Shown in pieces: positions 1 to 64,000 of a stretch of DNA of 64,000 nt (positions are counted from its first letter, which is position 1; each line of letters opens with the position of its first letter). The position numbers and the translations under genes were made by a program. Location: the IMG/VR virus record IMGVR_UViG_3300049893_002759, positions 1 through 64,000 of that record; one strand, written 5' to 3'. Below the pieces are notes generated by a model. It was not told the origin of the DNA. It did no database searches and was given only the letters and a program-made list of their open reading frames with translations. This stretch comes from a virus.

Positions 1-119
1 TAAGAAGACTGGCAGAGGAGTATAGTAGGTAGAGCAAGAGTGGTGGGAGCCTCCCCGCGACGGTCAAAATAGTGCTTTTTGACGACGTCACTCACTCTTT
101 TTTCTATCTTTTTCTCCAT
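1..119 (-). CDS. possible partial small ORF running off the left edge
   Basis: An open frame starts at the ATG whose complement is at 117-119 and runs on the minus strand to the window edge without a stop (39 codons visible). The start reads MEKKIEKRVSDVVKKHYFD, which looks like a charged helix. It lies downstream of the minus-strand gene at 227-553 and would be the fifth gene of that cassette. Against it: I see no convincing SD just upstream (only a G-rich run about 30 nt away), and the 3' part is not distinctive. I do not recognise a family. Low confidence; the sequence left of the window decides it. Confidence 0.25.
   Translation of the reverse strand, partial: MEKKIEKRVSDVVKKHYFDRRGEAPTTLALPTILLCQSS
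63..83. repeat. short inverted repeat
   Basis: GTCAAAA at 63-69 is complementary to TTTTGAC at 77-83 with a 7-nt loop. It lies inside the doubtful left-edge ORF and has no clear U-run at the correct distance on either strand, so it is not called a terminator. Otherwise I see no confident gene in 1-226. Confidence 0.4.
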
Positions 120-175
120 CCGTTTCTGCCAATCTTTTGGCTCTATTCCCCCTCTCTTTCTGCCTCACAAGCGTA

Positions 176-192
176 GCCCTGCGTAGCAGGGC
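176..192. repeat. perfect GC-rich hairpin
   Basis: GCCCTGC (176-182) and GCAGGGC (186-192) form a perfect 7-bp stem with loop GTA, flanked by GCGTA and GGAGCG. It lies 3' of the gene at 227-553 and its TA tract. No T-run follows on either strand, so it is more likely a small dispersed palindrome or a transcript-end stabilising fold than a classical terminator. Looking for further copies in the full genome or host would settle that. Confidence 0.55.
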
Positions 193-203
193 GGAGCGTG
201 TGT

Positions 204-237
204 CTATATATATATATATATATATACTATATATAGA
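204..237. repeat. (TA)n self-complementary tract at the end of a minus-strand gene
   Basis: Almost pure alternating TA, broken once by a C near 227. The TAG stop of the minus-strand gene (complement of 227-229) lies inside it, so the mRNA would end in a self-complementary AU hairpin. It is the last of four structured elements that follow the minus-strand genes. A simple-repeat polymerase-slippage tract is the plain alternative. Confidence 0.7.
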
Positions 238-553
238 GTGGACACCAATGACTGTGGGGTAGGTTAAGTTTTGTCCCGCCACACTCACATGGGGGTTTGG
301 CTCTATGCCTCAATCCCCAATAACAAGTGCTCTCTGTCCATATCCAGAAACTTAGTTCTCCAGTAGAGGGTTTAATATATTCTACCTCTACTTGATTAGA
401 AGCCAATATCCCTATTACCTTACCCGGAAGCCATTTGCCTGTAGGCCCTCGGTCTATTACTCCGCTCCAACGAGGGTAATCATCGGCGGCCCCATCCACA
501 AAGGATTGGCCCCTTTCAAATTCAACTTCATCACCTACGTGAAAGGTTACCAT
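227..553 (-). CDS. hypothetical 108-aa protein with C-terminal Cys/His cluster
   Basis: Function not recognised. The reading frame extends further upstream, but that part only translates a TA repeat (IYIYIY). The start at 553 has a clear AAGGAG about 7 nt before ATG, so I take 108 aa. The N-terminus (MVTFHVGDEVEF) reads like a small beta-barrel or SH3/KOW-like fold (weak inference). The C-terminus carries CEC, then HSHWCP, a CxC...HxxWC pattern typical of a small zinc site. It is the fourth gene of the minus-strand cassette, separated from the one before by a 58-nt spacer that contains a 26-bp palindrome. Confidence 0.75.
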   Translation of the reverse strand: MVTFHVGDEVEFERGQSFVDGAADDYPRWSGVIDRGPTGKWLPGKVIGILASNQVEVEYIKPSTGELSFWIWTESTCYWGLRHRAKPPCECGGTKLNLPHSHWCPLYI

Positions 554-585
554 ATTTGTTCTCCTTGTTGTGTGTGTTATACATG

Positions 586-611
586 TATATACATATATAT
601 ATATGTATATA
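586..611. repeat. 26-bp perfect AT palindrome directly after a stop codon
   Basis: Positions 586-611 equal their own reverse complement over 26 bp; the core alternates TA with one C and one G. The TAA stop of the minus-strand gene at 612-1652 (complement of 612-614) abuts it. In RNA it gives a 13-bp arm (about 11 bp plus a small loop), occupying the same relative position as the ribozymes after the two preceding genes. Possible roles are a 3' stability hairpin, an RNase III site or a protein-binding palindrome. Confidence 0.8.
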
Positions 612-1652
612 TTACCACCATGAGTTATCTTCAAAAGGGTCGCGATCGTCAAGATCGTCTGTCGTCTTGATTTTCTTCTTTCTCCATTCCCATTTGGTAT
701 CGTTCTTATATAATTCAATACTAATCTTGCTAGAATTACTGAAAAGAGACGAGCTGTTCAAAAGAGACACTATCCATTCCCCTTCCTCCAAGGGAAGGAA
801 GCCCACTTGCCTCCACTTAGGCTGAATCCTCTTGTCAAACCCTCCATACACATCACCAGGAGACTGGCGGTATGCATCAAATGACAGGAGTAAAGCAACA
901 TACGTTTGTCTCACTTCACAAACGAGACCTCCTATATGTCCACGCTGAAATCGTTTATTCTCTTGCATGGTAAACTGGCGCTTTATGCCAGGACGAGCCC
1001 ATATTTGAGCTGGTTCTAAGTGGTGGATGATGCCATATCCAGGGTCAACAACAATGTCAACCCCAAGACTGACAAGTAGCTTGCTCCATCGGTTTACTTT
1101 GGCATTAGCAATGTCTCTGATAAGAGCCCACCAGATAGCAGCCAATCGTTGTGGGCCAACACTGGCCAATATCTTTATCCACTTAAAGTGTTTTTCGATA
1201 ATTTCTTCTTCATTCGTTAATGCAGCATTAACCAATAAGTCAATACTCGGATAGTCAGGGAATTTTTCCTTTAATTGAGTGAGTCGCTCTTCGGCATACT
1301 GCCAATCCTGGAAACGCCCCAAGTCTACCACTCTACCAGTTATCGTGCCTTCAATTATGAAGGCTCTTTGCTGACCAAACTCACCTTCAGGAAGGCCAGG
1401 GACATAGAAATACAGTCCCGTAGGAGTGTTAAAGCTGTTGCGCATATTGCACGTAGTATGCGATATGTGGTCTACATACCGCCGTACAGATACTGTCTCT
1501 ACCGGTAAGGGAGACACTGACGATCGAGGCTTTACTGCAAGCCACGACACATAGGTGTCATAGTCATAGGGATAATAAGGCGCATACTCATCATGTTGCT
1601 CACCATACTCACTGTCCATATTATCAAGGATCAAGCTGGTGTTGCTGTTCAT
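612..1652 (-). CDS. hypothetical phage protein, possibly ADP-ribosyltransferase-like fold
   Basis: 346 aa from the ATG at 1652, which has GGGAG 6 nt upstream; the extra 15 upstream codons have no SD. I do not recognise a named family with certainty. Visible blocks are NSFNTPTGLYFYVPG (about 72-86), RVVDLG (107-112) and a segment ending VVDPGYGIIHHLEP (about 201-214). This order of a start block, a central helical region with paired Trp and a G-I-I-H-x-x-E-P end resembles uncharacterised phage proteins with an ART-like layout (inference). The C-terminus is strongly basic then acidic (WRKKKIKTTDDLDDRDPFED). Third gene of the minus-strand cassette; hammerhead ribozyme 1 lies 53 nt upstream of its start. 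Confidence 0.8.
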   Translation of the reverse strand: MNSNTSLILDNMDSEYGEQHDEYAPYYPYDYDTYVSWLAVKPRSSVSPLPVETVSVRRYVDHISHTTCNMRNSFNTPTGLYFYVPGLPEGEFGQQRAFIIEGTITGRVVDLGRFQDWQYAEERLTQLKEKFPDYPSIDLLVNAALTNEEEIIEKHFKWIKILASVGPQRLAAIWWALIRDIANAKVNRWSKLLVSLGVDIVVDPGYGIIHHLEPAQIWARPGIKRQFTMQENKRFQRGHIGGLVCEVRQTYVALLLSFDAYRQSPGDVYGGFDKRIQPKWRQVGFLPLEEGEWIVSLLNSSSLFSNSSKISIELYKNDTKWEWRKKKIKTTDDLDDRDPFEDNSWW

Positions 1653-1705
1653 GGCATACTCCCTGTGCTTGGTATAGTGTATATACACCATGTACATACA
1701 CTACT

Positions 1706-1760
1706 GGACTCATCAGGTAGTGCATTACACTACTACAGGGCAAGAAGCCCTGTTTCGTCC
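1706..1760 (-). ncRNA. type II hammerhead ribozyme (copy 1)
   Basis: Read on the minus strand from 1760, this 55-nt element has every conserved hammerhead core position: GGAC + GAAA, stem III CAGGGC/GCCCTG with loop TTCTT, then TA, stem I GTAGTG/CACTAC with loop TAATG, then CTGATGA and GTCC. GGAC and GTCC close stem II at the open ends, which makes it type II. Predicted self-cleavage follows the A at minus-strand nucleotide 27 (between 1734 and 1733). It begins 2 nt after the stop codon of the gene at 1763-2053 and lies upstream of the SD of the gene at 612-1652. Copy 2 has the same architecture with different, compensating stem sequences. Confidence 0.95.
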
Positions 1761-1762
1761 TA

Positions 1763-2053
1763 TTATTTATGGTTACGTTGTAGCCACTGCATACCTGTAC
1801 GATATGCAGCTAACGCGTTTTCGTTTTCGACTAATGCTGTGTCTAGAGTATGATTATATTGTACCTCTGACCGCTCGAGCTTATGTACAATCCTCGATGC
1901 CCAAGGCCTGTAACCTAGCACAAGTTGTACGAGAGATACAGGTAAGAGTACAACATGTACTAGTGCCGTAAGCCACATACGAAGTGTAGCAGCAAGGAAA
2001 CGAAGAATAAGAACAAGAACAACGATACCAACACCAACGATGATCTCTCTCAT
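1763..2053 (-). CDS. small membrane protein, two predicted TM helices
   Basis: 96 aa, with AGGAG 6 nt before the ATG at 2053. Residues 4-22 (IIVGVGIVVLVLILRFLAA) and about 28-48 are strongly hydrophobic, forming two membrane helices or a hairpin; the C-terminal half is polar and probably soluble. The family is not recognised. Size and topology would fit a holin-like or host-membrane-modifying protein, but nothing in the sequence proves it. It is bounded on both sides by hammerhead ribozymes (2076-2130 upstream, 1706-1760 downstream), so cleavage of a polycistronic RNA would release it as a single-gene message. Confidence 0.8.
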   Translation of the reverse strand: MREIIVGVGIVVLVLILRFLAATLRMWLTALVHVVLLPVSLVQLVLGYRPWASRIVHKLERSEVQYNHTLDTALVENENALAAYRTGMQWLQRNHK

Positions 2054-2075
2054 GACTTACTCCTGGTTTACTGAT

Positions 2076-2130
2076 GGACTCATCAGTGCACGCATCACGT
2101 GCAGACAGGACACGAGGTCCTGTTTCGTCC
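2076..2130 (-). ncRNA. type II hammerhead ribozyme (copy 2)
   Basis: Read on the minus strand from 2130: GGAC + GAAA, stem III CAGGAC/GTCCTG with loop CTCGT, TC (cleavage after C, between 2104 and 2103), stem I TGCACG/CGTGCA with loop TGATG, then CTGATGA and GTCC. All catalytic core nucleotides are present. It is 55 nt long, exactly like copy 1; stem I is wholly different between copies yet fully paired in each, and stem III differs by one compensated pair. It starts 8 nt after the stop of the gene at 2139-2306 and ends 22 nt before the ATG at 2053. Confidence 0.95.
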
Positions 2131-2138
2131 TACTTATG

Positions 2139-2306
2139 TTATTTCCACACTCTTACCCACGTGACAACCATATCTAGCCTCGAACAGACCAGACGGTTGA
2201 TAATATCAGTACGTGTATCACTAGCATCAATCCGTGCTGCTTCGAACTCCTCTTGAGTAAAGGTAAGGCGACCGAATACTGTTTGCACAATAATGTTTTC
2301 TTCCAT
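2139..2306 (-). CDS. hypothetical 55-aa acidic/helical protein
   Basis: Starts at the ATG at 2306 (MEENIIVQTVFG), with AAAGGA 7 nt upstream; the frame is open further upstream, but that would place translation through the leader hairpin at 2327-2373, so the short form is preferred. It contains FTQEEFEAARIDASD and a Trp/Val-rich C-terminus. No family recognised; the size suits a small regulatory or early phage protein. First gene of the minus-strand cassette. Confidence 0.65.
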   Translation of the reverse strand: MEENIIVQTVFGRLTFTQEEFEAARIDASDTRTDIINRLVCSRLDMVVTWVRVWK

Positions 2307-2326
2307 GATTTGTTCCTTTGTTGTTA

Positions 2327-2373
2327 AAGCTTTGTAGTCTAGACAGAGAATTCTGTCACTCGACCACAAGCTT
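2327..2373 (-). promoter_or_regulatory. leader RNA hairpin upstream of the minus-strand cassette
   Basis: Three stacked helices: AAGCTT at 2327-2332 pairs with the identical (self-complementary) AAGCTT at 2368-2373; GTAGTC (2334-2339) faces GACCAC (2362-2367); and GACAGA (2342-2347) pairs with TCTGTC (2352-2357) around loop GAAT. The middle helix has an A-C mismatch if read from the plus strand but a G-U wobble on the minus strand, so the fold fits minus-strand RNA. It ends 20 nt before the ATG at 2306 and could control translation or protect the 5' end. Confidence 0.6.
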
Positions 2374-2381
2374 TGTTTTAT

Positions 2382-2431
2382 CAGATCGACCCCGGGGGTC
2401 CGTTAGGATAAAGGATCCCTTAGATCGATCT
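2382..2431. promoter_or_regulatory. cluster of nested palindromes upstream of the minus-strand cassette
   Basis: AGATCGA (2382-2388) and TCGATCT (2425-2431) are inverted repeats enclosing GACCCCGGGGGTC (2388-2400), AAGGATCCCTT (2411-2421) and GATCGATC (2423-2430). The density of palindromes is unlike the rest of the window. It could be an operator array or a further structured RNA in the leader. Just beyond it, the complement of 2434-2439 reads TATAGT, a possible minus-strand -10, but no good -35 is visible. Confidence 0.45.
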
Positions 2432-2618
2432 TAACTATACCTCCCACCCACCAAAAATAATTTCCAACCTACTACTTACTAGTACCGTCATTTTTGAAAT
2501 AGAAATCCAAATTTGCCCTATATAGGCGCTTTTGTTTCAGAAAAATAATTTCTATTTCTCGGCATAAATGGCGCTTTCTCGACCCAGATGCTATACTTTT
2601 ACCTACTGGAGTTATCTG
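2432..2618. promoter_or_regulatory. divergent spacer with inverted and direct repeats and plus-strand promoter candidate
   Basis: No gene seen. GAAATAGAAAT (2496-2506) and ATTTCTATTTC (2548-2558) are an 11-bp perfect inverted repeat. TATAGGCGCTTTT (from about 2521) and AAATGGCGCTTTC (from about 2566) share GGCGCTTT as a direct repeat with a 45-bp period. TATACT at 2592-2597 is a possible -10 for the gene at 2619, which has GGAG 7 nt before its ATG; no TTGACA-like -35 stands out. The strand of all confident genes switches here. Confidence 0.5.
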
Positions 2619-2900
2619 ATGAATCAGAATGATATGACCGATGAAGAACTTGAAGTCTACGAAGAACAAACTCGCGTAATAGAAGATCGTCTTGATAGGC
2701 TTGAACTATTACGAAGAGAACTTAATTCTTCTCATCTTGAGAAGATGTATGCTATTAAAAGATCTCAGACACTCGGCCCAGCTTGCCCCTACTACAAGAA
2801 AGCTAAACGTCTCTGGGAAGAACAGCAGCAATTACAGCTTATTAATAAACTTCATGCTATTCTTGAAGAGTTCAAAGATATTTTAGTTGAATCAAAATAG
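2619..2900 (+). CDS. hypothetical 93-aa coiled-coil-type protein
   Basis: Start chosen at 2619 (MNQNDMTDEELEV) because GGAG lies 7 nt upstream; an earlier in-frame ATG at 2568 has no SD. The protein is almost wholly helical and charged, with heptad-like EERLDRLELLRREL and WEEQQQLQLINKL segments joined by a GPACPYYKKAKRLW loop. No family recognised. It is the first gene of the long plus-strand late block, 12 nt before the Cys-cluster protein, so a small packaging or assembly partner is possible. Confidence 0.75.
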   Translation: MNQNDMTDEELEVYEEQTRVIEDRLDRLELLRRELNSSHLEKMYAIKRSQTLGPACPYYKKAKRLWEEQQQLQLINKLHAILEEFKDILVESK

Positions 2901-2912
2901 GAGTTTATATAT

Positions 2913-3770
2913 ATGTCTGATATAGCTGATGATGATGTACAAATTGGCCCAAGAGCGCCTGGTGTTAATACATTAACATCTTTAACTAGACAAACTTGGA
3001 ATGATCCAGCTACTAAAACTAAAGATGGACTTCTACATATTCTTGATCAGTCTTTTAGTGATTATAATGAAATTGAACTAACTCAAGCAGAAAGCGAAAA
3101 ACTCTCTGCTACATTAAAACGTCTTTCTACTGGAGCTTCTTCTTTTGCTCTATTAAACTGTCAAGGTAATGAATGTCCATTTGCTTCACGTTGTCCATTA
3201 GTACAAATGAGTAAAACACCTGACAGACCTCATGGCAAAGCTCCAGTTAATCAAGATTGTCTTTTAGAAGCAACTCTACTTAGAGACAGCGCTACGTCTT
3301 ATATACAAGAATATCAAGTAGATCCAGTTAACTTTACTGAAGTAAACATTGTTACTGAACTTGCAGAAATCGAAGTATTACTTTGGAGAATTAATATGCA
3401 ACTTGGTGTTGGCGAAAATGCCCTTCTTGTTATTAATCAAACAGTAGGATTTGACAGACAGACCGGTCAACCTATTACTCAACAACAGGTTTCTCCACTG
3501 TTTGAACAAAAACAAAAACTAGCAGCTAGAAAAAGTAAATTAACCAAGCTGATGGTTGGGGATAGACAAGAAAAATACAAGAAAGAAGCAGCACTCAAAC
3601 AAAAACCAGATGCTGACGCTTCTTCTCAAATGTCTGATGTCAAAAAGCAATTACAAGCTCTTCAAACAAAACTTGCTAATCAAGCTCGCACAACGGACCC
3701 ATCAACTATTATTGATGCTGAAACTATATCTCCAGAAGACTTTATGAGCAGCGAGGTTGATAAAACATGA
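2913..3770 (+). CDS. Cys-cluster protein, possible packaging partner upstream of terminase
   Basis: 285 aa, SD AGGAG 9 nt upstream. A central cluster NCQGNECPFASRCPLVQ (about residues 83-99) with a further Cys at 115 suggests a metal site. The flanking region is helical, and the C-terminal quarter is Lys/Gln-rich coiled coil (about 200-260) ending in an acidic tail. I have an impression of similar CPxxxxCPL proteins near terminase genes in large phages, which would fit a terminase small subunit or DNA-binding partner, but I cannot confirm it; TerL lies 5 kb downstream, not adjacent. Confidence 0.7.
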   Translation: MSDIADDDVQIGPRAPGVNTLTSLTRQTWNDPATKTKDGLLHILDQSFSDYNEIELTQAESEKLSATLKRLSTGASSFALLNCQGNECPFASRCPLVQMSKTPDRPHGKAPVNQDCLLEATLLRDSATSYIQEYQVDPVNFTEVNIVTELAEIEVLLWRINMQLGVGENALLVINQTVGFDRQTGQPITQQQVSPLFEQKQKLAARKSKLTKLMVGDRQEKYKKEAALKQKPDADASSQMSDVKKQLQALQTKLANQARTTDPSTIIDAETISPEDFMSSEVDKT

Positions 3771-3805
3771 AGTCTTTTATATTTGTGTTCTACACAAATA
3801 ACTTC
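3769..3805 (+). promoter_or_regulatory. intergenic hairpin before the 1173-aa gene
   Basis: ATTTGTGT (3781-3788) and ACACAAAT (3792-3799) form a perfect 8-bp stem with loop TCT, extended by GAAGT (3769-3773) facing ACTTC (3801-3805) across an internal loop. No T-run follows, so it is not a typical terminator. It sits between a stop codon and a GTG start with a weak SD, a position suited to translational control or RNA processing. Confidence 0.5.
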
Positions 3806-3831
3806 ACAAATCAAGTCGGTGAAGATAAGAA

Positions 3832-6800
3832 GTGAAAAATATTAATCTAAGATCGCCCATTTGGCTAGATATTGAAACTGGAGGTATTGATCCTTCTAAG
3901 TCTAGTATTCTGTCTATTGCTAGTGGACAAGGTACAGACATTAGATCTACATTTTCTGCACCCCAAGCGGGCACATTTCTTTCTGCCTTTTCGGAAGAAA
4001 AAATTATTCCACAACTTCGTGGCAAGTCTCTTTTGTCAGAAAAGCAAAATATCGAATCCCTGATACAACAGCTGGAAACTAATCCACGTACTCCCATAGC
4101 AGGATTTAATATCAGGGGATTCGATATTGGATTCATACAGCGCAGAGCTAGAACTTATGGCTTAGAAAAACGATTTCTACAGACTATGAGAAATAGAGAA
4201 GTATTGGATCCTGCTAATTCAGTGAAAGATATTGTTGCATCTGCTATTAGTAGACATGCAGATATAGGTACATTTAATCAAAGTTTGGGTGCAGCAAGTT
4301 GGCAAGAAGCTGAATCAGTATTTGGAGAACTTCCCTTTAGTAAAAGGCCAGTTGAATATAACCTTCTTGCTCAGGTAAAAGGTTATCTTACAGCTAATAG
4401 AGAAACAGCAATGTTTAAGGGATGGAAGCTAGAAGACTTATATAAGTTACTTCCAGGAGAAGGTATAAAAGGTCAGGCTCACGAAGCTGCCACAGACATT
4501 AAGATGACTCAAAGAGTGATGCAAGCTGCTCGGAGTGGAGAACTAGAAAAAGAGTTACAAAATCCAACTAAAGCTCTCCAATGGATGGAAACAGTAAAGG
4601 CCAGGGGCTTTGGGAAATTCCAAACCGAACGCTTGCTAGCGCAAGCGGATATAGATCAATTAGGATTAAAAGTACCACGTTGGTGGCAAACTAAACAAGC
4701 CAAAATTGCTGGACTAGGCCTAGCAGCCGTTGTGGCAGCAAGCTTGTTTTCTGGCAAAGATGATGAATATAACACGATAGAAGGTCTTCCTCATGGTGGC
4801 TTTGCCCAATCAGGTAGATTACAGCTTACAGAGTTTGGTTCTGGTTATCGAGGTATTATAAAAATCAGTAAGCTTCTAACGCAGAATAATCCTTTTGCTA
4901 CTAACTCTAGTGTAGCTAATGCTGGAGATATTCGTTATGCAGCAAAATATATTCGAAATCTTGAACAGGGCTTTAAAAAGTCAGGTATGTCTCATGAAGT
5001 AGCACAGGCCTTTACAGATGTTAAAACAGAAATACGAACTGCTATAGAAGCAGGACATAAAGATATCATTTCTGTATTTGAAGAAAATCTTCATAATACT
5101 GCTGATAGGCTGGGTGTTAGTCCTGTTTCTTATCTGAAAGAAATAATTAGACACGAAAACGTTCATGTGGGGATTCGTGTCAATAAACCATCTTTAGGTC
5201 GTGGCATCTTTGAATTGGATCAGCAAGAAAATCTTATTACAGATTTTGAAGAACTGAAAACATTTGCAAAAGAACATGGTATTAAACCGTCTTCGTTATA
5301 TACTTGGTCTAGTAGATTACTTCAACATAATTATAATAATAAAAATGTTGATTTATATTTAGAAGAAAGATTAGCTTGGGGTATTCAGCATGCTACACGA
5401 ACAGGTTCTCGTGGGCGTCTTGCTGCAACAGGCATTCCTGCAGAAGGTCTTTATTCTGCAACTAAAGAACAGTTTATTCAATCTTATTCACCAAATTCAC
5501 CTTTATCTTCATCAGAGTCTGAGTTTCTTGATGCTTTATACCAACCTCTTTCTACAAAAGAAATGCAAGTTGGTTTAGAATTTGAACGACAAGGTCGAGT
5601 ATCTCGTTTAGCGAAAGCCAAATATTTTAAAGAATGGATTGACGTTAAAACGCCAGTTACACAAAATGCGTTTTCTGGATTTGATGATAATTTCAATACA
5701 ATTGAAGGATTAAATCACACCGGTATTGCTGGTGTTCGTCGTAAAAAGATTACAGATTTTGGATCTGGTTTCACAACAGCTAAAGGTGTCGCAGAGCATT
5801 TAACTAAAACAGCTACTACTGGCCTTAAAGAAGTCGTTAATAGCGCTGTTGTAAAAGAAACTTTACAATTAGAATCTGAAGGAATAGCTCGTCAATTATT
5901 GGATGGCAGAGAGGCTGCCAATATAATAGAAGGTCTCGATCATTCAGGTATAGCTTCAATATTGCGTAAAAATACAGACTTTAGTTCTCCTGCTGTAGGA
6001 GCACGTACGCTACGTCGTGCTGAACGTTTATATAAATCGACAATGCGAGCTTCATTGCAGGAAGCTGGATATAAAGGCAAAATAGATTGGTTAAGTCATA
6101 TAGATGAAGATACTGGAGATATTGTATTAGCAGCTCGTAATGCTAAAGGAGAACGACTAATGGGTATTCAGCGTTCTCTGCAAGAAGGAACAGTTAGTTT
6201 AACAAGTATAGAAATTGATCCAAGTTTGCGTGGTGGTCTTGGTCGTCGTTTTTATGAACTAGAAGGCAGAATGCTTAAGCGTTTGGGCTTTGAGGGTGCT
6301 GAGATTACATCCCCGGTTGCTAATCCAGTAACAGGTAGAATGCAAGCTCAAATGTATGGATCTAAACCAATGTCTATTTTTAATAGAGATCTTGAAGAAG
6401 CCTATGGTGTAAATCCAACTGAATTTCATGAAATGTTAATGTCCAAGAAAATGACAAAAGAACAGTGGGAAGCTGTTGGACTTGCTCCTACTTTTGTGGG
6501 TCGTATTCCTACTCGTAATTCTGCAAATAACACAATAGACGGAATGGGCCATTCTGGTATTGCTCATAAGCTTAGAAAATTACTTTCGCCATTTGGATCT
6601 AAATGGGATGGACTTAGAAACTTTATACAAGGCACAGAAACGTTTCAAGAAATGATATCCAGTAAAGGATTTCAGAAAGCCCTCAAAGATGCTGTTACTG
6701 TTAGACAATTAGGAATACCTGGTGCATTTGGTTCAGTACATGAAATGCGTGCAACCTTTAGGGGTCGTGAATTTTCATTTGCTCGTAAAACTGGATCTAT

Positions 6801-7353
6801 TCAAGAATTAGAAACTGATACTATGAACATGTTTTCAGAATCATTTGCCCCATCTGTATATTCACATTCCAAGTCTCATATAGATATGGAAATGTTTCAA
6901 GGAAAAGAATTTGCTGATGTTGCTAATCTTGATGCCAATAATATTACCGAACTAGTATCAAATGTTAAAGAAATGCATCGTAAGGGAATCGTTCACGGCG
7001 ATCTTCATCAGGGTAATATTATGCTTACTAAAGAAGGTAATGTTGGCATTATTGACTGGGGTACAGCAGGACCAACAGGATCTATACCAGATATTAGACT
7101 TAATGGTAAAGAAGTAACAGTGAATAATGTAGTTCAACGAAATGAAGCAATCGATTGGAATAGAGTATTTAGAATTTCAAAACGATCTGGAAATTCACTT
7201 GAATCTTATCATGCCGCACCATTAGAAAGTTCTGAAATTAGATCTAAAACTGTTGTTGGTAGAAAGAAAAAGAGACAATCAGAATTACAAAAAGCTGCTT
7301 CTGCAACTGCTTGGATGCATGGTAAAAATGGTGGCAGAAAATCTAGGTTATAA
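3832..7353 (+). CDS. 1173-aa multidomain (polyvalent-type) protein: DEDD exonuclease, HExxH, GNAT-like, kinase-like modules
   Basis: GTG start. Module 1 (about 8-235) is a DnaQ-like 3'-5' exonuclease with ExoI D13-I-E15, ExoII N93...FD98 and ExoIII H217-E-A-A-T-D222. A hydrophobic segment at 291-307 follows. Module 2 has HENVH at 441-445 (HExxH zinc-peptidase pattern) with E511/E512 as a possible third ligand. Module 3 (about 760-845) has IEIDPSLRGGLGRRFYELE (793-811), like GNAT motif A. Module 4 (about 955-1110) is kinase-like: Gly-rich GIPGAFGSVH (961-970), candidate Lys986, HGDLHQGN (1055-1062) and IIDWG (1073-1077). Four copies of an N-T-I-E-G-L-x-H-x-G-x-A linker (about 314, 622, 697 and 900) precede or separate the modules. 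The architecture fits polyvalent proteins, which are thought to be delivered with phage DNA against host defences; the role here is inferred. Confidence 0.85.
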   Translation: MKNINLRSPIWLDIETGGIDPSKSSILSIASGQGTDIRSTFSAPQAGTFLSAFSEEKIIPQLRGKSLLSEKQNIESLIQQLETNPRTPIAGFNIRGFDIGFIQRRARTYGLEKRFLQTMRNREVLDPANSVKDIVASAISRHADIGTFNQSLGAASWQEAESVFGELPFSKRPVEYNLLAQVKGYLTANRETAMFKGWKLEDLYKLLPGEGIKGQAHEAATDIKMTQRVMQAARSGELEKELQNPTKALQWMETVKARGFGKFQTERLLAQADIDQLGLKVPRWWQTKQAKIAGLGLAAVVAASLFSGKDDEYNTIEGLPHGGFAQSGRLQLTEFGSGYRGIIKISKLLTQNNPFATNSSVANAGDIRYAAKYIRNLEQGFKKSGMSHEVAQAFTDVKTEIRTAIEAGHKDIISVFEENLHNTADRLGVSPVSYLKEIIRHENVHVGIRVNKPSLGRGIFELDQQENLITDFEELKTFAKEHGIKPSSLYTWSSRLLQHNYNNKNVDLYLEERLAWGIQHATRTGSRGRLAATGIPAEGLYSATKEQFIQSYSPNSPLSSSESEFLDALYQPLSTKEMQVGLEFERQGRVSRLAKAKYFKEWIDVKTPVTQNAFSGFDDNFNTIEGLNHTGIAGVRRKKITDFGSGFTTAKGVAEHLTKTATTGLKEVVNSAVVKETLQLESEGIARQLLDGREAANIIEGLDHSGIASILRKNTDFSSPAVGARTLRRAERLYKSTMRASLQEAGYKGKIDWLSHIDEDTGDIVLAARNAKGERLMGIQRSLQEGTVSLTSIEIDPSLRGGLGRRFYELEGRMLKRLGFEGAEITSPVANPVTGRMQAQMYGSKPMSIFNRDLEEAYGVNPTEFHEMLMSKKMTKEQWEAVGLAPTFVGRIPTRNSANNTIDGMGHSGIAHKLRKLLSPFGSKWDGLRNFIQGTETFQEMISSKGFQKALKDAVTVRQLGIPGAFGSVHEMRATFRGREFSFARKTGSIQELETDTMNMFSESFAPSVYSHSKSHIDMEMFQGKEFADVANLDANNITELVSNVKEMHRKGIVHGDLHQGNIMLTKEGNVGIIDWGTAGPTGSIPDIRLNGKEVTVNNVVQRNEAIDWNRVFRISKRSGNSLESYHAAPLESSEIRSKTVVGRKKKRQSELQKAASATAWMHGKNGGRKSRL

Positions 7354-7364
7354 TGGTGTGATAT

Positions 7365-8105
7365 ATGATTAATCCAAATATTACTAGAACTTCATTTGGC
7401 GGCCAGACTAGAACAAGTGTATTGCAACAAGCAGTTTTAGAAGCTAATCGTAAAGCTCCTGGATCGTTTAAGACTATAGGTAATAACTTTATTCCTAATA
7501 GCAATAAAATAGAATCTGATTTAACTAATCTTAAAGTACGTATTGGAATGGAACAAGCAACACGTGATCCTGGTGGAATATCAGGTAAAGCTTTCAAGGC
7601 TTTATATCCAGATAAATATGCTGCACTTCAAGAAAATATTTTAGATAAAAACAAACAATTTTTAAGAGGGCAAATAGTTGGCGCTTCTTTAACCGGCAAT
7701 AAAGCTGCTTTATCTGCTGCACAAAAATCTTTTACTGAAGCTATGAAAACAGGTGGCAGTCCTTTTAGTATGTCTATGCCCACAAGACTTGCATTAAATG
7801 CTAATTGGTCCGCTACTAAAATGGGAGCTAAAGTAGGAATGGGTGCTTTACGTGAAGCTAATATGGTTAGCCATGCTGTTCTTGGAACAGGCTTAAAACA
7901 AGTAGGTATTGCTGCTGCCCTAGTTGGTGGAATTGGATATGGAATAGGTAGTGCATTAGGCATTTCTGGATCACAAGTTGCAGAAACAGCTTCTGCTGTT
8001 CATCAAGAATTTAAACAAGCTAGTAAACCAGTGTATGGTTATAGTGAAATTGGACAATCTACTCAGGGTCTAGTTTTTGGATTGCATTCTAGGAGAACAA
8101 GATAA
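7365..8105 (+). CDS. hypothetical Ala/Gly-rich protein with membrane segment
   Basis: 246 aa, ATG preceded by GGTGTGATAT. The N-terminal half is polar and basic; a Gly/Ala-rich hydrophobic stretch (about 184-206, VGIAAALVGGIGYGIGSALG) could span a membrane. No family recognised. Its stop overlaps the next ATG by 1 nt. With the two following genes it forms a run of three Gly-rich amphipathic or membrane-type proteins between the multidomain protein and terminase, suggesting virion-internal or DNA-delivery proteins (inference from position and composition). Confidence 0.75.
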   Translation: MINPNITRTSFGGQTRTSVLQQAVLEANRKAPGSFKTIGNNFIPNSNKIESDLTNLKVRIGMEQATRDPGGISGKAFKALYPDKYAALQENILDKNKQFLRGQIVGASLTGNKAALSAAQKSFTEAMKTGGSPFSMSMPTRLALNANWSATKMGAKVGMGALREANMVSHAVLGTGLKQVGIAAALVGGIGYGIGSALGISGSQVAETASAVHQEFKQASKPVYGYSEIGQSTQGLVFGLHSRRTR

Positions 8106-8539
8106 TGTCTATTTTAATAAAATCTGCTTTCAATGGAATTGGTCAATTGCCTGGTGTAAGGCATTTAACGAAAGCTTTAGGAATTAAAGAAGGATTTAAA
8201 GGGCTTGGAGTTGCTGCTTCTATTGGTGTAGGCACTGTATTTGGATATTATAGCTATGGTCATACATATGGAACAGGAACAGCAGCGCTGTATGGTATTG
8301 CTTCTGCTTATCCTATTACTGGAATTCCTCTTTTAATTCTTCAAGGTGGTAAAACTATTGGAGATTTAACTTATAACTTACAAAAAAATAAACAACGTAG
8401 CTCATTTGCTAAAAATCAAATAAATGATAAATTTGGTACAATAAATGCTATGAGGCAGTATTCTGGACAAAAATTACGAAGAGATCATTCTTCAGTACAA
8501 AGAGTTTTAGGAAATGAAGCTGCCTATCTTCATCGATAA
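8105..8539 (+). CDS. hypothetical membrane-type protein
   Basis: 144 aa, AGGAG 9 nt upstream inside the preceding gene, and a TAATG overlap with its stop. Hydrophobic stretches at about 34-51 (GVAASIGVGTVFGYYSYG) and 60-83 suggest one or two membrane passes; the C-terminus is basic and polar (KNKQRSSF...). Not recognised. Translation looks coupled to the upstream gene. Confidence 0.7.
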   Translation: MSILIKSAFNGIGQLPGVRHLTKALGIKEGFKGLGVAASIGVGTVFGYYSYGHTYGTGTAALYGIASAYPITGIPLLILQGGKTIGDLTYNLQKNKQRSSFAKNQINDKFGTINAMRQYSGQKLRRDHSSVQRVLGNEAAYLHR

Positions 8540-8552
8540 AGGAGTTACTAAT

Positions 8553-9008
8553 ATGCCATTGGGAACTAGTGTAATGAATTATGCCAGCAAAGCTGGTGGA
8601 TATGCAATGCGTGGATGGAATGCCTATGCTGGTGCTATTGGTAATCGTACTTTAGCTGCAGCTGCTCTAGGTGGTATAAGCGGTGCCAGTTATGAGATGG
8701 CTGCTAATAATTCTGCCGGTACATTAACAGGTGGATTGAAAGGTTTTGCTATGGGAGCAGCAATGGGTGCTGGCGCTTATAGATATGGTGGAGCTATGTA
8801 CCGTGGTGGTCGTTCTACTTATCGCGCGATATCTATGGGCAGAACTGGAGCTAATTATTCAGGTGCCGGTCTTGCTGGACTAACAATGCGTGGAGCAGGT
8901 AGGCGTGCTTTCCGTCAGATTCGTAATGATGCTATGTCAGCATACTCTCATATTGGAAAAGGGATTAATAAAGGTTTTAATGCCTTTAAAGGACTACAGT
9001 CTACTTAG
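8553..9008 (+). CDS. hypothetical Gly/Ala-rich protein
   Basis: 151 aa when started at 8553, where AAGGAG lies 8 nt upstream; an in-frame ATG at 8514 lies inside the preceding gene and lacks an SD. Gly, Ala, Tyr and Arg dominate, with helical Gly-zipper-like stretches (AAAALGGISGASYEMAA; GFAMGAAMGAGAYRYGG). Third of the Gly-rich set before terminase. It could be a pore-forming or membrane-active virion protein; no family recognised. Confidence 0.7.
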   Translation: MPLGTSVMNYASKAGGYAMRGWNAYAGAIGNRTLAAAALGGISGASYEMAANNSAGTLTGGLKGFAMGAAMGAGAYRYGGAMYRGGRSTYRAISMGRTGANYSGAGLAGLTMRGAGRRAFRQIRNDAMSAYSHIGKGINKGFNAFKGLQST

Positions 9009-9016
9009 AGGATAAT

Positions 9017-10960
9017 GTGGCGTTAAATATATTGCAATCAGATGATGCTTGTCGTACCTGTTTGAAAGGGTATGCTAAAAAACATGACTTCAAAGTAGGC
9101 GACAAGTTTGACATTCAATGTAGGGGTATTCCTAGACAGTATGTAAGTGATGCTGCAGCTGCTCTATTGACTAGTAACTTTAATGCTGAATTAGTACTTG
9201 ATCCAGTCAAGTGGGCAGCTGAGGTTCTTGATTGGCATTGTCTTGATGCCGATTCAGATGTCTGGGCTAGAAAAAATCCAGATGAATATTTTCATCAAGT
9301 TGCAGAGAATCCAGGAAGACAAAGTAAATACCATCGTCCTTACCAAGCAACAATGTTACGTTGTTCTGCTAAATACAAAGTATTTCGTATTGGACGTCAG
9401 TCTGGAAAAACAGAGACTCTAGTAATCAGTATATTATTCCAGATGTTTACTAATAGTGGATTTAAAATTGTATTAATTACACCTTTTCAATCTCAAATTG
9501 ATCTTATCTTCAAACGTATAGAAGATCTTATTTATTCAAATACTACACTTTCTAATTCAATTAAAAGAAGTGTAAAAGCGCCTCAATATACTCTAACCTT
9601 ACATAATGGTTCTCAAATTAAGGGCTTCACTGCAGGTACCAAGTCTGGTAACGGTGCAGCTTCTGTTCGTGGTCAAGACGCAAACATGCTAGTATTTGAC
9701 GAAGCAGATTATCTTGATCGTGCAGATCTTGATGCCGCAATGGCTATTATTACTAACTTTCCTGATGCAACTGTTTGGATGTCTTCTACTCCTACTGGAC
9801 GTCGTGAGAAATTCTATGAAATTTGTCAGGATCGTGAATGGAAAGAGTTCCATTTTCCATCTCATGTAAATCCTAACTGGTCTGAAAAGCTAGACCGATT
9901 ATTTAAAAAGAATCTTACAGCTATTGGTTACAAACACGAAATTCTTGCTGAATTTGGCGAACAAGAAGAAGGTGTATTTCAAGCACCATATGTTGATGCA
10001 GCTATACAAGATTATTCGTATGCATCTTGTATTCCATCTAATGGGTGGCTATATTCTATTGGTGTTGACTGGAACTCACCAAAAATTGGTACTACTATTT
10101 ATGTTACTGGATTTAATCCATCCACTAATAAGTTTCGGACTGTTGAACATGCATGTGTTCAAAGAGCTGGTTGGACACAAACAGCTGCTTGTGAAAAAAT
10201 TATTGAACTTCATCGTAAATGGCGTCCATTTGCTATTTATGTAGATCAAGGTTATGGGTCGACTCAGATTGAAATCATACGTAAGTTTGGCTTCGATGCT
10301 CGTATTGATCCTGAAAAAGGACCATCTCATATTGACTCTCGTTTGCCAAAAACACTAAAGCCTTATGACTTTGGTAGTGCAATAGAAATTAGAGATCCAT
10401 TTACAAAAGAATTACGGAAGAAACCTGCTAAAGGGTTTTTGGTAGAAAGCGCTGTGCGTCGATTTGAGTCTGGGGACATTATGATTCCTAAACAAGATGA
10501 GCAGCTTAAAAAAGAACTATTAGGATATATCGTTAAACATGTTACTGTTACTGGACAAGTAGTTTATACAACAGTTGACGATGCAGTTGGTGACCATAAT
10601 CTTGATGCATTTATGTTGTCTTTAGTAGCTTTTACATTAGAAAAAGGACCAATGGGTAAACCTGTTCTTAATCACAAAACTCTGTTTACTCCGATAGATA
10701 ATCGTTCTATTGATGAAACAAATAAAGATGCTGCATTAAAAATACATAATGAAAAAGATAGACTTCTTGAACGTGAACAAAATAAGCCGGCTGATCGTGA
10801 TTTTAAAACTACTGCTCCTGTTTCTAACTTATGGAGCTGGCCTGGATTTGGTTATGATGCACCACGACCTATTATTAGTGGAGGCTTTCATGGAAGAAGA
10901 CAATCGACTACAATATTTAAACGTCCAACTAATAACGGAAAACGACGGAATTCTTTTTGA
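9017..10960 (+). CDS. terL: terminase large subunit
   Basis: 647 aa packaging motor. The ATPase has Walker A GRQSGKT (126-132), Walker B MLVFDEAD (224-231) and coupling motif SSTPTG (256-261). The RNase H-fold nuclease has IGVDWNS (D351), AIYVDQGYG (D410) and DDAVGDHNLDAF (D526/D530), so all catalytic Asp candidates are present. An N-terminal extension of about 100 residues carries CRTC at 12-15 and C35, an unusual possible metal site. GTG start at 9017 after AGAGGAT; the ATG two bases earlier is out of frame. It cuts and translocates concatemeric DNA through the portal encoded downstream. Confidence 0.95.
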   Translation: MALNILQSDDACRTCLKGYAKKHDFKVGDKFDIQCRGIPRQYVSDAAAALLTSNFNAELVLDPVKWAAEVLDWHCLDADSDVWARKNPDEYFHQVAENPGRQSKYHRPYQATMLRCSAKYKVFRIGRQSGKTETLVISILFQMFTNSGFKIVLITPFQSQIDLIFKRIEDLIYSNTTLSNSIKRSVKAPQYTLTLHNGSQIKGFTAGTKSGNGAASVRGQDANMLVFDEADYLDRADLDAAMAIITNFPDATVWMSSTPTGRREKFYEICQDREWKEFHFPSHVNPNWSEKLDRLFKKNLTAIGYKHEILAEFGEQEEGVFQAPYVDAAIQDYSYASCIPSNGWLYSIGVDWNSPKIGTTIYVTGFNPSTNKFRTVEHACVQRAGWTQTAACEKIIELHRKWRPFAIYVDQGYGSTQIEIIRKFGFDARIDPEKGPSHIDSRLPKTLKPYDFGSAIEIRDPFTKELRKKPAKGFLVESAVRRFESGDIMIPKQDEQLKKELLGYIVKHVTVTGQVVYTTVDDAVGDHNLDAFMLSLVAFTLEKGPMGKPVLNHKTLFTPIDNRSIDETNKDAALKIHNEKDRLLEREQNKPADRDFKTTAPVSNLWSWPGFGYDAPRPIISGGFHGRRQSTTIFKRPTNNGKRRNSF

Positions 10961-10969
10961 GGTGCTGTA

Positions 10970-11419
10970 ATGGGTATAGGCATTTATACTGAAGCAAATT
11001 CAGAAACATTATTATCACAAGATGATCTATTTACGAAGCCATTTGCGATCACATTTGATGGACGCACTGGTGGGTACAAGGAGGTGAAGCTCTTTTTACG
11101 CAACGATGATGTTACTCGTTACTATACTGATCTTATCGTTTCGTTAGAAGACCTTCAGGATCCTCCAGTTACTTCTAGACCAGAAGATGGTTTTGTTTGG
11201 AAATTATCATATGGTGACATTAAACCCACGTTTAATGATTGGGTTAATACTCCAGCTGCTAATTCATTAACAATACCTGTCAGTATTGGTGGATTAGGTG
11301 ATCCAGATGTTTCTACTTATCTACCATTTTGGGTATTTATTCAAATTCCTCCAAACCTTGATATACAAGTTATAACTGGAGTAAAATTTGTAATACAAGG
11401 AAATGAGGCGTTAATTTAA
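10970..11419 (+). CDS. hypothetical 149-aa beta-rich virion protein
   Basis: SD GAGGTG before the ATG; its stop overlaps the next start by 1 nt. Composition and alternating hydrophobic pattern (YKEVKLFLRND, WVFIQIPPNLDIQVITGVKFVIQG) indicate an all-beta fold. Not recognised. Its place between TerL and portal suggests a head or neck component. Confidence 0.7.
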   Translation: MGIGIYTEANSETLLSQDDLFTKPFAITFDGRTGGYKEVKLFLRNDDVTRYYTDLIVSLEDLQDPPVTSRPEDGFVWKLSYGDIKPTFNDWVNTPAANSLTIPVSIGGLGDPDVSTYLPFWVFIQIPPNLDIQVITGVKFVIQGNEALI

Positions 11420-12099
11420 TGACTATTGGTTTTAGTGCAAAGAATATTTTGGATCGAAGACCAAATATTGTTTTTGTTGCTCCTCGTTCTGGATTAACCA
11501 TTCCTGAACCAGAGCGCAATACCGCTGCACTTACTCCAAAAGAAGAACGCGTTTCGCAATTAATTCAATCATTAAAAAATACAGCTGCAACAGCTGATGC
11601 AATTGAAGTACTAGTAGCTGAACGTGCTAAAAATGAAGTTCTTAAACTTAATTTGAGTAATCCAGAAGATGCTGTTGTAGCCCAGGCTGCTGCACGTATT
11701 TTCCCACAACAAGCTATTAATAAAAATGGTTTTATTCATGTACCTGAAATTACATTTGATATGTATAACAAATGTATTCAAGACATGAAAGAAGCAGGTA
11801 AAGTTGCAGGCACTAAACAACAAACTAAACAAACTGGACCACTCAGAGCAGATAAAACTGATTTTGGTGGAGGTACGTCTGATCGACGTCCTGATATTAA
11901 TCAAACCAATGTCCCATTTGCTCCAATTGATCTTCCTGCTTTTATCGCTGCTGGTATTCCTATTCTATTTAACATGCTATTCCCCCTTATTAATGGGGCT
12001 ATTAAAAAGGATGTTGTTGGACATACTCACCCAATTGTTACACCAACAGATCCAGTTCCAGTACCTTCTGGGCCAGGTATCCCAGTATCTCCGGTGTAA
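11419..12099 (+). CDS. hypothetical 226-aa protein with Pro-rich tail
   Basis: TAATG overlap with the upstream stop; AATGAGG upstream. The N-terminus is helical; a hydrophobic segment (about 178-198, PAFIAAGIPILFNMLFPLING) is followed by GHTHPIV and a Pro/Val-rich C-terminus. Not recognised. A membrane-contacting or internal head protein is possible, by position only. Confidence 0.65.
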   Translation: MTIGFSAKNILDRRPNIVFVAPRSGLTIPEPERNTAALTPKEERVSQLIQSLKNTAATADAIEVLVAERAKNEVLKLNLSNPEDAVVAQAAARIFPQQAINKNGFIHVPEITFDMYNKCIQDMKEAGKVAGTKQQTKQTGPLRADKTDFGGGTSDRRPDINQTNVPFAPIDLPAFIAAGIPILFNMLFPLINGAIKKDVVGHTHPIVTPTDPVPVPSGPGIPVSPV

Positions 12100-12101
12100 T
12101 C

Positions 12102-13625
12102 ATGGAAGCAACTCATGCAGCAGATTGTGGAGCTATAATCAAAGCTTTTGAAAAATATCTATTAAGCGCTCCATCTGAAGGTGGAATTATCGGAACAGTA
12201 ATGCCTAAATTAGCGGCTATTAGTTCTAATTCTACAGCTTCAGCAGCACATTTAGAAAATGCAGTTAATCCTCCTATTCCACAAGAAATTTTAGGAGCTT
12301 TTAATCAATCTGGTACTCCAGAAATATCGGTTGATATTCCAGGACAACTCAATGCTCTAGGTGCTCAAGTAGTAGATATTAAAAATTGGCAACAATGGTT
12401 AGCTAGTTGTATCCCTTGTTCATTACGAGTAGACTTCCGCGCTGAATTACTTAATAAGTTGGACGATCAACTCTTAGACATTATGGAAGAAATGGTTAAT
12501 CAATATTTAAAACAATTATCGTTTATCTTAAATTTATTAAATGCTACAGATGTATATTCAGATGTATGTCCTTTATTAGCAATAACTAGTGATATTTGTA
12601 TTCCAGACTTACAACGTATTATTTCATTACTAGCATCTATGCTTTATAGAATGACAGTAAGAGAACTAACTGGTGTAGACTTAATGAAGTTATTGGTTTT
12701 ACCAATCTTTCAACCTATTTTCTCTGGGCTGGTTGGCATACTTGGACAATATAAAATATTAATTACCGATCCTCTTAATTGTGTAGTTGGAAACTTTAGT
12801 GCTCAATTAGGCAAACTACAAACTACATCAACTTTTAACGAGTCGCTTGCTCGAGAATTGACTAATAAAGCAAATGCTTTAGGTCTAGTTCGTGAAGAAA
12901 CTCAAAAAGCTGATACATTTAAAGCATTAAATGAAGCGCGGCAGCCTTTTTCATCAATTGATGAAGGTATTGAAGCAATGCAAAATGCAACTGGTTCAGC
13001 AGCCTTTCATTTAAGACGCCTTATGATGACAGGTATATTTGAAGTAGAAAACTTATTAGATGAATTAAAAAGTGAATTATCATCGTTTCTTGGTATTAAT
13101 AACAAAGAAACAGTAGATTTTCTACTTAATCAGTATCAAAAATTATTAATTGTGAGACTAATTACATTTGTTGCAGCTTTAGTTAAAGCTACTACTGTAG
13201 GTTTCAATTGTAATTTTAGCGATCCAGCAGCAGCAGAAGATACTGTAGGTAAATTCCTAAATGATTTCTTAGGGCCAAATGCACCCGTTATTGTTCGTAA
13301 TGATTCAACAACTGGTGATATTCAGTTATTTGTAAATCCAACTGTTACAGATTCATTAAAAAATATTCAACAATTTCGAACAACGCCAACTTTAGTTCAA
13401 GCTGGAATCTTTTCTACTCTGGGTCGAGTAGCACCTCAAACACCTACTGTTGGATCTATTATTACACCTACAGGCAATAAAGAGGTAGATGCCGCATTTG
13501 ATGCTATAATGACCCAGTCAAGTCAAGCAGTTACAATTAAACCTCGTTGTGTTTTTGAACCAGGTGAGGTAAGTAGCAATAAACTTGCACAATGGATCGC
13601 TGAATTAAATGCAACAGGAGTTTAA
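12102..13625 (+). CDS. hypothetical 507-aa helical protein
   Basis: ATG 2 nt after the preceding stop, SD weak, so probably translationally coupled. Mostly helical with long hydrophobic helices (about 135-215, including LLVLPIFQPIFSGLVGILGQY) and several Cys residues (SCIPCSL). No catalytic motif or family recognised. It sits directly upstream of the portal; an internal or portal-associated protein is the best positional guess. Confidence 0.7.
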   Translation: MEATHAADCGAIIKAFEKYLLSAPSEGGIIGTVMPKLAAISSNSTASAAHLENAVNPPIPQEILGAFNQSGTPEISVDIPGQLNALGAQVVDIKNWQQWLASCIPCSLRVDFRAELLNKLDDQLLDIMEEMVNQYLKQLSFILNLLNATDVYSDVCPLLAITSDICIPDLQRIISLLASMLYRMTVRELTGVDLMKLLVLPIFQPIFSGLVGILGQYKILITDPLNCVVGNFSAQLGKLQTTSTFNESLARELTNKANALGLVREETQKADTFKALNEARQPFSSIDEGIEAMQNATGSAAFHLRRLMMTGIFEVENLLDELKSELSSFLGINNKETVDFLLNQYQKLLIVRLITFVAALVKATTVGFNCNFSDPAAAEDTVGKFLNDFLGPNAPVIVRNDSTTGDIQLFVNPTVTDSLKNIQQFRTTPTLVQAGIFSTLGRVAPQTPTVGSIITPTGNKEVDAAFDAIMTQSSQAVTIKPRCVFEPGEVSSNKLAQWIAELNATGV

Positions 13626-13631
13626 TACTAT

Positions 13632-16600
13632 ATGAAGATCTTTGGATTTAACTTTGGAGAAAAAATTTTTGCTCCACTTGTAACTCCTGACACTCAAGTG
13701 TCACTTCGTAAACAGGATGCATCTCCAACAATACGTCCTGAATTGAAGTCTATTTCTATTCCAGAAAACAAAAAACCAGCTAATATTCCACCTGTTGCTT
13801 CTAAGGTACTTGCTTACAATCAAGTAGGGGCTCGTAGAGGGCAATTTAATGAATCAGAATATGATCTAGCTTTAATCAACCGTATTGAAGATACTGATTC
13901 TTATGTACATCAAGCTTTTGTCAAAAAAGTAGGCCTGATGTTTAAAGAAGGTTATGATCTTGTTGGTGCTGATCCTAAAACTATTCAGTACATTAAATTA
14001 CGTTTTGCTCAAATTGCTAGAGCTACAAACACCCCCACAGATGAGTTATTGCGTTCATTAGGCAGATCATTAATTAAAAAATCAAATGCCTTTCTTGTCA
14101 AAGCTAGAAAGGAATCAGCTTCAGGTGGACGTTCTCGTATAGTACCTGGTACTTCTAAAGAGTTAGAACCAGTAGCAGGTTATTTTATTGCTCCTGCAGA
14201 AACAATGCAGTATGAAGCAGACAAAAATGGTCGTGTTACTCGATGGAAGCAACAATTGCCAGATGGCCAGTTTACTTACTTTAGGCCAGAAGATGTTATT
14301 CATTTCTATTTTAATAGAAAAGATGGATTCATTTATGGTACTCCAACTATAGTACCTGTTATTGATGATATCCGTTCTCTTCGTAAAATTGAAGAGAATA
14401 TTGAATTGTTGGTATATCAACATTTATTTCCATTATTCCACTACAAGATTGGAACTGATGACTTTCCGGCTACAGTAGATGAACAAGGAAACGATGAAAT
14501 TGATTTAGCAAAACGAGAAATACAAGTTATGCCAGCAGAAGGTGGATTAGTCACCTCTCATCGTCATGAAATATCATTAATTGGTGCAGAAAACAGATCG
14601 TTGCGTGCAGAAGGTTATCTTGAGCACTTTAAAAAGAGAGTTTTTTCTGGTTTAGGTATTTCTGCAGTTGATATGGGTGAAGGCGAATGTTATTCAGCTG
14701 ATACAGAAACCTTAACGGAAAATGGATGGAAATTCCACTGGCAAATTGATCATACAACTGAACGTATTGCTACATATAATCCTGCAACTAATAAGATTGA
14801 ATTCAATTTTGCTAACTACAAGCATGAATCTCATTATCGTGGACCAATGTTTCATTTTACAAATGGAGAAGAACTTAATGTATTGGTAACACCAAAACAC
14901 GATATGTGGCTACAAAATGTAGTCCGTGTAAGTGTATGGGGTAAAGTTCATGCTGAAGATTTGTTAACTAAACCAAACTTACATTGCAACATGTTGTTAT
15001 CTACTGCATTTGATGAAGAAGAAGTATCGCAAGTTTTTCCTGATGAACTCATTGAATCTTGGGCTACTCTTGCGGGCTGGATTGTAGGTATTGGTGAATA
15101 TGTCCCTGCAACAAATCAAATTATGTTGAAAACTAATAAGATTCCTCGTGGAGAGCATCCTCTTGCTAGGGTCTTTAGCGAATTACATATTCCTTTTAAT
15201 GTAACTAAAGTAACAAGTCATGCTCGTCGTCATCTTGAGATTACATTTGATGCTGATGAATATTCTGGACAATTGAAAAAATACCTTAAATCTGAAGGCC
15301 ATTCTGTTGTAAATGAAGTTTTAAAGCTTCCTATTGCAGCAAGAAAAATTGTTGCAGACGAAATGTTAGCATCTGGTGGTACTAGTAAGGGATTTAAATA
15401 CATTAAGAAATATGGCAAGGCTCGTCACTGGTGGTTTGTATCTTCTAGTCATACAGTCTTAGATATTGTTCAAACAATACTTCTTTCTTGTGGTTATTTA
15501 GCTGTAAAAAAGAAAGGTCAACATAAAGACAAGTCTTTTGAATATGTTAATGTTCGCTGCGCATTGCGTAGACAACAATTATCTCCTATTAATCAAGAAA
15601 CTATTAAGCAGGTTTCATATGATGGAACTATTTACTGTTACAACGTGCCAAATCATCTATTTTTAACTAGACGACAAGGCTGTGTAGCTATTAATGGTAA
15701 TACTGCTAATCGTGCTACTTCAGACAATATGTCCCGCAACTTAGTAGACTCTGTAAAAGATATTCAACGTGTTATGGAGTCACAGTTTAGTGCATTCATA
15801 ATTAATGAATTATTGCTTGAATCTACATTTGGTTCAGATGTACTTAATGACGAATCTCGCGTATCTCTTAAATTTAAAGAGATCGATCTGGATTATCAGA
15901 TTAAAAAAGAAAATCATTATGCTGACCAATTTACTAAAAATACTATTTCTCATCATGAAGCTCGTATTGGTATGGGTCGTCAACCTATGCGTATGCCAAC
16001 AGCTGAAGAAATTGATGGTAATCCAAATATTGCTGAAAATTATCCAGAATGGTATGGAACATTTTGGAAACTTATTGATGAACCTAAAGCTCTTATTCAA
16101 GCTATCGACGAACCTTATTCTGCAGCAGCCATTACAGCCGCTGCCAATAAAGGAACTGAGGTAACTTCTGCTAATATTACAGAAGCCGGCGAACAACAAA
16201 AAGAACATGAAGTAGCTCTAGAAGCAGAAAAAGGTAAGGCTAAGGTTGCTATTGCTAAATTACGCCCTAAACCAGCTGCCAAAAAGAAAGATTCTTTCTT
16301 AAATGTAAAATTTGAAGCTTTAGAAAGTGACACGATTAGGATGATTAATCAAGGTAGTTTTTCTAATGACTGGTTAAAACATCTAGCATTCATGTCTGAG
16401 ACGGATATGATTCGTGATTTGCGTACAAAGGCTATGACAGCATTTGCTTCTGGTTATAGATCTATCAATCCACGTAGTGACCAACAAATTAATGCTACTA
16501 TGCGCGCGCGTAGTAAAATAGAAAATCGTGTTAATTTTTATGTTCAACGCTTAATTCGTCAAACTTTAGATGCAATTAAACGTCAAAATATTGATACTCT

Positions 16601-16883
16601 GGAGAAAGATGTTAGAATTCAAAAAGTTAAGGCAGCGTTTGAAGCATTTCGTTTCCGTAATGACTTTATTGAAGATGTGGAGGTCCGTAAAGCGTACAAC
16701 TTAGGAGTTATTGAAGCAGCACGAAGTCTCGGGCATACTCAATGGACACTGGCTGTACCACATGATTCTTGTTCTGGATGTAAATTAGCATCTCAAACAA
16801 TTCACCAAATTGGTGATAGTCTTGATTTAGAGGACGTACCTCCTCTGCATGCTAATTCTAGAAGTCAAATAAAGATTCTATGA
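13632..16883 (+). CDS. portal protein fused to MuF-like head morphogenesis domain, interrupted by an intein
   Basis: 1083-aa precursor. Portal extein N-part is residues 1-352, with the typical FIAPAETMQYEADKNGRV and PEDVIHFYFN blocks; the intein is 353-690; the portal C-part resumes at 691 (TANRATSDNMSRNL). Splicing would rejoin DMGEGE with TANRAT. After a Lys/Ala-rich linker (about 855-890), residues about 900-1083 resemble the Mu F/SPP1 gp7 morphogenesis domain (RKAYNLGVIEAARSLGH, CSGC, VPPLHANSR). The spliced product would be about 745 aa. SD AGGAG is 13 nt from ATG. The portal forms the dodecameric DNA gate; the MuF fusion would ride into the procapsid with it. The stop overlaps the next gene as ATGA. 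Confidence 0.9.
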   Translation: MKIFGFNFGEKIFAPLVTPDTQVSLRKQDASPTIRPELKSISIPENKKPANIPPVASKVLAYNQVGARRGQFNESEYDLALINRIEDTDSYVHQAFVKKVGLMFKEGYDLVGADPKTIQYIKLRFAQIARATNTPTDELLRSLGRSLIKKSNAFLVKARKESASGGRSRIVPGTSKELEPVAGYFIAPAETMQYEADKNGRVTRWKQQLPDGQFTYFRPEDVIHFYFNRKDGFIYGTPTIVPVIDDIRSLRKIEENIELLVYQHLFPLFHYKIGTDDFPATVDEQGNDEIDLAKREIQVMPAEGGLVTSHRHEISLIGAENRSLRAEGYLEHFKKRVFSGLGISAVDMGEGECYSADTETLTENGWKFHWQIDHTTERIATYNPATNKIEFNFANYKHESHYRGPMFHFTNGEELNVLVTPKHDMWLQNVVRVSVWGKVHAEDLLTKPNLHCNMLLSTAFDEEEVSQVFPDELIESWATLAGWIVGIGEYVPATNQIMLKTNKIPRGEHPLARVFSELHIPFNVTKVTSHARRHLEITFDADEYSGQLKKYLKSEGHSVVNEVLKLPIAARKIVADEMLASGGTSKGFKYIKKYGKARHWWFVSSSHTVLDIVQTILLSCGYLAVKKKGQHKDKSFEYVNVRCALRRQQLSPINQETIKQVSYDGTIYCYNVPNHLFLTRRQGCVAINGNTANRATSDNMSRNLVDSVKDIQRVMESQFSAFIINELLLESTFGSDVLNDESRVSLKFKEIDLDYQIKKENHYADQFTKNTISHHEARIGMGRQPMRMPTAEEIDGNPNIAENYPEWYGTFWKLIDEPKALIQAIDEPYSAAAITAAANKGTEVTSANITEAGEQQKEHEVALEAEKGKAKVAIAKLRPKPAAKKKDSFLNVKFEALESDTIRMINQGSFSNDWLKHLAFMSETDMIRDLRTKAMTAFASGYRSINPRSDQQINATMRARSKIENRVNFYVQRLIRQTLDAIKRQNIDTLEKDVRIQKVKAAFEAFRFRNDFIEDVEVRKAYNLGVIEAARSLGHTQWTLAVPHDSCSGCKLASQTIHQIGDSLDLEDVPPLHANSRSQIKIL
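14688..15701 (+). mobile_element. intein (338 aa) with degenerate LAGLIDADG-type endonuclease region, inside the portal gene
   Basis: Residues 353-690 of the portal precursor. Block A starts at Cys353 (CYSADTETLTENGWK); block B is VLVTPKHDMWLQ with the TxxH signature (T420, H423); block F is YDGTIYCYNVPNHLFL (664-678); block G ends CVAINGN with Asn690, and the +1 residue is Thr691. The penultimate residue is Gly instead of the usual His. The central part (about 470-640) has LAGWIVGIGEY (480-490) and a weaker second site near 575-585, resembling worn LAGLIDADG motifs, so homing activity may be reduced or lost. Splicing motifs look intact. Confidence 0.88.
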
Positions 16884-19093
16884 AGGACGGTTTAATTATG
16901 AATAAACATGAATTTGGATATCGTACAGATCGAGGATGGCATATTGATGATCGTTATGACTTTCAAGTTATAAGTCATTCTGATAATGATCTTGCTCAAA
17001 TACGCGATGATTACATGGGCGCGTTTAAGCCAGGCGATCCATCAACACCTCATTCTTCTGGACTTGGTGTTGTTGCTAATACAGATGGGCAACAAGCAAG
17101 AACTGGATTAATCATAAAGATTGCTGCTACTCATTCAGGTTTAATAACCAGAAATAATGGTCTTTATCTACCTGATAAAATGCGTGCTGCTGTAGGAACT
17201 TGGACTGATCATTATCAAAAACCTATTCAGCTTCACCACAGTGATTCGAGTGACCCTATTGGGCGAGTCATTGCTGCTCGTTATGTTGACACTTCTAGTC
17301 CAGTAGTAGATCGTTTCCAAAATTCTGTTTTACGTGATCAATTTAATAATCAAATTGGCCACGCAGATAGAAAATTCTGGGATAAATTCATTAGCGACAG
17401 AACATCGTTTATCGATAAGTTACAAATGTTAAGACTAATGGATTCTATTTTGAATGATCCTCACTATCAAGGTGTTGGATATATTGAGCTTACTGCTAAC
17501 ATTACAGATCCAACAGCTATTCAAAAAGTTCTTGATAAGCGTTATATTACAGGGTCTGTAGGTGCTGTTTCAGATAAAGCAGTATGTTCTACTTGTAATA
17601 CCAACTGGTTAGAAGAAGAACATTGTGGGCATCGTCCTGGACGTGTATATGATGGTAAAAAGTGTATTGTTATTACAGGCAATCTAGAATATGATGAATA
17701 TTCATTTGTCAATACGCCTGCAGATAGACATTCTGGCGTAATTGATGCAGGACAGATTAAAAATTCTGTTCAAGATGCAACTGACAGATCCGTTCGATAC
17801 TTTCCTGTATTTAACGCACTGAAGGAGGACTCTACTATGAGTGATACAAAGACCGAAACAATTAAGGACTCGACTGTGGCGACTCCTGAACCAACAGAGA
17901 CCACTGCAGATGTAGTTGTAGACAATTCAGCAACTGTTCAAGATGCTGTTCAGCCATCTATTGATGAACAAATTACAGTTTTGATGGATAAACTTTTGTC
18001 TACTGGTTTGACTGAAGATGAATCTGAACAACTTTACCAATTTCAGCTTAATGAAATGGATCAAGGTATTGTTGAAGATGCTAAACTTTCTTCTGAAAAA
18101 CGCAAGAAACTTGCGTCTTCAACCTTTTGTGGTCCTAACAAATCTTTTCCAGTTCCAGATTGCGCTCATGTAGTTGCAGCACGTCGTCTAATTGGTCGTT
18201 ATAAAGGTGAAGGATCTAAAGACTCAATTCTTGCTTGTGTAGCTAGAAAAGCTAAGGCACTTGGTTGTGATTCTACTAAAGACTCTATAAAAGATTCTGT
18301 AAAAGACAATGCTTTAGTTCCTGTAAACGGTCCAACTCATTCTGATGTTCCAGATCCAAAAGCTGTAAAAGCAGCAGAATTACTAGAGCTTTTGCTTGCT
18401 GCATTTGGTGATGGACCTGAAGCTACATCGGATTACAGTCTAAATAATTCTGATAAAGAGAAATTAACACAATTAGTTCGTAAGTTATTAGCATTTAGTA
18501 AAGATTCTTTACATGAAATTCTTGTTGAGGAAAAGGTAATTGATTCTTCTGTTGTAGAAGACAGAGAGAGTTTGATTACTGAAGTGGCTAAAAATGAAGA
18601 GCTTATTGGTGATCTTCGTGATCAATTAACAGCACTTAGAAAGGAACTAAAGGCCGCATATGAAGATGTAGTTACCCTTGAAGATCAATTAATTTCTTCT
18701 CGAGAAATAGTTCGTTCTGTTAAAACTGAAAAGGCATCTCTACTTCATATGTTAGATGGTTCTTTTACAGATGCTATAAAAGACAGTGTTGCGTCTTTAA
18801 CTGACGAGGCATTAGATTCTGCAATTGCAACCTTATCAACAAAAGTTGACATATCAAAAATTGCTGATAAGCTTAACAGTGGACTCTCAAGAACACCAAA
18901 TGAGACAGTTGAAGTTCCAGCAGGGTTGACCGAGCCTACTGCTGTAACCCAACCAACCAATAAGCCTACCTATGCTACCCAGCAAATGGTAGATGAAGTT
19001 TACCGCCGTACATTACTTAGCCAAGGACATACAGCTGCACAAGCATTTTATACAGATGCTGTTAAGCGTGGCCTAGCTAAACCAAAAGAGTAA
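16880..19093 (+). CDS. capsid maturation protease with C-terminal scaffold
   Basis: 737 aa between portal and capsid genes. ATGA overlap with the portal stop; ATG 16898 (after AAGGACGG) is an alternative start. The N-domain (about 70-290) has QLHHSDSSDPIGRV (His119/120) and YITGSVGAVSD (Ser226), a plausible His/Ser pair of prohead proteases, and a Zn-knuckle-like CSTC (236-239)...CGHRPG...KKC. VNTPAD closes the domain. A Met at 320 with a strong SD starts the scaffold part. Residues 408-463 form a compact FCGPNKSFPVPDCAH/RKAKALGC domain; about 570-635 is coiled coil. The enzyme would trim scaffold and capsid protein during head maturation. Confidence 0.82.
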   Translation: MKDGLIMNKHEFGYRTDRGWHIDDRYDFQVISHSDNDLAQIRDDYMGAFKPGDPSTPHSSGLGVVANTDGQQARTGLIIKIAATHSGLITRNNGLYLPDKMRAAVGTWTDHYQKPIQLHHSDSSDPIGRVIAARYVDTSSPVVDRFQNSVLRDQFNNQIGHADRKFWDKFISDRTSFIDKLQMLRLMDSILNDPHYQGVGYIELTANITDPTAIQKVLDKRYITGSVGAVSDKAVCSTCNTNWLEEEHCGHRPGRVYDGKKCIVITGNLEYDEYSFVNTPADRHSGVIDAGQIKNSVQDATDRSVRYFPVFNALKEDSTMSDTKTETIKDSTVATPEPTETTADVVVDNSATVQDAVQPSIDEQITVLMDKLLSTGLTEDESEQLYQFQLNEMDQGIVEDAKLSSEKRKKLASSTFCGPNKSFPVPDCAHVVAARRLIGRYKGEGSKDSILACVARKAKALGCDSTKDSIKDSVKDNALVPVNGPTHSDVPDPKAVKAAELLELLLAAFGDGPEATSDYSLNNSDKEKLTQLVRKLLAFSKDSLHEILVEEKVIDSSVVEDRESLITEVAKNEELIGDLRDQLTALRKELKAAYEDVVTLEDQLISSREIVRSVKTEKASLLHMLDGSFTDAIKDSVASLTDEALDSAIATLSTKVDISKIADKLNSGLSRTPNETVEVPAGLTEPTAVTQPTNKPTYATQQMVDEVYRRTLLSQGHTAAQAFYTDAVKRGLAKPKE
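17837..19093 (+). CDS. nested in-frame scaffolding protein (internal start)
   Basis: An internal ATG at 17837 (codon 320 of the protease gene; MSDTKTETIKDS) is preceded by AAGGAGG about 8 nt upstream, one of the strongest SD sites in the window. The 418-aa product would lack the protease domain and keep the acidic, KDS-rich linker, the FCGPNKSFPVPDC domain, the coiled coil and the C-terminal tail. This is the arrangement of lambda C/Nu3, where a protease gene contains its scaffold as an in-frame nested gene. The SD inside a coding frame, exactly at the domain boundary, is the main evidence. Confidence 0.8.
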   Translation: MSDTKTETIKDSTVATPEPTETTADVVVDNSATVQDAVQPSIDEQITVLMDKLLSTGLTEDESEQLYQFQLNEMDQGIVEDAKLSSEKRKKLASSTFCGPNKSFPVPDCAHVVAARRLIGRYKGEGSKDSILACVARKAKALGCDSTKDSIKDSVKDNALVPVNGPTHSDVPDPKAVKAAELLELLLAAFGDGPEATSDYSLNNSDKEKLTQLVRKLLAFSKDSLHEILVEEKVIDSSVVEDRESLITEVAKNEELIGDLRDQLTALRKELKAAYEDVVTLEDQLISSREIVRSVKTEKASLLHMLDGSFTDAIKDSVASLTDEALDSAIATLSTKVDISKIADKLNSGLSRTPNETVEVPAGLTEPTAVTQPTNKPTYATQQMVDEVYRRTLLSQGHTAAQAFYTDAVKRGLAKPKE

Positions 19094-19118
19094 TGTAGGC
19101 TAAGGAGGATAAACCCAA

Positions 19119-20381
19119 ATGGCGTTTAATTCCGTAGGACAGTATGTAGGTACCCACAAGACTTGGGATCATGTTGGTAATATCCTACCTAATGTAGAAC
19201 ACTCAGAGGGCGAACGCCCAGCTATTGAGTGGAAGGTAGCAGAATGGCTTCCTGTTCAATTTTTTGACAAACACTATGAAAACTGGTTTGTTATTATGCC
19301 AGGAAAGGTAGTGGCATTGGATCCTGACAACCGTCTTTGTCCAGCTGGTTTGAAAATTCCTGCTGAACTAGCGGGAGCTGGCGATGTAGTAACCTATACT
19401 CTCGATGATGTCGAGGCAGGTACTATTAACGTAGCAACAGGTGCTCCAGTAACACTTGCACAGTTAACTGATCCAGGTTCTACTCGTGGATATACCAAAG
19501 CTGAAATTGATTCGGCAGGTTTCCTAGGTCGTGCTGGGGTTGCATTTACTGTATCTAATCCAGTAGGTATCGCACCCTATGCATATCTACAATGGGCAGG
19601 TGGAGATGGATTTAATCCAACTGAGTATCGTAAGCATAACTACAACATGCAGCATCAAGTAGCAGTACTTTGTGACTATGTTCTAGAAATGCCTTTAGTA
19701 CCAGGAGCCACTGCTTCTGAAGCACTTACTTTCTCTGTAGATTCAACAGAAGGACCAAATGTATTTACTGATTCTGGTTTGGCTAACCTACCAGTAGCAG
19801 CTAATACTGATCGTACTCCAATCACTTTTGCAGGTGGTTCATCCGCAACTCTATTTGTTAACCAAGTTGCTGATAAAACCCTTATTGCAGGTCCAGGCGA
19901 TTGGGCAGTTGATCTTACAACTGGTTTTGTTTCTGTTTATGCAGCACTAGCACCAGTCGGCGTAACTATTAGCTATAGTCACTATGCAGCAGCTCCAGCT
20001 TCTGTAAGTCGATTTGCTTGCGCTGTTGGCGATCTACATGGTGGAGATTTAGTAACTTTTGATGCTGACTCTAACTATCGTGTAGCAAATTCAGCTACAT
20101 TATTCCTCAGTGGCAGTCCAACTGGTGCTGAAGTAGCTCGCGCTCTAGGTCTTGTTATTGGACAAGTTCTCGATCGTGACTCTAGCCATCCAAAAGATTT
20201 GCTAGATCGTGTCAAAACTTCTTATGCTCCAGCTCTTGGAACTGATCCATCTGGTGGCAAGCCAGGATATCTTGGTCAACTCGATCAGATGCCAGGTTCA
20301 GCTAATGGTGGAGTGCCTTCCAATGTGCATTATGCCGGTGCAGCTGACACTGTAGTACGCATCAACTTGACCAGATTCTAA
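19119..20381 (+). CDS. head-associated protein upstream of major capsid (candidate decoration/minor capsid)
   Basis: 420 aa with a strong SD (AAGGAGG) and C-ending codons like the capsid gene, implying high expression. It is beta-rich with an Ig-like central part (about 200-290, ALTFSVDSTEGPNVF...VGVTISYSHYA). It lies between scaffold and major capsid, where decoration or auxiliary capsid proteins are found. Not recognised at family level. Sequence features such as KHNYNMQHQVAVLCDYVLEMPLV and the C-terminal GYLGQLDQMPGSANGG should help find relatives. Confidence 0.7.
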   Translation: MAFNSVGQYVGTHKTWDHVGNILPNVEHSEGERPAIEWKVAEWLPVQFFDKHYENWFVIMPGKVVALDPDNRLCPAGLKIPAELAGAGDVVTYTLDDVEAGTINVATGAPVTLAQLTDPGSTRGYTKAEIDSAGFLGRAGVAFTVSNPVGIAPYAYLQWAGGDGFNPTEYRKHNYNMQHQVAVLCDYVLEMPLVPGATASEALTFSVDSTEGPNVFTDSGLANLPVAANTDRTPITFAGGSSATLFVNQVADKTLIAGPGDWAVDLTTGFVSVYAALAPVGVTISYSHYAAAPASVSRFACAVGDLHGGDLVTFDADSNYRVANSATLFLSGSPTGAEVARALGLVIGQVLDRDSSHPKDLLDRVKTSYAPALGTDPSGGKPGYLGQLDQMPGSANGGVPSNVHYAGAADTVVRINLTRF

Positions 20382-20396
20382 TAGGAGGAACAAGAA

Positions 20397-21668
20397 ATGC
20401 CCGGCAATATTAACGACTTTGTAAGCTTAGATGAGCTTAAAGCCAATGTAAAAGATCAGGCGTCTATGGAATTCGTATGGCGCACTGGTAAAGACCCAGT
20501 AAGCGGTCGTGGTGTAAACATTAAGGACGCTTTGTCAGTTCCTGATGCTCCACTTCTTCTTCCTAAGGTTATCTCTAACGTTGTTCGTGAAGCAGCAGAA
20601 CCTTTGTTAATTGGCACCAGCCTTCTACAAAGAATCAACTATTCTTATGGACAAACTATCACCTTCCCAGCAATCGGAGCACTAGTTGCTGCTGATATTG
20701 CAGAAGGTCAAGAATACCCAGAACAAAGACTAGCAATGGGTGGAGCAACTGTAACTGCACAAATTGGTAAGAGCGGTCTAGCTGTTAAAGTAACTGAAGA
20801 AATGGTTCGCTATTCCCAATTTGATGTAATCGGTATGCACCTTCGTGCAGCTGGTCGTGCTCTAGCACGTCACAAAGAAGTTAAGATCTTTAACATGATC
20901 AAGGCTCTTGGTGTTTGTGTATTTGACAATGCGCAGCCAGCACGCTCTATGAAAGGCGTTACCACTGGTCGTGCAATCGATGGATCTCCAAACGGTTCAG
21001 TAACCATGGACGATATCTTTGATTGTTTTGCACAAGTTATGGTTCAGGGTTTTATGCCAGATACTATCCTCATGCATCCATTAACTTGGGCAATGTGGGT
21101 TAAAGATCCAACTCTTCGTGCATTTGCATTAATGAACGGTGGAGGAACATTCTTTGCTAACTGGACTGGACAAGTTAATCAGCAATATGCTGCTAACGCA
21201 AGCCAGGGCGGATTGGGTATCGGCGCAGGTCAGAACATTGTAGAAGGTGGCAACGCAGCTGGATTGGCAGCAAGTCAGCTAACCGCCTTTAATCCACAAA
21301 TGAATTCTGCTCCACAACTACCTGGTTATCTTGGTATGAGCTTCCGTATCCTTGTTAGCCCATTAGTTCCATGCGATCCACGTCGCAAGCTAACTGACAT
21401 CTTTATGTTTGATAGCCGTGAACTAGGAGCTCTCATTGTTGACGAAGAAGTTACCACTGAAGAATTTGTTGATCCTAAAGTTGAACTACGTAAGATCAAA
21501 CTTCGTGAACGTTATGCGGTAGCAGTCCTTAACGAAGGACAAGGTATTGCTACTATTAAGAACGTACGTATCGTACCAAACGAAATCGTACTTCCAGCAC
21601 AAACTACTATCGATGTGGCTTCTAGTGCATTAGGTCCAATTTCTCCAACTGCTGACGTACTCAGCTGA
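20397..21668 (+). CDS. major capsid protein (HK97-like fold)
   Basis: 423 aa, SD TAGGAGG. Recognisable features are ALSVPDAPLLLPKVISNVV (E-loop/N-arm region), the spine-helix area VTEEMVRYSQFDVIGMHLRAAGRALARHKE, PDTILMHPLTWAMWVKD, and a C-terminal beta segment KLRERYAVAVLNEGQGIATI. Order (protease/scaffold, decoration candidate, capsid), strong SD and codon choice match the most abundant virion protein. A strong terminator follows 26 nt after the stop. Confidence 0.92.
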   Translation: MPGNINDFVSLDELKANVKDQASMEFVWRTGKDPVSGRGVNIKDALSVPDAPLLLPKVISNVVREAAEPLLIGTSLLQRINYSYGQTITFPAIGALVAADIAEGQEYPEQRLAMGGATVTAQIGKSGLAVKVTEEMVRYSQFDVIGMHLRAAGRALARHKEVKIFNMIKALGVCVFDNAQPARSMKGVTTGRAIDGSPNGSVTMDDIFDCFAQVMVQGFMPDTILMHPLTWAMWVKDPTLRAFALMNGGGTFFANWTGQVNQQYAANASQGGLGIGAGQNIVEGGNAAGLAASQLTAFNPQMNSAPQLPGYLGMSFRILVSPLVPCDPRRKLTDIFMFDSRELGALIVDEEVTTEEFVDPKVELRKIKLRERYAVAVLNEGQGIATIKNVRIVPNEIVLPAQTTIDVASSALGPISPTADVLS

Positions 21669-21693
21669 GAAATAAGCTTAAGTAAGTTATAAT

Positions 21694-21724
21694 GAAACCC
21701 CCTGTAAAGGGGGTTTCTTTTTAT
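21694..21724 (+). terminator. intrinsic terminator after the major capsid gene
   Basis: GAAACCCCC (21694-21702) pairs perfectly with GGGGGTTTC (21709-21717), loop TGTAAA, followed by TTTTTAT. The GC-rich 5-bp core plus U-run is a textbook Rho-independent signal, and it closes the head transcription unit. Confidence 0.93.
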
Positions 21725-21740
21725 ATAAACTACGTATTGA

Positions 21741-21768
21741 TTGCTATTGATTAAAGACAAAGTACAAT
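21741..21768 (+). promoter_or_regulatory. sigma70-like promoter candidate
   Basis: TTGCTA (21741-21746) and TACAAT (21763-21768) are separated by 16 nt, directly after the capsid terminator and 30 nt before the next ATG, which has its own SD (TAGGAG). Position after a terminator supports a restart; the -35 match is moderate. Confidence 0.5.
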
Positions 21769-21798
21769 AGAGTTAGACCTTACAAAATAGGAGAAAAC

Positions 21799-22401
21799 AT
21801 GCATCGTATTGAATTGGTTACCGATACTCAACCAATGTTTTACATTCCAGGTAAGTTACACTTAACGTGGGAATCTCCTGGACCAGTAGATGTAGATTTG
21901 TCTATATTCACTGAACAAGAAAAGAACTGGCTTAGGAATGGAAAAATTAAAAACGTTCTTAAGATTGTTAACTTAAATCCTGAAGCGCCAAAGGAGGTGA
22001 CACAAACAGCTTCAATAGGAATTAATTCAGCTTCTGCTGTACCAAAACCACAAGAACAAATAGTTCAAAACATTAAATTGAATGCTGAAGAAATGAGACT
22101 TAAGCGTGAAGCCGAATCTAAAAAGACCCTCACAGCACCAATGCCAAGCTTGTCTCGTTTTATTGAAAAATGTGGAGACCTTCTTCAATTAAGAGTTATG
22201 AAAGAACAAGAATTAATAGGCAAAAACCGCGCAAAAGTTTTAAAATTACTTGATGAGCGCATAACAGCAATATCTACTAATATTAGTAATATTGTTGGAA
22301 CATCCCTTAATGAAGACTCAATTGCTAGTGATGCAAATCTTCCTAAAATTGAAGAAGAACTTCAAGAGCTTGTTACAGTTAATTTAGGAGCTGAAGACTA
22401 A
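21799..22401 (+). CDS. hypothetical 200-aa protein
   Basis: SD AGGAG. The N-terminus is a small beta domain (MHRIELVTDTQPMFYIPGKLHLTW), then DLSIFTEQEKNWLRNG; the rest is Lys/Glu-rich helix, likely coiled coil. Its stop overlaps the next start (TAATG). Not recognised. It is the first gene of the fibre/decoration module and could be a head-neck adaptor or assembly factor. Confidence 0.7.
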   Translation: MHRIELVTDTQPMFYIPGKLHLTWESPGPVDVDLSIFTEQEKNWLRNGKIKNVLKIVNLNPEAPKEVTQTASIGINSASAVPKPQEQIVQNIKLNAEEMRLKREAESKKTLTAPMPSLSRFIEKCGDLLQLRVMKEQELIGKNRAKVLKLLDERITAISTNISNIVGTSLNEDSIASDANLPKIEEELQELVTVNLGAED

Positions 22402-23498
22402 TGCCTACTACCCTCGACATAATTGACTTTGTTAATCCAGCCAATAATGTTATTGGCGTTCCGCTTAATAATGCTATTCAAATAATCTTTGATAGAGAAA
22501 TTGACGAATGGTCTATTGAACATGGTGGATTAATTGTTGAGGGTCCAGATAGCGATCAAGTTATATATCCAGGCTATGTTCCTACTACGTTAATACCGGG
22601 TAGTGAACAAGAGATTCTACAATCTCCAGGTTTAATGGGTATTGTACCGGGTAAGTTTACTTTTCAGCGTATTGCACTAGCGACAACTGATATAGTAAAT
22701 ACACCTGATACTACTGGAGCAGGAAATCTTTATCGTACAAAAGCTATATTTAAACCAGATCAACCATTAAAGCCACAGACTAATTATTCTGTTTACTTAG
22801 TTGGAGACGATGATCCTACAGATGAAGAAATGCTTGGTCTTCGTACTCGTACGGTTTTTGATCCAGTTATAGGAGCAAATACAGGTACAGGAAGTGTAAC
22901 TTTTTCTGGAACTTATTTAGGTAATCTTACTCAAGATACAATTAATATTCGTATTACACAATCAGGAGTAAGTGGAGAAGCTGAATTTGAAGCATGGCGC
23001 ACTAGTCAGCCTCTTGACTTGGTTGGTCCATATCGTACTTCCACCAGCGAATGCCAAGTACTCGATGGAATAACTATTCAATTTGTGGAAGGATTATTTC
23101 AAGTTGATGACGAATTTTCAGTAGTAGTAAAACGTCCACAAGTTACAACAGGTACAGCTATTTTTACATTTTCTACTGGTAATGGTTCTATTACTGTAGT
23201 GCCAACTACAACTGCGACATCAGTAACAGGAGATCCTGCTCCATTAATTCCATCTACTCAGTTTAAAGTTTTGAAAACAACTCCAATAGATGGAGGAACT
23301 AATTTACCTCCTGCTGGCAATAGACGACTCACTATTGAGTTTAGTGATGAAATTGATCCAACTTCTGTTACAACTGATAGAGTACAAGTAATAGTAGAAC
23401 CTGTTATAGATCATCCACTTTTAATTAATCAAATACAAGCTGGTCCAATTTCTCATGTAGTTACAGTAAGTGGTACAAAAATGTTTATTGATTTGTAA
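22401..23498 (+). CDS. virion protein with two Ig-like (SbsA/Big_5-type) domains
   Basis: 365 aa. Residues about 12-125 begin NVIGVPLNNAIQIIFDREIDEWSI and about 295-365 begin TTPIDGGTNLPPAGNRRLTIEFSDEIDPTSV. Both show the Big_5 pattern: a P-x-D/N turn, then a strand with F-D/S-x-E-I-D. The middle is Thr/Gly-rich beta. Such domains decorate phage capsids, necks and tails and bind surface sugars weakly. 1-nt overlap with the upstream gene. Confidence 0.75.
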   Translation: MPTTLDIIDFVNPANNVIGVPLNNAIQIIFDREIDEWSIEHGGLIVEGPDSDQVIYPGYVPTTLIPGSEQEILQSPGLMGIVPGKFTFQRIALATTDIVNTPDTTGAGNLYRTKAIFKPDQPLKPQTNYSVYLVGDDDPTDEEMLGLRTRTVFDPVIGANTGTGSVTFSGTYLGNLTQDTINIRITQSGVSGEAEFEAWRTSQPLDLVGPYRTSTSECQVLDGITIQFVEGLFQVDDEFSVVVKRPQVTTGTAIFTFSTGNGSITVVPTTTATSVTGDPAPLIPSTQFKVLKTTPIDGGTNLPPAGNRRLTIEFSDEIDPTSVTTDRVQVIVEPVIDHPLLINQIQAGPISHVVTVSGTKMFIDL

Positions 23499-23524
23499 CT
23501 TTATTAAGTCTTAAAGGACGCTAT

Positions 23525-23896
23525 ATGACACAGCCAAAAGCTTTAGTTTTAGATGAAATAGTTCGCATTTATAAGAATAGCGCCAATCGTGTGATTGGTA
23601 TTCACTGTATTGCTGTGCATGAACAAAGAGAAGTGTTCCCAAATCCAATTCCATCTAAAATAAATGCTTCTAGATTTAAACGTACTGCTACTATTCATGT
23701 TCATTTTGATAGACTTAATTTAGTTATGGGCGAATCTCGAGTAATTAGCGCAATACAGATGCTAGGCAAATATGATGATTTTACCTACAATGGTACAAAT
23801 ACAGATATCATAATTGTAAAATATCTAGGAAATGATCAAACAAATGATTTAGAAGTAAGCTTAAAAAATCTACCTACTATTGGAGAAACACTCTAA
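23525..23896 (+). CDS. small beta-rich virion protein, paralogue of 28749-29150
   Basis: 123 aa, SD AAAGGA. It shares with the protein at 28749 the ordered blocks SRFKRTATI / NRFKRTAVV, ISAIQMLGKYD / IASIQTEGKYD and a closing L-x-x-GE/GD-S/T-L/V, so the two are diverged duplicates flanking the fibre genes. Function unknown; small repeated adaptor between fibres is a reasonable guess. TAATG overlap with the next gene. Confidence 0.75.
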   Translation: MTQPKALVLDEIVRIYKNSANRVIGIHCIAVHEQREVFPNPIPSKINASRFKRTATIHVHFDRLNLVMGESRVISAIQMLGKYDDFTYNGTNTDIIIVKYLGNDQTNDLEVSLKNLPTIGETL

Positions 23897-24381
23897 TGAG
23901 TTGTCCAACATCTAAATCAATTCAGCAACATATTATTGAACATGAAATTCTTGGTGTTGGATCATCTAGTTCTGCAGATTTGTTAGTTATTGATGGTTAT
24001 CCAACTTATATTGACCCGAGTAGAGGTGGAAAAAGATTATCCACTAATAGGCCAATATTTATTGCAACTAAAAAAGCAAAAGCAGAAAATGTATATCTTC
24101 AAACCGCATCTTCGATTGCAAGTTCTAAAACTGGGTATAGAATGTTACATAATGGTACTATTACAAGTATAGTCCTTCAATTATCTAGTTCAGCTAATGT
24201 TAACTTACATATTTATCGTAACAATACCTTAACTCCACTTGTAACTCTTAATGTAAATGGTCAAGGTGGACATTCTTACTCAGTAAATGTTGATTTTGCT
24301 GAATCTGATATTTTGCAGTTTTTTATTGAAGGAATATGCCATAATCCAGTTAGTTGGATTGAAGTTGCGTGGCGATTCTAA
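23896..24381 (+). CDS. fibre-tip-like protein sharing its C-terminal domain with the next gene
   Basis: 161 aa. From about residue 64, NVYLQTASSIASSKTGYRMLHNGTITSIV...WIEVAWRF aligns block by block with the last 105 residues of the protein at 24401 (NIYLRGPDSIATSATGFRMLRNGTITGIT...SVEIAWRV). The shared domain is a beta-sandwich of the kind found at fibre tips. The N-terminus is different. GGAG lies in the upstream gene. Confidence 0.75.
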   Translation: MSCPTSKSIQQHIIEHEILGVGSSSSADLLVIDGYPTYIDPSRGGKRLSTNRPIFIATKKAKAENVYLQTASSIASSKTGYRMLHNGTITSIVLQLSSSANVNLHIYRNNTLTPLVTLNVNGQGGHSYSVNVDFAESDILQFFIEGICHNPVSWIEVAWRF

Positions 24382-24400
24382 TTTTGGAGCGTGATTATGC

Positions 24401-25876
24401 GTGTCTACTCTTCTTTATGTACGTACATCTAGTGCCGGTACAGGCCCAGATGTTTTTCTTCAAGATCTAGGTATTACTGTTGCTACTAGCGCTACATGGA
24501 CACTATTAAGTTCTTCATCTCCTGAGCGTCCTGATGGTTCAAATGGTCAATTCACTGCTCGTGAAATTCGTGATTCAGTAGACCTTTTCAATGCTATTGA
24601 TTCAGGTTTACTTGAATGGTCAAAAGACGGAATTGCAGTTGAAACTGCAGTCAGCTATACATCTGACTATATGTTGTTCCAGGACTTCACTGATGATAGT
24701 CCTTATTTTCTAAACTTAACTGTTAGTGGAACATTGACTGCTTCTGGTTTTGATATCTCAAATCACTTCAATGGTGGTCCAAATAAGCATGATGCTTCAG
24801 AGATTGATGTAGAAGGCACTTACAGCAATATTCCTGCTGCACCTTCAGATCTAGAAACTGTAATTGCAAGTATTAATACTGCACTTAGCACCGCATCTTC
24901 ATTTGCTTTTGGCGTTGTTAATGCTGACTCTGGTACTGCAACGGCTGACGTAGGTTCAGATACTATCTCTATTACTGGTGCAAATGGTATTGTTACTTCT
25001 GCAGCTGATAACCCAGAAACATTAAGCATTGATGGTAATGCTCTATTGCCACGCGATGGTTCTCGCCCAATGACGGGAGACCTTAATCTTGCTGGCAATA
25101 GTGTTGTTTCAGGTCTTAATGCTACTTTTACTGGTAATGTAAATCTTGGAGGAGCTACACAATTTAAGCTGCCACAAGCAACCGACGTTCCTTCTACCTT
25201 TACTGGTGGTAGTGAAGGCGATCTTGCTTGGGATACAGACGATGAGGCTCTTTATGCTCATGATGGTACACAATGGTTCGCTATTGCTCCTGCTTCAGGT
25301 ATAATTACTGACCATGGTGGCTTAACTGGTCTTCTTGATGATGACCATCCACAGTATGCATTATTGAACGGTAATGCTGTTAGAAATACCGTTTCTGGTG
25401 TCTTTGACTTCACTAATGGTGATTTGATTCTTCCAGTTGATGTAACTCCACCAGCTGGCGTTAATGGACAGATAACAACTATTGGTGGTGTTCAATATGT
25501 ATATGACGGCACACGTTCTAAATGGCTTTCTGTAAACCATGAAACACTTTGGGCAGCTAGAAATTCTGGTTCTGCTAATAATATTTATTTGCGTGGACCA
25601 GACAGTATTGCAACCAGTGCTACAGGATTTAGAATGTTGCGTAATGGTACGATTACAGGTATTACAGCTGCATTTTCAGCTGTTGATACAGCTACGATTG
25701 AAGTGCGTAGAAACGATTCACCAACCGTACTTGCTTCATTAGTGGTAACTGCTGCTGCTGGTGCTCAAAACGCAACTATTAACGTAGATTTCAATGCTGG
25801 AGATGAAATACAAATTTATCTCAATGGTAGTGCACCATATCCTATGGCTAGTGTTGAAATTGCTTGGAGAGTTTGA
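24401..25876 (+). CDS. fibre protein
   Basis: 491 aa, GTG start at 24401 (the ATG at 24397 is out of frame), GGAG 11 nt upstream. The N-domain (1-95) is a paralogue of the N-terminus at 25944 (DLGI...FTAREIRDS..LFNAIDSGLLEW). The middle has glycine-rich shaft sequence and DHGGLTGLLDDDHPQYALLNG-type fibre motifs (about 305-325), then a C-terminal tip domain shared with 23896-24381. C-ending codons suggest high copy number. A strong terminator follows. Confidence 0.8.
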   Translation: MSTLLYVRTSSAGTGPDVFLQDLGITVATSATWTLLSSSSPERPDGSNGQFTAREIRDSVDLFNAIDSGLLEWSKDGIAVETAVSYTSDYMLFQDFTDDSPYFLNLTVSGTLTASGFDISNHFNGGPNKHDASEIDVEGTYSNIPAAPSDLETVIASINTALSTASSFAFGVVNADSGTATADVGSDTISITGANGIVTSAADNPETLSIDGNALLPRDGSRPMTGDLNLAGNSVVSGLNATFTGNVNLGGATQFKLPQATDVPSTFTGGSEGDLAWDTDDEALYAHDGTQWFAIAPASGIITDHGGLTGLLDDDHPQYALLNGNAVRNTVSGVFDFTNGDLILPVDVTPPAGVNGQITTIGGVQYVYDGTRSKWLSVNHETLWAARNSGSANNIYLRGPDSIATSATGFRMLRNGTITGITAAFSAVDTATIEVRRNDSPTVLASLVVTAAAGAQNATINVDFNAGDEIQIYLNGSAPYPMASVEIAWRV

Positions 25877-25896
25877 TTTAATATTTAATTAGATAC

Positions 25897-25929
25897 ACAC
25901 AAAAAGGGGCATTATGCCCCTTTTTGTGT
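25897..25929 (+). terminator. intrinsic terminator after the fibre gene
   Basis: ACACAAAAAGGGGC (25897-25910) pairs perfectly over 14 bp with GCCCCTTTTTGTGT (25916-25929), loop ATTAT. The symmetric A/T flanks would terminate in either direction. Confidence 0.92.
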
Positions 25930-25931
25930 TA

Positions 25932-25937
25932 TAAAAT
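25932..25937 (+). promoter_or_regulatory. -10-like hexamer for a possible leaderless transcript
   Basis: TAAAAT at 25932-25937 lies 3 nt after the terminator and exactly 6 nt before the ATG at 25944. No SD is present between terminator and ATG, unlike most genes here. No -35 match is visible. The same geometry occurs at 35358-35370. Confidence 0.45.
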
Positions 25938-25943
25938 AACTAT

Positions 25944-26918
25944 ATGTCATTTTTAATTAGCACCACTGGAACTACAGTTAACTTATATGATTTAGGAGTA
26001 ATTATTACTCACCCTACTATAGATAGGGACCTTTCTGTAGAGTTTAGTGCAACTGAATTAGCTGATAGTACATTACTAACTACTGCTATCAATAACGGCA
26101 CTTTAACATTAAAAATTTCTGATGAAGAATATGGAAATTATGAAGTAGATTCTACAGAATATTACTCTGGTTTATCAGTTCAAAATCAATTTATTAAAGC
26201 TGAAATTGAAAACTATATAACACAAAAAGAATTAAGTGCTGGTGTTTTAGATACTCTTATTGATCCTGCAGCATCTGCTATCTCTATTACATCTACTGCT
26301 TCGTTAACAAAAAATGTTTATTCTGTTAATGGAAAATTCCAGAAATGGAAACTAGAACCTAACGATAAAGTAGTTATTACAGGTGGTGCTGCGGCCGGGA
26401 CCTATACTGTTGACGAAGTAATCGATCAATATCAGTTTACTGTTATAGAAAGCATAGTAGATACAGCAGGTACAGGTACTTTTGCACTTTATCATCCTAT
26501 TGGATCAACAAGGGTTACGGTAGATACAACTGGCCTTACAAACATAAGTGGTTCTAACTTACAAACAGTACTTAGTTCTATAGATGATGCAATTAGTGCT
26601 ACAAGTGGTTTTGATGCTATTCAACATAATAGTTTACGTCAGTTAATTCATTTTATTAATGAAGGTCCAGGTGATGGTTTTGCTAGTGGTTGTACTAAAA
26701 CTGTTTCTGGTGGCATATTTCCTACATCTGTAATATGGAGATTGCCTGATAATAAAAAGCTTGTAGAATTAACTATTACACGCAATAACTCATTATTGCC
26801 AATCATTGAAGAATGGAAGATGTATGATACTGATGGAATAACAGTATTAACTACCCTTACAGATACTATTAATTATTACAGTGTATTTGAAAATTACAGA
26901 ACAAGGACAATCTCATGA
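25944..26918 (+). CDS. fibre-like protein
   Basis: 324 aa. The N-terminal ~75 residues (DLGVIITH...FSATELADSTLLTTAINNGTL) match the N-domain of the fibre at 24401 and probably anchor it at the same site. The middle (about 110-180) is beta-rich; the C-terminal ~110 residues (LRQLIHFINEGPGDGF...WKMYDTDGITVLTTLTDT) are a fibre-end type domain. No SD; see the -10-like hexamer just upstream. Ends in ATGA overlap with the next gene. Confidence 0.75.
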   Translation: MSFLISTTGTTVNLYDLGVIITHPTIDRDLSVEFSATELADSTLLTTAINNGTLTLKISDEEYGNYEVDSTEYYSGLSVQNQFIKAEIENYITQKELSAGVLDTLIDPAASAISITSTASLTKNVYSVNGKFQKWKLEPNDKVVITGGAAAGTYTVDEVIDQYQFTVIESIVDTAGTGTFALYHPIGSTRVTVDTTGLTNISGSNLQTVLSSIDDAISATSGFDAIQHNSLRQLIHFINEGPGDGFASGCTKTVSGGIFPTSVIWRLPDNKKLVELTITRNNSLLPIIEEWKMYDTDGITVLTTLTDTINYYSVFENYRTRTIS

Positions 26919-27901
26919 GCGCAAATAGTCCTGCTAGTATTCTTTTTACAATTAGTGGTGTTCCATTAGGTGTTGATGATGGACAATCCGCAACCACCTC
27001 TGGATTGCAAGGTTTAGTGGTTGCGGGATCTGACGGTACTGAATTACATCATATACGTACAACTGCAGATGGTAGCATTCGTATTGATCCTATTGGTACT
27101 ACAGCACAGCCAGTGACGGATAATGGTGGTTCATTAACTATTGATGCCACTTCGTTACCTTTGCCTATAGGCGCAGCTACTGAAACAACATTATCTACTC
27201 TTTTAACAGAAAATGTTTTTTTAGATCATATAGGTGAAGTTCAATCTACTCCAACAGTAAACACCATACTTGGTCGACTAAAAGATCTATATGACATATT
27301 GATTGCACGTTTAGGTACATTAGGTCAAAAGTTAATGAGTGGATCAACTCCAGTCGTTATTGCTAGTGATCAAACGCCTATTCAAACTAGTCTTACTGAT
27401 TCTGATGGCACGCCTGTAGGTGTAGATGATGGAGAAAGTATTCCTGTAGGAACAGATGGAATATTAGCAATGGGCAGTGATTACACTGGATATGCTAGAC
27501 GAATCAGAACAACTGCAGATGGTCGTTTAATAGTAAATAGTGCTGTAGCAGCTCCTCCTGCTACTTCAGTTGTTAATCAAGGTGTAACTGGTGATGTAGC
27601 TACTGTAACCGATGTTTTTTATACTATTCCAAATGGTGAACAATTAAAAATACAAAGATTTGCAGGTGGCGGCGAACAAGCAACAGGTGGTAGTAAAGTG
27701 GAATTATATTGGGCACCAAACGGTAACACTACTGGAATAGAAAGAATTCGCGTAGGTTATGTTAATGGTAATAATTTTGAATTTACACTAGACTGGGATG
27801 CTCCCGCATTAGGTAATGGCACACGAGCTATATTGATTCGTCGAGAACGTTTTTCAGGTGGCGCCATTGAATTAGCAGGCTTTTGGGATGGATATTACTA
27901 A
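26915..27901 (+). CDS. virion protein with duplicated VGVDDG/IRTTADG domain
   Basis: 328 aa, SD AAGGA, 4-nt overlap with the upstream stop. Two copies of a P-V/L-GVDDG-x-S ... GSD ... IRTTADG unit occur at about 17-58 and 166-207, separated by a helical linker (LGRLKDLYDILIARLG). The C-terminal ~110 residues are a separate beta domain (IPNGEQLKIQRFAGGGEQ...). Repeats of this type occur in phage tail and fibre proteins; function not known. Confidence 0.75.
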   Translation: MSANSPASILFTISGVPLGVDDGQSATTSGLQGLVVAGSDGTELHHIRTTADGSIRIDPIGTTAQPVTDNGGSLTIDATSLPLPIGAATETTLSTLLTENVFLDHIGEVQSTPTVNTILGRLKDLYDILIARLGTLGQKLMSGSTPVVIASDQTPIQTSLTDSDGTPVGVDDGESIPVGTDGILAMGSDYTGYARRIRTTADGRLIVNSAVAAPPATSVVNQGVTGDVATVTDVFYTIPNGEQLKIQRFAGGGEQATGGSKVELYWAPNGNTTGIERIRVGYVNGNNFEFTLDWDAPALGNGTRAILIRRERFSGGAIELAGFWDGYY

Positions 27902-28584
27902 TGTTGCATTTACGAATTTCTTATTCAGTTTGGCTTGATTTATTAACCGAAAATACTTCATGGCAAACTTATTATTTACAAAAAGATAATGGTTATTCTG
28001 TCTATAGTGGACATGAAAATATAGTTTATGAATCATTTACAAATGATATGTCAGGCTTTTTAAATCTATTTGATGATTCAATACTAGTATCTATGGCTGA
28101 TGATGCTATGGCATTACTTTCAACAACTACTGTTCCACCTCATCGAGATACAAATGGAAATTTAATTGTTGCTCCAACACATTTTACAATCAGTGAATCT
28201 TGGAGAATGGAAGGCATTCGTTTTACAGCTAGTGGTAATAGCCTTACCATGTATGATTATCCCATAACCAAAGAAATTCTTATGCAGGGAGCACAATGGT
28301 GGACAGTATGTAATTCACTTGATGATGAAGCTGATTTTAGCGTAATAGACAAAACTAACGCATTAGGATTACATACCCTATATGGTCTTCCAGTAGGTTA
28401 TCCAATTGAATTAAAGAAGTTTATTAATAATTATCACGTGCCATCTGGTAGCCATACTGGTTTGATTCAAGCTCCAACTGTAACACCAATAGTTTCAGGA
28501 TTACATGTCAGAATTGCATATACAAATAATGGTGATGATAACGCAGAAATTGGAGTGAATTATATCTATTATGAAAAAACCTAA
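27901..28584 (+). CDS. hypothetical beta-rich fibre-module protein
   Basis: 227 aa from the ATG at 27901 overlapping the upstream stop by 1 nt; an in-frame ATG at 27883 is possible but lies in the upstream gene. The sequence is beta-rich with aromatic residues (YSVWLDLLTENTSWQTYYLQKDNG; VIVSGLHVRIAY-like end). Not recognised. Its 3' end overlaps the small gene at 28571 by 14 nt. Confidence 0.7.
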   Translation: MLHLRISYSVWLDLLTENTSWQTYYLQKDNGYSVYSGHENIVYESFTNDMSGFLNLFDDSILVSMADDAMALLSTTTVPPHRDTNGNLIVAPTHFTISESWRMEGIRFTASGNSLTMYDYPITKEILMQGAQWWTVCNSLDDEADFSVIDKTNALGLHTLYGLPVGYPIELKKFINNYHVPSGSHTGLIQAPTVTPIVSGLHVRIAYTNNGDDNAEIGVNYIYYEKT

Positions 28585-28714
28585 AAAGTTAATTATTAAT
28601 GGTGAAGAAGTAGAGCCACTTCCTAAGAAAAAACTTCATGAAGAACTAACTCTTACTGAAATTGAAAAACTAATTAAAGACAAGCAAAAAGAACTTGGAC
28701 TTATCAAGAACTAA
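28571..28714 (+). CDS. small 47-aa basic/acidic helical protein
   Basis: ATG at 28571 to TAA at 28712-28714, reading MKKPKKLIINGEEVEPLPKK and ending KDKQKELGLIKN. GGAG lies about 16 nt upstream and the gene overlaps the previous stop, so translation is probably coupled. Codon choice is like its neighbours. The form (Lys-rich start, GEEVEPLPKKKLHEELTLTEIEKLIKDKQ) resembles very small phage proteins with a beta turn and one helix. Function unknown. Confidence 0.6.
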   Translation: MKKPKKLIINGEEVEPLPKKKLHEELTLTEIEKLIKDKQKELGLIKN

Positions 28715-28748
28715 TAATCTGTTAGAATAACATTGAGGTGCATGTCTA

Positions 28749-29150
28749 ATGCCTGCAGGATATACTTCTGGTCAAATTTCTGTTCTTGATACTATTACTC
28801 GCACATGCTTCAATGGTGCGGGTGATGTTATAGCTACACAAGTTATTACAGTTCAAGCTTATACCATACAAGGTTTTAATGCTGCTGGAATGAATTTGGT
28901 AACTTCAGATGGTTTAAGTACCAATCGTTTTAAGCGTACTGCTGTAGTTAAACTTTCTACTACTAAGTCTCCGATAACTGGAGCTTCATCTACTATTGCT
29001 AGTATTCAGACTGAAGGGAAATATGACGCCCGTACTGAAAGTGGGGGCGATATCACTACTGTAACTTATACAGGTCGAGCACCAGTCAATGATATTATTG
29101 TTCCTGTTACTACTTTGGGTGGAGTGCTTAAAGTAGGTGATTCTGTGTGA
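28749..29150 (+). CDS. small beta-rich virion protein, paralogue of 23525-23896
   Basis: 133 aa, SD GAGGTG. The NRFKRTAVVKL and IASIQTEGKYD blocks and the final GGVLKVGDSV mirror the paralogue at 23525. The two copies bracket the fibre genes at 23896-28584. TGTGTGA overlap places the next GTG start inside this stop codon. Function unknown. Confidence 0.75.
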   Translation: MPAGYTSGQISVLDTITRTCFNGAGDVIATQVITVQAYTIQGFNAAGMNLVTSDGLSTNRFKRTAVVKLSTTKSPITGASSTIASIQTEGKYDARTESGGDITTVTYTGRAPVNDIIVPVTTLGGVLKVGDSV

Positions 29151-29947
29151 AAGTTAAATTAGTTCTTTCTGGTTCTGGTACTAAATTTCCTATTTTTGCA
29201 GGCGCTCTTAAGCGTTTGGAAGAGGCAGGTTATATAATAGAAGAAATTATTGGCACATCTGGTGGCGCCATTATTGCTGCTGCACTTGCCTCAGGAATGT
29301 CTGCTGATAAGATTATTAATTTATGTAAAGAGATTATGCCTCGTTTGCATAAATTGGTCGATTTTAATGTATTCAGACCACTTACAGACTGGGGGTTTGT
29401 TGGTGGCAAAAAGATCAAAGAAGAACTAGGTAAACACTTTGTTAACATTTTAGGTGAAGTGAAAATCCCATTACATATAACAGTAACTAATTTTGATACG
29501 GGTATGTTAGAAATTTTTAGTTCTAAAACTCACCCTAAACTAGAAACAAATAGAGCTGTCCGTGCAAGTGCTTCTATCCCAGTCTTTTTTGTACCAGAAA
29601 TTATTAATGGAGACATGTATATTGATGGTGGAGTAAAAGCTAATTTTGCCATCGATTACTTTAAAGATACTTCAAATATAATTGGTCTTTACTTTGTAGA
29701 AAAGCCAGGACGTAAACCACGTCCAAAAGGTATATTAGCTTTTGTTAATTTTATCGGACGAATTATCGATATGTTAATAAATGCTAAAACTCAAGACGAT
29801 ATAGAAGATGCTCCAAATGCTATACGCATTCCATTAACTAGTGAAGTTAATGGACTTGATTTTTCATTTAAACCTGAAGAAGTAGAAGCTATGATTAAAG
29901 AAGGCTATAATGGAGTGGATCGTTGGATTAAAACTAATTCGAGGTAA
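29147..29947 (+). CDS. patatin-like phospholipase
   Basis: 266 aa. All patatin hallmarks are visible: a Gly-rich oxyanion loop SGSGTKFP (8-15), nucleophile elbow GTSGG (Ser38), RASASIPVFF (139-148) and catalytic DGG (Asp160). These enzymes cleave acyl chains from membrane phospholipids. GTG start overlapping the preceding stop. There is no signal peptide. A lipase inside the structural module suggests a virion-associated enzyme or one acting on the host membrane at lysis or entry. The C-terminal ~65 residues are a polar helical extension. Confidence 0.9.
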   Translation: MKVKLVLSGSGTKFPIFAGALKRLEEAGYIIEEIIGTSGGAIIAAALASGMSADKIINLCKEIMPRLHKLVDFNVFRPLTDWGFVGGKKIKEELGKHFVNILGEVKIPLHITVTNFDTGMLEIFSSKTHPKLETNRAVRASASIPVFFVPEIINGDMYIDGGVKANFAIDYFKDTSNIIGLYFVEKPGRKPRPKGILAFVNFIGRIIDMLINAKTQDDIEDAPNAIRIPLTSEVNGLDFSFKPEEVEAMIKEGYNGVDRWIKTNSR

Positions 29948-29952
29948 CTCTA

Positions 29953-30399
29953 ATGAGTAAAACATCTAAAATTCTACATAAAATACATACAGGCGATTTA
30001 ATTTTTATTGCTGCTTCTAAACAAAATCCTGTTGAATGGATTGATGTAGCATTGATTTACAATCACGATGTTTTCCGAACTATACAACTAGGAGATGGTA
30101 ATAGTAAAACTATTCGTCAATCTACAGCTGAATATTTAGAACATGAATATAGGCCTATTGGTGTATTTCGACATTTTCACATGGCTTTAGAAGAGCGAGA
30201 GTTATTAGCAAAAACAATAGTGCATGTATTTGATAAGCCTTTAAGTTTTTGGATGAAAGTATATAGTTTCTTTAAAAAGCCAGTTAAAGAATTTAATTGG
30301 AACAATCAACAATCAATTAAACCATTATTGCTTAAGCACTTTAAACAAGAATCAGTTAAGCAGTGGGAAGAATCAGGTATGCTTGTTCGCTTAATATAA
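29953..30399 (+). CDS. hypothetical protein, possibly permuted NlpC/P60-like
   Basis: 148 aa, SD GAGGT, 5 nt after the phospholipase gene. HTGDLIFIAASKQNPVEWIDVALIYNH followed by QLGDGNSKTIRQSTAEYLEHEYRPIGVFR has the layout of DUF830/YiiX-type permuted NlpC/P60 proteins (G-D-L-I/V-F, H, then x-x-G-x-x). I cannot see a convincing catalytic Cys, so it may be an inactive relative or a false resemblance. Proximity to the lipase hints at a shared cell-envelope role. Confidence 0.6.
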   Translation: MSKTSKILHKIHTGDLIFIAASKQNPVEWIDVALIYNHDVFRTIQLGDGNSKTIRQSTAEYLEHEYRPIGVFRHFHMALEERELLAKTIVHVFDKPLSFWMKVYSFFKKPVKEFNWNNQQSIKPLLLKHFKQESVKQWEESGMLVRLI

Positions 30400-30410
30400 G
30401 GTGGTCATCA

Positions 30411-31403
30411 ATGAATTCTCGTGATCCAATTAGAGTAGGACAACAAGGTCGCCTTCGTGTACAATTTTTTGATGCTGCAGGTCAGCCTATTGAAGCAACT
30501 AGCGTAACTGTTGATTTATTTGCTCCTGGACTTAATCCTGATGTCGATACTCCTACAATTACCGGACTAATTCCCACATATAATGGACAAGGCGTATTTG
30601 AACTTTTAGTTACTGCAATAGGGCCAGGAGGACAATGGGCCGATAGATGGACAGGTTCTATTCTTGGTACCCCAACTATAGCCGTACAGAAATTTTCTGT
30701 AATATCTGATGGTATTATCGCATCTTATCCTATTCATGGATTAGGAGAAAATACTCTTGTTGAAATATTACTTTCAAAAGATATTACTTCTATTAACGGC
30801 GTAAGTTTAGATGAAGATTTTGGATTCTTTTATACTACTTCTTATAACCCTCTTTACTCTAGTGTTAAAAAAGTCAAACTTGATGCTGGCGGTATGATTG
30901 GTAACCTTCCAGATGATACGATTAATTTAGCTATTCTAGAAGCTTCTATTGAAGCTGATGTACTTCATTTTAGAAAAGCTATCATCAATGAAAACGTATT
31001 TGTCCATGCAAGACGCCAATATGTGACCTGTTTAGCAGCACAAGGATTAGCTCAAAATATTTTAGCTAATGGCGGAGTGGTTAAGAGTAAAGCTCTTGCA
31101 GATTTTAAAGTTGAATATGATGTTAATATTCTTGGTGATTTACTACGTAGCTTAAATGATTGTTGTAAAAAATGGGAAGCTCAAATTCAAACTGGCGGTG
31201 GCGCGCGAACTGTTCGTAATCCACGAATGGTAGTTAAAGGAGAACTTGATCCAGATCGTCCAGCAACAGGCAAATTATGGTATGGTTTGTCTTCTGGAGA
31301 ACAACCTATTGGCAACAACAAGTATCGTACCAGCGGCACTCGTCGTTGGAGAACTGGTTGGATATCTAGAACTCCACGTACTGGTAATGGAAGTGAATGG
31401 TAG
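30411..31403 (+). CDS. neck/head-tail connector candidate
   Basis: 330 aa from the ATG at 30411, which has AAGGTGG upstream; an in-frame ATG at 30363 lies in the preceding gene. The N-terminal ~95 residues are an Ig-like beta domain (VTVDLFAPG...). The middle (about 175-265) is helical, with Tyr/Ala-rich FVHARRQYVTCLAAQGLAQNIL resembling head-tail adaptor helices. The C-terminus is Arg/Gly/Trp-rich. It precedes the Zn-ribbon neck protein and overlaps it by 7 nt. Function inferred from position. Confidence 0.65.
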   Translation: MNSRDPIRVGQQGRLRVQFFDAAGQPIEATSVTVDLFAPGLNPDVDTPTITGLIPTYNGQGVFELLVTAIGPGGQWADRWTGSILGTPTIAVQKFSVISDGIIASYPIHGLGENTLVEILLSKDITSINGVSLDEDFGFFYTTSYNPLYSSVKKVKLDAGGMIGNLPDDTINLAILEASIEADVLHFRKAIINENVFVHARRQYVTCLAAQGLAQNILANGGVVKSKALADFKVEYDVNILGDLLRSLNDCCKKWEAQIQTGGGARTVRNPRMVVKGELDPDRPATGKLWYGLSSGEQPIGNNKYRTSGTRRWRTGWISRTPRTGNGSEW

Positions 31404-31960
31404 TGTCAAAAAAATATGATTTTTATTCATCAACCAAAACAGGAATGACAGAGATTGATCTTCGATCTGAATTCTTAAATACTATGTATGGGAAAGGTCC
31501 TGAAATTCCAAAACGACAAGAAGGTTTAGTTCGTATCTTTCGTCGTACTGTTGATAATAAACTTATTTCCTGTCCATGTGTTGATCCAGTAACAGGTGAG
31601 CCTGATAGAGAAACACGATGTCCTGTTTGTTTAGGCGAAGGTAATCTTTGGGATGAAGTTAAGATTGATTTCTATCACATTCGTGCAGAATCTCAATCTT
31701 CTTTATCTTTTCAAGACAAACAACGAGCACCAGGAATTATGAACACTATCGCCGAAGTTTTTTATATTCCTTGGCAGTTCGAATTGACAAAAGAAGATAA
31801 GATTGTAATATTAACACTTGACAAGGAAGGTTATGTAGCTACTCCTCTAACCCGATTTCAATTGTTTAGAATTTCCGATATAAGACCAATGCGACTCGAT
31901 AATGGACGCTTGGAATTCTGGAAGATCTACACTTATGAAGATGGATCTAAGTTCTTATAA
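31397..31960 (+). CDS. neck protein with zinc ribbon
   Basis: 187 aa. Cys pairs CPC (about 55-57) and CPVC (about 71-74) frame VDPVTGEPDRETR, followed by LGEGNLWDEVKIDFYH. I have seen this Cys-pair plus VTGEPD plus G-E-G-x-L-W-D-E block in neck-region proteins of large myophages. The start may be ATG 31397 or GTG 31403. It probably closes the head-tail interface. Confidence 0.7.
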   Translation: MVVSKKYDFYSSTKTGMTEIDLRSEFLNTMYGKGPEIPKRQEGLVRIFRRTVDNKLISCPCVDPVTGEPDRETRCPVCLGEGNLWDEVKIDFYHIRAESQSSLSFQDKQRAPGIMNTIAEVFYIPWQFELTKEDKIVILTLDKEGYVATPLTRFQLFRISDIRPMRLDNGRLEFWKIYTYEDGSKFL

Positions 31961-31969
31961 AGGTGATTT

Positions 31970-32656
31970 ATGAGTCAATTTGATATTTCAGCTGAACTTC
32001 TAGAAAATCCTTATAGAATTAGAGTGGCGCAAACTTTTAGTGGTATTGTTGAGCGAACCGAAGGTACTCGGTCAGTAACTCCCGGTCCCGCCAAAAACTA
32101 TTTTGAATTTTGTGAATTATTAAAGCAAGCACTAGATGATTATCAAGCACGTCTTGAAAGTCCAAATAAAGTTGTTTTATCATGGGAAACTCCTGACAAA
32201 ACAGCTATCACAGAAGTAGTAAGTATCAACCTAGTTAAACGACTACCAGGCGCATTCGATCAAGGGGCACCATTTGAAGGATCGGTCAAAAACCTTCGCC
32301 CTATTATGAGAGAAAGTAAACCTGACCCAGATGCTCCCGGATATAGAAAAATCATACTTGGGAAATGGTATGACAATTTAGTTCGGCTTACATGTTGGGC
32401 TCAAACTAACAAAGAGGCAATACAGCGTTCTTTTTGGTTTGAACAGTTTATTGAAAAATATACCTGGTTCTTCAAAATGTCTGGTGTTCAAAGAGTAATC
32501 TTTTGGGGACAAGAAGAAGATATAGTCATAGATAATGACGGCAAAAAGTTATATGGCAGACCATTACTTTTCTATGTACAAACTGAAGAATTGACAGTTC
32601 ATTCTGAAAAAGAACTTGAAGAAATTTATGTCAATCTTGCTGTCAAGAAAAAGTAA
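31970..32656 (+). CDS. tail terminator/completion candidate
   Basis: 228 aa, SD AAGGTG. Mixed alpha/beta (YFEFCELLKQALDDYQARLESPNK; LVRLTCWAQTNKEAIQRSFWFEQFIEKYTWFFKMSGVQRVIFWGQEED). Its position between the Zn-ribbon neck protein and the sheath matches tail terminator or completion proteins. Family not recognised. Confidence 0.65.
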   Translation: MSQFDISAELLENPYRIRVAQTFSGIVERTEGTRSVTPGPAKNYFEFCELLKQALDDYQARLESPNKVVLSWETPDKTAITEVVSINLVKRLPGAFDQGAPFEGSVKNLRPIMRESKPDPDAPGYRKIILGKWYDNLVRLTCWAQTNKEAIQRSFWFEQFIEKYTWFFKMSGVQRVIFWGQEEDIVIDNDGKKLYGRPLLFYVQTEELTVHSEKELEEIYVNLAVKKK

Positions 32657-32681
32657 ATTGGTCTAAAGGAGGAAATTCCAA

Positions 32682-34592
32682 ATGCCTTTTGAGAATTTAC
32701 CAGGTATTTTTGATACCAAGCTGGATGGAAGTCTAACCTTGCCATCTACAAACGATTCTCCAATCGTTGTTGTTCTTGGTACCTCAGAAAAGGGTGATAC
32801 CGAACAGCTATTTACTGCTGTTCGTCTACAGGACGCCGCACGTGTTTACGGTAAAACTGGAACTCTTATCCGTGGAATGTATGAAGCTGCCTCTACTGGT
32901 GCAACCAATATTCGCCTCTTCCGTATCGGAGCAACTGCTGCTTTATTGGAAGATGTCGGCGATGGTCTCACCATTGAAACAGTAGCTAAAGATGATTCTA
33001 CTGGTACAGATTTTAAAATCTGGTTTGTCGCTGCAAGTGGTCGTCTTCGTGTATATCGTTCCAGCGATAGCACTCTAGTGTTTGATTCTGGAGATGGAAC
33101 CCCCGATTCTAAGGTAGATCTTGGTGAAGTTGTAGTTACTGGTACAGCTACTGGTGGCATCAATATTGGATCTTCTGCTGCTACAGCAGTAAATCTTGAA
33201 GATGTTCCAGGCGTAGATGCTACTACTACCTTCACTGCAGGAACCGACGGCATAAACCTCAGCAGAATGGAGCTTTATCAAGCTTTAGATCAAGCTTATG
33301 GATTGCTTGAGGATGCAGATCTAGATATGGTTCTTCCAATGAATGTATATCTAGACGATAAAAATGTTATGGACATGACACTAGCTACTGCTTCTGGTCT
33401 AATGTCTGCTGTTTCCGGATTTTCTTCTATTGAAGTAGGCGGAGACAATGATGTCCTAGGTAAGCTATATACAGAAGAATTTGATGGACAAAAATACTTC
33501 TTCTGGGACGTAGATCGCGACGGTGTAGCAGAAATTGTTCCAACTGTTCGTGGTTTAACAGCTCCACAGCAAACTGCTCTTAATGCTGGTAACATCAGTA
33601 TTGCAGCAGTATTAGCATCTGATCCAGCTGATCTTGTTGAAGCAAGTTTTCATGAAGTAAACTTTGCTTATCAATTAGCTAATTTTTGTTATAGAAGTTC
33701 ACATCTTAATACTGAAATGCATGGATTAATTGGCGTATTGCCACCAGCAGCTTTCTCTCCAAGAGAGGTTGCATTGTGGGTTGGTCAAAATCCAGTTACT
33801 GAAGTAGATGGAAATGGTGAAGTTCAAATCGTAACCAACGGCAAGGGCCTACTTGGTAACAAATGGGTAGCCGGACGTATTGCTGAAGGAACTCTTCCAG
33901 CTCATATCATTGATGGAGCAGCTCGTGTCAATGGTGGATTTATCGCTACTGACAATGGCGAAATCGATGGTATTCAGCTAAAAGATGAAAATGATAGATT
34001 GGTTGATATTGGTAAATATCTAGATCTTGTATCTGCATATGTACAACATGTTAACCCATCTCGTGCATCTGCTTACGTCGCAACAGGTGCTGCAGCATAT
34101 GCTGGTTTAATTACACGTTTGCCTGCATCTTCTGCGCCAACCAATAAAGTTGTATCTAATGTAAGTTTGCCATTCCGTATTAACAATACTAAACTTGATG
34201 CTCTTGCTGGTAAGAGATACGTAGGGTTTGTAGCTAAGCCAAAGGGTGTAGTTGTAGCTGATGCTCCATCTGGATCACGTCCAGATAGCGACTATAACCG
34301 TCGTTCAACAATGCGAATCGTTAAGGCAACTATTGATGTTGTTCGTGAAGTTGGAGAACCATTCCTTGGCGAAGGCATGACCGGTGCTCAATTGTCCGCT
34401 CTTGAAACTGCTGTTCAGCAAGCTCTTGGCGAACTGGTCAAATCAAAACCACCAGTATTGGTACGTTTTGAAGTTAAAGTAACCGCCAGTGCACTTGAGC
34501 GTATTCAGGGTAAATGCAAAGTAGAACTAGTGCTTGTGCCAGCATTTGAACTACGCCAAATCAATGTCACCGTTGCCCTAGCGGCTGCTTGA
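32682..34592 (+). CDS. tail sheath protein
   Basis: 636 aa, strong SD AAAGGAGG. N-terminus typical of sheaths (FENLPGIFDTKLDGS..SPIVVVLGTSEKGDTEQLFTAV), then a variable surface domain (about 95-200), the conserved middle (IGVLPPAAFSPREVALWVG) and a C-terminal domain (RRSTMRIVKATIDVVREVGEPFLGE...ALERIQGKCKVELVLVPAFELRQINVTVALA) that makes the inter-ring strands. It contracts around the tube to drive it into the cell. C-ending codons fit a high-copy protein. Confidence 0.93.
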   Translation: MPFENLPGIFDTKLDGSLTLPSTNDSPIVVVLGTSEKGDTEQLFTAVRLQDAARVYGKTGTLIRGMYEAASTGATNIRLFRIGATAALLEDVGDGLTIETVAKDDSTGTDFKIWFVAASGRLRVYRSSDSTLVFDSGDGTPDSKVDLGEVVVTGTATGGINIGSSAATAVNLEDVPGVDATTTFTAGTDGINLSRMELYQALDQAYGLLEDADLDMVLPMNVYLDDKNVMDMTLATASGLMSAVSGFSSIEVGGDNDVLGKLYTEEFDGQKYFFWDVDRDGVAEIVPTVRGLTAPQQTALNAGNISIAAVLASDPADLVEASFHEVNFAYQLANFCYRSSHLNTEMHGLIGVLPPAAFSPREVALWVGQNPVTEVDGNGEVQIVTNGKGLLGNKWVAGRIAEGTLPAHIIDGAARVNGGFIATDNGEIDGIQLKDENDRLVDIGKYLDLVSAYVQHVNPSRASAYVATGAAAYAGLITRLPASSAPTNKVVSNVSLPFRINNTKLDALAGKRYVGFVAKPKGVVVADAPSGSRPDSDYNRRSTMRIVKATIDVVREVGEPFLGEGMTGAQLSALETAVQQALGELVKSKPPVLVRFEVKVTASALERIQGKCKVELVLVPAFELRQINVTVALAAA

Positions 34593-34611
34593 TAAGAGGA
34601 GATGACGAATA

Positions 34612-35298
34612 ATGGCTACAGCAACTAAGGCTATAGGTCAGTCCTACAATTCATTTTCAGGAATTGACATCAAAGCCGTTTTTAACAACGTAGTACTTGG
34701 AGAATTGCAAGCAATTAGCTACTCTATTACTCGTGAAAAAGCCCCAATTTACACCATGGGCTCTGCTGATCCACGTGCATTTGGACGTGGTAAACGCGGT
34801 ATTGCAGGTACAATGATTTTTATTGTATTTGATCGTGGTGCTCTAATTGGAACTTTTGGTGCATTTTCTCGTAATCCAGGAAGCAGATTAAACTTTTCTG
34901 CTGATAAAGAAGAACTTCGCTCTCTGCAGGCTGGAATTAGCCCTAATATTCAAGCAGGCATTCAAGAAAGTCGTCGTCTTCTAGAAGAGGCACGTAATGA
35001 GTCTCCACTCACAAATGTTGGTGGTGATCAAGCAATTACCGCTCCATGGTATGCTGATCAAGTACCTCCATTTGACGTAACTCTTGCTGCAGCAAACGAG
35101 TATGGTGCGCTAGCTGTAATGAGAATTTTCCAAGTGGAAATTCTTAATGAAGGATATGGTGTCTCTATTGACGATATCGTATCTGAACAACAGATGACTT
35201 ATGTTGCACGTCAGGTTATTAACTGGCAACCAATTGACAATCCAAATATTGATAAAATTGGTACTGCTACAGAAGTTTCAGCAGCTGAAGAAGGTTAA
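34612..35298 (+). CDS. tail tube protein (main)
   Basis: 228 aa, SD AGAGGAG. The beta-barrel tube pattern is IDIKAVFNNVVLGELQAISYSITREKAPIYTMGSADPRAFGRGKRGIAGTMIFIVFD, with a closing PPFDVTLAAANEYGALAVMRIFQVEILNEGYGVSIDDIVSEQQMTYVAR. It directly follows the sheath, has high-expression codons and is followed by a terminator. Two diverged relatives follow. Confidence 0.9.
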   Translation: MATATKAIGQSYNSFSGIDIKAVFNNVVLGELQAISYSITREKAPIYTMGSADPRAFGRGKRGIAGTMIFIVFDRGALIGTFGAFSRNPGSRLNFSADKEELRSLQAGISPNIQAGIQESRRLLEEARNESPLTNVGGDQAITAPWYADQVPPFDVTLAAANEYGALAVMRIFQVEILNEGYGVSIDDIVSEQQMTYVARQVINWQPIDNPNIDKIGTATEVSAAEEG

Positions 35299-35320
35299 TT
35301 AAGTAACATAACCTAAGAAT

Positions 35321-35354
35321 AAAGCCACGCAATTACGCGTGGCTTTTTCTTTTG
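35321..35354 (+). terminator. intrinsic terminator after the tube gene
   Basis: AAAGCCACGC (35321-35330) pairs with GCGTGGCTTT (35337-35346), loop AATTAC, followed by TTCTTTT. Separates the high-copy sheath/tube unit from the lower-copy genes that follow. Confidence 0.92.
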
Positions 35355-35357
35355 TTG

Positions 35358-35363
35358 TAGAAT
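35358..35363 (+). promoter_or_regulatory. -10-like hexamer for a possible leaderless transcript
   Basis: TAGAAT at 35358-35363 lies immediately after the terminator tail and exactly 6 nt before the ATG at 35370, with no SD. Same geometry as 25932-25944. Confidence 0.45.
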
Positions 35364-35369
35364 CAATAT

Positions 35370-36566
35370 ATGGCTAACATATTTAAAGGCGCACCAAAAA
35401 CTAGTATTCTTAATGGCGAATTTGCCTTAGAGCAAAATGCTATGGCAGATTTTGCTACAACAATTGATGCTGAACAACAAAAACTCAAAGCTCAACAAGA
35501 ACAGCAAAAGAAGATTTTAAATTTTAATGGATCTTCTTATTCTGGAGCTGACATTAGAGTGTTAGTACACAAATATGAATCTCCTACCGTAGATTTAAAA
35601 GCTGATATTGAACGAGCAATCGCTGTTTATAGTCAAATACAAGATGTCTTTTTTGATCTAAATACTCAAATTATTCCTAATATTAAAATAGCTTCTATAG
35701 CTCTCCATCGTGGAGAGATAACAAATATAGCTTATCAAATTGCTATTAAAACTTATCGTGATGCTGTAGTTAGAATTATTGGTTTAGAAAATACTATTAA
35801 AGATAGCGGCTTTATGCAGTTTATAGGTACTTCCCTTTCTGGACGTCTTGTAGATATTCAACGCAATCCTGATGCTGTTACAGTTGAGTTTGACAATACC
35901 CTTCGTTACATTGATGATCTTATTCGCGGATGGCAAAGCCAAGCTAATTCTCTTGGTAGTCGAGTTGGCGATTTCCGAACTACAAAAGTATTAGCTGAAT
36001 TACAAACTATATCAATTAGTACATTTCGAGAAAAAACAGCTGTAAGAGCTTGTGGTCGTGTAGGAGTGAAAGGATACACTCGTGGTCCTCGTACAATTGC
36101 GGGCTCTATGATCTTTACTGTATTTGACAGAAATGTTCTTTTTGAATTATTAGATACTTCTCAACATGATGCTGATGATAAATTTAGAGCAGCCATTAAA
36201 GATCAACTTCCACCTATTGATATTACCATTGCATTTGCAAATGAATATGGTGCATTATCTAGAATGGGTTTATATGGAGTAGAATTTGTAAGTGAAGGAC
36301 AAACAATGTCTATAGAAGATATTATTCTAGAAGATGTATGCCAATTTGTAGCCAGAGATGTAGATCCAATGACTCCAGTAGTAAACGACCAAGGCGAACC
36401 ATATAATATTATTCTCAATAATTACAATCAAGCAGTAGCACTAGGTCGCGGTGCAACCCCTATTACCGATCTTAGAGCTTCTGATTTGCGTGGAACAGAA
36501 TGGGATCTACGTACAGGTAACAGTCCAGAAAAAAGATTTCGTGATCGTCAGAATCCATTTTTCTAA
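35370..36566 (+). CDS. tube-fold paralogue with helical N-terminal extension
   Basis: 398 aa. Residues about 205-335 (LAELQTISISTFREKTAVRACGRVGVKGYTRGPRTIAGSMIFTVFDRNVLFE...PPIDITIAFANEYGALSRMGLYGVEFVSEGQTMSIEDIILEDVCQFVAR) match the main tube protein block by block. The first ~190 residues are an added helical domain. It may form a special ring at the tube tip or baseplate interface. No SD. Confidence 0.8.
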   Translation: MANIFKGAPKTSILNGEFALEQNAMADFATTIDAEQQKLKAQQEQQKKILNFNGSSYSGADIRVLVHKYESPTVDLKADIERAIAVYSQIQDVFFDLNTQIIPNIKIASIALHRGEITNIAYQIAIKTYRDAVVRIIGLENTIKDSGFMQFIGTSLSGRLVDIQRNPDAVTVEFDNTLRYIDDLIRGWQSQANSLGSRVGDFRTTKVLAELQTISISTFREKTAVRACGRVGVKGYTRGPRTIAGSMIFTVFDRNVLFELLDTSQHDADDKFRAAIKDQLPPIDITIAFANEYGALSRMGLYGVEFVSEGQTMSIEDIILEDVCQFVARDVDPMTPVVNDQGEPYNIILNNYNQAVALGRGATPITDLRASDLRGTEWDLRTGNSPEKRFRDRQNPFF

Positions 36567-36585
36567 TCAATTTGAGGTGTAATCA

Positions 36586-37407
36586 ATGCCAACGCCAAAT
36601 CAATTTAGTAATGTTTATGATCTAGAGTACTTTTCTGGTGCTCAAATGAATATGTATATTGGCGATGTATTAATCGATGAAGTAACTTCTCTAGAAGTTA
36701 AAGTGCATCAAAAAAAGATGCCTGTATACGGATATGCATCTCAATTGTTTGATAAAGTTGCTGCTGGAACTATTTTAGTGGAAGGTTCATTTACTATTAA
36801 CTATAAAGAATCTGGATATCTTTATACAGTATTAGAAAGATATCGATCTTTAATTAAAGGTGGACACAGCAATAAGCAATCTCCTTTTATTAGCCAAGAC
36901 GCTTTATCGCAAATTTCTAAAAATAGAACAGGTGGAGCTATTAGTAATAACCAAAAAGGATTTTTGCGTCGTCAAAATATTGAACAAATTAATGCATCAG
37001 TAGAAGAAATTATTAGTGGTAAAAATATAAATGGCGACAACATTCGACCTGAAGAGCTAATAGATTATTACAACTCTATTACTGGATTCAATAATAATTC
37101 TAGAGCAAGAAATGGCAGCGCACCAGGAGCCTTACCGCCCACAGAAGCAATCTTCGAAACTTTTGAAGATAAAATTTGGGGATCTGAAGATTTAAATAGA
37201 GATTCTGAAGGTCGCCGTGGAGATTCTAATCGATTTGATGATTTTACTATCTATGTAACTATGGGTGATTATAATCGTAATGATAGAGTTAATCACACGG
37301 CTAAACGTATTGATAATGTTCACCTACTTGGACAAGCACAAACTATCGCAATTAATGGAGAGCCTATTGCAGAAGCATATTGGTTCTTTGCTAAAAATTT
37401 CGTATAA
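36586..37407 (+). CDS. second tube-fold paralogue
   Basis: 273 aa, SD GAGGTG. GAQMNMYIGDVLIDEVTSLEVKVHQKKMPVYGYASQLFDKVAAGTILVEGSFTINYKESGYL carries the tube-barrel pattern, with V-D-E-V-x-x-L and P-V-Y-G-Y in place of the P-I-Y-x-M-G block. A polar insert (about 95-200) splits the fold before FDDFTIYVTMGDYN...GQAQTIAINGEPIAEAYWFFAKNFV. Another low-copy ring of the tail tube is likely. Confidence 0.75.
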   Translation: MPTPNQFSNVYDLEYFSGAQMNMYIGDVLIDEVTSLEVKVHQKKMPVYGYASQLFDKVAAGTILVEGSFTINYKESGYLYTVLERYRSLIKGGHSNKQSPFISQDALSQISKNRTGGAISNNQKGFLRRQNIEQINASVEEIISGKNINGDNIRPEELIDYYNSITGFNNNSRARNGSAPGALPPTEAIFETFEDKIWGSEDLNRDSEGRRGDSNRFDDFTIYVTMGDYNRNDRVNHTAKRIDNVHLLGQAQTIAINGEPIAEAYWFFAKNFV

Positions 37408-37425
37408 TAATTTGAAGGAGGTTCC

Positions 37426-37833
37426 ATGGAACCAGAAGAAATAGTGGAAGAAGAAAAGAAAGAACCAAGTCTTGCAGATAGGCTTCGTTCTCTGTTTGCA
37501 GAATTTGATAACGCACCAACTGCAGCTGATATTGAAGCTTTAAAAGCGAAATATGGAGATGTGTTTCTTTCAGCTTTAAATGATGATGAAATGTTTTTAT
37601 TTCGTGCTGTAACACGAAAGGAACATCGTGCAGCAAATACTGCTATTGCTGAAGGAAAATTACAAGGCGATCTTTTCGAAGAAGAAATTGTAAAAACTTG
37701 TTTACTATGGAGATCTTCATCTGAAGACCTAGGAAATAAAGCAGGTACTATTCCATCTTTATTTGAACAAATTATGCAAAATTCGAACTTCTTAGCACCA
37801 CAACTATTAAGTAATTTAGTAACTAAGTTGTAA
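37426..37833 (+). CDS. tail assembly chaperone-position protein
   Basis: 135 aa, strong SD AAGGAGG. Acidic N-terminus (MEPEEIVEEEKKEP), helical remainder with FLSALNDDEMFLFRAVTRKEH. It sits between tube and tape-measure-region genes, where tail chaperones lie in nearly all myophages. No classic slippery heptamer is seen before its stop, so it appears to be separate from the next gene. Function by position. Confidence 0.6.
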   Translation: MEPEEIVEEEKKEPSLADRLRSLFAEFDNAPTAADIEALKAKYGDVFLSALNDDEMFLFRAVTRKEHRAANTAIAEGKLQGDLFEEEIVKTCLLWRSSSEDLGNKAGTIPSLFEQIMQNSNFLAPQLLSNLVTKL

Positions 37834-37835
37834 CA

Positions 37836-38819
37836 ATGCATGAAAAGATCGTTGGATATAGACGTCGCTATGGCGATAACTGGCTAACAGTGTTTCCAAA
37901 TAATTTAGAAATACCTTGGAGGCAGCTAACTCTTCAAGAATTTCTAGATTATGACGATCTTTTTCGTTCAGGCAGATATACAGCAGTTGAAATAGAAGAT
38001 GAAATCTTTTGTACTGCTGTACTTGAGCCTATCTATCCTAATAATCTTGATATACTTCCTGCCGGTATAGTTAGTGTAGTTGTAGCTCAAATTCTTTATG
38101 TGTCAGGACCGACTAGTCCTGAACAAATTAGCAATGATTTAAACATTGCTCGTACTCAAGTACAAGACTTTATTTCATCGGCTGTAACACTTATTTGTTC
38201 AGTTTATCCTGCATATAAACCAGAAGAAGTATTTAATTTGAAATACGATATCTTCATGAAACGTCTTGCTATGGCAGAGAAACGCCTTCTAGAATTAGGT
38301 ATATTGCGTGAACCATTAGTTATTGAATCAGCATCATCTGATCAAGCAGTTGCATCTGAACAGCAAGAATTACCTTCTCAGAGAAAACGCAGAGAACTTT
38401 TAGAAGCTCAACGTCGCAAAATTGAATCTAAATTACAAGACCTTAATCAAAATACTAAACATCCAGAAGGCGTAATTACTCACAATCAAATGAGTGATAC
38501 AGCCCTTAGTTTTGTTCCGGACTTAAGTAATGATCCTCGTGATTATGAGTTGAATAAATTAAAAACTGAACAAGCCAAAAAAGAAGCTCTTCAAGGTCTT
38601 GAAGCTATTTATCCTGAATACTTTAAGATAATGAAAGAAGGTAAAAAATTAACTCCTGAAACTATTCAACAAGTTAAAGGAAGTTCTAATGCAGAAGTTA
38701 AAGAGCGCTATAAAGAATATGTTGCTAAAGTTACTTCTGGTGAAATTAAAATTCCTGCTTCTGTACAAGAACCAATTAAACCAAAAACTCCTGGTAAAAT
38801 AAAAGTTAAGAGGCGTTAA
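37836..38819 (+). CDS. second chaperone-position protein with Lys-rich tail
   Basis: 327 aa, ATG 2 nt after the upstream stop with no SD, so coupled translation is likely. The N-domain (1-170) has WLTVFPNNLEIPWRQLTLQEFLDYDDLF and resembles T4-like tail or baseplate assembly chaperones only loosely. The C-terminal half (about 180-327) is a long charged helix ending in a basic tail (KTPGKIKVKRR), suited to binding a tape measure. Confidence 0.6.
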   Translation: MHEKIVGYRRRYGDNWLTVFPNNLEIPWRQLTLQEFLDYDDLFRSGRYTAVEIEDEIFCTAVLEPIYPNNLDILPAGIVSVVVAQILYVSGPTSPEQISNDLNIARTQVQDFISSAVTLICSVYPAYKPEEVFNLKYDIFMKRLAMAEKRLLELGILREPLVIESASSDQAVASEQQELPSQRKRRELLEAQRRKIESKLQDLNQNTKHPEGVITHNQMSDTALSFVPDLSNDPRDYELNKLKTEQAKKEALQGLEAIYPEYFKIMKEGKKLTPETIQQVKGSSNAEVKERYKEYVAKVTSGEIKIPASVQEPIKPKTPGKIKVKRR

Positions 38820-38821
38820 CT

Positions 38822-41800
38822 TTGCTAAATATTACCAGAGAAGATTTAATCACTTTTGCACCAGATCGTCCATATAGAAACTATTCTTGGTCAAGTGGTG
38901 ATCAAACACAGGTTACTCCTTATGCAACACAAGGCATAAGAGGTGCTGCATTTTTAGCAGGAGCAGGAGCTACGGTTGGTGCGTTTTCAGTAGCTAAACG
39001 TTTTGGTTATAATCCTTGGGATCCTATTTATTCAGGTATTCGTACAGTCGAAGAATTGTCTCCAGGACATATATTTCGTACATTTCAATTGGGCAACTTT
39101 GTTTCTCAATTTACAACACAAGGGTTAGCTCCACTTGATATTTCTGCAGACTTAATACAAAAAACAAAAAACTCTGCTTGGTTTGCTGATCTAGTTCATC
39201 GTACTGGACCTGCTACATTATCTGCTACTCAAACTGGATTACAGTTTAGAGATGGCACTCTTTATGCTGGAGAACAGGTACTACTAGAAAATGCTCGACG
39301 AATGACAAGTGTTGGTAGTCCATATTATGCAGCTGCCTACTCTCGCGCTCTTGGATTTAAAGGCCTTCCTAATACTACTTTGCCTGATCATTTTCAATTT
39401 CAACGCCCACTAGTTGAAGGCCTTACTGAATCTATTTATTTTACTGGTGGACCAACACGTGGTCGTGCTGCGTTAACACAATTCCAGGCTATAGCTGGAG
39501 AATCTATTGAGCGTGCTAATAGATTGGCAGCAGCACCTTTTGGTATTGAACCATTCTCAACTGGGTTGAAAGGTGTTGAAGAGTTTTGGGAACGTAACTT
39601 TGGTACTCGCTTTACTCTAGCAGTCAAATCAGGTAGTGCTACAGAAACATTAGGTCGCATGGCTGGAAAATGGGGCGGTATTGGTACTGCAGCTTATCTA
39701 GCTTATCAAACTGCTGACTGGGCAACTCGCAATACTGAAATACTAGACAATACTATTTTTAATGAAGGTATTACTGCTGGCATTGCTACACTTGGAGTTA
39801 AAGCTAATAAATTCGCGTCTACAATAGCTGATATTCTACCTGGTGCTAGAGCATATCGTGAAAAACAAGAAGAACTTGCACCAGGTTCTACTAGTTTATT
39901 AAAACTAGCAGCATTTCCTCTTACGGGAGCTATGGTTGGCGGTAGTGCTTATTACTTTACTGGACTTCGTGAACGCTTAAAAGCTACTAATGAATTAATG
40001 GAGAAAGGCTTATCATATACTCAGGCTCTTCCTTTAGCTGAACAACGTTGGCTAGAAACTAGTACTAGTTTTATTGAAGACAACCCATTGACTCGATTAC
40101 TAGAGTCTAAATTTGGGAAGAATATTCCATTTCTTGGAAAAATTACCCGTCCTAAAGGATTTGCTTTATTAGGAGCATTAGCTCTTACTGTGCCAGTCTT
40201 ACCGTTTCTTCCTGGAGCTTTAATTCCAGAAAAGACTAGTGAGGAATTAGACAAAATTTACTCTGGTCAAGAAGAAGTTGCTGTTAGAAAGGGACGCTTT
40301 TGGGAACTTGGTCGTTCACCTTATGAAGGCGGGAAAATTGAATATTTTCGCCCACATTGGTACGCACGCTTGATGCAACGATCTTATGGTAAGTCCATGT
40401 ATGACAATCAAGATCCAAATCCAATTGTTCAATGGGTAAAAGAAAACTTTACGTATGATGTAGAAAAAGAACATTATTATGATCGTCCTTATCCAATTAC
40501 AGGAACTGCTTTTGAAGACATTCCTCTAATAGGTCCTATTCTTGGAGCAACTATTGGTAGGATTATTAAACCACCTAAGTTAATGCATACAGAAGAATGG
40601 TTAAAGCAAGGTAGTTCATCTAGGCTAGATGAAGAATCTGAAGTATTACGTACTCCTGGTCGTTTAGGTGAACAAGCTCCACTTGTAAACGATGCATCTC
40701 GTGGAACACCAATTGATCCTAATTCTCTTCGTCAAGTTGCTGGCGAACAAGCATATCGTTTGACAGAACTTTCTGGTTTAATTGGCTTTACGACTTCAGC
40801 TTTAAAAGGTGCAATTACTGGTGAACAAGAATTCTTTGATCAAGAAGAAGTTCTTCAATCTGCTAGAAGGATGTATGGAGCTGAACGTTCTTTTTGGGAT
40901 CTAAATATGGGTGGCGCTGCATTTACTAACGAACTTTTTCGTCGTATGTATCCACATAGACGCAGACAAATCGAAGAATATAATCCAATTAGAAATACTA
41001 TGCCAGATTGGATGCCAGGTCCCGGAGAAAGATCTGCTGATTTTTTACATGGTGATCCATTTACTAAAGTTCAAGAAGGAGAAATGCGCCTTCCTGGTGA
41101 AGGATACGCAGCTCGTTTCCCTGAATTATCAGGAATAAATCCTGAAGACTATCCTCTTATTCATAAATATAAGATTCTAGCTGATATTGCACCATATGCA
41201 GATCGTACTAAAGCTTTAGGTGCTAAACTTACTGGCCTTGCTAATGCTGGGTCTTTGTCTGAATATGAACTTAATTTATTACAACAAGTTAAACGTCAAG
41301 GTGCAGAACGTAAAAAAACTAAATCTTTTTATCAATTTGAAGTAACTGGTGAATCACCAGATTTAACGCTCCCAGAAGAACTGGGCGCTACTCAGTCTCG
41401 TGCTGCTGTTGCGGCACTTAATCGTATTCTTGCTGCTAAACAAGATGAAAAAATTAGTCCAGCACGTTCTGTAATTGGTGGATATTGGGAATCTTTAGCT
41501 AAAGCTTTACAAAACCCATTAGAAGCAATTGTACCTGTTGCTCCTGGATCTAAACTTCTTAACATGAAGTCAGCTATTCAGGAATATAAACAAACACAAG
41601 TATTTGGTCCTGATATAGCATTTTGGGAACATCCAATTGAAAATTTTATTCGTCCATTTATACGTGAGACAGCAGACCTATTTGCTGATCAGCCAGTTCC
41701 AGAAGAGGTACAAAAGAAACGTGGTATAGAAGAATATTTCGATATTTTAGAATATATAAAAAATAAACGACTGGCTGAAGTAGCTCGGACATCAGGTGCA

Positions 41801-42637
41801 TCTGATGTATCTGGTGCTTATGAGCGTATGGCTACTGAAACATCGGTGGGCATTAATCCATATACTCGAAATTATTCTGCGCTTTTTCGTTCTCTTCCAC
41901 GTAGTGAACGAGATTATTTTCAAGAGTTTGCTGGAGCAAAAACACAAGAAGAACGTCAACAAATCCTATCATTAGTTCCTCCTAATTTACGCAGAATTTA
42001 CGCAGCTCAATGGGAGCAGCAATATGCTGATACTTTAAAAAACGCTCTTGATCGTGAGCTACTATCAGGTGAAGCAGCTCAAGCAGCACAAAATGATCTT
42101 CAAGCTTTTTATAATAAGAAAGCTACTGAAGGTTTTCCTGTTAATGATTCATTAATTGATAGATATCAAGATGAACGTGAAGATGAAGAAACATATGCTG
42201 ATTGGTTTAGACGTTCTGTTTTAATTCCTGGTGTCGTTGGTGAAGAAGGAATTCCTGGCCCTGACTGGGTAGGATGGCATCCTGGAATAGACTTAGATGA
42301 AATTAAACTCAAAGTAGTTAAAAATGAAGCTATGGATATTCATGACTTTAATCTTTGGTCTTCAGATGAAAGATCTGTTAGTCGCAAGTCTTACTTAGAT
42401 GATGTTACAGAAGACTTAATTGAAAATGTAATTTCTAATGAAAATAATAGTCCTCAACATGTTCAGCAAGAAGTGCGTAAAATATTAGCTGAACTTGGTA
42501 TTGGTTCTAATGCACAAATATTTGTATATGAAGTGCCTGATAATCGAGAAGAGACTAAAATACAAATACAAGCTTCTGAATTACGAGATCGAGAAATTCG
42601 TGAAGTTCTAACAGAGAGGTTAAACGAACTTGGCTAA
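38822..42637 (+). CDS. giant virion protein, tape-measure-region protein 1
   Basis: 1271 aa, TTG start at 38822 with AAGAGG 9 nt upstream. Several hydrophobic segments (about 41-57 GAAFLAGAGATVGAFSV, 283-294, 363-377, 447-467 FALLGALALTVPVLPFLPGAL) suggest membrane insertion. The middle has a distinct Tyr/Pro-rich region (RPHWYARLMQRSYGKSMYD; MPDWMPGPGERSADFLHGDPF; LPGEGYAARFPELSG). No enzyme motif seen. Position fits a tape measure or an ejected protein; family not recognised. Overlaps the next gene by 8 nt. Confidence 0.75.
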   Translation: MLNITREDLITFAPDRPYRNYSWSSGDQTQVTPYATQGIRGAAFLAGAGATVGAFSVAKRFGYNPWDPIYSGIRTVEELSPGHIFRTFQLGNFVSQFTTQGLAPLDISADLIQKTKNSAWFADLVHRTGPATLSATQTGLQFRDGTLYAGEQVLLENARRMTSVGSPYYAAAYSRALGFKGLPNTTLPDHFQFQRPLVEGLTESIYFTGGPTRGRAALTQFQAIAGESIERANRLAAAPFGIEPFSTGLKGVEEFWERNFGTRFTLAVKSGSATETLGRMAGKWGGIGTAAYLAYQTADWATRNTEILDNTIFNEGITAGIATLGVKANKFASTIADILPGARAYREKQEELAPGSTSLLKLAAFPLTGAMVGGSAYYFTGLRERLKATNELMEKGLSYTQALPLAEQRWLETSTSFIEDNPLTRLLESKFGKNIPFLGKITRPKGFALLGALALTVPVLPFLPGALIPEKTSEELDKIYSGQEEVAVRKGRFWELGRSPYEGGKIEYFRPHWYARLMQRSYGKSMYDNQDPNPIVQWVKENFTYDVEKEHYYDRPYPITGTAFEDIPLIGPILGATIGRIIKPPKLMHTEEWLKQGSSSRLDEESEVLRTPGRLGEQAPLVNDASRGTPIDPNSLRQVAGEQAYRLTELSGLIGFTTSALKGAITGEQEFFDQEEVLQSARRMYGAERSFWDLNMGGAAFTNELFRRMYPHRRRQIEEYNPIRNTMPDWMPGPGERSADFLHGDPFTKVQEGEMRLPGEGYAARFPELSGINPEDYPLIHKYKILADIAPYADRTKALGAKLTGLANAGSLSEYELNLLQQVKRQGAERKKTKSFYQFEVTGESPDLTLPEELGATQSRAAVAALNRILAAKQDEKISPARSVIGGYWESLAKALQNPLEAIVPVAPGSKLLNMKSAIQEYKQTQVFGPDIAFWEHPIENFIRPFIRETADLFADQPVPEEVQKKRGIEEYFDILEYIKNKRLAEVARTSGASDVSGAYERMATETSVGINPYTRNYSALFRSLPRSERDYFQEFAGAKTQEERQQILSLVPPNLRRIYAAQWEQQYADTLKNALDRELLSGEAAQAAQNDLQAFYNKKATEGFPVNDSLIDRYQDEREDEETYADWFRRSVLIPGVVGEEGIPGPDWVGWHPGIDLDEIKLKVVKNEAMDIHDFNLWSSDERSVSRKSYLDDVTEDLIENVISNENNSPQHVQQEVRKILAELGIGSNAQIFVYEVPDNREETKIQIQASELRDREIREVLTERLNELG

Positions 42638-45600
42638 GAATGAACACGATATATCTATCGCCGATATGATTGCTGCTACAGCAAGTGGTACAGGTGTTGC
42701 TTATTGGCAATATCAAAAAAACTTTGCATCTGGAGCTAATACATTTAAACCTACATTAGATCCTCGTTCTAATATCTTATCCCGCATTCAATCTATTGAT
42801 ATTGATAATGCTTATAAGCGTGCAATTAAGCGTTTTGAACTTGATTATGCTTTAAATAAGGTAACGACTTATCAAAACAAAATTGAGTTATTAAATAGAT
42901 TAGGTCGTGCCTCTTTTGTTGGAAACATTAATGATATTCGTGGCCAACTTCAACAACATCAAGTTGGCAGTGGACCAATGGGCCCAAACTATATTTCTCA
43001 TAGTCCTGTTCTTAATCTGTCTAATAAAACATTTGAATCATTAAAAGAAAGTTCAATAATCCGATCTAATCAAAGTTTAATTCGTACTGAATGGGAAGCA
43101 GCGATAAAGGCTACATTTCCTAACCCATTGGAAGCTCGGGTGTTTTCTATTGCAGATGATCCTTTTGAAGGAATTCGTGCTTCACTTAAAAGTAATAATT
43201 CAATTTTGATGCAACGTGCCTTTTACACATTCGAACGCAATGTGGATAAGTTATTAAATCTTGGCCAAACAGAACCTCTATCTATGATAGGCGTATCTAG
43301 TTTTATTAAGTCTACTCCATCAGTTGGTGTTGCTCAAGAAATAGGCCTATCAGATATTACTGATACACGATTACGCGCTACTATTGAGCAAATTCAAACT
43401 GCATTAGATCGTCCACTTACTGTGTCAAGACGTGATATCGAAGGCATCACAGGACAAGGCGAATTACAATTTGGATTTAAAGGTGGAACGAAACCACTTT
43501 TTACTATTCCTGAATCTTTCGCAGCTACTGAAAAGGCTGCACCAGGCTTAATTAGAACAGGGGCAGGTTTACATAATGTTTATGCTCCTGGCATATTTGG
43601 AATTACTGATGATGCTGGTAAGCTTACTGATCGTTTAACATTTTCTCAATTCAAAGCTCAACAAATTTTGAATTCTGTTTTGTCTAATAATCTACATGGA
43701 CAAACTCATGGACTAGCAGGATATTTATCTTCAGTAGAACAAGAAGTATCTAAGCTTGCCGATTACATGGAACCTAATATTTCTGGTCAAGACTTTTCTC
43801 TTGAAACTTTGTTTAAGGGTAATCAAATTAGTGTCTTAGATAAGCAAGGTAAAGCTGTCTCTGGTGATGCTAGACGTCATGTAGCTCAAGCTCTATATAA
43901 GGCAGGAGTTACTCCAGCTGGTGCTGGTTCAAGATTTGCTCTTACTCCTGAATATGAACTATATGGACCATTTTCTGCTGAATTAGATTATGCTAGAAAA
44001 CCATGGCAATTTATTCGTCAGTATACTCCTACTGAAGCTGCTAAAGCAGCAATTGCTCAAAATCCTTTAGCTTCTACTGATTTTGATTTTCTAGATTCTC
44101 CTGTAGCAATGGAAAAATTTAGTAGTGTAAGTGGTGCTCGTGTTAAAACACTTTATTTAGACGATAATCAATTGGCAACGTTAAGAGACAAATTCAATAT
44201 GACTATTGGTGATGGCGAGCTGCTTGTTCATGAAAGTACAAAACGTCAACTTCAAGTGTCTAGAATGAAACGTATTAATCTTATGGAAATTAATACTAAA
44301 GTTGCTGCTTTAATGCAAAAGGGTGGAGTGACATTAGACAATCTACAAACTCAAGTTAGCTTGTCTAATATTAAATACGAAGGAGTATTAGGACGAAATC
44401 CAGAAGGTCGTCTTGTATCTACAAGACATTCTACTGAATTAATGGGCCTTTCTCCAACATTTAATAAACGTTTAAACGATACTACAGATATAGGATTAGA
44501 TCTTCTTGTTAGGGAAACTATTGATATGTCAAATTCTGAAAAGGTGTTTGGTGGCCTAAAGGGTATGGCCCGCTTTATTAAACCAACACCAGAATTTTTA
44601 TCTGCTATATCTGCAGTAACTGGTCGTTCTATAGATGAACTTAGTGATGTAACAGCATTTGCTCGATCTGGAGATATTAAAGATAGCGCTCGTCAATTAT
44701 CTGCATTAACTTCTAATTATGTTCTAGAAGCACAGCGAGCTGGTGTAGCTGTTGACAGTGATACGCTTGTTGAGCAAATCAAAAACATGAATACTGCTCA
44801 AGCAGAAGAATTTTTGTCTACAGAAGCTCAAAGACAGGGTTTTAAAACTTCACTATCTATTACTCAAAAAACAGGTGGATTAGGTGTTACTCAATTGCAT
44901 TTTGGTGGTGCCAAAGAATTGACCGGTTCTGGCAATATTGGCACTCTTGAACCACGTATCTTTACCCTACTGGCAGCATCTGATCCAGGGAAGATGGGCA
45001 ACGAAATTTCAAATGAATTACTTGAACGAATGATTCGCTGGTCTCCTGAACGAGTCGTAATGCATGAAGAATTAATGAAAACATTAGGTTCTCTTGAAGG
45101 ATCAATAACACCTACAAAAGGTTCTTTAATTGCAGAAGTTTCTGAAATAAATAATAAAGGAAAGATGGATGAAATTTTTAAACGTGGTGGATTTGTAAAA
45201 ACTGGTGTAAATAAGATTCCACAAATTTATATTCCAGGTTATGAAACTGTTCCTCAACTTCATCCACGTATGGTCGGAACTGGTGCACTTGTAGACACTA
45301 GTCAGCCTGGAAAAATCTTTCGAAATATTGTTTCTGACATTAAGGGGATGCAACGAGTTGATAGTCCATTATCTGAAGAAGACTTTATTAACAAATTTGA
45401 AAAAGAAAAAGGATATTTAACTCAATTATTTCAAGAAACGGCTTTAGCAGGAAAAGGTGCAGGATCTATAGCTCGTGGCGAATTAGGTGGATCACGTGCT
45501 CTTACAGTTTTATCTGAAAGCGGTGGGAATGAAGTTTCAGCTTTCAGTACAGCTGTCAAGAATATGACAAACATTCCTACTGGAATGAAAGATCGTGTTG

Positions 45601-47108
45601 TCGGTCTTCCTACAACTTATGCACAAGAAATGTTTGATGAAATGAAGCGCCTTTATGGTTCAGAAGCTATTGCTCCTATGGAAAAAAGATTTATGTCTGG
45701 TGAACTTATTGCAGGTATGGGCATGCGCCATCCTACTATTGGTGCGTATTCAATGCAGCCTGTATTGTTTAAGGCTATTCAAACCAATCAACCAGAAATT
45801 CTTATTTCAGAACGAATGGAAGATATTACATTAAAAGGTCCAACTGGTTCTATTACCAAGTCTATTCAAACTGGTATTCTTCCTGGTTTCGCAGCAGATA
45901 AAGATGCAGATACTGCACTTGCTATGTTATTGTCTCCTGGTACGGAAGAAAAACTTCGTACACAAATGTTAAGTGTTGATTCAGCATTAGCTACACAAAT
46001 GCAAGAATACAGAGATCATTCTATTAGAATGCAACTGCTTAAACCAAAAGCAGCTGCTGAAATAGATGTTGGTGTATCAGCAGCCGAAAGAAGAGCTGCT
46101 GAAGCAACAAAACTAGCTCTTACTTCAGAAGAAGTAGGTCAATTATCTACAGCTTTAACTCGATCTCGCGTAGCTGTAATGGCATCTAATTTACCTGAAA
46201 CCAATAAACTTCGATCTTTATCGTTACTAGAATGGTTAGAACAACAACCTATTTCTGGTAAACATGTAGCAGTTAAGCAAGCTTTATCAGGCATGTTTGA
46301 AGCACAATTAGATGCAGTTAAAATGGGTGCAGGAGGTAATGCTCCACTTCTGGCAGGTGCTATTAGCGAAATGACTGAAGGCATTGATTCGCGACTAAAA
46401 CCTTTATTCCAAGAAGGGTTAGAATTAGATAAAGGTGGGCGTATTGGTGGCTGGCATCTAGCTGAAACCACTAAAGATATAGCTGGCGCGGCACATGAAT
46501 TTAATGCACTTCCTGCTGGTTCACAACTTGCTGCAGCAACTAGATATGCTACTCCATCTAGTGGGGCATCTATAGGGTTTGAACAATTATCTAATGTTAT
46601 AATGGCTAACCAAATTAAACCATCAAATTTTGCGGCTGAAGGCGCGCGCAATACCTTGGCGGCTATTAATCGTCAACTTGGAACTATAGCTCATAAAACT
46701 CGACCTATTATTAAACCTATTGCTCTGGGAGCCATAGCAGCTGGTGCAACTATGGCTGTATTAGGACCTACTCCTGGTCAGTTACCACCTCCATCTGGAG
46801 ATGAACGAGTACAGCTCACTAATCAAACACGAGATAATATAGAGATTCCTGGTATTACACAACAAATACTTGGACAACCAAGTGTTGCCCCACATTTGCA
46901 ACAAAAATCAATGCAAATAGATCAAAGTAGTTCTGATCGCCGTAAGAGCTTACGTGCTACAATTAAAGCTAATAACCTTACAACTCAGCAACGTCAGGCT
47001 TTAGTTAATCGTCTTAATGGTCGTTATCCAAATAGTCAAATGAACGTTAACATACAAGATGATAGAAAAACACTAAATCCTCATGCAATTAGTGATATGC
47101 TGGACTAA
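42630..47108 (+). CDS. giant virion protein with candidate two-barrel RNA polymerase core (YonO/crAss-type)
   Basis: 1492 aa, TTG start with GAGAGG upstream. Residues 1033-1101 contain RHPTIGAYSMQPVLFKAI, then FAADKDADTALAMLL. D1090-K-D1092-A-D1094 fits the beta'-type D-x-D-G-D metal loop (Gly replaced by Ala), with the upstream R-x-P-T and PVL...AIQ blocks and a following L-S-x(6)-L as in bacterial beta' around NADFDGD. Residues 628-650 (RETIDMSNSEKVFGGLKGMARF) resemble the beta-type K...G-x-K-G lysine site (K638, K644); an IGDGELLVHES block is at 527-536. A hydrophobic segment lies at about 1355-1372. It could be a virion-packaged polymerase in the tape-measure region. Known family facts: two-barrel polymerases and crAss-phage virion polymerases. 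The assignment here is by eye. Confidence 0.7.
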   Translation: MAKNEHDISIADMIAATASGTGVAYWQYQKNFASGANTFKPTLDPRSNILSRIQSIDIDNAYKRAIKRFELDYALNKVTTYQNKIELLNRLGRASFVGNINDIRGQLQQHQVGSGPMGPNYISHSPVLNLSNKTFESLKESSIIRSNQSLIRTEWEAAIKATFPNPLEARVFSIADDPFEGIRASLKSNNSILMQRAFYTFERNVDKLLNLGQTEPLSMIGVSSFIKSTPSVGVAQEIGLSDITDTRLRATIEQIQTALDRPLTVSRRDIEGITGQGELQFGFKGGTKPLFTIPESFAATEKAAPGLIRTGAGLHNVYAPGIFGITDDAGKLTDRLTFSQFKAQQILNSVLSNNLHGQTHGLAGYLSSVEQEVSKLADYMEPNISGQDFSLETLFKGNQISVLDKQGKAVSGDARRHVAQALYKAGVTPAGAGSRFALTPEYELYGPFSAELDYARKPWQFIRQYTPTEAAKAAIAQNPLASTDFDFLDSPVAMEKFSSVSGARVKTLYLDDNQLATLRDKFNMTIGDGELLVHESTKRQLQVSRMKRINLMEINTKVAALMQKGGVTLDNLQTQVSLSNIKYEGVLGRNPEGRLVSTRHSTELMGLSPTFNKRLNDTTDIGLDLLVRETIDMSNSEKVFGGLKGMARFIKPTPEFLSAISAVTGRSIDELSDVTAFARSGDIKDSARQLSALTSNYVLEAQRAGVAVDSDTLVEQIKNMNTAQAEEFLSTEAQRQGFKTSLSITQKTGGLGVTQLHFGGAKELTGSGNIGTLEPRIFTLLAASDPGKMGNEISNELLERMIRWSPERVVMHEELMKTLGSLEGSITPTKGSLIAEVSEINNKGKMDEIFKRGGFVKTGVNKIPQIYIPGYETVPQLHPRMVGTGALVDTSQPGKIFRNIVSDIKGMQRVDSPLSEEDFINKFEKEKGYLTQLFQETALAGKGAGSIARGELGGSRALTVLSESGGNEVSAFSTAVKNMTNIPTGMKDRVVGLPTTYAQEMFDEMKRLYGSEAIAPMEKRFMSGELIAGMGMRHPTIGAYSMQPVLFKAIQTNQPEILISERMEDITLKGPTGSITKSIQTGILPGFAADKDADTALAMLLSPGTEEKLRTQMLSVDSALATQMQEYRDHSIRMQLLKPKAAAEIDVGVSAAERRAAEATKLALTSEEVGQLSTALTRSRVAVMASNLPETNKLRSLSLLEWLEQQPISGKHVAVKQALSGMFEAQLDAVKMGAGGNAPLLAGAISEMTEGIDSRLKPLFQEGLELDKGGRIGGWHLAETTKDIAGAAHEFNALPAGSQLAAATRYATPSSGASIGFEQLSNVIMANQIKPSNFAAEGARNTLAAINRQLGTIAHKTRPIIKPIALGAIAAGATMAVLGPTPGQLPPPSGDERVQLTNQTRDNIEIPGITQQILGQPSVAPHLQQKSMQIDQSSSDRRKSLRATIKANNLTTQQRQALVNRLNGRYPNSQMNVNIQDDRKTLNPHAISDMLD

Positions 47109-47124
47109 CTAGGGGGCATTTATA

Positions 47125-50100
47125 GTGAGCGAGTTACATCCCGACTTATTTCAAATCAATGATGTTGTTCTAACAATTTCACCTGAAAATATTACTATCG
47201 ATAGAACAGCTCAGTTAAAACAATATAAGCCTCTTAGAACTCGTGGAACGGCTAAAGTACGTTCACCAAGTTCTAATGTAGCTATTACTGTTCAGGCTAA
47301 ATTTGTCGGCATAGATGATATCAATAATAAGTTGCGTCCTCTTGTAGCACAGTTTTTGCTTACTCCATTTTGTTATGTAGAAAATCAATATATCCGTGAT
47401 GTTATGTTAGGCAATGAAGGCGCGGATCAGAATATGGGCCTTGCTTTAATTAACCTAACCATTTCTACTATTGAAAATCAACCAGATACTTGGAACGTAA
47501 TCTTTTCGTTTATTTGGTTTAATTACAAACCTTTTACTCAAAATTTTAAATTTAAAAGTGAGCTGTTTACACAATCTGCACAAAGATCTCAATCTACGCC
47601 TGGAGTGCCATTTCAATTATTCTATGGTCACCAATTAAGTAAACTTCGTCCAGTAGCATTGCAATCTTCTCAATTACAATTTGCAACTATGGAGTTTTTA
47701 ATTGCTGCTAAATCACCAAATCCAGGTGTAGGTGAAGATCAAACTCCTGACATGGATTTAATTTCTTTACGTAGCTTTGAAGATACAAGTGCTGATTTGT
47801 TTGGTGATATTCAAGATTTTGTTAATGAATTAGGCACAGATTCTCTAGAGGGTATTTCTCTGCGTCAGACTTTAACTAATTTTCAGTCTGATATCAATAT
47901 CGTAAATACTGTACAAAATACAGTTAAGGCTATTTCTTCACTTGTGTCTCAAATCAAAGCAATAAAACCAAATGATAGTCGACTAAAGGATCTTATTCAT
48001 AAAAGAGATAAACTATTACAAGATTCTAGTCTTATTTTTAAAGGCAATGTATGGTTGGAGCTACCAATTGATACAGTCACCGCTCCAAATAAATTTCGAT
48101 CACAAAAAGCTAAAAATGAAGAATTTGAATCTAAAATCTATTATAAAAGTAGAATCCTATCTACTTCAACTGATGATCTTCATAGTGGATTAGTGGCTAC
48201 TACAGTTACAATGAATTTTAATCATAAATTAGCTGTATTGCCAATGCAAGGTTATCAGTATCCTACTGTTCAGCATTTAGGTAGCGAAGACGTTTCGTTT
48301 GCTATTCAAATTGCTTGTTTGGATGATGACTCAAATCGAGTAATGTCTGACTTTTGGAATCTTACTCAAAATAATATTCAATATGGAAAATTCATTCCTC
48401 AAGAACTTACAACCGTACGGGTTAATAATGAGTTGTTCCAATTCATGGGCGTAGACGATATTCTCTTTTCAGCTAAAAGAGATTCGACAGTACCAGGACA
48501 AGTAGGAATGTATGTACATGAATTAGAAGCTGTATCTAATGGCCCTTCGGCTTTAGATCTTGAACAAATTGAAGTTATTCCTACTTCTTTCAAGATAACT
48601 CGTAAACTTGTATGGAAAGCAATATTTGATAACCTTAATTGGGCACGTCGAAGAACTCATGATTCATTTCGTGCTAAACAAAGTATTGATGTAGCTTCAC
48701 AACAATTTTTAACTAAACTGGCGCAAACTAGTTTAATCTCTTCTTCTTCTAATGGATTAAATGTAGAATTTGGCAATTTGATTCATGAGCTTTTAGATCA
48801 AAAAACACTTTCATTAAGCGATCTTTTTGCATCTAAAAATATTTTTCTTGTTACAGCTACATTAACTGACGATACTTTATTAGGCGCAGATGGTATTAAT
48901 ACAGTTTTATGGGAATTTTTAAGAACTGATAAAACTTCTATTGGTGAACAATTCTCTTTTGATAAGGAACAAATTGCAACTACTAGAGAAAAGCTTCGTT
49001 CAGAACGTTTAAAACTAGCTAAGCGTCAAGAGGCTCTTGTTGCTCTTAATTCAACAATTAAAGATATTACTGCGCGTGCTAATCAAATTGATGTAGTTAC
49101 TGAACAAGGCATTCTATTTAAAGATGGGTCTGCTATATCATTTAATACAATATTTCCAGATTCAGATATAAGAAAAGAATTTGATTTTCATGTTAATACT
49201 GCAATAGCAAATGTTCGCGCGCATCGTATTGCTGATAATTTACCTGCTGACTTATCTTTTGATAATGAAAATAAAATTCGCCAACAATCACTTATTAGTG
49301 CTCTTCGTGAATTTGAAAGTTCTTTAGTTAAACTTAATGATATTAAATCTCAAAGCAACAATTTTGATGCAGATCTTAATCGTCTCTTTGTTGATTGGAA
49401 TCGTTATGCAGTTTTTACTGCAGATGAAATTATTAACAAATATCTAAATCTTCCAATTTTTGCTGAAGCAAAAGCTGAACACGATAAATTAACTCAACGT
49501 ACTAAAAAGAAATCTCTTTATCGTGACATGTCTTTTCGAGATATAGAAGCATTTATTAAAATGCATTTACGTCTTCCTGATACTGAATTATCTCTTGAAC
49601 CAGATTTCTTCTTTTGGAATGAAACTGCAGATGGTGGTTTATTAACATCATTAACACCAGAAAATATAGAAGATGTTAAGCGTCAAACTATTGATTACGC
49701 TACTAAAATTGGTGAAGAAAATTCTAATTGGTATCAAAAGCTATATCTTAAAAAAGCTAATCCAGAATTTAATGAGTTTCTTAAACAAGCTAATTCAACT
49801 GGTCAGCTTGGTCAACTAGATACAGATATACAACCAGTTCCAGGTTTGTCACAAATCACTAAAGATATTGATGTGTCAAATAAGTCTGTTAATGCAACAA
49901 CGCGTAATATAACTGGTGAATATTCTGCCAATACAAATCAACCAGGTATATTGCCTGCTACTTCTGAAGGTTTTTTTGAACAAGCTGTATCACTTACAAA
50001 ACAGCCTCAATCAACAGAAGAAACTTTAAATGCTGATATGACTATGGCTGTTGGTACAAATACTCAGCAAAGTTCTTATGGTGCATGGATTCATCCATTT

Positions 50101-53067
50101 CCAGGAGCAGTAATAACTTCACGTCCTGGATATCGAGTTATTAATAAATTAGGTGCTGGATTTCATCAGGGCACAGATCTTGCGTATCCAAAAGTAAATG
50201 GTCAAGATATGACAACAAATCGCCCTGTATATTCAACGTTGTCAGGAATTGTAAAAGTAGCCGGACCTATTAGTGGTGGCGGTACATCGGTCTTTATTGA
50301 GTCACAAACAGACTTTGGTTTAATGACACATAAGTATCTACATCTTTCTGGTATCCTTGCTGGTATTGTGCCTGGTTATTCAATTGGAGCAGGAGAATTA
50401 CTTGGCTTTGCAGGCAATACTGGCACTCGTTCTACTGGTCCACATCTTCATTTTGAATGTATTATTGAAAATCAAAGTCCACCAACTGTTATATATCCTT
50501 TTGGATCTAACGGTGGAGATAAAATTATTTCTGGTATTGCAGGACAACCATCTCGCAATATTATTGTGGCTGATCTAATTAATGCAGGTCAAGCACAATT
50601 TGCTCATTTACCACATGCTGGTCTTGAAGGATTATCCGGTGGACTAACTGCTTTCGAACATTCGGTAAGACAACTACAAGCATCTTGGAATAAAGAAGCA
50701 GGTTATAGAATGAATCGTGCATTCCCATCGATTTACTTGGCATTTATTGAAGAAGATTTGGATGATGCTAAGATTTTTAAATTCGATGATTACTTCTCTT
50801 TTTCATCAATTGTATCTATGTATATGGTTAAAGATAGAGAAGTTGCAGCTGACTATACGTTTATGCAATTAACTAATTTGTCTGGAATGTTATCTAATCG
50901 TAAATTTACAGGCACCTTTAATGAACAAAATCCCGTATTCAATGGAAAAGAAGCTAAAGATGTTGACAGAGCAGACGTAACTAAAATTGATACTGATGAA
51001 GAATATAAATTTGAATCTCTTATGTTGCGTGAAGGCATTAAAGTAGAGATTCGTCTTGGTTATTCTGATAATCCTGACAATCTTGAAGTAGCCTTTATAG
51101 GACGAATTGTAGGAGTACAATTTGCCGAATCTGATGATTTAGTTGAGTTAGAGCTTCAATCTTTAGCAACTGAACTTGTACAAGACATTAAAGGTGTAGA
51201 TAAAGTTGAAGTAAAAGATGGGTTATTTGTTTCTGATGCACGCACTGGACCTCTATTAGAGTCTATGATTGCCTCTCCAGAATGTGTAAGTTTTGGATTC
51301 TGGAAACGTGGTCAAAAAGAAACTAATACTAATCTAGATCTTCTAACTGATAGGTGGCGATGGAATCCTGCTCCATCTACTGATAATATCTTTGCTCCAC
51401 CTAGTGATCACTTAGATCCAAGAAAGTTTTTGCTTGGTAAATCTATCGTTACTAAAATTATTGGTGGTGCAGCTGCTATTGCTTCTGTAACTGCTGGTTT
51501 AGCTTTATCTGCAGGAGAAAGTATTCCAGCTGCAGCTGCAATTGGTATTTCATCTATATTTGGTATTCCTGGTACTGCGATTTTTGGTGGAGCTGCACTT
51601 GGTAATACTATTAAGAGCTTATTTAATATTGCTAGCAAGGGACCATTTTCTGCATTGTCTTATTATATTCACCAGATGACTATCTGGGATGTATTTAAAG
51701 AAATGGAACATAGACATCCAGATTGTATTGGTTCTCCAGTTCCTTACAGAGAACAAGGCCGTACAAGAATGACTATGTTTTTTGGTAATCCAGATTGGCT
51801 ATATTTTGCTCGTGATCCATTAGGAGAAGAAACTGTCAAAACTCAAGAACTTAAAGATCGTAGCAAAGCGTTAAAAGACGCTTTACAGTCTAGGTTTTCT
51901 AAAGAAGATAGACTACGTGCCTTACAAGAATTTGCTGATTCTACTGGATTGTCTGATGAGGCTATCACTCTTGCTCCTAATTTAGTTGAGAAAATTACCA
52001 CCAATGATCTTGATGATGTTTTTGATGATATAGATACTTTCATATCTCGTGAGCGTTTAGATACAGCTACAAGAGAAGGATCTGTTCGTCCATTTCGTCG
52101 CTATCATTTAGTTACTTCTAAACAACATATAGTTGCCAACAATATTCGTGCTAAATCTTCTAATGTTTTTAATACTACAACTATTAATTACGCTGCCAGT
52201 GAAGATGATACTGAAAAGGGTGATGCTGCTAATGGTCCAAAAATTAGTTCAAATGAAGAACTAACTATGAAATTAGATCCATTAATTCCAGATGAATTTG
52301 TTCGTGAAGCTGTATACACATACCCTAACTGTCAAGGCGAAAACATGGCAGTTCGTTATGCTGTATCTCATTTACAAAAATCTTGTTGGGCTATTTATCA
52401 AGGTGATCTAGTAATACTAGGTAATCCAAGTATTAAACCATATGATATTGTCTTTATTCATGATGAATATTCTGATATGTATGGACCAGTACAAGTACGT
52501 AGAATTACTCATATGTTTGATTACGAACATGGATTTATTAGTATCATTACTCCAGACTTATTGACAACAACTACTGAAGGTGTTGCTTTGTCTCATGCCC
52601 ATGCGATGGGTTTAATGGCAGAAAGATTTCTTGATCTAGAAAATGTCGTTACTCCAGGTACCACCCCACTTGATGGAGTCCAAACTAATCCATGGAAAGT
52701 TGCTCTTGCTAGTGGCGCTCTAGGTATTGCTTCGCTTTTTGGAATGAAAAAACTTCTTTTTGTGACTCAATTTGGAAATCCTATTAGAATTCATCCATTA
52801 ATCAAACAAGGCCAAGCAATGGTAGCTGGCTTTGGACCTCCAGGTGTACGAGAAAATGAATTTGTTATTAATGATGTATATGAATGGTTCTTAACTAGAT
52901 CACGTGCTGTTGCAGATACTTGGGAAGATTTTAAGAGAATGACTGATAATCGTGAAGGCTTACTCAATACTCGTGGTAATATCTTTAGTAAGACAAGTGG
53001 TATTTTGGGCTTTGGTGATACCACCTTCTTTATTGACGAAGTCACAGGCAGGGGAAGAAATAGATGA
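47125..53067 (+). CDS. giant tail hub/baseplate protein with embedded M23 endopeptidase
   Basis: 1980 aa, GTG start with AGGGGG upstream. The N-terminal part (about 1-170, FQINDVVLTISPENITIDRTAQLKQYKPLRT) is a tail/hub beta domain. Residues about 985-1130 form an M23 (lysostaphin-type) peptidase with HQGTD (H1014, D1018) and HLHFE (H1107, H1109), the complete Zn ligand set, cutting peptidoglycan cross-bridges. About 1180-1370 (VAADYTFMQLTNLSGML...VKVEIRLGYSDN, FIGRIVGVQF) resembles gp27/gpD-type hub domains. Residues 1438-1498 are hydrophobic, Ala/Gly-rich. It punctures the cell wall at the tail tip. Confidence 0.85.
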   Translation: MSELHPDLFQINDVVLTISPENITIDRTAQLKQYKPLRTRGTAKVRSPSSNVAITVQAKFVGIDDINNKLRPLVAQFLLTPFCYVENQYIRDVMLGNEGADQNMGLALINLTISTIENQPDTWNVIFSFIWFNYKPFTQNFKFKSELFTQSAQRSQSTPGVPFQLFYGHQLSKLRPVALQSSQLQFATMEFLIAAKSPNPGVGEDQTPDMDLISLRSFEDTSADLFGDIQDFVNELGTDSLEGISLRQTLTNFQSDINIVNTVQNTVKAISSLVSQIKAIKPNDSRLKDLIHKRDKLLQDSSLIFKGNVWLELPIDTVTAPNKFRSQKAKNEEFESKIYYKSRILSTSTDDLHSGLVATTVTMNFNHKLAVLPMQGYQYPTVQHLGSEDVSFAIQIACLDDDSNRVMSDFWNLTQNNIQYGKFIPQELTTVRVNNELFQFMGVDDILFSAKRDSTVPGQVGMYVHELEAVSNGPSALDLEQIEVIPTSFKITRKLVWKAIFDNLNWARRRTHDSFRAKQSIDVASQQFLTKLAQTSLISSSSNGLNVEFGNLIHELLDQKTLSLSDLFASKNIFLVTATLTDDTLLGADGINTVLWEFLRTDKTSIGEQFSFDKEQIATTREKLRSERLKLAKRQEALVALNSTIKDITARANQIDVVTEQGILFKDGSAISFNTIFPDSDIRKEFDFHVNTAIANVRAHRIADNLPADLSFDNENKIRQQSLISALREFESSLVKLNDIKSQSNNFDADLNRLFVDWNRYAVFTADEIINKYLNLPIFAEAKAEHDKLTQRTKKKSLYRDMSFRDIEAFIKMHLRLPDTELSLEPDFFFWNETADGGLLTSLTPENIEDVKRQTIDYATKIGEENSNWYQKLYLKKANPEFNEFLKQANSTGQLGQLDTDIQPVPGLSQITKDIDVSNKSVNATTRNITGEYSANTNQPGILPATSEGFFEQAVSLTKQPQSTEETLNADMTMAVGTNTQQSSYGAWIHPFPGAVITSRPGYRVINKLGAGFHQGTDLAYPKVNGQDMTTNRPVYSTLSGIVKVAGPISGGGTSVFIESQTDFGLMTHKYLHLSGILAGIVPGYSIGAGELLGFAGNTGTRSTGPHLHFECIIENQSPPTVIYPFGSNGGDKIISGIAGQPSRNIIVADLINAGQAQFAHLPHAGLEGLSGGLTAFEHSVRQLQASWNKEAGYRMNRAFPSIYLAFIEEDLDDAKIFKFDDYFSFSSIVSMYMVKDREVAADYTFMQLTNLSGMLSNRKFTGTFNEQNPVFNGKEAKDVDRADVTKIDTDEEYKFESLMLREGIKVEIRLGYSDNPDNLEVAFIGRIVGVQFAESDDLVELELQSLATELVQDIKGVDKVEVKDGLFVSDARTGPLLESMIASPECVSFGFWKRGQKETNTNLDLLTDRWRWNPAPSTDNIFAPPSDHLDPRKFLLGKSIVTKIIGGAAAIASVTAGLALSAGESIPAAAAIGISSIFGIPGTAIFGGAALGNTIKSLFNIASKGPFSALSYYIHQMTIWDVFKEMEHRHPDCIGSPVPYREQGRTRMTMFFGNPDWLYFARDPLGEETVKTQELKDRSKALKDALQSRFSKEDRLRALQEFADSTGLSDEAITLAPNLVEKITTNDLDDVFDDIDTFISRERLDTATREGSVRPFRRYHLVTSKQHIVANNIRAKSSNVFNTTTINYAASEDDTEKGDAANGPKISSNEELTMKLDPLIPDEFVREAVYTYPNCQGENMAVRYAVSHLQKSCWAIYQGDLVILGNPSIKPYDIVFIHDEYSDMYGPVQVRRITHMFDYEHGFISIITPDLLTTTTEGVALSHAHAMGLMAERFLDLENVVTPGTTPLDGVQTNPWKVALASGALGIASLFGMKKLLFVTQFGNPIRIHPLIKQGQAMVAGFGPPGVRENEFVINDVYEWFLTRSRAVADTWEDFKRMTDNREGLLNTRGNIFSKTSGILGFGDTTFFIDEVTGRGRNR

Positions 53068-53495
53068 AACCTAAAACACAGGCTATTACTCCAGTAGGAG
53101 TAGCACGACAAAAACATGAAGGCATGATTCATCGCGATTACGATCGTAGTATTAAACGCGAAATAGGTATTATTCGTCAAGTTGATGCACGAGGAAATGG
53201 TAAATTGTTTATTCTAGTAGATGTGCCTACTGATAAAGGAACTCTTCGTCCATTTGGTCAAGATAAAACACCTATTGTAATTGCTGATGCACCAATTGAT
53301 ATATTAATGCGATGGGGCGGAGTACGTCCTGGACAAAAAGTAGAACTATTTTATCGTGGTATCGGTGAGTCTGGTCAGGCTTATGCTCATATTATTGGTG
53401 ACGAAAAGAGTGAATTTCTCAATGCGCAAGCTGCTCCATCTGAAGGATTTAACGTAGCTGCTTCATTACCGTTTGAACCAATGGGAATTATTTAA
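53064..53495 (+). CDS. baseplate protein, possible spike/OB-fold
   Basis: 143 aa, 4-nt overlap with the hub gene. IGIIRQVDARGNGKLFILVDVPTDKGTLRP...RWGGVRPGQKVELFYRGIGESGQAYAHIIG is an all-beta OB-like pattern, common in gpV/gp5-type spike bases that sit on the hub. No tip (His-metal or PAAR) motif seen. Assignment from fold pattern and position. Confidence 0.65.
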   Translation: MKPKTQAITPVGVARQKHEGMIHRDYDRSIKREIGIIRQVDARGNGKLFILVDVPTDKGTLRPFGQDKTPIVIADAPIDILMRWGGVRPGQKVELFYRGIGESGQAYAHIIGDEKSEFLNAQAAPSEGFNVAASLPFEPMGII

Positions 53496-53504
53496 GGTGT
53501 AATT

Positions 53505-53831
53505 ATGACTGAAAAAGCTAAAATTTGGAAAGTATCATTAGATTCTCCTGCTCAATTTGCTATAGCAAGTGAGTCAGCTTTTATGGTTGGTGCGGAGAAT
53601 CGTTTTATTAAAGTAAATGCTAATGGTACGACCATATATGGACCAGTGTCTATTGTTGCTGGTACTGAATCTATTAAAACTGGTGGAATGTTTACTTCTC
53701 TTCCTAATTTAGTAAAGATGATTCCTTCTACTGCATATACGCCAATTCCTGATCAAATTCCAATGCCACCTCTTAATGTGGCTTTTGATCTTGCAGCTGA
53801 TGTTTCTTTTTTTGCACTTCTACTTGGATAG
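53505..53831 (+). CDS. small baseplate-region protein
   Basis: 108 aa, SD AAGGTG. Beta-rich, with Pro/Met-rich PDQIPMPPLNVAFDLAADVSFF near the end. Not recognised; no PAAR signature. Between spike candidate and gp25-like gene, so a small baseplate component is likely. Confidence 0.6.
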   Translation: MTEKAKIWKVSLDSPAQFAIASESAFMVGAENRFIKVNANGTTIYGPVSIVAGTESIKTGGMFTSLPNLVKMIPSTAYTPIPDQIPMPPLNVAFDLAADVSFFALLLG

Positions 53832-53842
53832 GGTGATGCATA

Positions 53843-54316
53843 ATGCCTCGTAATTATGACAGCATAGATTTAGATTTTACTTGGGATGGCGATTTTCTCG
53901 TCGATTCACAAGGTGATTTAAAAGATACAAAAGAAGATATTTTATTATCATTTCGTAATGAAGTATTTACAGTTATTAAATCTTCACTTAAAGATTGGCG
54001 TGAAGAGCCAGGGGTAGGCGCTAGTTTAGATGATTTTGTTGGTGAACCTAATGTTGCAGATACAGGCAAAGCTATTGAACAAAGAGTTCGTTCAGCATTA
54101 ATAGTTATTACTAGTGCAAATGATCTTAATGTCAGAGTAATTCCAGTAGGGGTACACAAAGTACTTATTACTATTACTATTCAAGTATTGGCCACTCCTG
54201 AAAATGGACTTACCTCAGGTGAAGCATTAAATGTCAGTTTCTTGTATGATTATTTTGAACGCGGCACATTTGTTCCTCTAGATGAGATGAACAAATTTAG
54301 CAGGAGGAACATATAA
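53843..54316 (+). CDS. gp25-like baseplate wedge protein
   Basis: 157 aa. The GPW/gp25 pattern is clear: DLDFTWDGDFLVDSQGDLKDTKEDILLSFRNEVFTVIKSSLKDWREEPGVGASLDDFVGEPN, then AIEQRVRSALI and VLITITIQVLA. The EPG-x-G block and the order before a J/gp6-like gene are diagnostic. It caps the baseplate end of the sheath. Confidence 0.88.
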   Translation: MPRNYDSIDLDFTWDGDFLVDSQGDLKDTKEDILLSFRNEVFTVIKSSLKDWREEPGVGASLDDFVGEPNVADTGKAIEQRVRSALIVITSANDLNVRVIPVGVHKVLITITIQVLATPENGLTSGEALNVSFLYDYFERGTFVPLDEMNKFSRRNI

Positions 54317-55531
54317 ATGCCTTTAGTTTTTGAAAAATCGTTCGAAAAATTACAATCAGAAACTATGAGCGAATTGACTAGCTCTACCAATATTACTCGA
54401 ATTACTCCAGGTTCGAAAGCACGCACTCTTGCACAAATTTTTAACAGAAAGTTAAATAAAGCTTATCAAGATTTTGATATTAATTTTCTTCGTACTTTCT
54501 TGCCATTTGCGCAGGGTCGTTTTCTTGACTATATTGGAGATGCACTTAATGTTCCTCGTCTTGGCGCAACTCGATCACAAGCTAGTATAAATTCTCAACT
54601 TCAAAAGGTGTATGTTGAAAGTGGTACCTTTGGTGACCTAAATAGTGGTAATGATATCTTTTTGCCGGTTGGATTACAGATTTCAACTCTTCCACAAAAT
54701 GAAGGAATTACTTATCGTCTTACAGAAAGCGTAATTTTACCAGCTACTGGTAATGAAATTTTTATCGCTATTGAAGCCACTAGAGATGGAGTTATATCTA
54801 ATGTAGGTCCAGATACCCTTCGATTCACAACATTTAATAACTACACAGCAAATACAGGATTATTATTTAATAATATAGGGATTATTAATACTGGTCGAGA
54901 TATTGAGTCTGACACTAACTATAGGTTTCGTATTAGCAATCAAGCCTTGTCGGCAGAAGCTGCTAATCAAACAGCGGTACGACTTTCTCTTTTAACGATT
55001 CCTGGAGTGTCAGATATAGTAGCAGCTCCTTATGCTCGTGGTATTGGAACTTTTGATTATATTATTCAAACTGTAGTGCCCAATACTCCAGAACCAGTTA
55101 TTAATGCTTGTCAGCAAGCCATTGAAAGAGTACAGGGTTTTGGTATTAGTGGTAGAGCAGTTCGTCCACGTTTAACAGGCATGTCTTTTACTATCAGCAT
55201 TACATGGCGAAATGATGCAACAGCAGATGACAGAGCAACTATTAAAAGAGCCATACCTACTGCAATCCAAAATTATGTAAATAATTTAAAGATAGGTGAA
55301 GAATTTATTTATAATGAATTAATTCAAGTCGTTATGGATGTAGATAATAAAATTAAAAATATTGGTACTGCTGCTGAAGCAATTGATGAAATCTTTATCT
55401 ATAGAGAATCTAAACTTAGAGATAGTTCTTTGAAAGAAGAACTAATTGGCGATTATGCGCCTTCAAGTGATGAGCGTTTGATTATCGAAGAATCTCTGGA
55501 CACCCCAATTATTCTTATTGATAAAAATTGA
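54317..55531 (+). CDS. baseplate J/gp6-like wedge protein
   Basis: 404 aa, SD AGGAGG, 0-nt gap from the gp25-like gene. N-terminal helices (ITPGSKARTLAQIFNRKLNKAYQDFDINFLRTFLPFAQGRFLDYIGDALNVPR), then FLPVGLQISTLPQNEGITYRLTE and the core D-I-E-S-D-x-N-Y-R-F-R-I-SN block, GVSDIVAAPYARGIGTFDYIIQTV, and VRPRLTGMSFTISITW, typical of gpJ/gp6. It forms the baseplate ring with the following genes. Confidence 0.87.
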   Translation: MPLVFEKSFEKLQSETMSELTSSTNITRITPGSKARTLAQIFNRKLNKAYQDFDINFLRTFLPFAQGRFLDYIGDALNVPRLGATRSQASINSQLQKVYVESGTFGDLNSGNDIFLPVGLQISTLPQNEGITYRLTESVILPATGNEIFIAIEATRDGVISNVGPDTLRFTTFNNYTANTGLLFNNIGIINTGRDIESDTNYRFRISNQALSAEAANQTAVRLSLLTIPGVSDIVAAPYARGIGTFDYIIQTVVPNTPEPVINACQQAIERVQGFGISGRAVRPRLTGMSFTISITWRNDATADDRATIKRAIPTAIQNYVNNLKIGEEFIYNELIQVVMDVDNKIKNIGTAAEAIDEIFIYRESKLRDSSLKEELIGDYAPSSDERLIIEESLDTPIILIDKN

Positions 55532-55540
55532 GGTTAATCT

Positions 55541-57145
55541 ATGTCACGTAAATCAAAAGTTACCCAAGAAATGGCTAATGGTTTTCCTGAATGGACAAAA
55601 GTTCGTACAGACGATCAGTCTGTAGGACAGTCATTGATTAATACAATTGGCCTTGAAATGGAAACTCTGCTTACTGAAATGTTTAGAGCTCAAAAAAGCA
55701 TGTTTTTAACTACTGCGTTTACAGGAGAAATTGATCAAACTTTTAAAATAACCTTACCAAATTATTTTAGTTTTGATACTAACAATACTAATACATTAGC
55801 TTCTATATCAGTAGTACCTACTATTTCAGGAAGATTAGGTAATGAATGGTTCACAGTTGAGCATATAGAAGATGGGTCTCTTCACTCTTTTTGGTATGAT
55901 GCTATACCTTCTCGTATAGGTTTAGTGTCTACATTTGTGCTTGAAGATTTACTAGTAGCTTCTGGGATGTCTACTGATATAAACTTACAACTCGTTAACA
56001 GTGGATTAGATTTAGACAATAAACTTACTGTAGTAACCAACGGACAACAATTAGTTTCTGTAGATGCTAACAATAATCTTCAGCGTAGCAAGGTGCGTAT
56101 TGATGGTATTACTTGGAAGGGAACTACTGAATCAGAAGATGTTGTCTTTTTGTTTGCTGAAAGTAAACAAACTTTTAAAGCTTGGACTAATATTACTAAA
56201 ATAGCACCAATAGATTTTTCAGAAGAAACTCATATTGATGTCTTTTCACATCAGTTTAATCAGCCATATTATATAGATAGTTTCGAATCTCTATCACAGT
56301 TTTCTGAATCACGCGAGAATCTTCCGTTATTTTGGACTATTATTGAATCTAATGATAATAATTCTATATTACAAGCTCAACGATATACAGCAGAAAAAGC
56401 TATTGATTTGATTCGTAATCAACCAACCTTTGCTGAATATCGTAGTTGGGAACTTTTAGATGCATTAAATAATCCAGTTATAATAAATGATATTGTTCCT
56501 GTTCCTAATGAACAGCGAATTTTTGCTATTACTAATTCGGGCTTATTAATTTATGACACCTTTATGGAGCTTCCAAACTTAAAGGCACTTACTCTTCGTA
56601 CTCCTAATGCCCTGATTGATATAGAAACTAGTTCTGATTATATTATTCGTGAAGGCGAAGTTGAAGTTTCTCCAATTTTTAAACGTCCAATTAAAACCAT
56701 CATACGTCATAGGGTCAAAATTAAATATCCTGATGGAATTGAACAGGGCATTTTATTAGACGGTACTCTTGTACCAGTTAGTGTTGATTATTGGATTAAT
56801 GAAGAAATTACTGATAGATTTATTCGCCAACCATTTTTCTTAGAATTAACTGATCTAGGACAACACGTTATTACTCTTGAATGTGTATATTTAGATCAAA
56901 CAGTTGAGTTTGCTCAACGAGCAATTCTTGTTCAATCAAAAAGTCCATTAGTGCAATTAGATTTTTCTAATATTACCACTACTGCAAGCGGCATTGATAT
57001 TGATCATCAAAATCGTCTTTTGATTCTTGATAGTGCAGGAACTGTTCATCATATGCAGCTTTATTATGATAAAGTCTTAATAGACTTTGAAAATAAAGAA
57101 CTTACATTTCGAGAACAATATGATGAAATTAAAGTCATCAAGTAG
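55541..57145 (+). CDS. baseplate-region protein, beta-rich
   Basis: 534 aa, SD GAGG. The N-terminus (ANGFPEWTKVRTDDQSVGQSLINTIGLEMETLLTEMFRAQKSMFL) is a helical anchor of the kind seen in baseplate wedge/tail proteins; the rest is beta-rich, with possible Ig-like units (RVKIKYPDGIEQGILLDGTLVPVSVDYW; HVITLECVYL) and a closing IDIDHQNRLLILDSAGTVHHMQ segment resembling a propeller blade. Not recognised. Confidence 0.7.
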   Translation: MSRKSKVTQEMANGFPEWTKVRTDDQSVGQSLINTIGLEMETLLTEMFRAQKSMFLTTAFTGEIDQTFKITLPNYFSFDTNNTNTLASISVVPTISGRLGNEWFTVEHIEDGSLHSFWYDAIPSRIGLVSTFVLEDLLVASGMSTDINLQLVNSGLDLDNKLTVVTNGQQLVSVDANNNLQRSKVRIDGITWKGTTESEDVVFLFAESKQTFKAWTNITKIAPIDFSEETHIDVFSHQFNQPYYIDSFESLSQFSESRENLPLFWTIIESNDNNSILQAQRYTAEKAIDLIRNQPTFAEYRSWELLDALNNPVIINDIVPVPNEQRIFAITNSGLLIYDTFMELPNLKALTLRTPNALIDIETSSDYIIREGEVEVSPIFKRPIKTIIRHRVKIKYPDGIEQGILLDGTLVPVSVDYWINEEITDRFIRQPFFLELTDLGQHVITLECVYLDQTVEFAQRAILVQSKSPLVQLDFSNITTTASGIDIDHQNRLLILDSAGTVHHMQLYYDKVLIDFENKELTFREQYDEIKVIK

Positions 57146-57189
57146 TGTTAAAATGTTCTATAAAGACTATATTGAGGGGCGTATAATTC

Positions 57190-58125
57190 ATGACTGTTGG
57201 TAATCAAGCAATATCGCATGAGTTTACTATTGCAGAAATTGCTTTTAGAGGCGTGCCTGTTGCTACTCCAGTATTTAATGAACTTGATTATCATGGTTCA
57301 TTACTAGGGTTGCAACGACTTCCAGAAGAGAGAAATGCTTCTTATAAGCAACGTCTTCTTGACGTTTATGTTCATCGTGCCAACTCTTCTTATACTGGTC
57401 TAGTAAATGGTATAACTCGTGAATTAGGACTACAATTCTTTACTCCAATTCAAATTACAGTAGCTACTGGCGTTAATCCATCTTGGTCTCCACGTATTGA
57501 ATTTGTTGATAATTTAGTTTATATCTGGAAAGATTCATTCACTCAAGAATTGGATATAGTTATTGATCGTGGTGATCCTAAGCTACCATCTTATTTTATT
57601 ATTGGTTTAGTAGCAGCTATTAATACATCTAGTGTTTTTGATGCAATCGTTCTTGATTCGCAATGGAACTATAAGCGTAGTGATAGTATTGTGAATCAAT
57701 CAAGTTCTAAATTAGTAGAGGCACAGCCTTTATTGCCATCACTTACTAACCATCTTGGTGTAAAGTTTATAGATAAAGGTTCTGTAATCTTTAGTGATAT
57801 TGATACATTTCGAACTGAAGTCAATTCTGTAGGATTAGTTAATAGTTTTGGTAAATACCATATTAACTATCAAACAGGCCTTATAACATCATTTAATTTT
57901 CCATTAGATGGATCAATTATTCAACATTCATTTCGTCAAGAAATTTTTCAACCTATAGCTTCGCCGGTAATTATTAGAGCAATTCATTCAGCTGAATTTC
58001 AAAAAGTAATGTTTCATCAAAATGAACAAATTGATGGTACATTTACAAATGGAACACCTACAGATAAAGGCGCTTCTATTATTAACGAATTATTATCTGT
58101 AGTACCAATGTATTGGGGACCATAA
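57190..58125 (+). CDS. baseplate/tail protein, gpI-like helical start
   Basis: 311 aa, SD GAGGGGC. GSLLGLQRLPEERNASYKQRLLDVYVHRANSSYTGLVNGITRELGLQFFTP resembles the tail protein I / wedge pattern (L-P-x-E...Y-K-x-R-L-L-x-x-Y...G-L-x-x-x-I-x-R-E-L-G). The C-terminus is beta-rich. It probably links wedge to fibres; inference from order. Confidence 0.65.
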   Translation: MTVGNQAISHEFTIAEIAFRGVPVATPVFNELDYHGSLLGLQRLPEERNASYKQRLLDVYVHRANSSYTGLVNGITRELGLQFFTPIQITVATGVNPSWSPRIEFVDNLVYIWKDSFTQELDIVIDRGDPKLPSYFIIGLVAAINTSSVFDAIVLDSQWNYKRSDSIVNQSSSKLVEAQPLLPSLTNHLGVKFIDKGSVIFSDIDTFRTEVNSVGLVNSFGKYHINYQTGLITSFNFPLDGSIIQHSFRQEIFQPIASPVIIRAIHSAEFQKVMFHQNEQIDGTFTNGTPTDKGASIINELLSVVPMYWGP

Positions 58126-58128
58126 CAA

Positions 58129-60468
58129 ATGTCTTTCTTTTCTAGCAAATTTGATACACAAGTAGTAATTTATAAATCAGCTGGTCAAGGAGCATTAACA
58201 GGATTTCGTTCTGAATTTGCAAATACACCTCATCCTGCTACTGGAAAATTAATTACTGGTTTTCAGTTTGATGAAGCAGTTTGGCGTACTGACCTAGAAG
58301 ATAATAGTAATTTTGTTGAACCTACATTGTTAGATTCATATACCGCTAATCTGAATGATAAATTTCAAACTGGCGTAGGCGACAATAACGATTTGTTTAT
58401 TAATGAAATTAAAACCCAATTTCAAGGAATTAATAATTCATCATTACCAGTTTGGCTACCTAAAATTAATCATGGTTATTTTTATGGTGGTCAAGATGAA
58501 TTTTATCTTTTTTCTGATGATGGATTAACTGTTTATCCAACTCAATTTCAGGTATGGACATCACAAGTCACAACTGCTTCAGGTGGTAATTTTATAGATT
58601 TACAATTTGTTCCTAAGCAGGGTGTTCCGGTTTTAGCTAGAAGCTTTACATGGAATCGAGAAAAAGGTTTTTATGAAGTAGATGAATCAGCTCGTAAGGT
58701 AACCTCATTTACACCTAAATTTGTTGATGATGAATTCTTGTTAACTACTGCCGGAGATGAGATTTTATGGGATAATCTTTCTCTCGGAGCTTTAGAATTT
58801 GTTATTGAATTATCTGGCGATTTGCCACGCGTAATTTTTAATCAGCAAGTAGTTAAACCAGTAGGTCATCTGCTATCTAATATCATTACTTATGCACCTG
58901 ATGAATTAGATGCAATGGAATTGGTAGGCGTTATTTTTGAACAAGATTTTCAAGAACATCATTTAAAATTTGCACCACTTGATAAACAGTCTGGTATACA
59001 GATTGTTTTACAAAATGGGACAAGTGTTATTGAATATACTGTTGTAGAAGAATTTACAGAAGGTGGCAGTCAAGAAGTCCAAGTGGATTGGGATTTAGGT
59101 ATTCTACGTTTTGGATCTGAAACTTATGGCGGGAAGCCATCAACCGGATTTAATATTCGTGTTTTTTATCATAAAACTTTAGCACTTGAATATGAACCTA
59201 TTAATTCTAGAGATTTTGTTGTTAATACATTAGCAAATACAAACCCTATTCGACGCTATACAGCTGATGGCTTTGTGTTAATTCGTCAACAAACAGAAGA
59301 CCCTGCTAATCTAGTGCTTACAACTGAGCTACCTCTTATTTCTCCAAATTTTTATGGTCCACTTTATATTGGTAATAGCTTTTCTAAACTATTAGCTACA
59401 GTAACTACAGTTGATAATGTGGCCATTGAAGGACAGGAAATTTTCTTCGAAATTCTTTCAGGTCCATCTGATGCAACTTTTGGTGCTGATTTAAATGCTA
59501 GTGCTATTTCAAATGCACAAGGTCAAAGTGTTACTTTATTTAATCCTCCTCGTTCTATTGAACAAATGGGTGGCGTAACCAATGAAGTTACAATCAGTGG
59601 TTCAACTAGTCAATTATTCTTGCCTGAATATGTTCCACCAGGTAGTAATAATACTTTATTTGTATTTCAGGTACATACAACAGATAATATTCTAGGTATT
59701 CCAAAAACAGATTTGTTATCTTTTTATGAAAATTACATTCAAGAACAAGATACGATCAGCAGTCAAACACAGGGTCCACGTATTAATATTAATATGGGAG
59801 ATTTAGGAAGTTATGATTGGATTGGTGGCGCATATAGTGATTTCATTAAATGGGAAATACTACACAGAAGCTTTCATAATCTAGCTACACCTATTGTTTA
59901 TGATTCAGATGATTTAGATGATCTACGTATTGGCAAGAAAACTGTTATTGCAGTTTTAGATTCTGATGCAATTAATCCACATACTGGAACTACTCCAGCA
60001 TTTGTGCCACTTCAACCTGTTGATTACTCTATTACAGATTCAGGTACATTGGTAAATTTTGATCAAGTATTGCCAGTTGCGAGTGGCCTTTATAAATCTT
60101 ATCTTGTAATTGGTCCAACTAAAGTGGCTATTCGTGCTTATACAAATAACCTTCGTACTGGACAAACTATTTATAGTAATACTATAGAAATTTTATTAGA
60201 TATTCCTGATGCAGCTAAAGGATTAGTTTTTGTTGATACAATTAACTCTATGCCTTCTGGCTTATTAGGTAACTCATATAATTGGGACCAAGAGAATCTT
60301 GAATTAGAATCTGTTAATATATCTACATCAGGGCTCTTGCCTATTGGCTGGAGAATTAGATCGCCAGGAATTACTATTGCTAGTGCTTTAGATTCAATTA
60401 CCTTTTTAGATATTAATCCTCTAACTGTTCCAGCTGATACAATTTCCCACGAGTTTGAAGTTGACTGA
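58129..60468 (+). CDS. large beta-rich fibre/baseplate protein with Ig-like domain
   Basis: 779 aa, ATG 3 nt after the upstream stop with GGGGA 9 nt before. About 420-510 is Ig-like (YIGNSFSKLLATVTTVDNVAIEGQEIFFEILSGPSDATF...NAQGQSVTLF), a Big_1-type pattern. The N-terminal third has wall-to-wall beta with aromatic residues, and a later FLDINPLTVPADTISHEFEVD end. Not recognised; probably a tail fibre or baseplate decoration. Confidence 0.7.
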   Translation: MSFFSSKFDTQVVIYKSAGQGALTGFRSEFANTPHPATGKLITGFQFDEAVWRTDLEDNSNFVEPTLLDSYTANLNDKFQTGVGDNNDLFINEIKTQFQGINNSSLPVWLPKINHGYFYGGQDEFYLFSDDGLTVYPTQFQVWTSQVTTASGGNFIDLQFVPKQGVPVLARSFTWNREKGFYEVDESARKVTSFTPKFVDDEFLLTTAGDEILWDNLSLGALEFVIELSGDLPRVIFNQQVVKPVGHLLSNIITYAPDELDAMELVGVIFEQDFQEHHLKFAPLDKQSGIQIVLQNGTSVIEYTVVEEFTEGGSQEVQVDWDLGILRFGSETYGGKPSTGFNIRVFYHKTLALEYEPINSRDFVVNTLANTNPIRRYTADGFVLIRQQTEDPANLVLTTELPLISPNFYGPLYIGNSFSKLLATVTTVDNVAIEGQEIFFEILSGPSDATFGADLNASAISNAQGQSVTLFNPPRSIEQMGGVTNEVTISGSTSQLFLPEYVPPGSNNTLFVFQVHTTDNILGIPKTDLLSFYENYIQEQDTISSQTQGPRININMGDLGSYDWIGGAYSDFIKWEILHRSFHNLATPIVYDSDDLDDLRIGKKTVIAVLDSDAINPHTGTTPAFVPLQPVDYSITDSGTLVNFDQVLPVASGLYKSYLVIGPTKVAIRAYTNNLRTGQTIYSNTIEILLDIPDAAKGLVFVDTINSMPSGLLGNSYNWDQENLELESVNISTSGLLPIGWRIRSPGITIASALDSITFLDINPLTVPADTISHEFEVD

Positions 60469-60477
60469 GGTGTTTAA

Positions 60478-63231
60478 ATGGCTGATAAATTTCGTACAAC
60501 ATTTGTTATTCCAGTAAGTTTTGCTTCCGGTGAACAACCAACAAGTGTAAAACTTAATTCTATTTCTACTCAGTCTAGAAATGGATTGGCTATTCTTGAA
60601 AGAGCTATTGGTGATCTTTGGAATCAAAGTGGGGATTCTATCACATCAGCATATCCCAACCATATTGCTAATTTAGCAAGGGCGGTTGGAGATCAGGCAT
60701 TATTGAATGCTCAAATTCCATTACCTAATTTTAATGGTACAGCTTCTGTGCGTATTCGCCAACCTATCGTAACATTCTTAGGAAAATCAGAAATTCACTT
60801 AGATTTTAAACCTCAAGTTGATTCAACTTTAAGAAGTTCTATAGATGCTTTACAGTATGATGGATCAAATACTTATGATGCAAGTGAAGTAACTAATCCA
60901 ACTACTGATGGCCAATGGGCAGTAGATAGTAGTCAGGCACGTATTAGATTAGGTCGCGCTTTACATACTGTTCAAGCAGTTGATTATATTGAATACAATG
61001 TATTGGCAGCAGATTTTGCAGAATCAAGTGATTCGTTGGATTCTTCTAGTTTTAGTATCATTCCAAATCAAGACCAGTCTGATTGGAAGGGTCTTAAAAT
61101 TTGTCAGATTACGGCAAACCAATACAACATTGTATTGCCATTCCGTAGACCTGATTCGGCTCCTGCTGGTTTATCTAAGTTGCCATTAAGTGCTAATAAC
61201 TCTGCTGAAGTAGGTTCGCCTAGTACAATTCGTTATTGGGGCCCTATTGCAGCTGGATATGTTTTTAATGCAACTATCTCTAGTAATAAATTCTATCGAT
61301 ATACACTATCACAAGTAGTAATGGATTTGTTTACCTCTTCAGTAGCAGGAACAATCATTCCTTCTGGAACTCTTTATTTATGGGATACTGTTACGGATAC
61401 TGTAGTAGAAGGCATAACCTTTAAAGTACCATCTGTAACTCCAACACTTGGAGGCGTATCAGGACAGCAACCATTTATTTTACAGGCCGATGGCGCTTCT
61501 TTAGATCAAGTCTTTAATGGGCCTAATGGTGATTTTACGTCTTTAATGACAACAGATGTTCCTGCTGATTATCAGTCTCGATTTGCATTAATTTGTGTAG
61601 GACAATCTTTAGCTGCATCAGTTAATCAACTTAAAAAAGATTTAACTGAAGGAAGTAATATCTTAGGGCCACGTAAACGTATCTCCCATCGTGATCTAAT
61701 TGAGACGCAACCAACACAACAAACTCGCCATCCAACTAATATTCCACCATCATTTATTACAGGTGATGACCACTCATACTTATTAAGTCGTTTAGGTTCT
61801 GCAGAAACAGCTACTACATCTGCACATCGTGACCGTTTTAATAACGGTATATTAGGCAACCTACTACTATTAAGTAGTAGTTCTAGTTCTAATTATCAAA
61901 ACTTATCTGCAGCAAGTAATTATATTTATTTTGGCTCTGTAAGTAGTTCTTCTCCAAGAATTAGAGGTAACCCAGGTGCTATCTCTAGTGCGCCAGCTGG
62001 AGTTGCTCAAAATGCATTTACCATTGATAATGCATCTCTTGATGTATCTACTGGTATAATTCAACTTAGTAGCGGTAAATTACGTTCTTATAATGGCACT
62101 GATCTTGCCATGTTTAATGGAAGTGGCAATCATTCAAGTGGTGCTTTTTGGACACAAAGAACCATTTTTAATGGAACAACTCAAAGCTTATCTACATTTA
62201 CTGCTTCATTAAATAGTACTCGATATATAGATATTGACGCAACTAGTTCTAACTTAGTTAGCTTCAAAGGTCAAGATTTAGATATCTCTGCAGCATCTGG
62301 CGATAGTAATGATGTCGTAATAGGAGATAATAATACTTCTACCCAATTGCGTCTCAAAAACAATATTCTAGTATTTGGAAAAACTACTGATATAACAATT
62401 CCAGGTCAAGCACGTCTCTATAGAAGTGCTGGCAATATACTTACCTTTCAAGAAGATGCTGATGGTAATAATCTATTTAGTACAGCTGGAGCAAAACTGC
62501 GTGCTGGAGCTCTAATAGCTTCAGATGGTGAAATTCATTTTGATAGCGATGCAACAGAAAATGATAAAATTGCTTTTGACGATACAACAAATAATTTTGA
62601 TTTTTACGCAGATAATTCTATTAATAGTTCAATAGTTAATGCAGGAAGAATAGTTGCAACACAAGGACATTACTATAGCCCAGCAAAAGAAGCAGCTGTT
62701 AGATTTAAAATTGATCCTGTATATGTAGATAAAGGATCTGGTGGACAAAACACATGGTATAGAGCTCGTGGAGATGTACCATTAATGGCAGAATTTAATG
62801 AAGTCGATTGGTATACAGTAGATCTAACTAATGATTTTACTGAACATAGAATTGCTTTTTGGCTGCCAGCTCCAGTTAGTGTTTCTTACATAAGAAAAAT
62901 GAGATTTAGTATGCATATTGATGGACTTGCTGTGCCTATCACTTTTACAGCACGATGTAGTTTAGCAAGTGCTGATGAAACCGCTTGGCAGTTTGGAGGC
63001 CTTACAGTCGAAACATCAGAAGATGATTCTGCTGGTTTGGTAAATAACGATGATGCCACTTTTGAATTTGATTTTGGATCGCCAGGAATCTTTGATGTAG
63101 GTGGGCGTAAAATCGAAGGTATGTTTTTACAATTTAAAATAAGTGTTCCTGGACCAGTAACTGCTAACCTTTATGTACATAGCGCAAAGGTTACATATGT
63201 CTCATCTAGATCTAGTATATTTGACGATTAA
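60478..63231 (+). CDS. large tail-fibre-like protein
   Basis: 917 aa, SD GAGGTG. N-terminus: EQPTSVKLNSISTQSRNGLAILERAIGDLWNQSGDS, typical of baseplate-attached fibres. GPRKRISHRDLIETQPTQ...GDDHSYLLSRLGSAETATTSAHRDRFNNG (about 395-460) recurs in phage fibre proteins. Ser/Asn-rich shaft with repeated short strands follows (about 470-700), then a C-terminal beta-sandwich (VDWYTVDLTNDFTEHRIAFWLPAPVSVSYIRKMRFSMHIDG) likely to bind receptor. Not matched to a named family. Confidence 0.75.
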   Translation: MADKFRTTFVIPVSFASGEQPTSVKLNSISTQSRNGLAILERAIGDLWNQSGDSITSAYPNHIANLARAVGDQALLNAQIPLPNFNGTASVRIRQPIVTFLGKSEIHLDFKPQVDSTLRSSIDALQYDGSNTYDASEVTNPTTDGQWAVDSSQARIRLGRALHTVQAVDYIEYNVLAADFAESSDSLDSSSFSIIPNQDQSDWKGLKICQITANQYNIVLPFRRPDSAPAGLSKLPLSANNSAEVGSPSTIRYWGPIAAGYVFNATISSNKFYRYTLSQVVMDLFTSSVAGTIIPSGTLYLWDTVTDTVVEGITFKVPSVTPTLGGVSGQQPFILQADGASLDQVFNGPNGDFTSLMTTDVPADYQSRFALICVGQSLAASVNQLKKDLTEGSNILGPRKRISHRDLIETQPTQQTRHPTNIPPSFITGDDHSYLLSRLGSAETATTSAHRDRFNNGILGNLLLLSSSSSSNYQNLSAASNYIYFGSVSSSSPRIRGNPGAISSAPAGVAQNAFTIDNASLDVSTGIIQLSSGKLRSYNGTDLAMFNGSGNHSSGAFWTQRTIFNGTTQSLSTFTASLNSTRYIDIDATSSNLVSFKGQDLDISAASGDSNDVVIGDNNTSTQLRLKNNILVFGKTTDITIPGQARLYRSAGNILTFQEDADGNNLFSTAGAKLRAGALIASDGEIHFDSDATENDKIAFDDTTNNFDFYADNSINSSIVNAGRIVATQGHYYSPAKEAAVRFKIDPVYVDKGSGGQNTWYRARGDVPLMAEFNEVDWYTVDLTNDFTEHRIAFWLPAPVSVSYIRKMRFSMHIDGLAVPITFTARCSLASADETAWQFGGLTVETSEDDSAGLVNNDDATFEFDFGSPGIFDVGGRKIEGMFLQFKISVPGPVTANLYVHSAKVTYVSSRSSIFDD

Positions 63232-63236
63232 CATAT

Positions 63237-64000
63237 ATGACAACTCAGAATATTAGCCATCAATTAACAGTTAATCAAGTTAGTTTTATTAACAAAACTG
63301 ATTGTTACTTGAATATTCAAAAAAGAAAAGAATTAATTCAATATCGCTCTGCTTCAAGCAGCAAGAATGTTAATTTGGCTTTTGTTCAATCTGAAGATGT
63401 TAATAGTTCAGCTAATTTAACAGTACATGATCGATCTACAGCACTTATAGCTAATAAAGTGCTTACTGAAATTGAAGATCAAATATTAGACAATATTAGC
63501 GGATTTACTATTGAAACAGATTTGTTTCTAGTAACAGATATTTTTACAGTTGATCTAATTACTCAACGACGTATTCCATTATTTTTTCAACATAATCTCT
63601 CAAGAACTTTAACACCTGGAGAGAGTTATAATGATATTAGAATTGTAGATCAGTCATTTGAAAATCTACGTACATCTCAATATTTAGTTGATTCGGTAAA
63701 TGGAATTGTTTATTCAAATTTTGAAAATACTTTTACTTCAAGCACTGGATTGTCCGAACTCTTCTTTATTACATATACAGTTAAAAAGACTAATGGTATC
63801 TTAGAGCGCTATACTGAAATACTAAATAATCATCCTGTATTTCATGTTGCGACACTAGATGATATTGATATAGAACTAGGAACTATTCTTTCGGGTCGTA
63901 AAGCTTATATTATTCAGGAAGATATCGGCGATGTTTTTAGCATTACACTTCCTGCTACGACAGACTATGGATTACGCCGCTCATCTAATTCTCGTATTGA
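63237..64000 (+). CDS. partial protein at right edge, baseplate/fibre region
   Basis: Open from ATG 63237 (MTTQNISHQLTVNQVSFINK) through the window end (254 codons and 2 bases). 5 nt after the upstream stop with no clear SD. Mixed beta with repeated ILDNISGFTIETDLFLVTDIF-type strands and DQSFENLRTSQYLVDSVNGIVYSN. Not recognised; same codon use and operon as the preceding fibre genes. Confidence 0.75.
   Translation, partial: MTTQNISHQLTVNQVSFINKTDCYLNIQKRKELIQYRSASSSKNVNLAFVQSEDVNSSANLTVHDRSTALIANKVLTEIEDQILDNISGFTIETDLFLVTDIFTVDLITQRRIPLFFQHNLSRTLTPGESYNDIRIVDQSFENLRTSQYLVDSVNGIVYSNFENTFTSSTGLSELFFITYTVKKTNGILERYTEILNNHPVFHVATLDDIDIELGTILSGRKAYIIQEDIGDVFSITLPATTDYGLRRSSNSRI

What the first reader, a model, noticed from the sequence alone, without database searches (positions are those of the whole stretch)
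1706..2130. Two type II hammerhead ribozymes punctuate a small phage operon
Minus strand 1760-1706 and 2130-2076 are both exactly 55 nt and keep every core hammerhead nucleotide (CTGATGA, GAAA, and an NUH site GTC or GTA). Stem I sequences differ completely yet pair perfectly in each, and stem III differs by a compensated pair, so the folds are under selection. Each starts within 8 nt of one gene's stop and ends before the next gene's SD. Self-cleavage would turn a polycistronic phage RNA into single-gene messages with defined ends (5'-OH, 2',3'-cyclic phosphate). Hammerheads in phage are known; use as inter-cistronic punctuation on both sides of one gene is not something I know to be described.
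Basis: partly seen in the sequence, partly recalled or inferred. Interest (0 to 1): 0.92.

Follow-up and report, generated by a model that had tools for sequence, protein, structure and literature searches.

The report
Self-cutting RNAs between phage genes
Two small self-cutting RNAs (type II hammerhead ribozymes) sit on either side of one gene in a virus of bacteria; that layout was first reported in 2011 and is common in phages, but comparing hundreds of copies showed that many, including one of these two, carry a matching sequence that can fold the cutting centre shut, which looks like a built-in way to let the cut pieces go.

Summary
Minus-strand 2130-2076 (E1) and 1760-1706 (E2) are complete type II hammerheads. 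A covariance model built from 38 other phage hammerheads finds only these two in the window (64.0 and 59.6 bits, E about 1e-20). Rfam's Hammerhead_II model misses them, but it also misses nearly all same-core phage elements.

The novelty claim fails. Perreault et al. 2011 (PMC3088659) already reported clustered hammerheads flanking single genes in prophages, proposed cutting of long phage RNAs into single-gene mRNAs, and showed cleavage in vitro and in E. coli. Here I find 655 distinct type II elements in 418 loci, almost all viral contigs. In the 528-element viral set, the median distance from the upstream stop codon is 2 nt and to the next start 24 nt, and a single gene between successive copies is the commonest spacing.

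One feature I did not find described: in 189 of 655 elements (16 expected), including E1, the sequence just 3' of the ribozyme (N'UCAG) is complementary to the catalytic core (CUGAN). Core position N7 and N' covary (52 U-A, 29 C-G, 7 others; p about 5e-19). This anti-core hairpin excludes the active fold. The likeliest role is to release and lock the 3' product after cleavage; a pre-cleavage switch is the main rival. Cleavage here is untested.

The parts
2139..2306 (-). gene A, 55 codons (MEENIIVQTVFGRL...), SD AAAGGAA; no family match
   Evidence: PHROGs and Pfam negative for the ORF that contains it
2076..2130 (-). E1, type II hammerhead ribozyme; predicted cleavage between 2104 (GUC) and 2103
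   Evidence: structural scan; own CM 64.0 bits, E 1.9e-21; fold z -2.87
2070..2087 (-). anti-core hairpin of E1: A2087-G2081 (ACUGAUG) pairs with C2076-U2070 (CAUCAGU), loop AGUC 2080-2077; excludes the hammerhead core and stem II
   Evidence: MFE of the 3' product and of E1 plus tail; covariation of N7 with tail base across phages
2060..2064 (-). Shine-Dalgarno AGGAG of gene B
   Evidence: sequence
1763..2053 (-). gene B, 96 aa, probable small membrane protein (hydrophobic N-terminal half), the gene flanked by both ribozymes
   Evidence: no family match; no relative in viral contigs
1706..1760 (-). E2, type II hammerhead ribozyme; predicted cleavage between 1734 (GUA) and 1733
   Evidence: structural scan; own CM 59.6 bits, E 9e-20; fold z -4.53
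1674..1704 (-). 14-bp hairpin one nucleotide 3' of E2 stem II (GUAGUGUAUGUACA-UGG-UGUAUAUACACUAU)
   Evidence: MFE and centroid of E2 plus tail
1659..1664 (-). Shine-Dalgarno AGGGAG of gene C
   Evidence: sequence
612..1652 (-). gene C, 346 aa, unknown
   Evidence: no family match; no relative in viral contigs
227..553 (-). gene D, 108 aa, unknown; separated from gene C by an AT-rich inverted repeat, not a ribozyme

Best explanation
E1 and E2 are functional type II hammerhead ribozymes that cut the minus-strand transcript of a small myovirus operon on both sides of gene B. Shown by sequence: both folds, the positions, and the conservation of this layout in phages. Inferred: each cut leaves the upstream mRNA ending in the stem III hairpin with a 2',3'-cyclic phosphate soon after its stop codon, and leaves the downstream mRNA starting with 5'-OH and the stem I hairpin. 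In a type II hammerhead only the 4-bp stem II still holds the two products together. Inferred from covariation: in E1, as in many phage relatives, the 3' tail then pairs with the catalytic core (anti-core hairpin CUGAUG/CAUCAG), opens stem II, releases the 5' product, prevents re-ligation and leaves two stacked hairpins in front of an exposed ribosome-binding site. E2 lacks this hairpin but has a strong hairpin at the same place.
For: Own covariance model hits, E about 1e-20, made without the window's elements. 600 same-type elements against 0 with reversed core in 3.41 Mb. Context in viral loci: of 336 intergenic elements, 286 have both neighbours co-directional; stop-to-element median 2 nt, 78% within 10 nt, against 19% for random placement in other gaps; element-to-start median 24 nt; exactly one gene between successive elements is the commonest case (104 of 212); in 96 of 97 multi-element loci all lie on one strand. 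Cleavage of such tandem arrays in vitro, and of one array in E. coli, is published, as is a mapped transcript 5' end within three nucleotides of a hammerhead site in haloviruses HF1/HF2 (PMC3088659). Anti-core hairpin: 189 of 655 elements in 149 of 418 loci against 16.5 expected with shuffled tails. N7 and tail base covary: 52 U-A, 29 C-G, 1 A-U, 6 others, p 4.6e-19; no other of 79 tetramers shows it. Prediction written down before a fresh scan held 9 of 9 where the tail base is free. 'AG' follows stem II in 86% of GGUC stems, where it completes UCAG, but in only 20% of GUCC and 12% of GACC stems. The hairpin is in the MFE of every 3' product examined (98 of 98).
Against: No cleavage data for these two elements. 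Rfam's Hammerhead_II does not score them. E1 plus its tail is predicted slightly more stable with the anti-core hairpin than as a hammerhead even before cleavage (-24.8 against -23.0 kcal/mol without tertiary contacts), so E1 could be partly inactive. Energy of core-to-tail pairing in general is no better than with a reversed core, so the hairpin claim rests on the covariation. With GAUC stems and AG after them, C7 facing A occurs in 5 of 9. E2 lacks the anti-core motif. No relatives of the phage or its genes were found, so conservation at this very locus could not be checked. Co-transcription of the four genes is assumed; no clear promoter was found.
Confidence: 0.72

Rival explanations
1. 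The anti-core hairpin is a pre-cleavage switch: it holds the ribozyme off, and a signal (for example ribosome traffic at the stop codon next to the element, a phage protein or a ligand) decides whether the transcript is cut.
For: Hammerhead and anti-core folds exclude each other and are close in predicted energy; the anti-core fold is the more stable in 84% of 98 cases. The stop codon lies a median of 2 nt upstream, so a terminating ribosome would cover GGACGAAAC.
Against: The tail is transcribed after the whole hammerhead, so the active fold has the first chance. The hairpin is absent from most elements. Published tandem arrays cut efficiently during transcription.
Confidence: 0.2
2. The tail serves the active fold: it forms the known pseudoknot with loop I that holds stems I and II parallel, and its match to the core is incidental.
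For: Published for about 40% of hammerheads, with compensatory mutants (PMC3088659). E1 fits: loop I UGAU can pair with tail AUCA.
Against: Across this set loop I-tail pairing is no better than with swapped tails (22% against 20%). In 91 of 98 motif-bearing elements loop I matches the motif by at most 3 bp while the core matches by 4-6. Only the core explains the N7 covariation.
Confidence: 0.12
3. Two cuts around gene B release a fragment that is ligated into a circular or spliced RNA.
For: Hammerhead ends (5'-OH and 2',3'-cyclic phosphate) are substrates for RtcB-type ligases (general knowledge, not a tool result).
Against: Such products were looked for and not seen in comparable arrays. Arrays of up to 11 elements, each fitted between stop and SD, look like end-making, not circle-making.
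Confidence: 0.04
4. The ribozymes are passengers carried along with exchangeable gene cassettes and have no effect that matters to the phage.
For: Gene identities vary; elements cluster in arrays of small genes; the operon has a G+C content unlike the rest of the contig.
Against: Core, stems and position are kept in phages of very different G+C content, with compensatory changes.
Confidence: 0.1

Closest known systems
Type II hammerhead ribozymes of bacteria and phages, clustered around single genes (Perreault et al. 2011, PMC3088659, Figures 2 and 3)
   Same: Topology open at stem II, core, short stem II, position between genes, more than one copy around a single gene, proposed cutting into single-gene mRNAs.
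   Different: Short stem I with a mostly 5-nt U-N-A-N-G loop; the loop I-tail pseudoknot is not general in this set; E1 carries the anti-core tail motif, which the parts of that paper I read do not mention.
Rfam RF02276 Hammerhead_II
   Same: Order of parts and catalytic core.
   Different: Longer stem I and a CCA-containing tail; the model does not detect this short form.
Halovirus HF1/HF2 hammerhead variant upstream of the helicase gene (PMC3088659)
   Same: Phage hammerhead just upstream of a start codon, with a mapped transcript end at the site.
   Different: Divergent core, single element.
Viroid hammerheads
   Same: A complementary stretch can fold the core into an inactive form (from general knowledge, not tested).
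   Different: Viroid hammerheads process unit-length genomes, not mRNAs; other topology.

Membership tests
Type II hammerhead ribozyme | Conserved core CUGANGA, GAAA and cleavage triplet NUH | tested here: met
   E1 and E2 sequence
Type II hammerhead ribozyme | Three stems, I and III closed by loops, II open | tested here: met
   MFE and centroid structures of both elements
Type II hammerhead ribozyme | Helices supported by compensatory changes in relatives | tested here: met
   14 of 17 pairs with both-sided changes in 38 relatives
Type II hammerhead ribozyme | Match to a covariance model of relatives | tested here: met
   R1: 64.0 and 59.6 bits
Rfam RF02276 Hammerhead_II | Score at or above the gathering score of 37 bits | tested here: not met
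   no match at E <= 10; the model also misses most same-core elements elsewhere
Type II hammerhead ribozyme | Loop I to 3' tail pseudoknot (common, about 40%, not obligatory) | tested here: inconclusive
   E1 4 bp UGAU/AUCA possible, E2 none of 4 bp; not above swapped tails in the set
Type II hammerhead ribozyme | Self-cleavage in Mg2+ | not testable with these tools
   needs in vitro transcription
Phage gene-flanking hammerhead array (Perreault 2011) | Two or more hammerheads, same strand, around a single gene of a phage operon | tested here: met
   (distances 8/22 and 2/53 nt); phage hallmark genes terminase, portal, capsid, tail sheath
Phage gene-flanking hammerhead array (Perreault 2011) | Common transcript over all elements | not testable with these tools
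   no RNA data; promoter scan uninformative

The most novel reading that the evidence does not exclude
A large subclass of phage type II hammerheads has a conserved anti-core hairpin: a tail N'UCAG that covaries with core position N7 and folds the catalytic centre shut. It would make the ribozymes self-limiting or switchable (one cut, then release and lock of the product, or regulated cutting), so that phage operons are divided into separate mRNAs with hairpin-capped ends.
Probability: 0.5. Interest if true: 0.72.

Novelty: new member of a known kind. Interest (0 to 1): 0.5.

Why it matters
What hammerheads do for phages is stated to be open (PMC6155905; PMC10085705). The close fit of the elements between stop codon and ribosome-binding site, seen in hundreds of phage loci, points to mRNA processing. 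The covarying anti-core hairpin gives a specific mechanism that two point mutations and their compensation can test. It also shows that Rfam's type II model misses most of these elements, so they are under-annotated in phage genomes.

Tried and rejected
Rfam scans at gathering and permissive thresholds: no type II hit; traced to model insensitivity, not to absence. Loop I-tail pseudoknot as a general feature: not above swapped tails. A general energy test of core-to-tail pairing: positive against shuffled tails, but a reversed core does as well, so not used as evidence. A second tail register (GAGUC with GACUY): only suggestive, dropped. In the GGUC-stem replication set most UCAG motifs overlap stem II, so the tail base is not free there; only the 9 free cases and the AG-after-stem comparison were counted. 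Search for relatives of gene B, gene C and the terminase in viral contigs: none. A weak tblastn hit of gene C to a 735-kb uncultured phage (E 0.04) was not pursued. Literature: seven searches of the open-access library returned no account of the anti-core hairpin, but subscription journals are not covered.

Full report
What is there. On the minus strand near the left end of the window lies a four-gene operon: gene A (2306-2139), E1 (2130-2076), gene B (2053-1763), E2 (1760-1706), gene C (1652-612) and gene D (553-227). The rest of the window is a plus-strand virion module with terminase, portal, major capsid protein and tail sheath, so the record (68,055 bases, IMG/VR) is a fragment of an uncultured tailed myovirus. 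Its terminase is closest to that of Moorella phage MTATph1 at 34% identity.

The two elements. E1 and E2 are 55 nt each and fold as type II hammerheads: GGAC, GAAA, closed stem III, cleavage triplet GUC or GUA, closed stem I, CUGAUGA, GUCC. No other type II hammerhead occurs in the window, nor by pattern in the whole record. I therefore tested the model: in 15 phage loci that hold several dozen same-core elements it reports only 2. A covariance model built from 38 diverse phage elements, none from the window, has 14 of 17 base pairs with changes on both sides. It finds E1 at 64.0 bits (E 1.9e-21) and E2 at 59.6 bits (E 9e-20), nothing else in the window, and one element in Burkholderia phage Bcep176, a phage that the 2011 paper also lists as carrying a hammerhead.

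How common. A structural scan found 600 elements in 3.41 Mb against 0 with the core letters reversed, and 655 distinct elements in 418 loci after the last scan.

Where they sit. With a simple gene caller of my own (an approximation), 336 of 528 viral or window elements are intergenic with neighbours on both sides, and 286 of these have both neighbours in the element's own direction. The upstream stop codon is a median of 2 nt away (78% within 10 nt, against 19% for random placement in other gaps) and the next start 24 nt away. Between successive elements there is most often exactly one gene (104 of 212). In 96 of 97 loci with two or more elements all are on one strand. L107 is a clear case, with 11 elements in 7.5 kb, most of them fitted between a stop and a Shine-Dalgarno sequence. 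The window's spacing (8/22 and 2/53 nt) is typical.

Prior art. Perreault et al. [quoted passage not shown] coli, and looked without success for spliced or circular products. They also note that the 5' end of a halovirus transcript maps within three nucleotides of a hammerhead site. The biological reason for the association with phages is still called open.

A feature not found in those papers. Directly 3' of stem II, E1 continues CAUCAG (its first C shared with the end of stem II), the complement of its core CUGAUG. The 3' product of E1 folds into two abutting hairpins, stem I and ACUGAUG-AGUC-CAUCAGU. Among all elements, where the tail base before UCAG lies outside stem II, N7 of the core and that base form 52 U-A, 29 C-G and 1 A-U pairs against 6 others (Fisher p 4.6e-19 for U/C by A/G); of 79 tetramers frequent enough to test, no other shows the effect (next best p 0.05). 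Counted once per locus the result stands: 46 U-A and 26 C-G against 6 others. In the earlier, wider count (tail base inside or outside stem II), five loci contain both U-A and C-G versions. A prediction noted before the last scan held in 9 of 9 free cases. Where stem II itself ends in UC (GGUC), the next two bases are AG in 86%, completing UCAG, against 20% and 12% where it ends in CC; and in the GGUC class C7 is favoured when AG follows (p 2e-4). In all, 189 of 655 elements can form the hairpin, 16.5 expected with shuffled tails, in loci from 28% to 69% G+C. Loop I does not explain the motif. The statistics count related sequences, so the p-values are not exact, but the absence of the effect in other tetramers and the within-locus switches argue against mere descent.

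Mechanism. In a type II hammerhead, stem III belongs wholly to the 5' product and stem I wholly to the 3' product; only stem II (4 bp) joins them. A hairpin that captures the core and opens stem II would separate the products and block re-ligation, leaving messages capped by hairpins at both ends, with a 5'-OH start and a cyclic-phosphate end. This is inference from anatomy and covariation. The same hairpin could instead keep the ribozyme off before cleavage: the predicted energies of the two folds are close (-23.0 against -24.8 kcal/mol for E1 with its tail, tertiary contacts not counted). The order of transcription favours the hammerhead folding first. I put about 0.5 on the hairpin being functional in either role, and somewhat more on release than on switching. 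E2 lacks the motif but has a 14-bp hairpin starting one nucleotide after stem II, so both downstream messages would begin with two hairpins before the ribosome-binding site.

Limits. No RNA data; no relatives of this phage or its operon genes; co-transcription assumed; the operon lies at a contig end and has 44% G+C against 37% for the rest, so a chimeric assembly cannot be excluded, although it would not alter the elements themselves.

Noticed in passing
window 540-625 and 190-240, minus strand: The junction between genes C and D and the end of gene D hold AT-rich inverted repeats (TATATACATATATATATATGTATATA and similar) instead of ribozymes.
   Followed up: partly
window 2310-2440, minus strand: The leader of gene A is predicted to fold into two long hairpins (AGAUCGAUCU...GGUCGAUCUGAU and AAAGCUUGUGGUC...GACUACAAAGCUUU) just before its start codon; no Rfam match.
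   Followed up: partly
window 1-2420: The minus-strand operon is 44% G+C against 37% for the rest of the window and points away from the virion module; recent acquisition or assembly chimera possible.
   Followed up: no
window 13632-16883: The 1083-aa portal protein matches phage ribonucleotide reductase and thymidylate synthase families in PHROGs in stretches at or beyond the end of its portal match, as an intein shared between such genes would; not confirmed by Pfam.
   Followed up: partly
window 3832-7353: A 1173-aa protein next to the structural genes carries a phosphotransferase/kinase-like C-terminal domain (APH, RIO1) and a weak N-terminal RNase H-like match, with a repeated 'NTIEGLxHxGIA' motif in between.
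   Followed up: partly
L110 (hammerheads on its minus strand): Two hammerheads are followed directly by a G+C-rich hairpin and a run of T, as if placed just upstream of intrinsic terminators.
   Followed up: no
L057 and 14 other loci: Rfam Hammerhead_II reports only 2 of several dozen same-core phage elements; a model with short stem I would greatly extend annotation.
   Followed up: partly
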